Assembly (NCBI GenBank): GCA_020061585.1
Contig: JAGUXX010000310.1
Coordinates: forward strand, 1 to 42,780
Direction of reading: 5' to 3'
DNA length: 42,780 bases
Origin: Betaproteobacteria bacterium
GTDB lineage: Bacteria > Pseudomonadota > Gammaproteobacteria > Burkholderiales > Thiobacillaceae
The notes under the pieces were generated by a model that had not been told where the DNA came from, made no database searches, and worked only from the letters and a program-made list of their open reading frames with translations. The position numbers were made by a program, and so were the translations under genes. Below are positions 1 through 42,780 of this stretch, in pieces. Within the stretch, counting starts at the first letter, position 1, and the number at the start of each line of letters is the position of its first letter.

Positions 1-336
1 CCACATGCTCGCGCTTTCGCCGGCGGTGCCGGAACGCGCCAGCAGCGTCTGCCAGAACACCGCGCCGAGCACGCTGATCGCCACGCAAGCCCAACTCGCG
101 CGGCGCGGCGACAGCGCGTTCAGCCAAGGCGCGGCGAGATAGAGAACCAACACGACGAGCAGCAACGGCGGTTCGAGAAACGCCGCGTAGCGAAAAAACA
201 GTTCCAGCGCCAGCATCGGCGTCGCGGCCTGGGTCAGGGCGACGAGCACGCCCAAAACCTGCGCCGCGATCACCGCGCGCAGCAAAATGCCGAGATTGCG
301 GAAATCCGGCAAGGCGATCTGGGTCTCCTTTGTCAT
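1..336 (-). CDS. algZ: Sensor histidine kinase, AlgZ/FimS-like (N-terminal part only)
   Basis: The gene runs off the left edge; 112 codons are visible from an ATG at 336 (GGAG lies inside the gene, and no clear ribosome site precedes the ATG). The protein opens with LPDFRNLGILLR, a start typical of the LytS/AlgZ-type kinases that sit divergently from argH in beta- and gammaproteobacteria. It then shows at least three hydrophobic stretches (roughly residues 17-35, 45-68 and 80-98), as expected for the multi-span membrane sensor part. The kinase and ATPase domains would lie outside the window. In this family the kinase pairs with an AlgR/LytTR response regulator, whose gene would be expected next on the left. 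The assignment rests on the N-terminal motif, the membrane pattern and the divergent argH, so it is good but not proven. Confidence 0.72.
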   Translation of the reverse strand, partial: MTKETQIALPDFRNLGILLRAVIAAQVLGVLVALTQAATPMLALELFFRYAAFLEPPLLLVVLVLYLAAPWLNALSPRRASWACVAISVLGAVFWQTLLARSGTAGESASMW

Positions 337-501
337 AATCCTTGAATCCTCTGTTGACCGCTCCTTAACCATCGAGAGGTCCCATGAAACAAGCCTTTGT
401 GCCTTCGATCACCCTCACCCATTAGGCGACCCCGCGTTCAACGGAGGAATCAAGGATAATTCGCGGCTTACGATTACTCCAGCCCGCAAGCTATCACGCC
501 C

Positions 502-1947
502 ATGAGCCAAGCCGAAACACCCGCCACGCAGCCAACCAGCCCGGTGATCTGGTCCGGTCGCTTTTCCGAACCGGTTTCCGAACGCGTCAAACGCTACACC
601 GCCTCGATCCCTTTCGACTGGCGTCTGGCGCCCTTCGACATCCAGGGTTCGCTGGCGCACGCCGCCATGTTGCACCAGGTCGGCGTGCTGACGGCGCGCG
701 ATCTGGCCGACATCCGTCGCGGCCTGGGCGAGATTCTGGCCGACTTCGAAGCCGGGCGTTTCACGTGGAACCTCGACGACGAGGATATCCATTTCAACAT
801 CGAGCGGGCGCTGACGCGCAAGGTCGGCGACGCCGGCAAGCGGCTGCACACCGGCCGCTCGCGCAACGATCAGGTCGCCACCGATGTGCGCCTGTGGCTG
901 CGCGACGCCATCGACCGCATCCTGGAACTGAATATCCAGGCCCGCCATGCGTTGATCGATCTGGCCGAACAGCACGCCGCCACGGTGATGCCCGGCTTCA
1001 CCCATTTGCAGGCCGCGCAACCGGTGACCTTCGGCCATCACCTGCTGGCCTGGCAGGAAATGCTCAGCCGCGATCATGAACGTCTGGTCGATTGCCGCCG
1101 CCGCGTCAACCGCCTGCCGCTCGGCGCGGCGGCCCTGGCCGGCACCAGCTTTCCGATCGACCGCGAAATGGTGGCGCGCGAACTCGGCTTCGAGGGCGTT
1201 TGCGAGAACTCTCTGGACGCGGTGTCGGACCGCGATTTCGCGATTGAATTCCTCGCCGCCGGGGCGTTGATGATGACGCATTTTTCGCGCATGTCCGAAG
1301 AACTGGTGATCTGGATGACGCCGCGCTTCGGCTTCATCGACCTGGCCGACCGCTTCTGCACCGGTTCCAGCATCATGCCGCAGAAGAAAAATCCGGATGT
1401 TCCGGAGCTGATGCGCGGCAAGACCGGGCGCATGAACGGCCATCTGATCGCCTTGCTGACATTGATGAAAGGCCAGCCACTGGCCTACAACAAGGACAAT
1501 CAGGAGGACAAGGAGCCGTTGTTCGACGCGGTCGATACCTTGATCGACACGCTGGCGATCTTCGCCGAGATGATGGGTAGCCATGTCGATCCGCAGACCG
1601 GCGAACGCGTGTTCCATGTCACCGTCAATGCCCAACGCATGCGCCAGGCGGCGATTGAAGGCTACGCCACCGCCACCGATCTGGCCGATTATCTGGTCAA
1701 GAAGGGCCTGCCGTTTCGCGAGGCGCACGAGGCGGTGGCGCGCGCGGTGCGGGCGGCCGAACAACGGCGTTGCGATCTGGCCGATTTGAGCTTGGCGGAA
1801 CTACAGGCCTTCTCGCCGCTGGTGGCGGCCGACATCTATCAGGTGCTGACCCTGGAAGGTTCGCTCGCCGCCCGCGACCACCTCGGCGGCACCGCGCCCA
1901 AGCAGGTCCGCGCGGCGGCGGCCCGGGCCCGTGACCGCCTGGCTTGA
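502..1947 (+). CDS. argH: Argininosuccinate lyase
   Basis: Cleaves argininosuccinate to arginine and fumarate, the last step of arginine synthesis, as a cytoplasmic homotetramer. The 481-residue protein has the family length plus a short N-terminal extension. It contains HTGRSRNDQ near residues 116-124 and the fumarase/aspartase superfamily signature [12 protein letters not shown] near residues 288-299, which includes the flexible serine loop and catalytic serine. The ATG at 502 is used because the conserved WSGRFSEP stretch begins about 16 residues in; no strong ribosome site is visible before it. It is divergent from the AlgZ-like kinase gene (165 bp between starts) and convergent with the cNMP-binding gene, only 8 bases separating the stops. 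A parS-like sequence lies within it at 757-772. Confidence 0.97.
757..772. other. Weak parS-like sequence inside argH
   Basis: The 16 bases match the chromosomal parS consensus TGTTTCACGTGAAACA at 13 positions; the mismatches are at the two ends and at position 12. The central GTTTCACGTGG core is kept. It lies in coding sequence, so it could be chance. Confidence 0.3.
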
Positions 1948-1955
1948 GGCAACGC

Positions 1956-2459
1956 TCAGGCGTCGGGCAATCCGGCTCGCTCCGGCGGATGCGCGCCGCC
2001 GCCGTAGACTTGAACCAGCAGATTGCGCAACGCATCGTGGCGATCATGCAGGTCGCGCGCCAACTGGGTGGCAATGACGAATTGAAAGTGGCAGCCGATT
2101 TCCGAATCAGGCTGGTACAGCAACAGGTAAGCGGAAAACGGCAGGCTGGCGACCTTGATCGGCCCTTGCGCGACACAGGACGCGACGGCCGGTTTGCCGG
2201 TGGATAGCGACGGCAGGCCGAAGAACTCACCCGGCTGCAGCGTCTTCAAATGGTAATGGCGGCCGGTGTTGCCGTAATGCGTCACGTCGACCAGACCTTC
2301 GAGCAGCAAGAACATGTCCTGATTCAGACGATCCTGATAAATCAGCACATGGCCTTTCGGATACTCGTCGACCCGCATCGCGGCGGCGACATGTTCGACG
2401 TCGGAATCCGACAGGAACTGGAATCCCGGCAAGGTTCGCAGGTAGTTTTTCAGGATCAT
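1956..2459 (-). CDS. Cyclic nucleotide-binding domain protein, second of a coupled pair
   Basis: A 167-residue protein made almost entirely of one CRP-like cNMP-binding beta-barrel, without a DNA-binding helix-turn-helix, kinase or channel part. Visible signs are the GHVLIYQD turn near residue 36, FLLLEGLVDV near residue 50 and the GEFFGLPSL phosphate-binding cassette. In the cassette the usual Arg-Ala step reads KPAVAS, so the arginine that normally contacts the cyclic phosphate is missing. The ATG at 2459 overlaps the stop of the upstream gene as ATGA, so the two are probably translationally coupled; a longer reading frame upstream is only the shadow of that gene. It may be a ligand-free structural partner of its neighbour (inference). 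It is convergent with argH. Confidence 0.8.
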   Translation of the reverse strand: MILKNYLRTLPGFQFLSDSDVEHVAAAMRVDEYPKGHVLIYQDRLNQDMFLLLEGLVDVTHYGNTGRHYHLKTLQPGEFFGLPSLSTGKPAVASCVAQGPIKVASLPFSAYLLLYQPDSEIGCHFQFVIATQLARDLHDRHDALRNLLVQVYGGGAHPPERAGLPDA

Positions 2460-3013
2460 CCGCGCGCTCCCAACAGACTCTTGATGAAATCGATCACGCC
2501 GTGATGCTTGCGGCTCAATTCCGACAGCGGCACGGTGATGTCGCCCAGCAACAACATATTGCCCTCTGGATCGACGACCGGATTGTTGGCGGTCACTTCC
2601 AGCCGCCGGATCAGCATCTGGATGAAAGCATGCGTCAGCCGACAGACGGCGATCGAGTCTTCGGCGATCAGCGCGTCGAAATCGGCATACGACAAACGCG
2701 CCACGGTGGTATCGGGTCCGGCGGTGACGGTGCTGGAAGCGCGTCGTATGCCGCTGAAATAACCCAGTTCGCCACACCAGTTGCCCGGACGGATGGCGCC
2801 GAGCTGAATGTGATGGCCGGACAGTTCGATGGACAGTTGCAGACTGCCGCTCAACACCAGGAAAAAAGCGTCGATGGGCTGCTGATCGTGGACCATCACC
2901 TGATGCTCCTCCAACGCCTGCAAGGTCACCCGATCCAGCAACGGCTTGACGTGATCGACCCCCAACTGCTCGACAATTTCCGGCAGGAATTCAAAAAGGA
3001 TATGCTCGTCCAT
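2456..3013 (-). CDS. Cyclic nucleotide-binding domain protein, first of a coupled pair
   Basis: A 185-residue protein with one CRP-like cNMP-binding domain, roughly residues 30-135, followed by a helical tail. It shows FFLVLSGSLQLS and the cassette GELGYFSGIRRASS, which keeps the Gly-Glu-Leu and the arginine expected to bind a cyclic nucleotide. No helix-turn-helix or output domain is visible, so it is not an ordinary CRP/FNR regulator. The ATG at 3013 is followed at the other end by a 4-base ATGA overlap with the second cNMP-binding gene. The pair may act as a small sensory or scaffold complex, but nothing in the neighbourhood shows the target. Confidence 0.8.
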   Translation of the reverse strand: MDEHILFEFLPEIVEQLGVDHVKPLLDRVTLQALEEHQVMVHDQQPIDAFFLVLSGSLQLSIELSGHHIQLGAIRPGNWCGELGYFSGIRRASSTVTAGPDTTVARLSYADFDALIAEDSIAVCRLTHAFIQMLIRRLEVTANNPVVDPEGNMLLLGDITVPLSELSRKHHGVIDFIKSLLGARG

Positions 3014-3049
3014 AAAACCTCCAGCAATCTCAGTGTAGGCGATGCGGCG

Positions 3050-3376
3050 CTAACCGCCTGTCGGACTTTGCAGTTCAACCGCGCCGCCGGATTGCGCCGA
3101 TGCGAATCGCGACAACGCGGCAAACAGCTCTTCATCGCCGCGGGTATCGCGCCAGACATCGCCATCCCAACGGAAATGAAAACCGCCGCTTTTCGCCGCC
3201 ACCCAGATTTCCTGAGCCGCGGCCTGTTTGTTGACGACGATCATCGAACCGTCGGCAAACTCGATCTGCAGGACGCCGCCATCGGCAAATTCGTAATCCA
3301 GATCGGCCTGATCAATGGCCTGCTCCAGGCGTTGCAGGGTGGCTTCGGCCAGATGGGCATATTCGGTTTCGGTCAT
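3050..3376 (-). CDS. cyaY: Frataxin-like iron-sulfur cluster assembly protein CyaY
   Basis: A 108-residue bacterial frataxin. In this family CyaY binds iron on an acidic ridge and modulates the cysteine desulfurase IscS during Fe-S cluster assembly in the cytoplasm. The start MTETEYAHLAEATLQRLEQA is the usual acidic first helix. It is followed by LDYEFADGGVLQIEFADGS, the strand IVVNKQAAAQEIWVAA and FHFRWDGDVWRDTRGDEELF, all recognisable CyaY stretches. The ATG at 3376 has GGAG a few bases upstream and gives the family length (about 106 in E. coli); the longer frame is spurious. It is divergent from lptM-lysA, the arrangement also seen at the cyaY/lppL/lysA locus of Pseudomonas. Confidence 0.94.
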   Translation of the reverse strand: MTETEYAHLAEATLQRLEQAIDQADLDYEFADGGVLQIEFADGSMIVVNKQAAAQEIWVAAKSGGFHFRWDGDVWRDTRGDEELFAALSRFASAQSGGAVELQSPTGG

Positions 3377-3453
3377 CGGTGGTCTCCAGTATGGCGCAAC
3401 CTTGGGGGGCAAACTTCGGGCTGCTAAACTGCACGTGATTCTAGAGGCTCCCC

Positions 3454-3603
3454 ATGCAATTTTCCCTGCTCCGACTGATGTTCCTGCTGTGCGCCTTGTC
3501 CGTGCTCTCCGGCTGCGGCAAAAAAGGCTATTTGTATCTGCCTGACCCGGACGAGCCGGCGCCGGCCACCGTTCAATCAACCCAACCAGCCGATAAACCA
3601 TGA
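3454..3603 (+). CDS. lptM: Small outer-membrane lipoprotein LptM (YifL-like)
   Basis: A 49-residue lipoprotein. The signal peptide is MQFSLLRLMFLLCALSVLSG followed by the lipobox cysteine at residue 21. The short mature part starts CGKKGYLYLPD, the hallmark of YifL/LppL proteins encoded before lysA; the rest is a Pro/Ala-rich tail. In E. coli LptM assists assembly of the LptD/LptE lipopolysaccharide translocon. Its stop overlaps the lysA start as ATGA (3600-3603), so the two are likely co-translated. It lies opposite cyaY with a 77-base divergent gap. Confidence 0.9.
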   Translation: MQFSLLRLMFLLCALSVLSGCGKKGYLYLPDPDEPAPATVQSTQPADKP

Positions 3604-4847
3604 ATTCATTATCTCGCCGGGGCGGCCTGCTGCATGTCGAGGAGGCGCCGTTGCCCGCCATCGCCAGCGAATTCGGCACGCCCTGTTATGTCTATTCCCG
3701 CGCCGCCCTGGAGCGCGCCTACCGCGCCTACGACCAGGCCTTGGCCGCGCATCCGCACCTGATCTGCTATGCGGTGAAAGCCAATTCCAGTCTGGCCGTT
3801 CTGAATCTGTTCGCCCGCCTCGGCGCCGGTTTCGACATCGTTTCCGGCGGCGAACTGGCGCGGGTGCTGGCTGCCGGCGGCGACCCCGGCAAGGTGGTGT
3901 TTTCCGGGGTCGGCAAATCCGCTGCCGAAATGCGTGCCGCGCTGTCTGCCGGCATCCTCTGTTTCAATGTCGAATCGGAAGACGAACTGGCGCGGCTGAA
4001 TCAGGTGGCCGGCGATTTCGGCCGCAGCGCCGCGATCAGCCTGCGCGTCAACCCGAACGTCGATGCCAAGACTCACCCGTATATTTCCACCGGCCTGAAG
4101 GACAACAAGTTCGGTATCGCCCATGAACAAGCCTTGCGGGTTTATCGTGAAGCGGCTGACATGGCGCATTTGCGGATCGCCGGCATCGACTGCCACATCG
4201 GCTCGCAACTGACCGAAGTCGCGCCCTTCGCGGAAGCGCTGGATCGCCTGCTGGAACTGGTGGCAAGCCTGCAAGCCGAGGGCATCGCGCTGCGCCACAT
4301 CGACATCGGCGGCGGCGTCGGTATCCGCTATCGGGATGAGACGCCGCCCGAGCTGCACGACTACGCGGAAGTCATCTTGTCGCGCCTGCGCGGTCGCGCC
4401 GAGCAATTGATCATCGAGCCCGGCCGGTCGCTGGTCGGCAACGCCGGCTGGTTGCTGACCCGCGTGGAGTATCTGAAACACGGCGAAACCAAGGATTTCG
4501 CCATCGTCGATGCGGCGATGAATGATCTGATGCGCCCGGCGCTGTACGACGCCTGGCACGATATTTTGCCGGTGCGCGAACGTCCGGAAGCCACGCCGCG
4601 CCGCTATGCCGTCGTCGGCCCGGTATGCGAAACCGGTGATTTTCTCGGCCACGATCGCGAACTTGCTTTGATGCCAGACGACCTGCTGGCAATCTGCTCG
4701 ACCGGCGCCTACGGCATGAGCATGAGCTCCAACTACAACACCCGCCCGAGAGCGGCGGAAGTCATGGTCGATGGTGGCACAACCCATCTGGTTCATGCCC
4801 GCGAAAGGGTCGAGGATTTGTTTGCTGGAGAAACTTTGTTGCCATGA
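3600..4847 (+). CDS. lysA: Diaminopimelate decarboxylase
   Basis: Converts meso-diaminopimelate to lysine, the last step of lysine synthesis, using pyridoxal phosphate. The 415-residue protein is the usual length. It has the fold-III PLP site YAVKANSS (Schiff-base lysine near residue 60), HIGSQ, the glycine loop IGGGVGIRY, EPGRSLVGNAG and CETGDF, all typical of LysA. The ATG at 3600 overlaps the lptM stop. A strong hairpin with a T run follows at 4884-4921, suggesting that the lptM-lysA transcript ends there. In many proteobacteria dapF follows lysA; here it does not. Confidence 0.97.
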   Translation: MNSLSRRGGLLHVEEAPLPAIASEFGTPCYVYSRAALERAYRAYDQALAAHPHLICYAVKANSSLAVLNLFARLGAGFDIVSGGELARVLAAGGDPGKVVFSGVGKSAAEMRAALSAGILCFNVESEDELARLNQVAGDFGRSAAISLRVNPNVDAKTHPYISTGLKDNKFGIAHEQALRVYREAADMAHLRIAGIDCHIGSQLTEVAPFAEALDRLLELVASLQAEGIALRHIDIGGGVGIRYRDETPPELHDYAEVILSRLRGRAEQLIIEPGRSLVGNAGWLLTRVEYLKHGETKDFAIVDAAMNDLMRPALYDAWHDILPVRERPEATPRRYAVVGPVCETGDFLGHDRELALMPDDLLAICSTGAYGMSMSSNYNTRPRAAEVMVDGGTTHLVHARERVEDLFAGETLLP

Positions 4848-4883
4848 CGGCAAAATCACGCCAAATATCGACATAAATCAGCC

Positions 4884-4921
4884 AAAACCGCGCCGCGCGC
4901 TTGCGAAGCGCGGTTTTTTTT
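4884..4921 (+). terminator. Rho-independent terminator after lysA
   Basis: AAAACCGCGC (4884-4893) pairs with GCGCGGTTTT (4908-4917) and runs straight into a T tract ending at 4921. It lies 37 bases after the lysA stop. Confidence 0.85.
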
Positions 4922-4931
4922 GTTCTACAAT
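4901..4931 (+). promoter_or_regulatory. Possible promoter of the histone-like gene
   Basis: A good -10-like TACAAT (4926-4931) sits 83 bases before the small gene at 5014. The only -35 candidate, TTGCGA (4901-4906), is 19 bases away and lies within the lysA terminator stem, so the assignment is weak. Confidence 0.3.
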
Positions 4932-5013
4932 CGCCGCACGCCTCTTGATAGCGTGGAAGTGCTTGAGGCATAAGGCTTTCCGGCCAAACCCTTCATTCAT
5001 CGAGGAGTCAGAC

Positions 5014-5199
5014 ATGTCCGATGCAAAACCTGCAAAAAGCGCCGTCAAGACAGCCGCCACCAAGCCTGACGCCGTAGCCCCAGCCAAGAAAGCCGCCGCC
5101 AAGCCCGCCACCGCCCCAGCCAAGAAGGCCGCCGCCGCCAAGCCCGCCGCCGCACCGGCCAAGAAGGCACCAGCCGCCATGAAGGCCGCCAAGAAATAA
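5014..5199 (+). CDS. Histone H1-like Lys/Ala/Pro-rich protein
   Basis: A 61-residue, highly basic, low-complexity protein made of repeats of the form KPAxAPAKKAAA, with no aromatic residues. Such proteins resemble the C-terminal tail of histone H1, the chlamydial Hc proteins and the tail of Pseudomonas AlgP; they bind DNA non-specifically and are thought to help compact the nucleoid. The ATG at 5014 has a strong GAGGAG ribosome site 7 bases upstream, and the gene is closed by a hairpin terminator at 5225-5245, so it is a stand-alone unit. Repeats of AAGAAGGC/GCCCGCC codons probably make its length vary between strains. The exact role is unknown. Confidence 0.85.
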   Translation: MSDAKPAKSAVKTAATKPDAVAPAKKAAAKPATAPAKKAAAAKPAAAPAKKAPAAMKAAKK

Positions 5200-5224
5200 T
5201 GCATGCGCGGGACTGAACAAAAGA

Positions 5225-5245
5225 ACGGGCGATGCCCGTTTTTTT
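5225..5245 (+). terminator. Rho-independent terminator, probably bidirectional
   Basis: ACGGGC (5225-5230) pairs with GCCCGT (5234-5239) around a 3-base loop and is followed by a T run. It ends the histone-like gene. On the other strand it is followed by TCTTTTGTTC, so it may also stop transcription coming from priA. Confidence 0.85.
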
Positions 5246-5307
5246 GTATCCGCCTGAAATCAGCAAGACCGTAACGGCGCGCCAACAGCTGTTTCAAGGC
5301 CGATGAA

Positions 5308-7539
<2,232 letters not shown>

Positions 7540-7939
7540 AGTTACCAGACAGACTTAAAGTGATTTGCGAGAAAAAACGACGAACCCTCGGATACCGCAA
7601 GGGGTTTTTGAATTGTCCACTGATGCTGTGGATAACTATGTGGAAAACCCGTTGAAAAACGCCCCGATACCTTGATACCGCGCCATAGTCAGCTCCGGGA
7701 TTAAAAAACAAGCAACAATATAATTCAATGAAAACAATTAGTTACGAGACAGCATCAGGCGTGGCTTGCTTAGCGCCGGATAAAGCCCATGTCAAGCATG
7801 TGGATGTGCATAACTGAGCGTTTTCCATACATTATTCGCTTGACTTGGCCCACTCAATCGCCCCGGAAAACCCACAAACGGCGGCGATGAGGTACGAACC
7901 AAGACATTGGACGGAACGTCGTTGCCGGCACGACCGGCT
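7540..7939. other. 400-base non-coding gap between priA and dacB
   Basis: No convincing gene is seen on either strand; the sequence is visibly richer in A+T than its surroundings. It holds a perfect DnaA-box sequence at 7627-7635 and near matches at 7639-7647, 7799-7807 and 7805-7813. A weak stem (CCCT with AGGG near 7585-7602) lies downstream of dacB. The priA promoter should lie in its left part, but no clear -35/-10 pair stands out. Confidence 0.6.
7627..7647. promoter_or_regulatory. DnaA-box-like pair
   Basis: TGTGGATAA (7627-7635) is the exact reverse complement of the consensus DnaA box TTATCCACA. Three bases further, TGTGGAAAA (7639-7647) is a one-mismatch copy in the same direction. 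The pair lies about 90-110 bases upstream of the priA start. Confidence 0.45.
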
Positions 7940-9520
7940 TCACTGCGCCGCCCACTCGGTCAACGCGGCCTGCGCCTTGGCGCCCGCCGCGGCATTGGCA
8001 TGATTGATCAACATCACCAGTATGCGTCGGCTGCCGTTCGGGCCGAGGACATAGCCGGCCAGACTGCGCACCCGGTTCAAGCTGCCGGTTTTGAGCCAGG
8101 CCGCGCCAACCATGGCACTACCGTTCATGCGCGTCTTCTGGGTACCTTCCAAACCCACCGCCGGCAAGCTGGCGGCGAACTCGAAATACGCCGGTCGCGC
8201 AGCGGCGTAAGCCAACAAGTCGGCCAACGACCACGCCGAGATGCGTTCGATACGTGACAACCCCGAGCCGTTTTCCAGCACCAGTTCGGGGATCTCCAGA
8301 CCGCGCTCCTCAAGCCAGGCGCGTACCGCCCGATCACCCTTGTTCCAGGTCGCCGGCGCTTCAAAGCGCTGGGCGCCGAGATTGAGATACAGCATCTTGG
8401 CCATGACATTGTTGCTGAACTTGTTGATGTCCCGCACCAGTTGCGCCAACGGCGGGGAGTCGAACTCCAACAACAAGGCCGGCGCCGCGCCTGGCGCGCG
8501 GTCTTCGCCTGACACAGACCTGACCTGACCACCGTGCAGCCCGCCCAACTCGCGCCAGACGGTGCCGAACAGCGCCGCCAGCGTGGCTTCGGGGCTCAGC
8601 AGATTGAGCGGGATACTCTGATCGCCGCAGGCAGCCGGGTAGGCGCCGGTCAAAACCAGGTTGTCACTGTCAGCTTGCCGTTCGATCTTCGCGCGCCAAC
8701 CATTGCAAGGCGCATCCGAGTTTTGCAATTGGTTGACCAAGGCCGGCGTGCTGGTGGGCGGATCGATACGCGGGGTGATCGAGCCTTCGGACATCGACAG
8801 GCGCAGATTGAGGGTATTGAAATTGACCAGCAACGCGCTCGGCGGCGCGTTGTAGGGTCGCAGCGGCGCCTGATCGAAAGCCGCCGGATCGATCGGGTCG
8901 AGCTGATAGTAGTGGTCATCCAGCAGCACGTCACCGCGAATGTCGCGCACGCCACGTTCGCGCAATTCGCGCAGCATCAGCCAGAAACGCTCCAGCGTCA
9001 GCGCCGGGTCACCGCCGCCTTGCAAAATCAGATTGCCGCTCAGCACGCCATCGGCGAGCGGGCCATCGGCATAGATTCGGGTCTTGAAGGTATGCGCCGG
9101 CCCCAAGGTATCCAACGCCGCCAGCGTGGTGACCAGTTTCATCACCGAGGCCGGGTTCAACGAGCGATGTTCGCCATGCGCGAGGCGTGGCAGCGGATTG
9201 CCGATCTCGCGCACCACAATGCCGACGTGACTATCGGGTATGCCGGCCTGGCGCAATGCCAGGGCGACCGTAGCAGGCAACTCAGCGTGCGCTTCGGCCG
9301 ATGCCAGCGCCAGCAGGGCAAGGCATGCCCAGCGGCGGGTTAGAGAGCCCCCGGCTCGAAACCCCGAGCCGCCCCCCAAGGGGGCCAAGTCGTTCTTGGG
9401 ACGGCCCGGCGAACGGCTTGTGAGCGAGCCCCCGGCTCGAAACCCCGAGCCGCCCCCCAAGGGCGCCAAGTCGTTCTTGGGACGGCCCGGCGAACGACTT
9501 GTGAGCGCCGTCAATTTCAC
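7940..9520 (-). CDS. dacB: D-alanyl-D-alanine carboxypeptidase/endopeptidase (PBP4, DacB) with a repeat-extended signal peptide
   Basis: A penicillin-binding protein of the PBP4/S13 family; these trim and cleave peptidoglycan cross-links in the periplasm. All three active-site motifs are present: SVMK (residues 125-128), SNN in KFSNNVMAK, and KTG in AWLKTGSLN. Without residues 6-59 the protein would be 472 long, the normal family size. Residues 6-59 are two near-identical 27-residue units (beginning [11 protein letters not shown]) encoded by a tandem 81-bp DNA repeat. They separate the first five residues from the hydrophobic signal core [19 protein letters not shown]. The start is GTG at 9520, overlapping the stop of the upstream epimerase gene as GTGA; no alternative start lies between the repeat and the signal core. 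Confidence 0.93.
9345..9506. repeat. Tandem 81-bp palindromic repeat, two copies
   Basis: Copies at 9345-9425 and 9426-9506 differ at only two bases (9381-9385 region and 9415-9416 region). Each holds the hairpin CGGCTCG/CGAGCCG (9433-9452 in copy 2) and, in copy 2, a 10-bp inverted repeat CAAGTCGTTC/GAACGACTTG (9467-9476 with 9492-9501). In copy 1 the latter carries one mismatch that can still form a G-U pair. The period of 81 keeps the dacB frame open. It looks like a REP/MITE-type dispersed element rather than native gene sequence. Confidence 0.9.
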
Positions 9521-10548
9521 CGCGTCAGGTCGCTGACGTACCAGTCCATCGCCTCGATCAGGCCGTCATTGATGCGATGGCTGGGCTCGTATCCCAGCAG
9601 CGTGCGCGCCTTGGTGATATCGGCCAGGGAATGACGCACATCGCCGGCGCGAAAGTCGCGGTAGCTTGGCTTGAAACCCTTGAGATGCGGAAAGCGCGGT
9701 TCCAGCGCCGCGCGTATCGCCTCGAACAGATCGTTCAAGGTGGTGCGATCGCCGACGGCAACGTTGTAGACCTGATTGGCGGCATCCGGGTGATGCGCCG
9801 TGGCGGCCAGCAGATTGGCCTGCACGGTATTGGCGATGTAGCAGAAATCGCGGCTGGTTTCGCCGTCGCCATTGATGTACACCGGTTGGTCATGAATCAT
9901 CGCCGAGGTCCATTTCGGCACCACGGCGGCGTAAGCGCCTTCCGGGTCCTGGTGCGCACCGAAAATATTGAAGTAGCGCAGGCCGATGGTTTTGAAACCG
10001 TAGGCGCGCGCGAACACATCGGCGTACTGCTCGTTGACCAGTTTGGTCACCGCGTAGGGCGACAGCGGTTTGCCGATCACATCCTCGACTTTCGGCAAAC
10101 CGGGATGATCGCCGTAAGTGGAACTGGAAGCGGCATAGACGAAGCGGCTCACCTTGGCATCGCGCGCCGCCACCAGCATGTTCAGAAATCCGTCGATGTT
10201 GGCGCCGTTGGTGGTGACCGGATCTTCCAACGAACGCGGCACCGAGCCAAGCGCGGCCTGATGCAGCACGTAATCGACGCCTTCGCAGGCTTCGCGACAA
10301 TCGTTGTGAACCCGGATATCGCCCTCGATGAAGCGGAATCGTTCCCACTGCTCAGACGTGACGACGTCCCGGATCTGATGCAGATTGTGCCGGTGGCCGG
10401 TGGCGAAATTGTCCAGCCCGACCACGTTCTGGTCGAGTTTGAGCAACTGTTCCAGCAGGTTGCAGCCGATGAAACCGGCAACGCCGGTTATCAGCCAGGT
10501 TTTCGGCTGGCTGGGCAAAGTGGCGAGTAGTTTGGTATAGGCGGTCAT
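9517..10548 (-). CDS. wbpP: UDP-N-acetylglucosamine 4-epimerase, WbpP/TviC-like
   Basis: A 343-residue extended short-chain dehydrogenase. Members interconvert UDP-GlcNAc and UDP-GalNAc, or their uronic acids, for O-antigen or capsule precursors. Visible are the NAD-binding GVAGFIG (residues 22-28), the [11 protein letters not shown] stretch typical of the WbpP/TviC branch, AASSSTYG, the catalytic YAVTK near residues 166-170, and [12 protein letters not shown]. The ATG at 10548 gives a short N-terminal helix before the Rossmann fold, as in WbpP. It lies 73 bases after the wbpO-like gene and overlaps dacB by GTGA. Distinguishing it from plain GalE rests on the longer N-terminus and the dehydrogenase partner. 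Confidence 0.88.
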
Positions 10549-10580
10549 CGACTAGGCATCTGGGTAAAGGTAAACAGAAA

Positions 10581-10611
10581 TCCCGCTCCGCGGCAACACG
10601 GCGAAGCGGGA
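10581..10611. other. Hairpin between the wbpO-like and wbpP-like genes
   Basis: TCCCGCT (10581-10587) pairs with AGCGGGA (10605-10611), with further GC pairing possible inside. On the minus strand it is followed by TTTCTGTTT, so it could weaken read-through from the dehydrogenase into the epimerase gene. It is not a clean terminator. Confidence 0.4.
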
Positions 10612-10621
10612 CAAACGCGCA

Positions 10622-11905
10622 TCAGAGGCGCCAGAGTTTAAAGCCGGCGGCCTTGATCGCGGTCTGGTCGTAGGCCGATTTGACATCGGTGAACACGCCG
10701 CCCGGGCGCAACTTGGAAGTCAGCTCGGTCAACGGCATGGCCAGATATTCCTGGTGCGAAACCGCCGCGACGATGGCGTCGACATCCTTCGGCAGTTGCG
10801 CCCAAGGCGTCAGGCTGATGCCGTATTCGTGCTCGGCTTCCGACGATTCGGCGATCGGGTCGTGCACCAGCGCATCGCAACCGAAGTCCTGCAACTCCTT
10901 GACCAGATCGGCGACCTTGGAATTGCGCAGATCCGGGCAGTTCTCCTTGAAGGTCAGACCCAGCACGATGACCTTGGAGCCCTTCACGGTAGTGCCATTG
11001 TTGATCATGCCCTTGACCGTCTGCTGCGCGACATAGGCGGCCATGCCATCGTTGATGCGGCGTCCGGCCAGTATGACCTGCGGGTGGTAGCCCAGCATCT
11101 CGGCTTTGTGCGTCAGATAATAGGGATCGACACCGATGCAGTGGCCACCGACCAGACCCGGCCGGAACGGCAGGAAATTCCATTTCGTGCCGGCGGCCTG
11201 CAACACTTCCAGCGTATCGATGCCCAGTCGATCGAAAATCAGCGCCAGTTCGTTCATCAACGCGATGTTCAGATCGCGCTGGGTGTTTTCGATGACCTTG
11301 GCGGCTTCCGCGACCTTGATGCTGCTGGCGCGGTGCACGCCGGCGGTAATCACCGAGGCATACAGCTCGGCGACGGCTTCGGAGGTCGGGCCGTCATCGC
11401 CGGATACCACTTTCACGATGCGCGTGATGGTGCGTTCCTTGTCGCCCGGGTTGACCCGTTCCGGCGAATAGCCGACGTGGAAATCCTGCTTCCATTTCAT
11501 GCCGGAATGCTGTTCCAGCAAAGGAATGCAGACTTCCTCGGTTGCGCCAGGATAGACCGTCGATTCATAAACCACGGTGGCGCCCTTCTTCATATGCTTG
11601 CCGACCGTGGTGGAGGAGCCGACCAGCGGCGAGAAATCAGGAATATGCGCGTCATCCACCGGAGTAGGGACCGCAATGATGATGAAATCGGCGCGTGATA
11701 TCGAACTTGGATCGGTGCTGACGCTCAAACGCGTGGCCGCCTTGAGATCCGCCGTGCTGACTTCGCCGGTGGGATCACAATAATTTTTGTAGTTGGCGAT
11801 TTTGCCTTCCGACAGGTCAAAACCGATGGTTTCGAATTTTTTGCCGAACTCGACCGCGAGCGGCAAACCGACATAGCCCAGACCGACAACAGCAACGATG
11901 GTCAT
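10622..11905 (-). CDS. wbpO: UDP-sugar 6-dehydrogenase, WbpO/TviB-like
   Basis: A 427-residue nucleotide-sugar dehydrogenase. The family oxidises the C6 alcohol of UDP-GlcNAc or UDP-GalNAc to the uronic acid in two NAD-dependent steps. It has the N-terminal GLGYVGLP (residues 8-15), the active-site GGHCIGVDPYYL with the cysteine near residue 256, and the C-terminal GLTFKENCPDLRNSK typical of the TviB/WbpO branch. The start at 11905 is chosen for the perfect N-terminal fold and the GGGAGA ribosome site 6 bases before it; the longer frame is spurious. With the epimerase downstream it gives the two-step route to UDP-GalNAcA, used in surface polysaccharide. No glycosyltransferase genes lie nearby. 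Confidence 0.92.
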   Translation of the reverse strand: MTIVAVVGLGYVGLPLAVEFGKKFETIGFDLSEGKIANYKNYCDPTGEVSTADLKAATRLSVSTDPSSISRADFIIIAVPTPVDDAHIPDFSPLVGSSTTVGKHMKKGATVVYESTVYPGATEEVCIPLLEQHSGMKWKQDFHVGYSPERVNPGDKERTITRIVKVVSGDDGPTSEAVAELYASVITAGVHRASSIKVAEAAKVIENTQRDLNIALMNELALIFDRLGIDTLEVLQAAGTKWNFLPFRPGLVGGHCIGVDPYYLTHKAEMLGYHPQVILAGRRINDGMAAYVAQQTVKGMINNGTTVKGSKVIVLGLTFKENCPDLRNSKVADLVKELQDFGCDALVHDPIAESSEAEHEYGISLTPWAQLPKDVDAIVAAVSHQEYLAMPLTELTSKLRPGGVFTDVKSAYDQTAIKAAGFKLWRL

Positions 11906-12025
11906 TACTTCTCCCGAAAGGAACGAAAATAAACGCTGAATGCCGCATTCTACCCAAGCAACGGCTTGCCTGTAGCATGACGGCATGGCAACCCGGGCCA
12001 TACACCAACCATGGAGATGGAGACT

Positions 12026-12847
12026 ATGCCGAACACCCCGCTGTTGCCGTTAACGGCTTGGCTGCTGTTTTTATTAAGCGCTTTTTCGCCGATCGCGGCG
12101 GCCGATATCACCGATATCCTGCCGAGCATCAAGCTTTCGGTAGCCGGGATAGGCACCCTGCATCCTTTGCGCAACCCGCGCAACAAATTGCTTGGCACCG
12201 GCTTCGTCGTCTCCGACGGTCAGCATGTGATTACCAACGCGCATGTGACGTCCGTAATTCTGGAGATCGAAAAAGGCGAATCACTGGCGATTTTTGTGCG
12301 CGGCCCGGAGGGCGTCGTCAGCGTACGCAAGGCGGAAAAAGTGCTTAGCGATGTCGAACACGATCTGGCTCTGCTGAAATTCGATGGCCCGGCTTTGCCC
12401 GCCATGTCTCTCGCCGACTCGGACCGCGCGCGCGAAGGCCAGCTCTATTACTTCACCGGCTTTCCGATCGGCGCCGTGCTGGGACTTTACCCGGCCACGC
12501 ATCGCGCCGGGCTCGCCGCCATCGCCCCGGTTTTCAGTCCGCCGCAGGGGAGCCGGAATCTGACGGCCAAGCTCATCAAGCGCGCGGCGAATCCGTTCCT
12601 GATGTACCAGCTCGACGCCACCGCCTATCCCGGCAACAGCGGCAGCCCGCTGTATGACGGCGATTCCGGGGCGGTGATCGGCGTGATCAACTCGGTCTTC
12701 GTCAAGGGCGCCAAGGAAAACGCGCTGACCGATCCCAGCGGCATCACTTACGCGATTCCCGCCAGATACATTCAGTCCCTGCTTGAACAGGCCGGGCTGT
12801 CGGCATCGAACCTACCGGTCTCATCCTTGCCACGCGGCGCGCGTTAG
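12026..12847 (+). CDS. Exported trypsin-like serine protease
   Basis: A 273-residue secreted or periplasmic protease of the trypsin/HtrA fold without a PDZ domain. A signal peptide (hydrophobic LTAWLLFLLSAFSPIAA, cleavage near ADI) is followed by the full catalytic triad. The histidine is in VITNAHVT (residue 73), the aspartate in DLALLKFD (residue 113) and the serine in GNSGSPL (residue 205). In-frame ATGs lie at 12011, 12017 and 12026; 12026 is preferred because GGAG sequences precede it and the signal peptide then starts normally. It diverges from the wbpO-like gene, and a YgfX-like gene follows after 7 bases, so the two are probably co-transcribed. The substrate is unknown. Confidence 0.88.
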   Translation: MPNTPLLPLTAWLLFLLSAFSPIAAADITDILPSIKLSVAGIGTLHPLRNPRNKLLGTGFVVSDGQHVITNAHVTSVILEIEKGESLAIFVRGPEGVVSVRKAEKVLSDVEHDLALLKFDGPALPAMSLADSDRAREGQLYYFTGFPIGAVLGLYPATHRAGLAAIAPVFSPPQGSRNLTAKLIKRAANPFLMYQLDATAYPGNSGSPLYDGDSGAVIGVINSVFVKGAKENALTDPSGITYAIPARYIQSLLEQAGLSASNLPVSSLPRGAR

Positions 12848-12854
12848 GGCGCTA

Positions 12855-13310
12855 ATGTTCCCCTTGCCGCTGGTGGTTGAAGTCGGCGACTCGCGGCAAC
12901 GCAAGCGCTATCTGATGGGGCTGCACAGCGCCGCGGCGGTCGGCGTTTTACTGGCCGGATTGCCGCTGCTCGCACAAGTCGCGAGCTGCTTGGCGTTGGG
13001 CTTGAGTCTGGCGTATTACTGGCGCCCGACACCACCGACACGCCTGCGCTGTCACCGCGACGGTGCATTTGAAATCTGGCATGCGGCGGAGTGGCGATCG
13101 GCTCGCCTGGATGATGCCAGCGTGATCTGGCCCGGCTTCATCTGTTTGCGCCACAGTCAGGCGCGGCGGCGCGGGCGCTGCCTGCTGGTTCTGCCCGACA
13201 GCATACCGGCGGCGGACTTTCGTCGGTTGCGCATCTGGCTGCGTTGGCGTAGCGAGCGCGAAGCCGCAAAACGCCCCCGCGACGGCGATTCACCCGATCA
13301 ATATCGATAA
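12855..13310 (+). CDS. YgfX-like small membrane protein
   Basis: A 151-residue protein with two hydrophobic helices (about residues 21-58, separated by a short turn) and then a basic cytoplasmic part. The part reading LRCHRDGAFEIW and LLVLPDSIPAADFRRLRIWLRW is like the YgfX/CptA family (DUF1434). In E. coli YgfX is paired with SdhE and has been reported to inhibit cell division, but here no sdhE is adjacent and the partner is a protease. The ATG at 12855 lies 7 bases after the protease stop. The last 13 bases overlap the convergent gene 13298-14026. The family assignment is from the pattern and is moderate. Confidence 0.7.
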   Translation: MFPLPLVVEVGDSRQRKRYLMGLHSAAAVGVLLAGLPLLAQVASCLALGLSLAYYWRPTPPTRLRCHRDGAFEIWHAAEWRSARLDDASVIWPGFICLRHSQARRRGRCLLVLPDSIPAADFRRLRIWLRWRSEREAAKRPRDGDSPDQYR

Positions 13311-14026
13311 TTCAGGCTGTTCGACAACCAGGGATTGCCGTTGAAGGTTCGCGCCGGCAATTGCTTCCAGGCCTCGCCATTCGAGGTGGAGGTTGCACGG
13401 CCGGCGCCCCCCCGGTAAGGGTCGATGGCTCGCGTCATGCTGTCCCGCGACCCGAGATAGGCGCCCCAACGCTGCATTTTCCCGTCATGGGTCATGCGGT
13501 CATGAATACCTTGATAGAAGCGCGGGTCGACGCCCGCCGCCATCCAGCGCAGATATAAACGCGGGTCGGCGAATTCGGCCCAGTTCTTTGCTGTTCCAGG
13601 GTCAGCCAGCTTGCTGATGGAATGGCTATAGGTTTCCGGCATGACCGCGATCGAAGCCAGCGCCGTCATGAAGCGCGGTTCGGTGACGGCGTCCAGCCAA
13701 GCGGCAAACAGTTCCGGTTGCTTCATCGCCAAACCATTTTTGGTCGGATCTATCATGCGCGCCAACCAGGCTTCCGGTGTATCGGGAACAGACCGATGTT
13801 GCGTAGTGATGCCGTCTGACGCTGGCCGATCGGCCTCTACCGCCACCAAGCGATCTACAACGTAGCCATCAGCTCGCAGCACGGATTGAACATTGAGTTT
13901 CGCCAAACTGTTCTGCGCCGCCGACATGGGTTGTACCGGGGAAATTGACTCGGCGCGCACATTGGCGGCCAACACCAAACCTGCAATCAAGCCCACCAAT
14001 GCAATCGGCTCGCGGCACTTCATCAT
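13298..14026 (-). CDS. Exported protein with degenerate 12-13-residue repeats (unknown family)
   Basis: I do not recognise this family. The 242-residue protein has a signal peptide (hydrophobic LVGLIAGLVLAANVRA, cleavage near residue 25). Residues about 90-205 hold roughly nine loose repeats of the form DPxxYxxW, such as ADPRLYLRWMAAG and VDPRFYQGIHDRM. The same motif, far more regular, forms the neighbouring protein 14145-14801, so the two are probably diverged paralogues. The C-terminus is different (RTFNGNPWLSNSLNYRY). Two ATGs (MM) stand at the start. The gene lies just after the strong terminator of the neighbour, so it must have its own promoter in about 60 bases. It is convergent with the YgfX-like gene. 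Confidence 0.75.
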   Translation of the reverse strand: MMKCREPIALVGLIAGLVLAANVRAESISPVQPMSAAQNSLAKLNVQSVLRADGYVVDRLVAVEADRPASDGITTQHRSVPDTPEAWLARMIDPTKNGLAMKQPELFAAWLDAVTEPRFMTALASIAVMPETYSHSISKLADPGTAKNWAEFADPRLYLRWMAAGVDPRFYQGIHDRMTHDGKMQRWGAYLGSRDSMTRAIDPYRGGAGRATSTSNGEAWKQLPARTFNGNPWLSNSLNYRY

Positions 14027-14088
14027 GGAACCCGCTTCTGGATATCAAAATATTAGAAACATCTTAACATGCGCCGGAATTACAAAAC

Positions 14089-14123
14089 AAAAGGGCGGAA
14101 CCCTTGCGGGTTCCGCCCTTTTT
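14089..14123 (-). terminator. Strong Rho-independent terminator of the repeat-protein gene
   Basis: A 15-bp perfect stem: AAAAGGGCGGAACCC (14089-14103) pairs with GGGTTCCGCCCTTTT (14108-14122) around a 4-base loop. The stem is flanked by A/T runs, so it could work on both strands. It ends the gene 14145-14801. Confidence 0.93.
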
Positions 14124-14144
14124 GTTACTACCGAGCCGAGGCGA

Positions 14145-14801
14145 TTACTTGGCGGCCGGAGCGGGAGCGGGGATGAAGCCGGCGAACGGGTTCGCGATGT
14201 TGCCGTAGGTGGCGGGATTCATCAGGCTACCCCAGGTACCGTAGGTAGCCGGGTTGGCGGCAGCGCCAGCCCACTGGGTGTAGAGGTTGGGGTTCAGCGG
14301 CGCCATCATCATGTTGACGTTGGCGGGAGCCAGAGGAGCCAGCGCCCAGTTGGCGTACATGTTGGGGTTCAGCGGCGCCATCATCATTTGCAGAACGCGC
14401 GGGTCCAGAGGAGCGGACAACCACTTCATGTACATGTTGGGGTTCAGCAGCGGAGCCATGGCGGCGGTGTAGAAGTTCGGGTCCAGGGAAGCAGCCAGCC
14501 ACTTGGTGTACATGTTGGGGTCGAGGAAGCCGGCGTAGGCTTTCAGGATGGCGGGGTCCATGCTGGCCTGGGCCATCTTGGTGAAGGTGGCGGGGTCCAT
14601 GCCCTTCTGCATCATGATGATGGCGGTAGCCGGGTCCATCAGATTGGTCATCGCGGCAACGGCAGCCTTGGGGTCTTGAGCGACTTCAGCAACCTTGGCG
14701 GGATCCAGCAATTGGGCAGCGGTGGATTCCGGGGTGGCGGCGGTCTGCGCGAACGCGGATTGGGCAATCAGGGCAAGAAACAAAGCGGAAAACTTTTTCA
14801 T
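14145..14801 (-). CDS. Exported protein made of tandem 12-13-residue NPNMYxxW repeats (unknown family)
   Basis: I do not recognise this family. The 218-residue protein has a clean signal peptide (MKKFSALFLALIAQSAFA, then QTAATPES). The remainder is about 12 tandem units of 12-13 residues: MDPATFTKMAQAS, LDPNMYTKWLAAS, LNPNMYMKWLSAP, LNPNMYANWALAP and so on. It ends in a Pro/Ala tail. Pairs of units form a 25-residue super-repeat, reflected in a 75-75-78 base spacing in the DNA. Almost no charge is present in the repeats, and Met, Pro, Tyr and Trp are strongly enriched. An AGGAG ribosome site and a strong terminator suggest high expression. It might be a cell-surface or periplasmic structural or adhesive protein (inference only). 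Confidence 0.85.
   Translation of the reverse strand: MKKFSALFLALIAQSAFAQTAATPESTAAQLLDPAKVAEVAQDPKAAVAAMTNLMDPATAIIMMQKGMDPATFTKMAQASMDPAILKAYAGFLDPNMYTKWLAASLDPNFYTAAMAPLLNPNMYMKWLSAPLDPRVLQMMMAPLNPNMYANWALAPLAPANVNMMMAPLNPNLYTQWAGAAANPATYGTWGSLMNPATYGNIANPFAGFIPAPAPAAK
14286..14523. repeat. 75-78-base internal direct repeats in the repeat-protein gene
   Basis: GTTGGGGTTC recurs at 14286, 14361 and 14436, and as GTTGGGGTCG at 14514, giving spacings of 75, 75 and 78 bases. The first two copies continue identically through AGCGGCGCCATCATCAT. The spacing is a multiple of three and matches the 25-26-residue protein super-repeat, pointing to fairly recent duplication. Confidence 0.85.
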
Positions 14802-14921
14802 GGCAACAACTCCTAGGCGATTGAAAAGAAAGGCAGAAACCTGAACTACGGGGCGCAGTATAAGGAGCGGAATTAGAACATTCGATTATCCAAACAATGC
14901 GCCCAGTGTGGCGTGGATCAC

Positions 14922-14941
14922 ATGTTGCGAACATGCAACAT
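14922..14941. promoter_or_regulatory. Inverted repeat upstream of the repeat-protein gene
   Basis: ATGTTGC (14922-14928) and GCAACAT (14935-14941) are perfect inverted arms around a 6-base centre. It lies about 120 bases before the start at 14801 and 31 bases after livF, so it could be an operator. No T run follows, so it is not a terminator. Confidence 0.35.
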
Positions 14942-14972
14942 CACCTTGCCGACAGCCTGAAGATTCCGTTGT

Positions 14973-15680
14973 TCAATCGCCGAGATAAGCTGCCCGGACT
15001 TGCGCGTCTTTGGCCAATTCCGCTGATCCGCCGGTCAATGTTATCTCGCCGCTTTCCATGACGTAGGCACGCTGACTGACCTGCAAAGCCAGGTTGGCAT
15101 TCTGTTCAACCAGCAGTATGGTGACGCCATCGGCGGCGATGGCGGCGATGGTTTCATAGATCTTGCCGACCATTAACGGCGCCAGGCCCATGCTCGGCTC
15201 GTCGAGCAACAACAATCGCGGACGCCCCATCAGCGCGCGGGCGATGGCCAGCATCTGCTGCTCGCCGCCGGACAGCGTGCCGGCCAATTGTTTGCGACGC
15301 TCCGCGAGACGCGGAAACAAACCATAGGCATGCGCCAGATCAGCGCGCACCGCGTTCGGGTCGGTACGCAGATAGGCGCCCATATCGAGATTTTCGGCCA
15401 CCGTCATGCGTCCGAAGATGCCGCGTCCTTCCGGCACCAGCGCCATGCCCCGCGCGGCGATGGCATGCGTGGGCAGATGCTGTAGCCGTTCACCCGCGAA
15501 GCTTATCTCGCCGTGCGGCTTGACCAGACCCATCAGGCCTTTCAGGGTGCTGCTCTTGCCGGCCCCATTGGCGCCGATCAGGCAGACCAGCTCGCCTTGC
15601 TCGACCTCGAAGTCGATTCCGCGCACGGCCTGGATACCACCATAAGCGACCTTCAAGCCGCGCACCCGCAGCAGACTCAT
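14973..15680 (-). CDS. livF: Branched-chain amino-acid ABC transporter, ATP-binding protein LivF
   Basis: One of the two ATPases that power the Liv-type importer at the inner membrane. The 235-residue protein has Walker A GANGAGKSS near residue 37, the signature LSGGEQQMLAIARAL, Walker B LLLLDEPSMGL and the switch histidine region replaced by VEQN, as usual in LivF. Its ATG overlaps the livG stop as ATGA (15677-15680). It is the last gene of livK-H-M-G-F. The substrate could be leucine/isoleucine/valine or another amide or short acid; the ATPase alone does not say. Confidence 0.94.
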   Translation of the reverse strand: MSLLRVRGLKVAYGGIQAVRGIDFEVEQGELVCLIGANGAGKSSTLKGLMGLVKPHGEISFAGERLQHLPTHAIAARGMALVPEGRGIFGRMTVAENLDMGAYLRTDPNAVRADLAHAYGLFPRLAERRKQLAGTLSGGEQQMLAIARALMGRPRLLLLDEPSMGLAPLMVGKIYETIAAIAADGVTILLVEQNANLALQVSQRAYVMESGEITLTGGSAELAKDAQVRAAYLGD

Positions 15681-16450
15681 GTCGGGGCCACCCCCAGATA
15701 CGCCGCGATCACCGCCGCATCCTTCTGCACGCTGGCGGCATCGCCCTCGGCGATCTTGCGACCGTAGTCGAGCACCGCCACCCGATCACACAGCCCCATC
15801 ACCAGTTTCACATCATGTTCGATCAGCAGCAGGGTGACACCGCCTTCGCGCACCCGCTGAAACAATTCACCCATTTGCCGCCGTTCGCTCGGGTTCATCC
15901 CCGCCACCGGTTCGTCCAGCGCCAGCAACTTGGGTTCGGTGGCCAGCGCCCGGGCTATCTCCAGCCGGCGCTGATCGCCATAAGCCAGATGCCCGGCCAG
16001 AGTGCGGTACTTGTTGGGCAACCCGACGTAATCCATCAGTTCGCGCGCGCGGTCGCGTATCGCCGCCTCTTCGGCGCGCGTCGCGCGATCGCGCAGTACC
16101 GCGCCGAGCAGGCCGCTGCTACTGCGCGGATGGCGGCCAACCATGACGTTCTCCAGCGCCGTCATATTGGCGAACAAGCGGATGTTCTGGAATGTTCGAG
16201 CGAAACCCTGTTTGACGATCTGATGCGGCTTCAACCCGCGCAACGCCGTCCCGTCCAGTGTCACCTCGCCAGCGGTCAGGCTGTACAACCCGGTCAGGCA
16301 ATTGAACAGCGTGGTCTTGCCGGCGCCGTTCGGCCCGATCAGACCATAGATTTCGCCCGCCACCACATTCAACGTAACGTCTTCCAACGCCGCCAGGCCA
16401 CCGAAACGCTTGGTCACCCGCGAGACCCGCAGCAAGGCAACCTGTGTCAT
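15677..16450 (-). CDS. livG: Branched-chain amino-acid ABC transporter, ATP-binding protein LivG
   Basis: The second ATPase of the importer, 257 residues. It has Walker A GPNGAGKTT near residue 40, RTFQNIRLF typical of LivG, Walker B LLALDEPVAGMN and the switch region LLLIEHDVKLVMGLCDRV. The start at 16450 is chosen because its ATG overlaps the livM stop as ATGA, and MTQVALLRVSRVTKRFGG is the normal family start. The frame remains open upstream, but that reading is a shadow of livM. It overlaps livF at the other end, so the three last genes of the operon are translationally chained. Confidence 0.95.
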   Translation of the reverse strand: MTQVALLRVSRVTKRFGGLAALEDVTLNVVAGEIYGLIGPNGAGKTTLFNCLTGLYSLTAGEVTLDGTALRGLKPHQIVKQGFARTFQNIRLFANMTALENVMVGRHPRSSSGLLGAVLRDRATRAEEAAIRDRARELMDYVGLPNKYRTLAGHLAYGDQRRLEIARALATEPKLLALDEPVAGMNPSERRQMGELFQRVREGGVTLLLIEHDVKLVMGLCDRVAVLDYGRKIAEGDAASVQKDAAVIAAYLGVAPT

Positions 16451-17559
16451 GCTTTGGCGTCGTATAGGTCGGCCTGTTCCTGCTCGGCGACGCCATCCTT
16501 GGCGGCAAACTCTCGTCGCCGCACCCCCGAAGGCAGCAATCCGGCCGGCCGATAAAGCATCATCGCCACCAGCGCGACGCCAAACAGCAACATCCGCAGA
16601 TCGGACGGATCGACCACGACATGGCCCAATGTCGCGCGTTGCAGGTCGCCCAGATAACGCAGCGCTTCGGGAATCACCGTCAGCAGCACCGCGCCGAGGA
16701 TCACGCCGGGAATATTGCCCATGCCGCCCAGCACGATCATGCACAACACCAGGATGGATTCCCAGAGATTGAAACTTTCCGGGCTGATGAAGCCCTGGAA
16801 TGCCGCGAACAGCCCGCCGGCGACACCGCCGAAGGTGGCGCCCATGGCGAATGCCAGCAGTTTCATGTTGCGCGTGTTGATGCCCATCGCGGCGGCGGCG
16901 ATCTCGTCTTCGCGAATCGCCGCCCAGGCGCGGCCGATGCGCGAATCCTGCAAGCGCATGGCGATGAAGATCGCCAACAGGGTAAACGCCAGGAACAGGT
17001 AGTAGTAGAAGTAGGTCGGCGGAAAGGTCATGCCGAAGATGTGCAGCGGCTTGCCGAAGGAAAAGCCGGCGATGCTGACCGGATCGATCAGGTTCATGCC
17101 TTGCGGGCCGTTGGTGAGATTGAACGGCGCGTTGAGGTTGTTCAGGAAAATACGAATGATCTCGCCGAATCCGAGCGTGACGATCGCCAGATAGTCGCCG
17201 CGCAGCCGCAGCGTCGGCGAACCCAGCAGCACGCCGAACAAGCCGGCCAGCATCGCGCCGATCGGCAGCACCAGCCAGAACGGCAGATGCAGGCCGAAAT
17301 GCGGACTGGCCAGCCAGGCATACAGATAGGCGCCGATGGCGTAGAACGCGATGTACCCCAGATCGAGCAGACCGGCATAGCCGACCACGATGTTCAGGCC
17401 AATCGCCAGCAGAATGTACAGCAAGACGAAATCCAGCACCCGCACCCAGGAATTGCCCAGACCAAAGCCCATCAGGAACGGCAGCACCGCCAGCAGCACC
17501 GCCAGCAGCACGGCGGTGAGTCGCGGCCGTTGGCGGAATTCTCGCAAAACCCGATTCAT
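16447..17559 (-). CDS. livM: Branched-chain amino-acid ABC transporter, permease LivM
   Basis: A 370-residue inner-membrane permease with about nine or ten hydrophobic helices. Family stretches visible are GLNIVVGYAGLLDLGYIAFYAIGAY, here read as GLNIVVGYAG then LDLGYIAFYA, followed by LRLRGDYLAIVTLGFGEI, AIREDEIAAAAMGINTRNMKLLAF and the C-terminal coupling region GGMGNIPGVILGA. A hydrophilic tail of about 30 residues ends in a charged stretch. It pairs with LivH in the membrane. It starts 9 bases after livH ends and overlaps livG. Confidence 0.95.
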   Translation of the reverse strand: MNRVLREFRQRPRLTAVLLAVLLAVLPFLMGFGLGNSWVRVLDFVLLYILLAIGLNIVVGYAGLLDLGYIAFYAIGAYLYAWLASPHFGLHLPFWLVLPIGAMLAGLFGVLLGSPTLRLRGDYLAIVTLGFGEIIRIFLNNLNAPFNLTNGPQGMNLIDPVSIAGFSFGKPLHIFGMTFPPTYFYYYLFLAFTLLAIFIAMRLQDSRIGRAWAAIREDEIAAAAMGINTRNMKLLAFAMGATFGGVAGGLFAAFQGFISPESFNLWESILVLCMIVLGGMGNIPGVILGAVLLTVIPEALRYLGDLQRATLGHVVVDPSDLRMLLFGVALVAMMLYRPAGLLPSGVRRREFAAKDGVAEQEQADLYDAKA

Positions 17560-17568
17560 GCCGACCGA

Positions 17569-18498
17569 TCAAGCACGATTCGCCACCCGTTCGCCGAGCA
17601 GGCCGGATGGCCGGAACACCAGCACGGCGATCAGCACGAAGAAGGCGAAAACGTCCTGGTAATGGCTACCGAGAAAGCCGCCGGTGATGTCGCCGATATA
17701 GCCGGCGCCCAAGGCCTCGATGACCCCCAGCAACAGGCCGCCGAGCATGGCGCCGGCGATATTGCCGATGCCGCCCAGCACCGCCGCCGAAAACGCTTTC
17801 AGGCCCAGCATGAAACCCATGTAGTAATGCGCCAGTCCGTAATAGGCGCTGACCATCACCCCGGCGATGGCGGCGATCGCCGCGCCGATGATGAAGGTGG
17901 CGGAAATCACCCGATCGACGTTGACCCCCATCAATCCGGCGACTTCCTTGGATTGCGCGGTGGCGCGCATGGCGCGGCCGAGTCGGGTGCGCTCGACGAG
18001 GATCCACAGTCCGGCCATGATCGAAACGGCCAGCGCCATGATGACGATCTGCAACAGGCTGATGTGCGCGCCGAGTAACTCGAACTGCATGGTCGGCAGC
18101 AAGGGCGGGAAAGACACGTACTGGCGACCCCAGATCAGCATGGCGAGATTCTGCAGAATGATCGACACGCCGATCGCGGTGATCAGCGGCGCCAGGCGCG
18201 GGGCTTTGCGCAGCGGCCGATAGGCGACCTTTTCGATGCTGAAGGCGAGCAGCATGCAGGCCGGAATCGCCACCAATATGCCGCCCAGCACCACCAGGAT
18301 ACCGGGCAGATCCGGCGCCACCCCGACCAGCAGCCCGATCACCGTCAGCGCCACCATCGCGCCGATCATGGTCACCTCGCCATGCGCGAAGTTGATCAGC
18401 TCCAATATGCCGTAGACCATGGTGTAGCCGAGCGCCACCAGCGCGTAGATGCTGCCCAGCACCAAGCCGTTGACCAGCTGTTGGATGAAGATGTCCAT
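17569..18498 (-). CDS. livH: Branched-chain amino-acid ABC transporter, permease LivH
   Basis: A 309-residue inner-membrane permease with about eight helices. The N-terminus (QLVNGLVLGSIYALVALGYT, then MVYGILELINFAHGE) is diagnostic of LivH. RPLRKAPRLAPLITAIGVSI and the C-terminal coupling stretch GGIGNIAGAMLGGLLLGVIE follow. It forms the translocation pore with LivM. It is separated from livK by a 63-base gap that holds degenerate heptamer repeats, and lies directly before livM. Confidence 0.95.
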   Translation of the reverse strand: MDIFIQQLVNGLVLGSIYALVALGYTMVYGILELINFAHGEVTMIGAMVALTVIGLLVGVAPDLPGILVVLGGILVAIPACMLLAFSIEKVAYRPLRKAPRLAPLITAIGVSIILQNLAMLIWGRQYVSFPPLLPTMQFELLGAHISLLQIVIMALAVSIMAGLWILVERTRLGRAMRATAQSKEVAGLMGVNVDRVISATFIIGAAIAAIAGVMVSAYYGLAHYYMGFMLGLKAFSAAVLGGIGNIAGAMLGGLLLGVIEALGAGYIGDITGGFLGSHYQDVFAFFVLIAVLVFRPSGLLGERVANRA

Positions 18499-18508
18499 TT
18501 GTTCGACG

Positions 18509-18549
18509 CTAGTAGCGAGGGGCTAGTGGCTAACGCTAGCCGCGACTCG
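18509..18549. repeat. Degenerate heptamer repeats between livK and livH
   Basis: From 18509 the sequence reads in units of seven (one of six): CTAGTAG, CGAGGGG, CTAGTGG, CTAACG, CTAGCCG, CGACTCG. The inverted GGCTAG/CTAGCC pair (18521-18526, 18536-18541) can fold as a hairpin in the operon message. Confidence 0.55.
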
Positions 18550-18561
18550 CCAGTTACCGGA

Positions 18562-19707
18562 TCAATTGACCGTTTCCAGCACCTGCCAGGCGCCGTCCCT
18601 GACCTCATACAGGGTCACGGCGCCGCCGACGGTATCGCCCTTGGCATCAAATTTCACCGGGCCGCTGACGCCTTGCAGATCGGTATTGGGCAATTCGGCC
18701 AGGACCTTGGCCGGCTCGGCCGAATCAGCCCGCTGCATGGCGGTGACCAAGGCGTACACGGCATCGTAGGCGTAGGGCGCATAGACCTGGATGACGCCAT
18801 ACTTGGCTTCGAACTTGCCGCGGAATTCCGGCCCGCCGGGCATCGAATCGATCGGCAGTCCCGGCGACGAGGCCACCACGCCTTCGGCGTCGGCCCCGGC
18901 CAGCTTGACGAAATTCGCGTTTTGCAGGCCGTCACCGCCCAGCATCCGAGCGGTCAAGCCCAGGCTTTTCATCTGCTTGGCCATCGGTCCGCCCTGCGGG
19001 TCCATGCCGGCAAAAAAGATCAGGTCCGGCGCCTTGCCCTTGATGCTGGTCAGAATGGCGCTGAAGTCGGTGGCCCGGTCATTGGTGAATTCACGCGCGA
19101 CCATCACGCCGCCGACGGCGCGCGCGGCTTTCTCGAACTGATCCGCCAAGCCCTGGCCGTACGCCGTGCGGTCGTCGATGATGGCGATCTTCCGCGCGCC
19201 CATCTTGTTCACCGCAAATTCGCCCAACGCCTTGCCCTGCTGCGCATCGTTGGCCATCACCCGGTAAGCGGTTTTGTAGCCCTGCGCGGTATAGGCCACG
19301 GCGGTGGCGGACGGCGAAATCTGCGGGATGCCGGCATCGTGGTAAATCTTCGAAGCGGGGATGGTGGTACCCGAGTTCAGGTGGCCGATCACCGCCACCA
19401 CGCCGGCATCGACCAGCTTCTGGGCGACGATGGTGGCGGTCTTGGGTTCCGCCTGATCGTCCTCGCCGAGCAATTCCAGCTTCACCTTCTTGCCACCCAG
19501 TTCCAGGCCCTTGGCATTGATTTCATCCACGGCCAATCGAGCGCCGTTTTCATTGTCCTTGCCGATATGGGTCTGCGGGCCGGTCAGCGGCGCGACGGAA
19601 CCGATTCTGATCACCTCGCCGCCGGCGCCGTCTTTCTTGCCGCATCCGCCGATACCCAACGCCAAAGTCAGCGTCAGGGCGGAAACAACCAATTTGCTGG
19701 ATTGCAT
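18562..19707 (-). CDS. livK: Branched-chain amino-acid ABC transporter, substrate-binding lipoprotein (LivK-like)
   Basis: The extracytoplasmic binding protein of the importer, 381 residues, periplasmic-binding-protein type 1 fold. The N-terminus MQSSKLVVSALTLTLALGIG is followed by a cysteine in an IGGC lipobox-like context, so it may be a lipoprotein rather than a free periplasmic protein. The conserved openings IRIGSVAPLTGPQTHIGKD, IGHLNSGTTIPASKIYHDAG and IDDRTAYGQGLADQF are present. The start at 19707 has GGAG upstream and places the signal peptide correctly. It is first in the operon; the following gene livH is 63 bases away. The substrate cannot be fixed from sequence alone. Confidence 0.92.
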   Translation of the reverse strand: MQSSKLVVSALTLTLALGIGGCGKKDGAGGEVIRIGSVAPLTGPQTHIGKDNENGARLAVDEINAKGLELGGKKVKLELLGEDDQAEPKTATIVAQKLVDAGVVAVIGHLNSGTTIPASKIYHDAGIPQISPSATAVAYTAQGYKTAYRVMANDAQQGKALGEFAVNKMGARKIAIIDDRTAYGQGLADQFEKAARAVGGVMVAREFTNDRATDFSAILTSIKGKAPDLIFFAGMDPQGGPMAKQMKSLGLTARMLGGDGLQNANFVKLAGADAEGVVASSPGLPIDSMPGGPEFRGKFEAKYGVIQVYAPYAYDAVYALVTAMQRADSAEPAKVLAELPNTDLQGVSGPVKFDAKGDTVGGAVTLYEVRDGAWQVLETVN

Positions 19708-19775
19708 CTCGATACTCCGGGAAAGCCTGGAAAACCGCCGATTTATATCACACCGGCCGCCGCCGCCCCAGCCAA

Positions 19776-19811
19776 TAAAAAAGCCGCGCGAGTTTGCCCT
19801 CGCGCGGCTTT
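19776..19811 (-). terminator. Rho-independent terminator of the cytochrome c gene
   Basis: AAAGCCGCGCGAG (19780-19792) pairs with CTCGCGCGGCTTT (19799-19811) around a 6-base loop; on the minus strand it runs into TTTTTTATTGG. It separates the cytochrome gene from livK. Confidence 0.92.
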
Positions 19812-19831
19812 GGCTTGCCTGCAAGGCAAAC

Positions 19832-20137
19832 TTACATGGCCAGAATCCAGGCAGCCAATTTCTTCGCGTTGTCGTCGGACACCTGCGGGTGCGGGGGCAT
19901 CGGCACTGGTCCGAAGACGCCCTTGCCGCCCTTCTTGATCACGGTCACGATGTGATCGGCGGCCTTGGCATCGCCCTTGTACTTCTTGGCGACATCCTGG
20001 AACGACGGACCAACGACTTTCTTGGCGACCTGGTGGCAACTCAAGCAGGCGCTTTTCTTGGCCAAATCCATATCGGCGGAAGCAACGCCAGCACTCATGG
20101 CGAGAACAGCGGCTGCGACAATTACGATAGCTTTCAT
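19832..20137 (-). CDS. Small class I cytochrome c (c551-like)
   Basis: A 101-residue periplasmic electron carrier. A signal peptide (MKAIVIVAAAVLAMSAGVASA) is followed by a mature protein of about 80 residues with the haem-binding CLSCH near residue 31 and a likely methionine ligand in GPVPMPPHPQ near residue 80. The C-terminal helix DDNAKKLAAWILAM is typical of cytochrome c551/c552. It has an AGGAG ribosome site and its own terminator, and lies 48 bases after the stop of the thioredoxin-fold gene. It may donate electrons to a terminal oxidase or reductase that is not in the window. Confidence 0.94.
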   Translation of the reverse strand: MKAIVIVAAAVLAMSAGVASADMDLAKKSACLSCHQVAKKVVGPSFQDVAKKYKGDAKAADHIVTVIKKGGKGVFGPVPMPPHPQVSDDNAKKLAAWILAM

Positions 20138-20185
20138 ATTGATTCTCCTATATTGACAAAGGCAACTCGCGTTGCGCGGCGGATG

Positions 20186-22219
20186 TTACTGGACCGCTTG
20201 ATTACTGAAAATAGTCAAAAGATCAGGTAATTGGACTATTTCAGGCAAGCATCTAACGCTATCGCAAACCGTTGCGTTGACCCTCGTTTGCTCGATATAG
20301 CGCAGATTGGTAGGAATTTCCCGGCCAGTGCTGGTTGGTTTGAACAACAGCGCCAGGTCATCGACCGCTTTGTCAGCCGCCCGCTTCCATTCCGAGACCT
20401 CCGGCTCCGGCCCGCGCAACACAATGACCGCCGGCGGCGTCAGGATACCGGCCAGCGTCCGCAGCAAGCTCGGGTAGGCGGCCGGCTGTTCCAGCAGCGC
20501 CGCATGGAACGCCCGTAGCGTACGCTCCGCCGCTTCCAGATAGCGCGCGTCATCAAGCAGACGCCCAAGCCGCAGCAAGGCCTGGGCGGCGATGCCGTTG
20601 CCGGATGGCGTGGCGTTGTCGTAGCCGGGTTTGGCGCGAAGGATCAGTTGCTCGTGATCGTGGCTGGTGAAGAACAAACCGCCGGCCTCGGCATCCTCGA
20701 AATGCAGCAGCAGCGCATCCGCCAATTGCCGCGCCCGGATCAGGTCGGCATCGCGCCACTCGGCTTGCAGCGACTCCAGCAGCGCATCGAGCACAAATGC
20801 GTAGTCGTCGAGATAGCCGTTATGCCGCGCCCGGCCTTGCTGACAGGACGCCGCCAGTCGCTGCCGCCGCCACACCGCCTGGAACAAGGCATCCATCGCG
20901 CCTTGCGCCTGACTCACCCAGTCGGCGCGGCCAAAGCGCCGCCCGGCGCGCAGCAGTCCCTTGATCATCAAGCCATTCCAACTGGTCAGCAGTTTGTCAT
21001 CGCGGCCCGGCCGAACCCGGCTTGCGCGCGCCGCGAACAGTTTGCCGCGCGCGCTTGCCAGGCGCGCGGCGAGTTCGGCTTCCGGCAACCCGTCACGCGT
21101 CGCGGCTTCCGCGGGCGTCAGCAACAACTCCAGATGCCAGGCGCGATCCTCGAAATTCGGCGCCTTGTCCAGCCCCCAGCAAACCCGCGCGGCGGCAAAT
21201 TCCTCGGCGCTCAACAATGCCTCGATCTCGGCCGTCGACCAGACATAGAACTTGCCTTCCTCATGTTCCGAATCGGCGTCCAGCGCGGCGAAGTACAGCC
21301 CTTCCGGGGAAGTCATCTCGTGCCACAGCCAGCCGACGATACCCTCAGCCGCCCGCGCCAGCAGCGGGTTGCCGGTGCGCGCCCAGGCGTCGGCATACAA
21401 ACCCAGCAGCGGCCCGTTGTCGTACAACATTTTCTCGAAATGCGGTATGCACCAGCGTTCATCCGTCGAATAGCGAAAGAAGCCGCCGCCGAGCTGGTCC
21501 ATCAAGCCGCCCCGCGCCATTTTTTCCAAGGTCAACAACGCCTTGCCGCGCGCCTCGGCGTCATTCGACCAGAACAGGAATTCCAGCTCGGCCGGGCGGG
21601 GAAACTTCGGCGCCCGGCTGAAGCCGCCATGAACCGGGTCGAAGCCGCGCAGAATGTCGGCCACGGCGGCATTGATCGGCGTCGCATCCAGATCGCCGAC
21701 GCCGGCACTCCGCGCCTCACTGTCAGCCAATGCGGCGCGCAACGCCGCATTCTGCGCGACGATGTCGGCGCGCTGGGTGTTCCAGGCGTGCTCCACGCCA
21801 TGCAGCACTTGCATGAAGCTGGGCAGGTTGTAGCGCGCCTGTTTCGGGAAATAAGTACCACCGAAGAACGGCGTGCCGTCCGGCGCCAGAAACATCGTCA
21901 ACGGCCAACCGCCGCCGCGCCGACTCAGCATCTGCAACGCGGTCTGGTATATCTGGTCGAGGTCGGGCCGTTCTTCGCGGTCCACCTTGATGCAGACGAA
22001 ATGCGGATTCAGCAGCGCCGCAACCTCGGCATCCTCGAACGACTCGCGCGCCATGACATGGCACCAGTGACAAGTGGAATAGCCGATCGACAGCAAAATC
22101 GGCTTGTCCTCATCCAGCGCCCGCGCCAACGCCGACGGCCCCCAGGCCTGCCAATCAACCGGGTTGTCGGCATGTTGCAGCAAATATGGGCTGGTTTCCC
22201 GGGCAAGCTGGTTGGGCAT
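20186..22219 (-). CDS. YyaL-type protein: thioredoxin-like domain plus glycosidase-like (alpha/alpha)6 barrel (DUF255)
   Basis: A 677-residue cytoplasmic protein of the YyaL/spermatogenesis-associated protein 20 family. The N-terminus reads [21 protein letters not shown], with the pseudo-thioredoxin site STCHWCHVM near residues 49-57 and [12 protein letters not shown] following. The rest is a long helical region like N-acylglucosamine epimerases and six-hairpin glycosidases, with [12 protein letters not shown] and [11 protein letters not shown] visible. The function of the family is not established. The protein is full length and the ATG at 22219 gives the normal start. It lies 76 bases after bioA and 48 bases before the cytochrome c gene. 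Confidence 0.92.
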
Positions 22220-22295
22220 GGCGCACTCCGCAAGACAGGCCGCCAGTGTATCTTTGTCGACTCATTTTGTCGGGATTGGCCCCACCGCCGACCGG

Positions 22296-23600
22296 TCAAA
22301 GCGCTTGCAGCAGGTCCAGCGCCACCTCCGCCATCAAACGCATTTCCGGTTCCTCGATGACGTAGGGCGGCATGAAATACACGCTGTTGCCGATCGGTCG
22401 AATGAACAGACCGCGCGCCAGGGCTTGCTGGTGGAAGCGGGCGCTGAATCCGGCATCGACATCCGTCACGTCAAATGCCCAGATCATGCCCAGATGGCGC
22501 AGGTGGCGGACGCGCGGATGCGCCGCAAGCGGGGCGAGCAATTGGTTGAAACGAGCCGCCTTGACGCGATTGCGCGCCAGGATCTGGTCCGACTCGAAAA
22601 TGTCCAGCACCGCCAGCGCGGCGCGGCAGGCCAGCGGGTTGCCGGTATAGGAATGCGAGTGCAGGAAGCCGCGCGCGGTGGCGTCGGCGTAGAACGCGGC
22701 ATAGATCTCGTCGCGGGTGAGCACGCATGACAGCGGCAGATAACCACCGGTAATGCCTTTCGACAGACACAGAAAATCCGCCCGGATGCCGGCCTGTTCG
22801 CAGGCGAACAACGTGCCGGTGCGACCGAAGCCGACCGCTATCTCGTCGGCGATCAGATGCACTTCGTATTCGTCGCACAACTCGCGCAGCCGGGTCAGGT
22901 AGATCGGGTGATACATGGCCATGCCGGCGGCGCCCTGAACCAACGGTTCGACGATCACCGCGGCGGTGGTATCCGCGCATTCGGCGAGAAAATCCTGCAT
23001 CTGGGCGATTGCTCGCCAGGCATAGGCCTCCGCCGACTCCTCGACCTCGGCCAGACGCCAGTCGGGGCTGATCACCTGATGCGAATGGCGCAGCAACGGC
23101 GCGTAGACATCCTTGAACAGCGCGACATCGGTAACCGACAACGCGCCCAGGGTTTCACCGTGGTAACCGTTTTGCAGGCTGACATAGCCGGTCTTGTGCG
23201 GCCGTCCACGGTTGCGCCAGAAGTGAAAGCTCATCTTCAGCGCGATTTCGGTGGCGCTGGCGCCATCGGAACCGTAGAAGGCGTGCCCCAGACCGCTCAG
23301 ACGCGCGAGCCGTTCCGAAAGCTCGACCACCGGCGCATGCGTGCAGCCAGCCAACATGACATGCTCGATACGCCCCAACTGATCGATGATCGCCGCGTTG
23401 ATGCGCGGGTTGGCATGGCCGAACAGATTCACCCACCATGAGGAAATGCCGTCCAGGTAGCGCCGGCCATCGTGGTCGATCAGCCAGGCGCCTTCGCCAC
23501 GCGCCACGGCCAGCGGCGGCATCCGCTCCAGATGCTTCATCTGCGTGCAGGGATGCCAAACCGCGGCGCGGCTGCGTCCAAGCCAGTCCTCGTTGCTCAT
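22296..23600 (-). CDS. bioA: Adenosylmethionine-8-amino-7-oxononanoate aminotransferase
   Basis: Converts 7-keto-8-aminopelargonate (KAPA) to 7,8-diaminopelargonate (DAPA) in biotin synthesis, using S-adenosylmethionine as amino donor and pyridoxal phosphate. The 434-residue class III aminotransferase starts MSNEDWLGRSRAAVWHPCTQ, with HPCTQMKHLE typical of BioA. FYGSDGASATEIALKMSFHF, HLIADEIAVGFGRTG and the PLP lysine in CLSKGITGGYLPLS are present. No other bio genes (bioB, F, D, C) are in the window, so the pathway is split in this genome. It starts 21 bases after the orphan ParA gene ends. Confidence 0.96.
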   Translation of the reverse strand: MSNEDWLGRSRAAVWHPCTQMKHLERMPPLAVARGEGAWLIDHDGRRYLDGISSWWVNLFGHANPRINAAIIDQLGRIEHVMLAGCTHAPVVELSERLARLSGLGHAFYGSDGASATEIALKMSFHFWRNRGRPHKTGYVSLQNGYHGETLGALSVTDVALFKDVYAPLLRHSHQVISPDWRLAEVEESAEAYAWRAIAQMQDFLAECADTTAAVIVEPLVQGAAGMAMYHPIYLTRLRELCDEYEVHLIADEIAVGFGRTGTLFACEQAGIRADFLCLSKGITGGYLPLSCVLTRDEIYAAFYADATARGFLHSHSYTGNPLACRAALAVLDIFESDQILARNRVKAARFNQLLAPLAAHPRVRHLRHLGMIWAFDVTDVDAGFSARFHQQALARGLFIRPIGNSVYFMPPYVIEEPEMRLMAEVALDLLQAL

Positions 23601-23621
23601 GGGATGCGGCTTCCAAGTGAC

Positions 23622-24386
23622 TTATTGAAAAAAGCCTTTCGACAGCAGTTCCATGGTCAGCAGACGATAGTCGTGCGCGCCCGGCGAGTCGGCGGAGTAG
23701 GCGAAGATGTCCATGCCATGCGCCGGGCTTTCGGACAGCGCCGGATCGTCCGGTATTCGGGTGTCGCACAGATTGTCGCCATAGCGGCTCTTGAGGCTGG
23801 CCAGCGCCTCGCGACACAGCGGCCGGGTTTCGTCGAAACGCGTCAATACCACGCGGCGCTGGATGCGACGTTTGAGCGGGCCTTCCAGCACGTTTAGCGC
23901 CAGATCGAGTCGGTTCAGGCCCTGGATCGCCAGATAATCGGCGGTGACCGGTATCAATACCCGATCGGCGGCATACAAGGCGTTGAGCGACAGCACCCCC
24001 AAAGCCGGGGCGCAATCGATCAGGATAGGCGCGTCGTCCCAGGCCAGCGAGGCATCCAGCCCGCGCTTCAGTGTGCCGGCCACGCCCGGCGTGGCGCCGA
24101 GCAGGGCGTCGATCTTGGACAAGTCGGGATGCCCGGGCAGCAGTCGAATCTGGTTGCCCAGGCGGCGCATGACCCGGTCCAGCGGAATGTGGTCACGAAA
24201 AAAGGCCGCCGTCGTCGCGCTGCTCTGCAAATTTCTGACTCCCAGCGCCAGGCTGACATGCGCCTGCGGATCAAGGTCGATCACCACCGGCTTGCGATCC
24301 AGCAACGCCAGAGAGGCCGCGACGTTGAGCGTGGTCGTGGTCTTGCCGACACCGCCCTTCTGATTGAATACCGCGATGACTGTCAT
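23622..24386 (-). CDS. Orphan ParA/MinD-family ATPase
   Basis: A 254-residue Walker-type cargo-positioning ATPase. It has the deviant Walker A KGGVGKTT (near residues 10-17) and VIDLDPQAHVSLALG. IDCAPALGVLSLNAL and IPVTADYLAIQGLNRL follow. It differs from the chromosomal ParA at 35557-36348 and has no parB-like gene beside it, lying instead between glmS and bioA with gaps of 20 and 21 bases. Orphan ParAs often position other cargo such as chemoreceptor clusters, carboxysomes or plasmids; nothing here shows the cargo. The protein is intact, with the ATG at 24386. Confidence 0.92.
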   Translation of the reverse strand: MTVIAVFNQKGGVGKTTTTLNVAASLALLDRKPVVIDLDPQAHVSLALGVRNLQSSATTAAFFRDHIPLDRVMRRLGNQIRLLPGHPDLSKIDALLGATPGVAGTLKRGLDASLAWDDAPILIDCAPALGVLSLNALYAADRVLIPVTADYLAIQGLNRLDLALNVLEGPLKRRIQRRVVLTRFDETRPLCREALASLKSRYGDNLCDTRIPDDPALSESPAHGMDIFAYSADSPGAHDYRLLTMELLSKGFFQ

Positions 24387-24406
24387 TCAGCTTGCTCCAA
24401 CGGGGG

Positions 24407-26233
24407 TTATTCGACAGTAACCGATTTCGCCAGGTTGCGCGGCTGATCGACATCGGTGCCCTTGAGAATCGCGACGTGATAGGCCAGCAATTGCAGCGGG
24501 ATACTGTAGACGATAGGCGCGGTACCGGGATGGATATCGGCCAGCGTCAGGTTCTGGTAATGATCAAGGCCGATTCTGACGTTGTGGTCGGAGAACAGGA
24601 ACAACTCGCCGCCGCGCGCCCGCACTTCCTGCAAGTTGGACAGCACCTTGTCCAGCAACGGGTCGTCCGGCAGCGCGCAGATCACCGGCATATCCGCATC
24701 GACCAGCGCCAGCGGACCGTGTTTCAGCTCACCGGCGGGATAGGCCTCGGCGTGGATGTAAGAGATTTCCTTCAGCTTCAGCGCGCCTTCCAGCGCGATC
24801 GGATAGAACGGCCCGCGCCCGAGGAACAGCGCGTGGTGCTTGTCGGCAAAAGCTTCGGCCATGGTCTTGATGGCGTCCGACAAGGACAGCACGACTTCGA
24901 CCTGGCGTGGCAAGGCGTGCAGTTCATTGACCAGCCGAGTCTCGTCATCCACCGACAAACCATGGCGCCGAGCCAGCGCGATCACCAGCAAACGCAAGGC
25001 GGTCAACTGGGTGGTGAAGGCCTTGGTCGAGGCGACGCCGATTTCCGGCCCGGCGCGGGTCATCAACGCCACATCGGATTCGCGCGTCAGCGACGATTCC
25101 GGCACATTGCAGATGGTCAGCGAGCCGACGTAACCGGCCTGTTTGGCGTAGCGCAGCGCCGCCAGCGTGTCGGCGGTTTCACCGGATTGCGAGATCGACA
25201 GGAACACCGTGTCCGGCGGCACCACGACTTTGCGGTAGCGGTATTCGCTGGCCACTTCGACGCTGCACGGAATGCCGATTTCTTCCAGCCAGTAACGCGC
25301 CACCAGACCGGCGTGATAACTGGTACCACAGGCGATGATATGTACGCCGCGGGTCTTGTCGAGCAAGGTCTTGGCTTCATGGCCAAAGCTTTCCTCCAGC
25401 AACCGCCCCTTGTGGATGCGGCCTTCCAGCGTTTCGGCGATGACCGAAGGCTGTTCGAAAATCTCTTTCAGCATGTAATGCTGATACGGCCCCTTGTCGG
25501 CGGTCGACGCGGACAGATGCGACAGGCGCTCCGGCCGCTCGACCGGATTGCCGGCGACATCGAATATCCGCACGCCATCGCGGCGGATCTCGGCGACATC
25601 GCCTTCCTCCAGGAAGATGAAGCGCTGAGTGACCGGCAGCAATGCGAACACGTCGGAGGCGATGAAATTTTCACCAACCCCCAGACCGATCACCAACGGA
25701 CTGCCGGCGCGGGCGACGACCAGACTGTCGGCGTCCTGTGGCGAACAGACGGCGAGGCCATAGGCGCCGACCAGTTGCTTGATCGCCTTCCGCACCGCGC
25801 GCAGCAGGTCGGGTTCGTCTTGCCGCAGATGCGCGAGCAGATGGGCGATGACTTCGGTATCGGTTTCCGAGGTGAAGACATAGCCCTGGGCTTGCAGTTC
25901 GGCGCGCAGTTCGGCATGGTTTTCAATGATGCCGTTATGCACCACCGCCACTTTTTCGCCACTCATGTGCGGGTGCGCGTTGCGTTCCGCCGGCATGCCG
26001 TGTGTCGCCCAGCGCGTGTGGGCGATGCCCAGTGTGCCGTCCACCGGCTCGGTTTCCAGCAACTGGCGCAGCATCGCCACCTTGCCGACCGCGCGGATGC
26101 GGCCCAGTGTGCCATCCGCCCGCCGCACGGCGATGCCGGCCGAGTCGTAGCCGCGATATTCCAGGCGTTGCAAACCCTCGATCAGGATGGGCACAACATT
26201 GCGTTGAGCGATGGCGCCGACGATGCCGCACAT
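24407..26233 (-). CDS. glmS: Glutamine-fructose-6-phosphate aminotransferase
   Basis: Makes glucosamine-6-phosphate from fructose-6-phosphate and glutamine, the first committed step to UDP-GlcNAc. The 608-residue protein begins [13 protein letters not shown], with the catalytic Cys exposed after Met removal, followed by the glutaminase-domain HTRWATHG and two SIS sugar isomerase domains ([18 protein letters not shown] and [10 protein letters not shown]). It ends in [13 protein letters not shown], the usual C-terminus. It starts 13 bases after glmU ends, so the two form an operon. No glmS ribozyme fold was looked for successfully upstream; the short gap leaves no room for one. Confidence 0.97.
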
Positions 26234-26246
26234 GGGAAGACTCCAG

Positions 26247-27620
26247 TTATTTCTTGATTTTCATCGGCCGTTGCCAACCGGTGAGGGTGAGTTGCTTGGC
26301 GCGCGACAGCGTCAATTGACCAGCCGGCGCATCCTTGGTCAGCGTGGTGCCGGCGCCCAGCGTCGCGCCCTTGCCCACCGTCACCGGTGCAACCAATTGC
26401 GTATCCGAGCCGATGAAGGCGTCGTCCTCGATCACCGTGCGGTGCTTGTTGACGCCATCGTAATTGCAGGTGATGGTGCCGGCGCCGATATTGACCTTGC
26501 TGCCTACGGTCGCGTCGCCGACATAGGACAAGTGGTTGATCTTGGAATTGCAACCGACCTGGGCATTCTTCAATTCGACAAAGTTGCCGATATGGGTTTC
26601 TTCCGCCAGTTCGGTGCCCGGGCGCAACCGCGCATACGGCCCGATCACGGCGTTGGCGCCGACCTTGGCGCCTTCCAGATGGCAGTACGGCTTGAGCCGC
26701 ACACCGGCGGCCAGTGCGACATTTTTCAGTACGCAGTTGGCGCCGATCTGTACGCCGTCGCCCAGCACCACGTCGCCTTCGAATATCGCGTTGATGTCGA
26801 TCAACACATCGCGGCCACAAGTCAGCGTGCCGCGAATGTCAATGCGCGCCGGATCGATCAGCGTCACGCCATCGTTCATCAGCCTGTGCGCCAGGTTGCG
26901 CTGGTGCAGCCGCTCCAGTTCGGCCAATTGCGCGCGGCTGTTGATACCCAGCACCTCCCACTCCGCCGCCGGATGACAGGGAATCACTCGTTCGCCCTCG
27001 GCGGCGGCCATGCCGATCACATCGGTCAGGTAGAACTCGCCCTGCGCGTTGTTGTTGTCCAATCGAGACAACCATCCCGCCAGCTTGCCGGCCGGCAAGC
27101 AAAGAATGCCGGTGTTGACTTCGCTGATCGCCAGTTGTTCGGCGGTGGCGTCCTTCTGTTCGACGATGCGCTCGACCTGACCGCGCGCGTTGCGCACGAT
27201 GCGGCCATAACCGCTGGGATTGGCGAGTTGCACCGTCAGCAAGGCAATCGCGCCTTCGCGCGCGATCAAGGTCATTTCCTGCAAGGTTTCCGGCCGGGTC
27301 AGCGGTACGTCGCCATACAGGATTAGACACAGCGCGGCGGGGTCGAGATACGGCACGGCCTGCTGCACGGCATGACCGGTGCCGAGTTGCGGCTCCTGTC
27401 TGGCCCAGGCCAGGTCCGGACGGGCGATGGCTTGCGGCAGTATTTCACCGCCGTGACCGTAGATCACGCAGATGGCTTGCGGCGCGAGTTGATCCGCCGC
27501 CGCCAGCACATGTGCCAGCAGCGGCTTGCCGGCCAACGGATGCAACACCTTGGGCAGATCGGACTTCATCCGGGTGCCCTTGCCGGCGGCGAGGATGACG
27601 ATATTCAGCGGGGGATTCAT
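26247..27620 (-). CDS. glmU: Bifunctional GlcNAc-1-P uridyltransferase / GlcN-1-P acetyltransferase
   Basis: Performs the last two steps to UDP-N-acetylglucosamine, the precursor of peptidoglycan and lipid A. The 457-residue protein has the N-terminal pyrophosphorylase motif [20 protein letters not shown] and [11 protein letters not shown] long left-handed parallel beta-helix follows, with hexapeptide repeats such as [33 protein letters not shown] and [11 protein letters not shown]. The family length is about 456. It is the first gene of glmU-glmS and follows the ATP synthase operon after a terminator. The UDP-GlcNAc it makes also feeds the wbpO/wbpP-like enzymes encoded at 9.5-11.9 kb. Confidence 0.97.
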
Positions 27621-27701
27621 GTGTCGGCGCGGCGCGCGGAGGGCCTGGAACGCGCGTAAGTATAAACAGCGCCTTCGTGCTTTGTCTGGCTTGGCCGGAA
27701 A

Positions 27702-27728
27702 GAAAAACGGCAGCCTTTAGCTGCCGTT
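27702..27728 (-). terminator. Rho-independent terminator of the ATP synthase operon
   Basis: ACGGCAGC (27707-27714) pairs with GCTGCCGT (27720-27727) around a 5-base loop. On the minus strand the stem is followed by TTTTTC. It lies 22 bases after the atpC stop. Confidence 0.9.
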
Positions 27729-27749
27729 CTACGGGGATATTGCACGTGA

Positions 27750-28175
27750 TCAGCTTCTGATCTTGCGCAGCTTCTGAATCGCCTGCAATTGCGCCACGGC
27801 TTCCGCCAGTTCGGCCTGGGCGCGCGCGTAATCCATCGACGAGGAACGATTCTTCATCGCCTCTTCCGCTTGACGCTTGGCTTCCAGTACCCGCGCTTCG
27901 TCCAGGTCGGCGCCGCGCGCGGCGGTATCGGACAGGATGGTGATGACGCCGGGCTGCACTTCGAGGATGCCGCCGGACACGTAGATCAGATCTTCTTCCG
28001 CGCGGTCCGGCGATTTGATCCGCACCGAACCGGGCTTCAAACGTGACAGCAGCGGTGTATGGCGAGGATAGATGCCGACCTCGCCCATTTCGGCGGGCGC
28101 GATCACGTACTCGGCCAATCCCGAGTAAACGGCGGCTTCCGCGCTGACGATATCGACATGAAGGGTCATGGGCAT
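27750..28175 (-). CDS. atpC: F1Fo ATP synthase epsilon subunit
   Basis: The regulatory subunit of the F1 rotor, 141 residues: an N-terminal beta-sandwich ([36 protein letters not shown], then [16 protein letters not shown]) and a C-terminal pair of helices that can block rotation. The ATG at 28175 has AAGGA about 10 bases upstream; the second ATG six bases later is also possible. It is the last gene of the operon, followed by a terminator. Confidence 0.96.
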
Positions 28176-28187
28176 GACTTTACATCC

Positions 28188-29582
<1,395 letters not shown>

Positions 29583-29614
29583 CTAATTTCGAATCTGTTA
29601 AACGTCGGAGTGGA

Positions 29615-30481
29615 TCAAACGGCCGATGCGCCGGCGACGATTTCGGAGATTTCCTGGGTAATCGCGGCCTGACGGGTCTTGTTGTAAACCAGCTTGAGTT
29701 CGTCCACGACGGTCTTCGCGTTGTCGGACGCGGCTTTCATCGCCACCATCCGGGCGGACTGTTCGCATGCCAGGTTTTCCGCGACGGCCTGGTAGATCAG
29801 CGCCTCGATATAACGCACCATCAGACTGTCCACGACGCTCTTGGCTTCCGGCTCATAGATGTAATCCCAATGGTGCTCGGCTTTCTCCACGGCCTCCGCG
29901 GCGTTGAGCGGCAGCAACTGGGTCAGCATCGGTTCCTGCTTCATGGTCGAGACAAACTTGCTGTAGACCAGATACAGCGCGTCGATGCGACCTTCCTTGT
30001 AGGCATCGAGCATGACCTGCACCGGCCCGATCAAGCGTTCCATGTGTGGCGTATCGCCTATACCGGTTAGCTGCGAAGCAATGTTGGCGCCCAGGCGCTG
30101 CATGAAACCCAGGCCCTTGTTGCCGACCACACTGACATCGACTTCGATCTTTTCGTCTTGCCAGGTTTTCATCTGATTCAGCGCCATACGCAGGGCGTTG
30201 GTGTTGAGACCGCCGCACAAACCCTTGTCGGTGGTCACCAGAATCAGACCGACGCGCTTGATGGTTCCACGTGAAACAACGAATGGGTGTCGATATTCCG
30301 GATGCGCCTGACTGAAGTGCGCGGCGACCCGGCCGATTTTCTCGGCGTACGGGCGCGCATGCCGCATGCGATCCTGCGCTTTGCGCATCTTGGCGGCGGC
30401 GACCATTTCCATGGCGCGAGTGATCTTGCGCGTGTTTTCGACGCTCTTGATCTTGCTGCGAATTTCCTTGCCGGCGGCCAT
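29615..30481 (-). CDS. atpG: F1Fo ATP synthase gamma subunit
   Basis: The central shaft of F1, 288 residues with long N- and C-terminal helices. Conserved parts are [20 protein letters not shown] and [11 protein letters not shown] at the start, [15 protein letters not shown] in the middle and the C-terminal [19 protein letters not shown]. The segment [11 protein letters not shown] just before the central strand is encoded over a parS-like sequence (30264-30279), which may explain its unusual residues. Located between atpA and atpD. Confidence 0.96.
30264..30279. other. parS-like site inside atpG
   Basis: Matches TGTTTCACGTGAAACA at 14 of 16 positions; mismatches are at positions 1 and 5, and the core CCACGTGAAACA is intact. 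It would be a secondary ParB-binding site 8.7 kb from the perfect parS at 38944. Confidence 0.65.
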
Positions 30482-30507
30482 GCTTTTTCTCGTCCGTCAG
30501 TAGTTGA

Positions 30508-32049
<1,542 letters not shown>

Positions 32050-32069
32050 GGGAACTCCAAATTTCCTAA

Positions 32070-32603
32070 TTAAGCTTTCAGGGTGACGGCCAGGGCTGCC
32101 AGCCCGCCGCGCACCGACGCATCCATGACTTCATCGCCGACCTGGATCACGACGCCGCCGATGAGTGCTTCATCCAATGATTGCGTGGCGTTGACCCGCC
32201 GACCGAACTTGCCTTCCAGGCGCGCCACCAGACCCGCCATCTGTTCGACATCGAGCGGAAACGCGCTGGTGATGTGGGCCGCCAGTTCACCGCCCTGCTC
32301 CGCTTTCAACGCTTCGAACAACGCGACTATTTCCGGCAGCAGGTTGAGACGCTTGTTTTCCACCAGCAGGCGCGCCAGGTTGTCACCCTCGGCGCCGAGC
32401 TTGTCGGCACAAACTCCCAGAACCACTTCGGCGACGCGCGCCGCCGGGATCGACGGGTTGCCGGCCAGATCCTGAATCCGCGCATCGCCGGCGACCAAGC
32501 CGAGCAAGCCCAGTCGCTCTGACCACGCGTCCCAGGCGCCGGCTTCAGCGGCCAGTTTGCCGATGGCTTCGGCGTAGGGGCGAGCTAAGGTTGCACGTTC
32601 CAT
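32070..32603 (-). CDS. atpH: F1Fo ATP synthase delta subunit
   Basis: Links the top of F1 to the peripheral stalk, 177 residues, typical length. The start [18 protein letters not shown] is the conserved N-terminal helix. The C-terminal stretch [20 protein letters not shown] is here [10 protein letters not shown] followed by [20 protein letters not shown]. The start at 32603 is placed by this N-terminus; the longer frame overlaps atpF and is spurious. It begins 1 base after the atpF stop. Confidence 0.95.
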
Positions 32604-32604
32604 A

Positions 32605-33075
32605 TCAGAGCTCGTTCTTGATGGCTTCCAGGAGATCGGCGTGGGCTTGCGCGTTGACTTCACGACGCAACACCTTGCCGGCTCCCGCCACAACCAGCGC
32701 GGCCACTTCGCCACGTAGCGCTTCACGTGCCCGGTGCGATTCCTGCTCGATCTCCGCCTTGGCGGAAGTGATCAACCGATCGCCTTCTTCCTTGGCGGTG
32801 CCCTTGGCTTCCTCGACGATCTGCATGGCGCGTTTTTCCGCCTGCGCGATGATGTCGGAAGCTTTCAGCTTGGCGTCATGCAGGGTTTCGCTGGCGCGTT
32901 TGGCGGCCAGTTCCAGCTCATGCTTGCCACGATCCGCGGCGGCCAGGCCGTCGGCGATCTGCTTCCTGCGGACTTCCAGTGCACTGACGATAGGCGGCCA
33001 TACGAACTTCATGCAGAACCATACGAATATGGCGAAGGTAATGGACTGCCCAATCAGGGTCATATTGATGTTCAT
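32605..33075 (-). CDS. atpF: F1Fo ATP synthase b subunit
   Basis: The peripheral-stalk subunit, 156 residues: one N-terminal transmembrane helix ([20 protein letters not shown], about residues 11-30) followed by a long charged helix that dimerises and reaches delta. This is the E. coli length, and [17 protein letters not shown] is the usual start. Located between atpE and atpH. Confidence 0.96.
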
Positions 33076-33109
33076 GACCGCTCCTCTTGCGGGTTATTGC
33101 GGTGGGTGA

Positions 33110-33364
<255 letters not shown>

Positions 33365-33382
33365 TCAACAATATAAAAAATT

Positions 33383-34267
<885 letters not shown>

Positions 34268-34278
34268 TCAATCTGTAT

Positions 34279-34632
34279 TCAGAACAGTCGATTGGCGAGC
34301 ATCATCGCCAAAGCCCAAATCAACTGTCCCACGACAAAACCCAACAACACGATATGCGGCGACGCCAGTAACCCAAATCCCAACGCCAGCAATACGCAGA
34401 CAACAAAAAACCGTTCCAGCACGGAACGGTGAAACGATTTCAGATGCCGATGTCCATTGCAATGGTACACCTTGACCCCGAGCCGCCAGCGTATCACCAA
34501 CATACCCGAATTAACTACCGCGACCAGACCACCAAACACCAGCGCTTGCGCGAAACCGGCATCTTTCCACAGCCACGACATCAATCCGATCACGATGATG
34601 ACGCCCAACTGGAGCCACAGCGAAAAAAACAT
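34279..34632 (-). CDS. atpI: ATP synthase subunit I
   Basis: A 117-residue membrane protein with four hydrophobic segments, placed first in the atp operon, where AtpI is expected. AtpI helps assemble the c-ring and is not essential. Visible are LGVIIVIGLMSWLWKDAGFA and a final GQLIWALAMMLANRL. Sequence conservation in this family is low, so position carries much of the call. No clear ribosome site is seen before the ATG at 34632. Confidence 0.88.
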   Translation of the reverse strand: MFFSLWLQLGVIIVIGLMSWLWKDAGFAQALVFGGLVAVVNSGMLVIRWRLGVKVYHCNGHRHLKSFHRSVLERFFVVCVLLALGFGLLASPHIVLLGFVVGQLIWALAMMLANRLF

Positions 34633-34720
34633 TAGCTCAAAATCATATATGAATTAGCGGCACTAATGCAATCATCAATGGGTTTGATGTGATCAGGCAT
34701 GTTGCGCGCAGGTCAATTTT

Positions 34721-34742
34721 CGCCGCATTATTTAATGCGGCG
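34721..34742. other. Hairpin overlapping the parB stop codon
   Basis: CGCCGCATTA (34721-34730) and TAATGCGGCG (34733-34742) are perfect inverted arms that include the parB stop codon. No T run follows on the minus strand (AAAATT instead), so it is not a classical terminator. Confidence 0.45.
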
Positions 34743-35564
34743 CAACAATTCATCCAGTTGTTCCAGGCTTTCGAACTGGATCGTGATACGACCGGCGCCA
34801 CGCTGATTCGCGCCGATCTTCACGATGGCGCCCATTTTCTCGCTCAATTCCTCTTCGAGTCGCGCCACGTCACGATCCTTGCGGGCTTCGGTCTTTGCCG
34901 CCGGCTTGACCAGGCGCGCCGCCAAGCGCTCCGCCTCGCGCACCGACAGGCCTTTGCGCGCGACTTCATTCGCGGCATCGATCTGCCTGGCATGTGTCAG
35001 CGGCAGCAACGCGCGCGCATGCCCCATATCCAGTTCACCGGCCATCAGCATCGACTGCACCGGCTTGGCCAGATGCAACAGACGCAACAGATTGGACACC
35101 GCGACACGCGAACGGCCAACCGATTCGGCGGCGGTCTGGTGGGTCATGGAAAATTCCTGGATCAAACGATGTATGCCCTGCGCTTCCTCCAGTGGATTGA
35201 GGTTTTCGCGCTGGATGTTCTCGATCAGGGCCATCTTCAGGGCCGCTTCATCCTCCACCACCCGCACCAGCACCGCCACTTCCTTCAAACCGGCCATCTG
35301 GCTGGCGCGCCAGCGCCGCTCTCCGGCGATGATCTCGAACCGGCCGCCGGGTATGGCGCGCGCCAGAATCGGCTGCATCAAGCCCTGCGCACGGATCGAT
35401 TCGGCGAGTTCCGCCAAGGCGGTTTCATCCATGCGCGTGCGCGGCTGATACTTGCCGGGCACCAGGCTTTCCACCGGCAAGGTCAGCAAACGCTCGCCGT
35501 CATTGGTATCGCCCTCACCCAGCAGCGCGTCGAGCCCACGGCCCAAACCCTTCAATCTAGCCAA
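34728..35564 (-). CDS. parB: Chromosome-partitioning protein ParB
   Basis: Binds parS, spreads along DNA as a CTP-dependent clamp and works with ParA to segregate the origin region. The 278-residue protein starts MARLKGLGRGLDALLGEG and has the CTP-binding box GERRWRASQMAGL, the helix-turn-helix TAAESVGRSRVAVSNLLRLL, and a C-terminal dimerisation helix ending ESLEQLDELLRRIK. I start it at TTG 35564: a GGGAGG ribosome site (35573-35578) lies 8 bases upstream, it overlaps the parA stop, and the protein then starts as the family does. No ATG is suitable. The ParB box and HTH fit the parS sites found at 38944 and 30264. Confidence 0.95.
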   Translation of the reverse strand: MARLKGLGRGLDALLGEGDTNDGERLLTLPVESLVPGKYQPRTRMDETALAELAESIRAQGLMQPILARAIPGGRFEIIAGERRWRASQMAGLKEVAVLVRVVEDEAALKMALIENIQRENLNPLEEAQGIHRLIQEFSMTHQTAAESVGRSRVAVSNLLRLLHLAKPVQSMLMAGELDMGHARALLPLTHARQIDAANEVARKGLSVREAERLAARLVKPAAKTEARKDRDVARLEEELSEKMGAIVKIGANQRGAGRITIQFESLEQLDELLRRIK

Positions 35565-36348
35565 CTTGCTTGCCTCCCGTCGCGGCCGTTTGTTTGTCCA
35601 GCAACTCCCGCGCCATCTGTAGATAAGCCTGCGCCCCCTTCGAGGCGCGGTCGTATTGCAACACCGCCATTCCATGGCTGGGCGCTTCCGCCAAACGCAC
35701 ATTGCGCGGCACCACAACGTCGAACACCTTGGCGCCGAAATGCGCCTTGAGCTGATCGGAAACGTGCTGCGACAAGGTATTGCGATTGTCGAACATCACC
35801 CGCACCACGCCATCAATGATCAATTCCGGATTCAACCGCGCCTTGATCTTCTTGATCGTATTCACCAGATCGGCCAGACCCTCGATGGCGAAATATTCGC
35901 ACTGCATCGGAATCAGTACCGCATGCGCGCAGGTCAGCGCATTGACCGTCAGCAAATTCAGCGCCGGCGGGCAATCGATGAGGATGAAATCGTATTCTTT
36001 GTCCGCCTTCTCCAGCGCCAGTTTGAGCCGGAATTCGCGTTGCTTGCCGTCGACCAGTTCGATTTCCGCGCCGGCCAACTCGCGATTCGCCGGCAACAGA
36101 TCGAATTCACCCGCCTGCGAACGCAAACGCACCGCCGGGTAATCCTCGGTGCCCAGCAACAACTGGTAAACCGTCTTGCTCAATGCCTGCTTTTGCGCGC
36201 CGCTGGCGGTGGTGGCATTGCCTTGCGGATCAAGATCGACCAGCAGCACCCGCTTACCGAGACTGGCCAGGCTGGCGGCCAGATTCACGGCGGTGGTGGT
36301 CTTGCCGACGCCGCCCTTTTGATTGGTGATTGCCAGTATGCGCGCCAT
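35557..36348 (-). CDS. parA: Chromosome-partitioning ATPase ParA (Soj)
   Basis: The motor ATPase of chromosome segregation, 263 residues, of the short Soj type without an N-terminal regulatory domain. It has the Walker A KGGVGKTT near residues 11-18, LLVDLDPQGNATTASG and LIDCPPALNLLTVNAL. The C-terminal part includes VVPRNVRLAEAPSHGMAVLQ, typical of Soj. The ATG shares one base with the rsmG stop (TGATG), and its TAG stop overlaps the parB start, so rsmG-parA-parB is tightly coupled. Confidence 0.97.
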   Translation of the reverse strand: MARILAITNQKGGVGKTTTAVNLAASLASLGKRVLLVDLDPQGNATTASGAQKQALSKTVYQLLLGTEDYPAVRLRSQAGEFDLLPANRELAGAEIELVDGKQREFRLKLALEKADKEYDFILIDCPPALNLLTVNALTCAHAVLIPMQCEYFAIEGLADLVNTIKKIKARLNPELIIDGVVRVMFDNRNTLSQHVSDQLKAHFGAKVFDVVVPRNVRLAEAPSHGMAVLQYDRASKGAQAYLQMARELLDKQTAATGGKQVG

Positions 36349-36968
36349 CAGACCGGTTCCATGATGATCAAACTACGTTCGGCATCCAGGCCGGGAACCC
36401 GCAACGATATGGCGTCCCGTACACGCGCCACGGTGATGCGAGCGATCTCGTCATCCGGAATACCCCCCTTCATCGCCAGCCATTGACCGCCGGGCGTCAG
36501 CAGATGCGCGCTGAGACGCACGAATTCAGCCAGATCAGAGAAAGCGCGCGAGACGATCCAATCGAACTTCCGCGTAGCCTGATGGGACTCCACCCGCGCA
36601 TGCGCGACGCAGACATTGTCCAGCTTCAATTCGATGGCCGCCTGTTGCATGAAGCTGCATTTTTTCTGGCTGGCGTCCATCACGGTAACCTGCAGGTCCG
36701 GACGCGCAATCGCCAATGGAATGCCCGGCAATCCCGCGCCGCTTCCGACATCCAGCAAAGCGCCGATGCCGATATGAGGGACCAATGCCAGACTATCGAG
36801 AAGATGGTGGGTCAGCATCCGTTCAGGCTCATGGATAGCGGTCAGGTTATAGGTCTTGTTCCATTTGCCGAGCAACGCCAGATAGTTCAGCAACGCCGAT
36901 TGTTGCTGCTGCGGCAGATCGAGTCGTAGCGCGATCAAGCCGGTGGACAGGGTGTCCGCCAGGGTCAT
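36348..36968 (-). CDS. rsmG: 16S rRNA (guanine527-N7)-methyltransferase RsmG (GidB)
   Basis: Methylates G527 of 16S rRNA with S-adenosylmethionine; its loss in other bacteria gives low-level streptomycin resistance. The 206-residue protein has the Rossmann motif [16 protein letters not shown] near residue 66 and [10 protein letters not shown] before it. Its start ATGA-overlaps the mnmG stop (36965-36968) and its stop overlaps the parA start. Confidence 0.96.
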
Positions 36969-38872
36969 CGCAGCACCCGATTAGATTGCGACCGCTCACC
37001 CAGTTCTCCGCGCTTCAGATAGACCATCAACATCGAAATCGCCGCCGGCGTGACGCCGGCCACTCGTGATGCCTGACCCAGCGTCGCGGGCTTGGCCTGA
37101 TTCAGCTTCTGGCGCACCTCGATGGACAGACTGGTCAAGCCCATGTAATCGAAATCCAGCGGCAAGGCCTGATGTTCCTGATCGCGCTGACGCGCGATTT
37201 CATCGAGCTGGCGATTGACGTAACCGGCGTACTTGGCCTCGATTTCCACCTGCTCGGCGGCTTCCCGGTCGGCGATGCCCGGCCCGGCATTCGGCAGAGC
37301 GACCAGATCGGCATACGCCACTTGCGGACGGCGCAGCAGGTCGAACAAGCTGTATTCGCGTTCGATGGACTGACCCAACAGGCGCTGGGCATCCGCATCG
37401 GGCAGCGTATTCGGATTCACCCAGGTCGACTTCAACCGTTCGCATTCGCGCGCCATGGCTTCCCGTTTGGCTTCGAAGCGTCGCCAGCGCGCATCGTCGA
37501 CCAGACCCAGCTGGCGGCCGATCTCGGTCAGGCGTTGATCGGCGTTATCCTCGCGCAACGACAGACGGTATTCGGCGCGGCTGGTAAACATCCGATAAGG
37601 CTCCAGCACGCCGCGCGTGGTCAAATCGTCGACCATCACGCCAAGATAGGCCTGATCGCGTCCCGGCCACCAGGCCGCCTGGTCCTTGACCCGCAGCGCG
37701 GCGTTCAGGCCGGCCAGCAAACCTTGCGCGGCGGCTTCCTCGTAGCCGGTCGTGCCATTGATCTGGCCGGCGAAAAACAAACCGGCGATAGCCTTGGTTT
37801 CCAGACTCGGCTTGAGGCCGCGCGGATCGTAATAGTCATACTCGATGGCATAGCCCGGACGCAGGATATGCGCCTGTTCCAGACCGCGTATCGAGCGCAC
37901 CAGATTCAACTGCACATCGAACGGCAGACTGGTGGAAATACCGTTGGGATAATACTCGTGGGTGGTCAGACCTTCCGGTTCGAGAAACACATTATGACCA
38001 TCCTTGTCGGCGAACCGGGTGATCTTGTCCTCGATCGATGGACAATATCGCGGACCGACGCCGGCGATGACGCCGGTATACAGCGGCGAGCGGTCGAGTC
38101 CCTGGCGGATGATCTGGTGCGTGGCGGCGTTGGTGCTGGTGATCCAGCAGGGCAACTGGCGCGGATGCATGTCGCGCTGGCCGACGAAGGAGAACACCGG
38201 CACCGGCGCATCGCCTTGCTGTTCCTGCATCACCGAAAAATTGATGCTGCGGCCGTCGATTCTCGGCGGCGTGCCGGTCTTCAGGCGGCCAACCGGAAGC
38301 CGCAGTTCGCGCAGCCGCGCGGCCAGCGACACCGCCGGCGGATCGCCCATGCGGCCGGCCTGATAGTTTTCCATGCCGACATGAATCAAACCGGCAAGAA
38401 AGGTGCCGGTGGTCAGCACCACCGAACGCGCCTGGAACACGATGCCCAACTGAGTGCGCACGCCGGCCACCCGATCACCTTCCAGTACCAGGTCGTCCAC
38501 CGCCTGCTGAAACAAGGTCAGATTGACCTGATTCTCCAGACGTCCGCGTATCGCTTGTTTGTACAACAGGCGGTCGGCCTGCGCGCGCGTCGCCCGCACC
38601 GCCGGGCCCTTGGAGGAATTCAGGATGCGGAACTGGATGCCCGCTTCATCGGTGGCGATCGCCATGGCGCCGCCCAGCGCATCGACTTCCTTGACCAGAT
38701 GCCCTTTGCCGATACCGCCGATGGACGGATTGCACGACATCGCGCCCAATGTTTCGATGTTGTGCGTGAGCAGCAGGGTTTTCACCCCCATGCGCGCCGC
38801 TGCCAGCGCCGCCTCACTGCCGGCATGGCCGCCTCCGACCACAATCACATCAAAAATATCAGGAAAATTCAT
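36965..38872 (-). CDS. mnmG: tRNA uridine-5-carboxymethylaminomethyl modification protein MnmG (GidA)
   Basis: Works with MnmE to place the carboxymethylaminomethyl group on wobble uridine 34 of several tRNAs. The 635-residue FAD protein has the N-terminal FAD-binding [10 protein letters not shown] (residues 13-22), the conserved [18 protein letters not shown] and [21 protein letters not shown] and [17 protein letters not shown]. The length fits (629 in E. coli). It is first in mnmG-rsmG-parA-parB. A perfect parS lies about 70 bases before its ATG. Its partner mnmE is also in the window (41335-42666). Confidence 0.98.
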
Positions 38873-38943
38873 GGTCTTGCGGGCGCTTCCGGCGGTCTGA
38901 CAGGCGGCGAATTCTACGCCATGCGGTTAGCGCTTTCATGCGA

Positions 38944-38959
38944 TGTTTCACGTGAAACA
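38944..38959. promoter_or_regulatory. parS: Perfect parS site
   Basis: TGTTTCACGTGAAACA matches the canonical chromosomal parS at all 16 bases and is embedded in a 22-base perfect palindrome (38941-38962). It lies between mnmG and the ABC exporter, 71 bases before the mnmG start. ParB bound here could also affect transcription of mnmG-rsmG-parA-parB. Confidence 0.96.
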
Positions 38960-38974
38960 TCGACAATTCGTAAT

Positions 38975-40771
38975 TCAGGCATGCGCGTATAGCTGGTGAT
39001 ACAAGCCGCCGCGCCGCATCAGGCTGTCATGCACGCCCTCCTCGACAATGCGACCATTTTCGAACACCAGTATGCGGTCAGCCTGACGCACGGCGGAGAG
39101 ACGATGCGCGATGATCAACGTGGTGCGCTGCTGGAGGAAGCCGGCCAACGCCGCATGCAGCTCGCGTTCGGTCGCGCTGTCCAGCGCCGAAGTCGCTTCA
39201 TCGAGGATCACCACGCTGGGTTGTCCCAGAACCACGCGCGCCACCGCCAAGCGCTGGCGCTGGCCGCCGGACAGGCGCACCCCGCTTTTTCCGACCATGC
39301 TGTCCAGACCAAGCTCCAACTCGCCGATGAATGACTTCAACTGGGCGATTTCCAGCGCCCGCCATAGCTCCACATCCGTATATTCGCGACCCAGAGTCAG
39401 ATTTTCGCGCACGCTGGCATTGAACAGCACCGGATGTTGCAGCACCACACCGACGTTCTCCCGCACCGTATCCCAGCCGATCTCGGCGACATCGACGCCG
39501 GCATAGCGGATCACCCCGCCGCGTAGCGGATAGAGCCCCAGCAGGGCCTGCACCAAGGTCGATTTGCCGCCACCCGAGGCACCCACCAGAGCCACTTTTT
39601 CGCCGGGCGCAATCGACAGATCAACGCCATCGAGGACGGTTTCTCCATCTCCATAGGAAAAGCTGACCTGCTCCAGATCCAGGCCGATGGCCCGCGTATC
39701 GGCAAACGGATTTCGACGGGCTTCCCCTTGTTCCGCCGGCTTCAATTGCAACAGGCCATTGATCCGACCGATCGCGGCATTGGCGGCATACCAGCTGTAC
39801 TGGATGTTGATGATTTCCTGCACCGGCGACATCATGAACCAGAGATAGCCGAACACCGCCAGCATCTGGCCGATGCTCAGATCGGAGTACACCACCATCA
39901 GCATCGCGCCGGCGCGGAACATGTCGAAGCCGGCCAGAAAGATAAAGAAAGATACCCGATTCATGGCATCTGATTTCCAGGCGTAGGCGGCGGCGTGCCG
40001 GCGGATCAGCGCCGCCTTGTCGCGCACGCGTCCGAGATAGTGGCGTTCCCGATTCATCGCGCGGATTTGATTCATTGCATCAAGGGTTTCGCTCAAGGCT
40101 TCTTGAAACACTTCGAACGCGGCGTTCTCCCGCTTCTTGAGTTGTTTGACCTTCTTGCCGAGACGGGTCGAAAAACCGATGACCAGCGGATTCAGCAGCA
40201 GAATGAACAACGCCAATTGCCAGTTCATCCACAGCAATACACCGGCAACGCCGATCAGGGACAGCACCGCCACCAGAAAACCTGAAATCGACGCGCCGAG
40301 AAAACTGTCCACCGCGTTCAAATCGGTGACGAAGTGCGACGTCACCTTGCCCGAACCCAGCGTTTCATATTCCGATAGCGCAATTTTCGACAAGCGCTCC
40401 AGCATCCGGGTCCGGATGCGGTAGACCACATCCTTGGCAACCAGCGAAAACGACCGTGCCTGCCAGACATTGAGCAGGATCGCCGCCAGCCGCAAAGCCA
40501 GCGTCAAAGCCAGTGCAATCAGGATGAACAATACCGGGCCATGCCAGGTAGCGGGAAACCAGGGCGAAAAGAAGTCGATGAACCCCCCCGGTCGGCGCAG
40601 CAACACTTCATCCACCAGGACAGGTAAAAACAGTGGCACGGGTACCGCGCAGGCGACCGCCAGCAAAGCGATGAGGTTGCCGCGCAGTAGCGCCATGCGA
40701 TGACGGTTCAGCTCGGCGTATATCGACGCCCACGAGAGGGGCGTAGTTGGCGAACCTGAAAGTGTCATCAT
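38975..40771 (-). CDS. MsbA-like ABC exporter (fused permease-ATPase)
   Basis: A 598-residue half-transporter: about six membrane helices in residues 28-310 followed by an ATPase domain. The ATPase has Walker A GASGGGKSTLVQ near residue 400, the signature LSGGQRQRLAVARV, Walker B VVILDEATSALDSATE and the switch HRLSAVRQADRILV. Such homodimers export lipids, peptides or drugs, or act as bacteriocin/peptide exporters. No peptidase domain or precursor peptide gene is seen nearby, so the substrate is unknown. The ATG at 40771 has no clear ribosome site. It diverges from the small unknown gene at 40930. Confidence 0.93.
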   Translation of the reverse strand: MMTLSGSPTTPLSWASIYAELNRHRMALLRGNLIALLAVACAVPVPLFLPVLVDEVLLRRPGGFIDFFSPWFPATWHGPVLFILIALALTLALRLAAILLNVWQARSFSLVAKDVVYRIRTRMLERLSKIALSEYETLGSGKVTSHFVTDLNAVDSFLGASISGFLVAVLSLIGVAGVLLWMNWQLALFILLLNPLVIGFSTRLGKKVKQLKKRENAAFEVFQEALSETLDAMNQIRAMNRERHYLGRVRDKAALIRRHAAAYAWKSDAMNRVSFFIFLAGFDMFRAGAMLMVVYSDLSIGQMLAVFGYLWFMMSPVQEIINIQYSWYAANAAIGRINGLLQLKPAEQGEARRNPFADTRAIGLDLEQVSFSYGDGETVLDGVDLSIAPGEKVALVGASGGGKSTLVQALLGLYPLRGGVIRYAGVDVAEIGWDTVRENVGVVLQHPVLFNASVRENLTLGREYTDVELWRALEIAQLKSFIGELELGLDSMVGKSGVRLSGGQRQRLAVARVVLGQPSVVILDEATSALDSATERELHAALAGFLQQRTTLIIAHRLSAVRQADRILVFENGRIVEEGVHDSLMRRGGLYHQLYAHA

Positions 40772-40873
40772 TTCGTCATGCCTGTCAGGAACGGGTCAAC
40801 TGGTCGTGCAGCGCTGTTCTCTTGCATTCTGAAGTGTTCCATAACCTGTTGTTTTAATATGGTTAATTCAATT

Positions 40874-40902
40874 TTGTGGTTGGCTTGCTTATTGCATAAG
40901 TA
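40874..40902 (+). promoter_or_regulatory. Possible promoter of the small unknown gene
   Basis: TTGTGG (40874-40879) and TAAGTA (40897-40902) are separated by 17 bases in an A+T-rich gap, 28 bases before the ATG at 40930. Both boxes match the consensus only partly. Confidence 0.35.
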
Positions 40903-40929
40903 ATACACACACATCATTGGAGCCTGACC

Positions 40930-41286
40930 ATGCTCTCCTACACATTACCCTCACCAAAAACCAAAAGCATTCCCGCCGCCAAAGCATGGGATGGACTGTC
41001 GGCCATCGAAAAACGCTTTCTGCGTATTGCCAACGAACTTTGCCGTCTATGGGACAGTCCTGAAGCGGATCATTACATTGACAGCTTGCTGCTCGATGAC
41101 CGAGGCGATCGCATGGGCTTCCCGATCGAAGTCCTCGACGAGTTGATGCTGCTGGCCGGCATTCGCTGGCATCGTAGCCATCTGTGCGGCACCATGATCG
41201 AAACCACCTTTGCCGAACCATTCAGCTCCTCGGGCAACCGGGTTGAACTGTGCGGTGGCAATTCGTCTACCTGGGTGTTGGTGTAA
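40930..41286 (+). CDS. Small protein of unknown function
   Basis: I do not recognise this 118-residue protein. It has no signal peptide or membrane helix. A helical, acidic middle (RFLRIANELCRLWDSPEADH and SLLLDDRGDRMGFPIEVLDE) is followed by a less regular C-terminus ending GGNSSTWVLV, with three scattered cysteines. A GGAG ribosome site lies 8 bases before the ATG, a promoter-like sequence is upstream, and the codon use looks like that of a real gene. It is divergent from the ABC exporter and convergent with mnmE, with only 48 bases between the stops, so it is a one-gene unit. It may be a lineage-specific regulator or adaptor (inference). Confidence 0.75.
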   Translation: MLSYTLPSPKTKSIPAAKAWDGLSAIEKRFLRIANELCRLWDSPEADHYIDSLLLDDRGDRMGFPIEVLDELMLLAGIRWHRSHLCGTMIETTFAEPFSSSGNRVELCGGNSSTWVLV

Positions 41287-41334
41287 CGCGATTTCTTGCA
41301 TTCGGCGGCGGCATGTTGCACGGCAGCGCGCCGC

Positions 41335-42666
41335 CTACTTGCCGATGCAGAACTGGCTGAAAATCACCCCCAGCAGATCATCCGCGCCAAAAGCTCCGGT
41401 GATTTCCGAGACGGCATCCTGCGCCAGACGCAACTCCTCCGCGAAAAACTCCAATTGCCGGCCAGCGGCTCGCGCCAGTTCGAGTCTCTCGCCGGCTCGT
41501 CGCAGCGCGTCCAGGTGACGCGCTCGGGCGATGAATACCCCTTCACCCTGACTGGTCCAGCCGGCCAATTCCAGCAATTGCCGGCGCAGCAGATCAATAC
41601 CTGCGCCTGATTTAGCGGAAATCCAGATTTCCTTGCCATCCGGCGAGACGCGCGCAACTTCATCGGCGAGATCGATCTTGTTGTGCGCGGTCAGCAACGG
41701 AATCGCGGGCAAGCGCTCCAGGATTTTCGCTTCCGCGTCACCGACGCCATGATTGGCATCAATCAGCAGCACCGCGATATCCGCCTTGTTCAGCACCGCC
41801 CAGGTGCGAGCGATGCCCAGGCGTTCGACCGGATCCTCGGTTTCGCGCAGACCCGCTGTGTCGATCAGATGAATCGGTACGCCTTCGATCTGGATCGCCT
41901 CGCGCAGCGTGTCGCGCGTGGTTCCGGCATATTCGGTGACGATCGCCGCGTCATAGCCCGCAAGTTGGTTCATCAAGCTGGATTTGCCGACATTCGGTTG
42001 GCCTATCAGCACGATATTCAGGCCTTCACGCAGCAAAGCGCCCTGGCGCGCCTGATCCAGCACCGTTTGCAAATTGTTTTGCAGCAACGATAGTTTTCCC
42101 CAGGCATCCGCTTGTTCGAGAAAGTCGATATCCTCTTCAGGAAAATCCAGCGTCGCTTCGACCAGCATGCGCAAGTGAATCAGGCCATCACGCAAGATGT
42201 TGATCTTGCGTGAGAACTCGCCTTCCAGGGTACGCAACGCGGAACGCGCGGCTTCTCGACTCCCGGCATCGATCAGGTCGGCTATCGCTTCCGCTTGCGC
42301 CAGATCAAGTTTGCCGTTGAGAAACGCGCGACGGCTGAATTCACCCGGTTGCGCCAGGCGCGCGCCCAGTTGCAGACAGCGCTCGACGACCAGTTGCAAC
42401 ACTAGCGGCCCGCCATGTCCGTGCAGTTCGAGGACTGACTCGCCGGTAAACGAAGCAGGTCCGGGAAAGTAGAGTGCAATACCGTCGTCGATGGTAGTCG
42501 CGTCGGCGGCCAGAAAACGCACATGACTGGCGTGCCTGGGCGACAACGTCTTGCCGAGCAATGGCAAAATGAAATTCGACAGGTCTGGACCAGAGAGCCT
42601 GACCACGCCTATGCCGCCTCGACCCGGGGCGGTGGCTATCGCGACGATGGTATCGGCACCGCTCAT
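41335..42666 (-). CDS. mnmE: tRNA modification GTPase MnmE (TrmE)
   Basis: The GTPase partner of MnmG in wobble-uridine modification. The 443-residue protein begins [20 protein letters not shown], with the N-terminal folate-binding domain near it, then a GTPase domain with [14 protein letters not shown] (near residue 220) and [10 protein letters not shown]. It ends in FCIGK, the conserved C-terminal cysteine motif. The ATG at 42666 aligns with E. coli MnmE; an AGGAGG 14 bases upstream is farther than ideal. In proteobacteria yidC, rnpA and rpmH usually precede it, just outside the right edge. Confidence 0.97.
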
Positions 42667-42759
42667 GGTCGCCGTTTCAGCCTCCTAGTGTGGTGTTGCA
42701 CGCTTGCCGGCCCAAATAAAACGGATGGATTTTTCCGCCAGGCTAGGCGCGGACCCGCC

Positions 42760-42778
42760 GCCGTATGGGGTATACGGC
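42760..42778. other. Hairpin near the right edge
   Basis: GCCGTAT (42760-42766) pairs with ATACGGC (42772-42778) around a 5-base loop, about 95 bases upstream of mnmE. No T run follows on the minus strand within the window. Confidence 0.4.
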
Positions 42779-42780
42779 AA

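Follow-up and report, generated by a model that had tools for sequence, protein, structure and literature searches.

The window analysed here, a stretch of 42,780 bp from the contig JAGUXX010000310.1 of a member of the Thiobacillaceae, carries a dacB gene on its minus strand (7940..9520) that encodes PBP4, a D-Ala-D-Ala carboxypeptidase of family S13. This ORF codes for 526 amino acids, which match the Peptidase_S13 domain (Pfam PF02113, E 5e-89) over residues 84-526 and include an insertion of 54 residues. The inserted residues 6-59 are two 27-residue units, placed after residue 5 and ahead of the hydrophobic core of the signal peptide. At the DNA level, they correspond to two 81-bp copies at 9345-9506, in frame and identical at 79 of 81 bases, with two differing positions; such a pair had been proposed in the initial annotation and was confirmed by tandem search, ORF and sequence. 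Tandem Repeats Finder reported a tract at 9345-9507 (period 81, 2.0 copies, 97% matches, score 312), composed of the copy nearest the start codon (9426..9506, minus strand) and a second copy (9345..9425, minus strand), each of 27 codons and with GC contents of 0.70 and 0.72 for the two. The exact edges of the repeat in dacB are ambiguous because a CT is present on both sides.

The sequence of the copy at 9426-9506, together with the helix covariation of the family described below, defines two stems on the minus strand. Stem 1 pairs a 5′ arm CAAGTCGTTC (9492..9501) with a 3′ arm GAACGACTTG (9467..9476), and stem 2 pairs GGCTCG (9446..9451) with CGAGCC (9434..9439). A covariance model of the repeat matched both dacB copies (E 7.7e-19 and 2.4e-17), and its only other hits in the window (E 0.04 and 0.18) were the same palindromes read on the opposite strand. 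Since the model matches both copies and also finds further dispersed matches in the genome, the dacB repeat is not due to chance. When folded as DNA, single window copies were only moderately more stable than their shuffles (z from -1.8 to -3.9). Rfam gave no match in the window at gathering scores; for eight loci searched with E-values up to 1, the single match was at chance level (E 0.98) and lay outside the repeat.

The GTG start codon of dacB and the TGA stop codon of the preceding gene overlap (GTGA); this upstream gene is an ORF at 9517..10548 on the minus strand, which we take from its sequence to encode an NAD-dependent epimerase type of protein. The bases shared with this stop codon support the GTG as the start, and in-frame TTG codons inside the repeats (codons 18, 21, 45 and 48) could act as alternative starts. 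Other tandem repeats occur in the window: a 75-bp repeat (14286-14452, 2.2 copies) within an ORF of the minus strand (14145-14801) that encodes recurrent MAPLNPNMY-type motifs, where the covariance model of the dacB repeat gives no match, and GC-rich overlapping arrays, mostly of 39 bp, at 5046-5190 (Tandem Repeats Finder).

DacB was matched in 22 of 23 genomes of the same genus, G004 being the one without a match. The alignments mostly start at query residues 49-73, with G016 starting at residue 32 and G003 at residue 5, the latter with two TGA codons within the aligned stretch; some extend slightly into the repeat region, and G020 and G021 match in pieces. The repeat peptide was absent from the DacB N-termini of the 17 loci inspected (16 distinct genes), and a profile search of 23 other dacB loci (L038-L060) gave no significant repeat copy. 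The idea that the same 54 residues are conserved in distant DacB proteins, which would have spoken against an insertion, is thus disfavoured. The sole weak and partial match (E 0.044) was mid-gene in dacB of G020 (about L057:2196-2236; L057 and L059 are the same gene), whose protein has an extra in-frame stretch in its middle, possibly a degenerate remnant of the element at another site of the same gene.

A dispersed family of two-hairpin repeats

The dacB unit is the short form (81 bp) of a dispersed repeat with two hairpins, which usually has a length of about 87 bp. An alignment of 32 copies (A1) gave a family structure with stem 1 as in dacB and a stem 2 of GGCTCGG/CCGAGCC. In this alignment 97.2% of the cells were paired and 8 of the 17 pairs showed changes on both sides; none of 500 shuffles reached such a value, and sliding the partners resulted in far lower ones. 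Variants of stem 1 such as AAGTCAATC/GATTGACTT and AAGAAACTC/GAGTTTCTT are found among the copies. A text search of the literature found GGGCCGCCCCAAG in no paper, and among the literature matches listed for Thiobacillus repeats, palindromes and in-frame insertion (a scope outside which most subscription journals fall) there was no report of the repeat in Thiobacillus.

Within a Thiobacillus-like genus, 20 of the 23 genomes searched with the covariance model contain the repeat, from at least 1 to at least 57 matches each and at least 301 in all, with at least seven in the genome of the window; up to 150 candidates were scored for each genome. A genome-wide search for the unit, as the initial annotation had suggested, gave six matches in this genome, one of them being the dacB pair. 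By sequence search, 21 of 61 genomes were matched, our own included, and an exact-pattern scan of a species-genome collection found 37 stretches, whose assemblies were labelled Betaproteobacteria, Hydrogenophilales, Gallionellaceae, Pseudomonadota, uncultured proteobacterium and, once, Thiobacillus denitrificans, so that our description of the host genus as Thiobacillus-like is to be taken as an inference. The collected set comprises 109 distinct copies, which were picked by score or by exact pattern and are biased to high scores, with a few from other genera. Tandems also occur elsewhere in the genus, with two full copies in G022 (L061) and one full and one partial copy in G008 (L074).

Beyond this genus, the exact core pattern was found in 2 of 369 genomes sampled across the class (our own and G084). 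The covariance model under stricter filters matched 11 of 150 sampled genomes of the order, 8 of them outside the genus. The distant copies inspected keep the loop CGCCGGGCCGYCCCAAG and the CCCCC/GGGGG pair with different stems, and some of these relatives (L244, L245) form head-to-tail tandem arrays with a period of about 80-81 bp. Head-to-tail relatives with other stem sequences were observed in other families of the order (L244, L245, L247, L250), mostly outside genes by a rough coding test. In this test, which uses a codon model from the Thiobacillus-like genus and is therefore rough for distant relatives, the two sides agreed in frame at 4 of 24 places, and at 3 of these the frame was open. 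The main form of the repeat had no match in the plasmids or phages searched. Relatives of one G084 array are, however, carried by plasmids of Acidovorax temperans and Rhodoferax antarcticus, and that of the R. antarcticus plasmid (NZ_CP019241.1, L342:2501-2573) is entirely contained in a gene whose annotation is Fic family protein.

The edges of the repeat show CTCT then CAAG on the left (101 copies read) and, after GGGG, a consensus CACAGCTAACC that weakens outward on the right (77 copies read). The same edge consensus was found for copies not classed as intragenic. A given site is occupied in one or two species and empty in others, and the empty sequences read CTGACG in hpnD, CTGACC in hemW, CTTTCC at the L131 site and CTAACC in the spacer of L173. 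Other native sites depart from CT^NACC, such as rph (TTGGCG) and most sequences of the first leuS site (CTGGTN), and those of the second leuS site vary, with CTCACC in one. Altogether, a loose preference for CT^NACC-like targets, with CT on both sides, can be inferred, where the flanking CT may be either a 2-bp target duplication or the end of the element.

An 87-bp core is present in 17 of the 21 rows of one site comparison. From these rows, the list of empty sites leaves out self-matched tandem copies, a site met again in another locus (L091), the two copies in the window and L154, for which the junction could not be aligned clearly. For hpnD, the net gain is exactly 87 bp relative to 17 of 20 orthologous sequences, the other three having 15 more bases at the site. 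Site A of leuS, common to G008 and G009, shows a gain of 84 bp over 15 of 20 orthologues without the repeat and of 69, 72, 72, 75 and 87 bp over the rest. Site B, in G012, gives gains of 87 (14), 90 (2) and 93 bp (2) over 18 orthologues, and all net differences at both leuS sites are multiples of three. The variable length of the hpnD and leuS site A orthologues at the insertion point suggests tolerant loops. Compared with one empty sequence each, hemW gained 84 bp, rph 87, yhdH and L093 84 (their relatives being 75-81% identical), and L131 and L180, which carry no coding assignment, gained 87 and 105 bp, respectively. In the in-frame cases checked, the net gain is mostly of 28 or 29 codons, and of 54 codons for the dacB pair.

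We are confident that the 162 bp in dacB are best explained by a non-autonomous palindromic mobile element, here present twice in head-to-tail order, with a main form of about 87 bp and an 81-bp short form, that is tolerated in proteins. A single insertion, later duplicated in tandem, would have lengthened the n-region of the DacB signal peptide, and we assume that DacB export would be kept despite this change. Two near-identical head-to-tail units are also what a plain local duplication of native dacB sequence, with no mobile element, would leave behind; however, the unit recurs at scattered places of the genus, both in spacers and in unrelated genes, with empty sites, and other dacB loci carry no significant copy, so such a duplication could explain only the step from one to two copies and has almost no credit as a full account. 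The initial annotation had named an assembly error as a way in which the case could fail, and a near-identical 162-bp tandem is indeed hard for short reads in a draft genome of 336 contigs. An artefact or chimera is nevertheless very improbable, as the copies differ at two bases, the flanks and the frame are continuous, and tandems appear in other assemblies of the genus.

A further alternative is that the dacB repeat is not translated: a TTG of the second copy would be the true start, leaving the repeat as a 5′ regulatory or neutral hairpin. The TTG codons mentioned above would allow it, and a cautionary remark of the authors in PMC3733652, that N-terminal REPs may be extragenic, points the same way. 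Against it stand the GTG that overlaps the upstream stop, the lack of an evident Shine-Dalgarno sequence ahead of the TTGs, and the copies in the middle of other genes, which are necessarily translated whenever the protein is produced. We consider this reading rather unlikely.

Insertions within protein-coding genes

The palindromic element is often found in frame within genes. We applied a codon model derived from the long ORFs in the fetched loci and asked for the same best frame on both sides and an open frame throughout; 34 of 104 assessable copies (5 of the 109 having too little flank) were in frame inside ORFs, a count that ranges from 27 to 37 with the score threshold. Depending on this threshold, another 5 to 29 copies scored as coding on either side with a change of frame or a stop codon. 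None of the other copies of our own genome was classed as intragenic in frame.

These 34 copies reside in 33 ORFs, of which 28 were scanned with Pfam, one of each of five two-species pairs being left out; a domain was detected in 25 of them. The insert is inside the aligned span of one domain in 8 of the 28 ORFs: AMP-binding (L082), Exo_endo_phos (L100), RNB (L085), SQS_PSY (L089), Anticodon_1 of LeuRS (L077), ABC_tran (L097), an APH-type phosphotransferase (L171) and, with a weak copy, FAD_binding_3 (L094). Pfam matches flank the insert on both sides in 13 more ORFs, a few of these matches being below the curated cut-off, with examples in HemW, RNase PH, ParC, a histidine kinase (L160), the second site of LeuRS (L164) and an Hda-lid protein, whose upstream match is below the cut-off. 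The evidence was one-sided for L138 and L076 and borderline for L083 and L135, and L093, L127 and L070 had no Pfam match. LeuRS, HpnD, HemW, RNase PH and ParC also scored above the NCBIfam cut-off.

Most reading frames of the element are open: among 85 full-length copies, 83, 78 and 70 are open in the three frames of the plus strand and 12, 75 and 64 in those of the minus strand. Frame +0 is used in 25 of the 34 in-frame copies, or in 20 of 29 when the five two-species insertions are counted once, an excess over equal use of five frames (p 1.6e-8). CTNACC occurs in the +0 phase in 47% of its cases in long ORFs of the fetched loci, and against this expectation the excess drops to p 0.015; after weighting by frame openness, the expected +0 share by our own arithmetic is about 62%, near the 69% observed. 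Selection for a coding frame was consequently dropped as an explanation, because target-site phase and stop-codon content account for the +0 usage. The length from CAAG to GGGG was divisible by three in 25 of 25 in-frame copies vs 34 of 44 others (p 0.011; at least 50 bits and both ends readable), a test that is partly circular because an open ORF in the same frame demands a multiple of three. In this regard, the suggestion that a mobile repeat tolerates or exploits insertion into genes holds in its first half, given the dispersed copies, the empty orthologous sites and the in-frame insertions inside and between conserved domains, and finds no support in its second, as frame usage fits target-site phase and stop-codon content.

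Five insertions are each common to two species (L164/L166, L092/L064, L073/L117, L115/L126 and L109/L095). Pooled flanking codons of these pairs, up to 250 upstream, gave dN 0.051 and dS 0.252 (dN/dS 0.20). Per gene, dN/dS was 0.10-0.27 downstream of the insert and, upstream, 0.09-0.26 in four genes and 0.42 in Hda. Inside the element, the five pairs showed dN 0.049 and dS 0.061, a ratio of 0.79 from 22 changes. These small numbers are suggestive of genes still constrained after the insertion, with an inserted peptide that would be hardly constrained. The synonymous divergence within shared elements (0.061) is about a quarter of the flanking value (0.252), and a slower change of the element nucleotides than of neighbouring synonymous sites is compatible with constraint at the DNA or RNA level or with gene conversion.

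A particular case is found in G022, where a repeat at the end of murE (L090:4320-4406, JAHFRD010000006.1) leaves an open frame that continues into murF, and the NCBIfam model for bifunctional MurE/MurF scores this frame at 1035.7 vs a cut-off of 1023. In all 21 other murE-murF junctions inspected, the murE frame hits a stop before any join; murF is in another frame in 20 of them, and in G006, where the spacer differs and is longer, it is in the murE frame behind two stops. The net gain in G022 is 86 bp relative to the closest empty sites (G011, G020 and G017), which shifts murE into the frame of murF. Because murF retains a GTG start and an AAGGA-type site of its own, the fused and the separate product may both be produced. 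A natural MurE-MurF fusion exists in Bordetella pertussis. We put forward, tentatively and as somewhat less than an even bet, that a mobile hairpin element is pre-adapted to coding sequence, by a usual length that is a multiple of three, five frames usually open and a peptide resembling a linker. It would have altered core proteins of a single genus time and again and be able to give rise to new ones, such as the MurE-MurF of G022 with the element as linker. If true, murE-murF would be a concrete path from a mobile repeat to a gene fusion.

Mobilisation and comparison with known repeats

The element would move through an enzyme acting in trans and would prefer sites resembling CT^NACC. Its persistence inside genes would follow from usual lengths divisible by three, from five of the six frames being open as a rule, and from a main peptide, hydrophilic and rich in G, S and P, that can be accommodated in tolerant loops. 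No mobilising enzyme was found in an analysis that covered the Y1_Tnp genes of our own and 23 same-genus genomes. A REP/RAYT system, in which a Y1 tyrosine transposase (RAYT) would mobilise the repeat as a REP-type element, is suggested by the hairpin architecture and the tandem copies, by the presence of Y1_Tnp in 17 of the 23 same-genus genomes and by a correlation between copy number and Y1_Tnp gene count (Spearman 0.46, p 0.025). However, no Y1_Tnp was found in our own genome, in G021 (at least 16 repeat matches) or in G016 (at least 6), whereas G014 and G003 have Y1_Tnp and no repeat matches. Moreover, examination of 48 of the 58 listed Y1_Tnp places gave one weak element-like match (E 0.0022), and a GTAG or CGTC tag is not seen at the hairpin feet when the A1 consensus is read directly. 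We regard such a system as rather unlikely. The GTAG/CGTC REP families, as presented in passages of PMC3733652, are intragenic palindromes contributing 20-30 residues per dimer or group in species that include Thauera and Thioalkalivibrio, with tRNA synthetases among their targets. The repeat resembles them as an intragenic coding palindrome, and differs in the missing tag, in its larger two-hairpin unit and in having no REP-transposase neighbourhood among those 48 places.

A closer relative may be the beta-proteobacterial repeat element (BRE) of Hot et al. 2011, described in the main text of PMC3110155 as a sequence of 75-91 bp with a GC content near 69% and head-to-tail tandem arrays, in a table of hosts that includes Rhodoferax and Acidovorax and no Thiobacillus. 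The 81-bp and 87-bp lengths and the GC of the dacB copies fit this description, as do the tandems in dacB, L061 and, partially, L074, the distant arrays L244 and L245, and the plasmid relatives of the G084 array, which belong to genera in the BRE table. In contrast, the BRE section of PMC3110155 gives no analysis of frames, domains or empty sites, and an in-frame share is not described there. The repeat probably belongs to BRE as a subfamily, a comparison made with the published description, as the main text of PMC3110155 contains no BRE sequence. Our reasons for this placement are the arrays of about 80-81 bp in distant relatives and the plasmid relatives in BRE-listed genera. With regard to MITEs, A1 shows no evident terminal inverted repeat, and the flanking CT could be read either as a 2-bp duplication or as belonging to the element.

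Palindromes that code in frame are best known from Rickettsia. The Rickettsia palindromic elements (RPE; Ogata et al. 2000, 2002), as summarised in parts of PMC2229807 and PMC10969869, occur in frame in unrelated conserved genes and code for a conserved peptide that is tolerated; they have 105-146 bp and 12-bp terminal inverted repeats (PMC2229807). Our repeat is also short, palindromic and in frame in conserved protein genes, although it comes from another lineage, is shorter (81-87 bp) and has both of its hairpins placed internally. No terminal inverted repeat is evident, the A1 ends being unpaired in the consensus fold; the two are likened by their description. By this analogy, our best reading is that the repeat would work like the Rickettsia palindromic elements. 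Small populations could, in our own thinking, lie behind the tolerance of coding palindromes in Rickettsia. Here, a high-GC genus outside that group shows numerous insertions of this kind, sister species that lack them at the same sites, and flanking sequence under purifying selection. The way in which proteins absorb mobile DNA thereby becomes directly testable, by comparing enzymes that carry the insert with those that do not.
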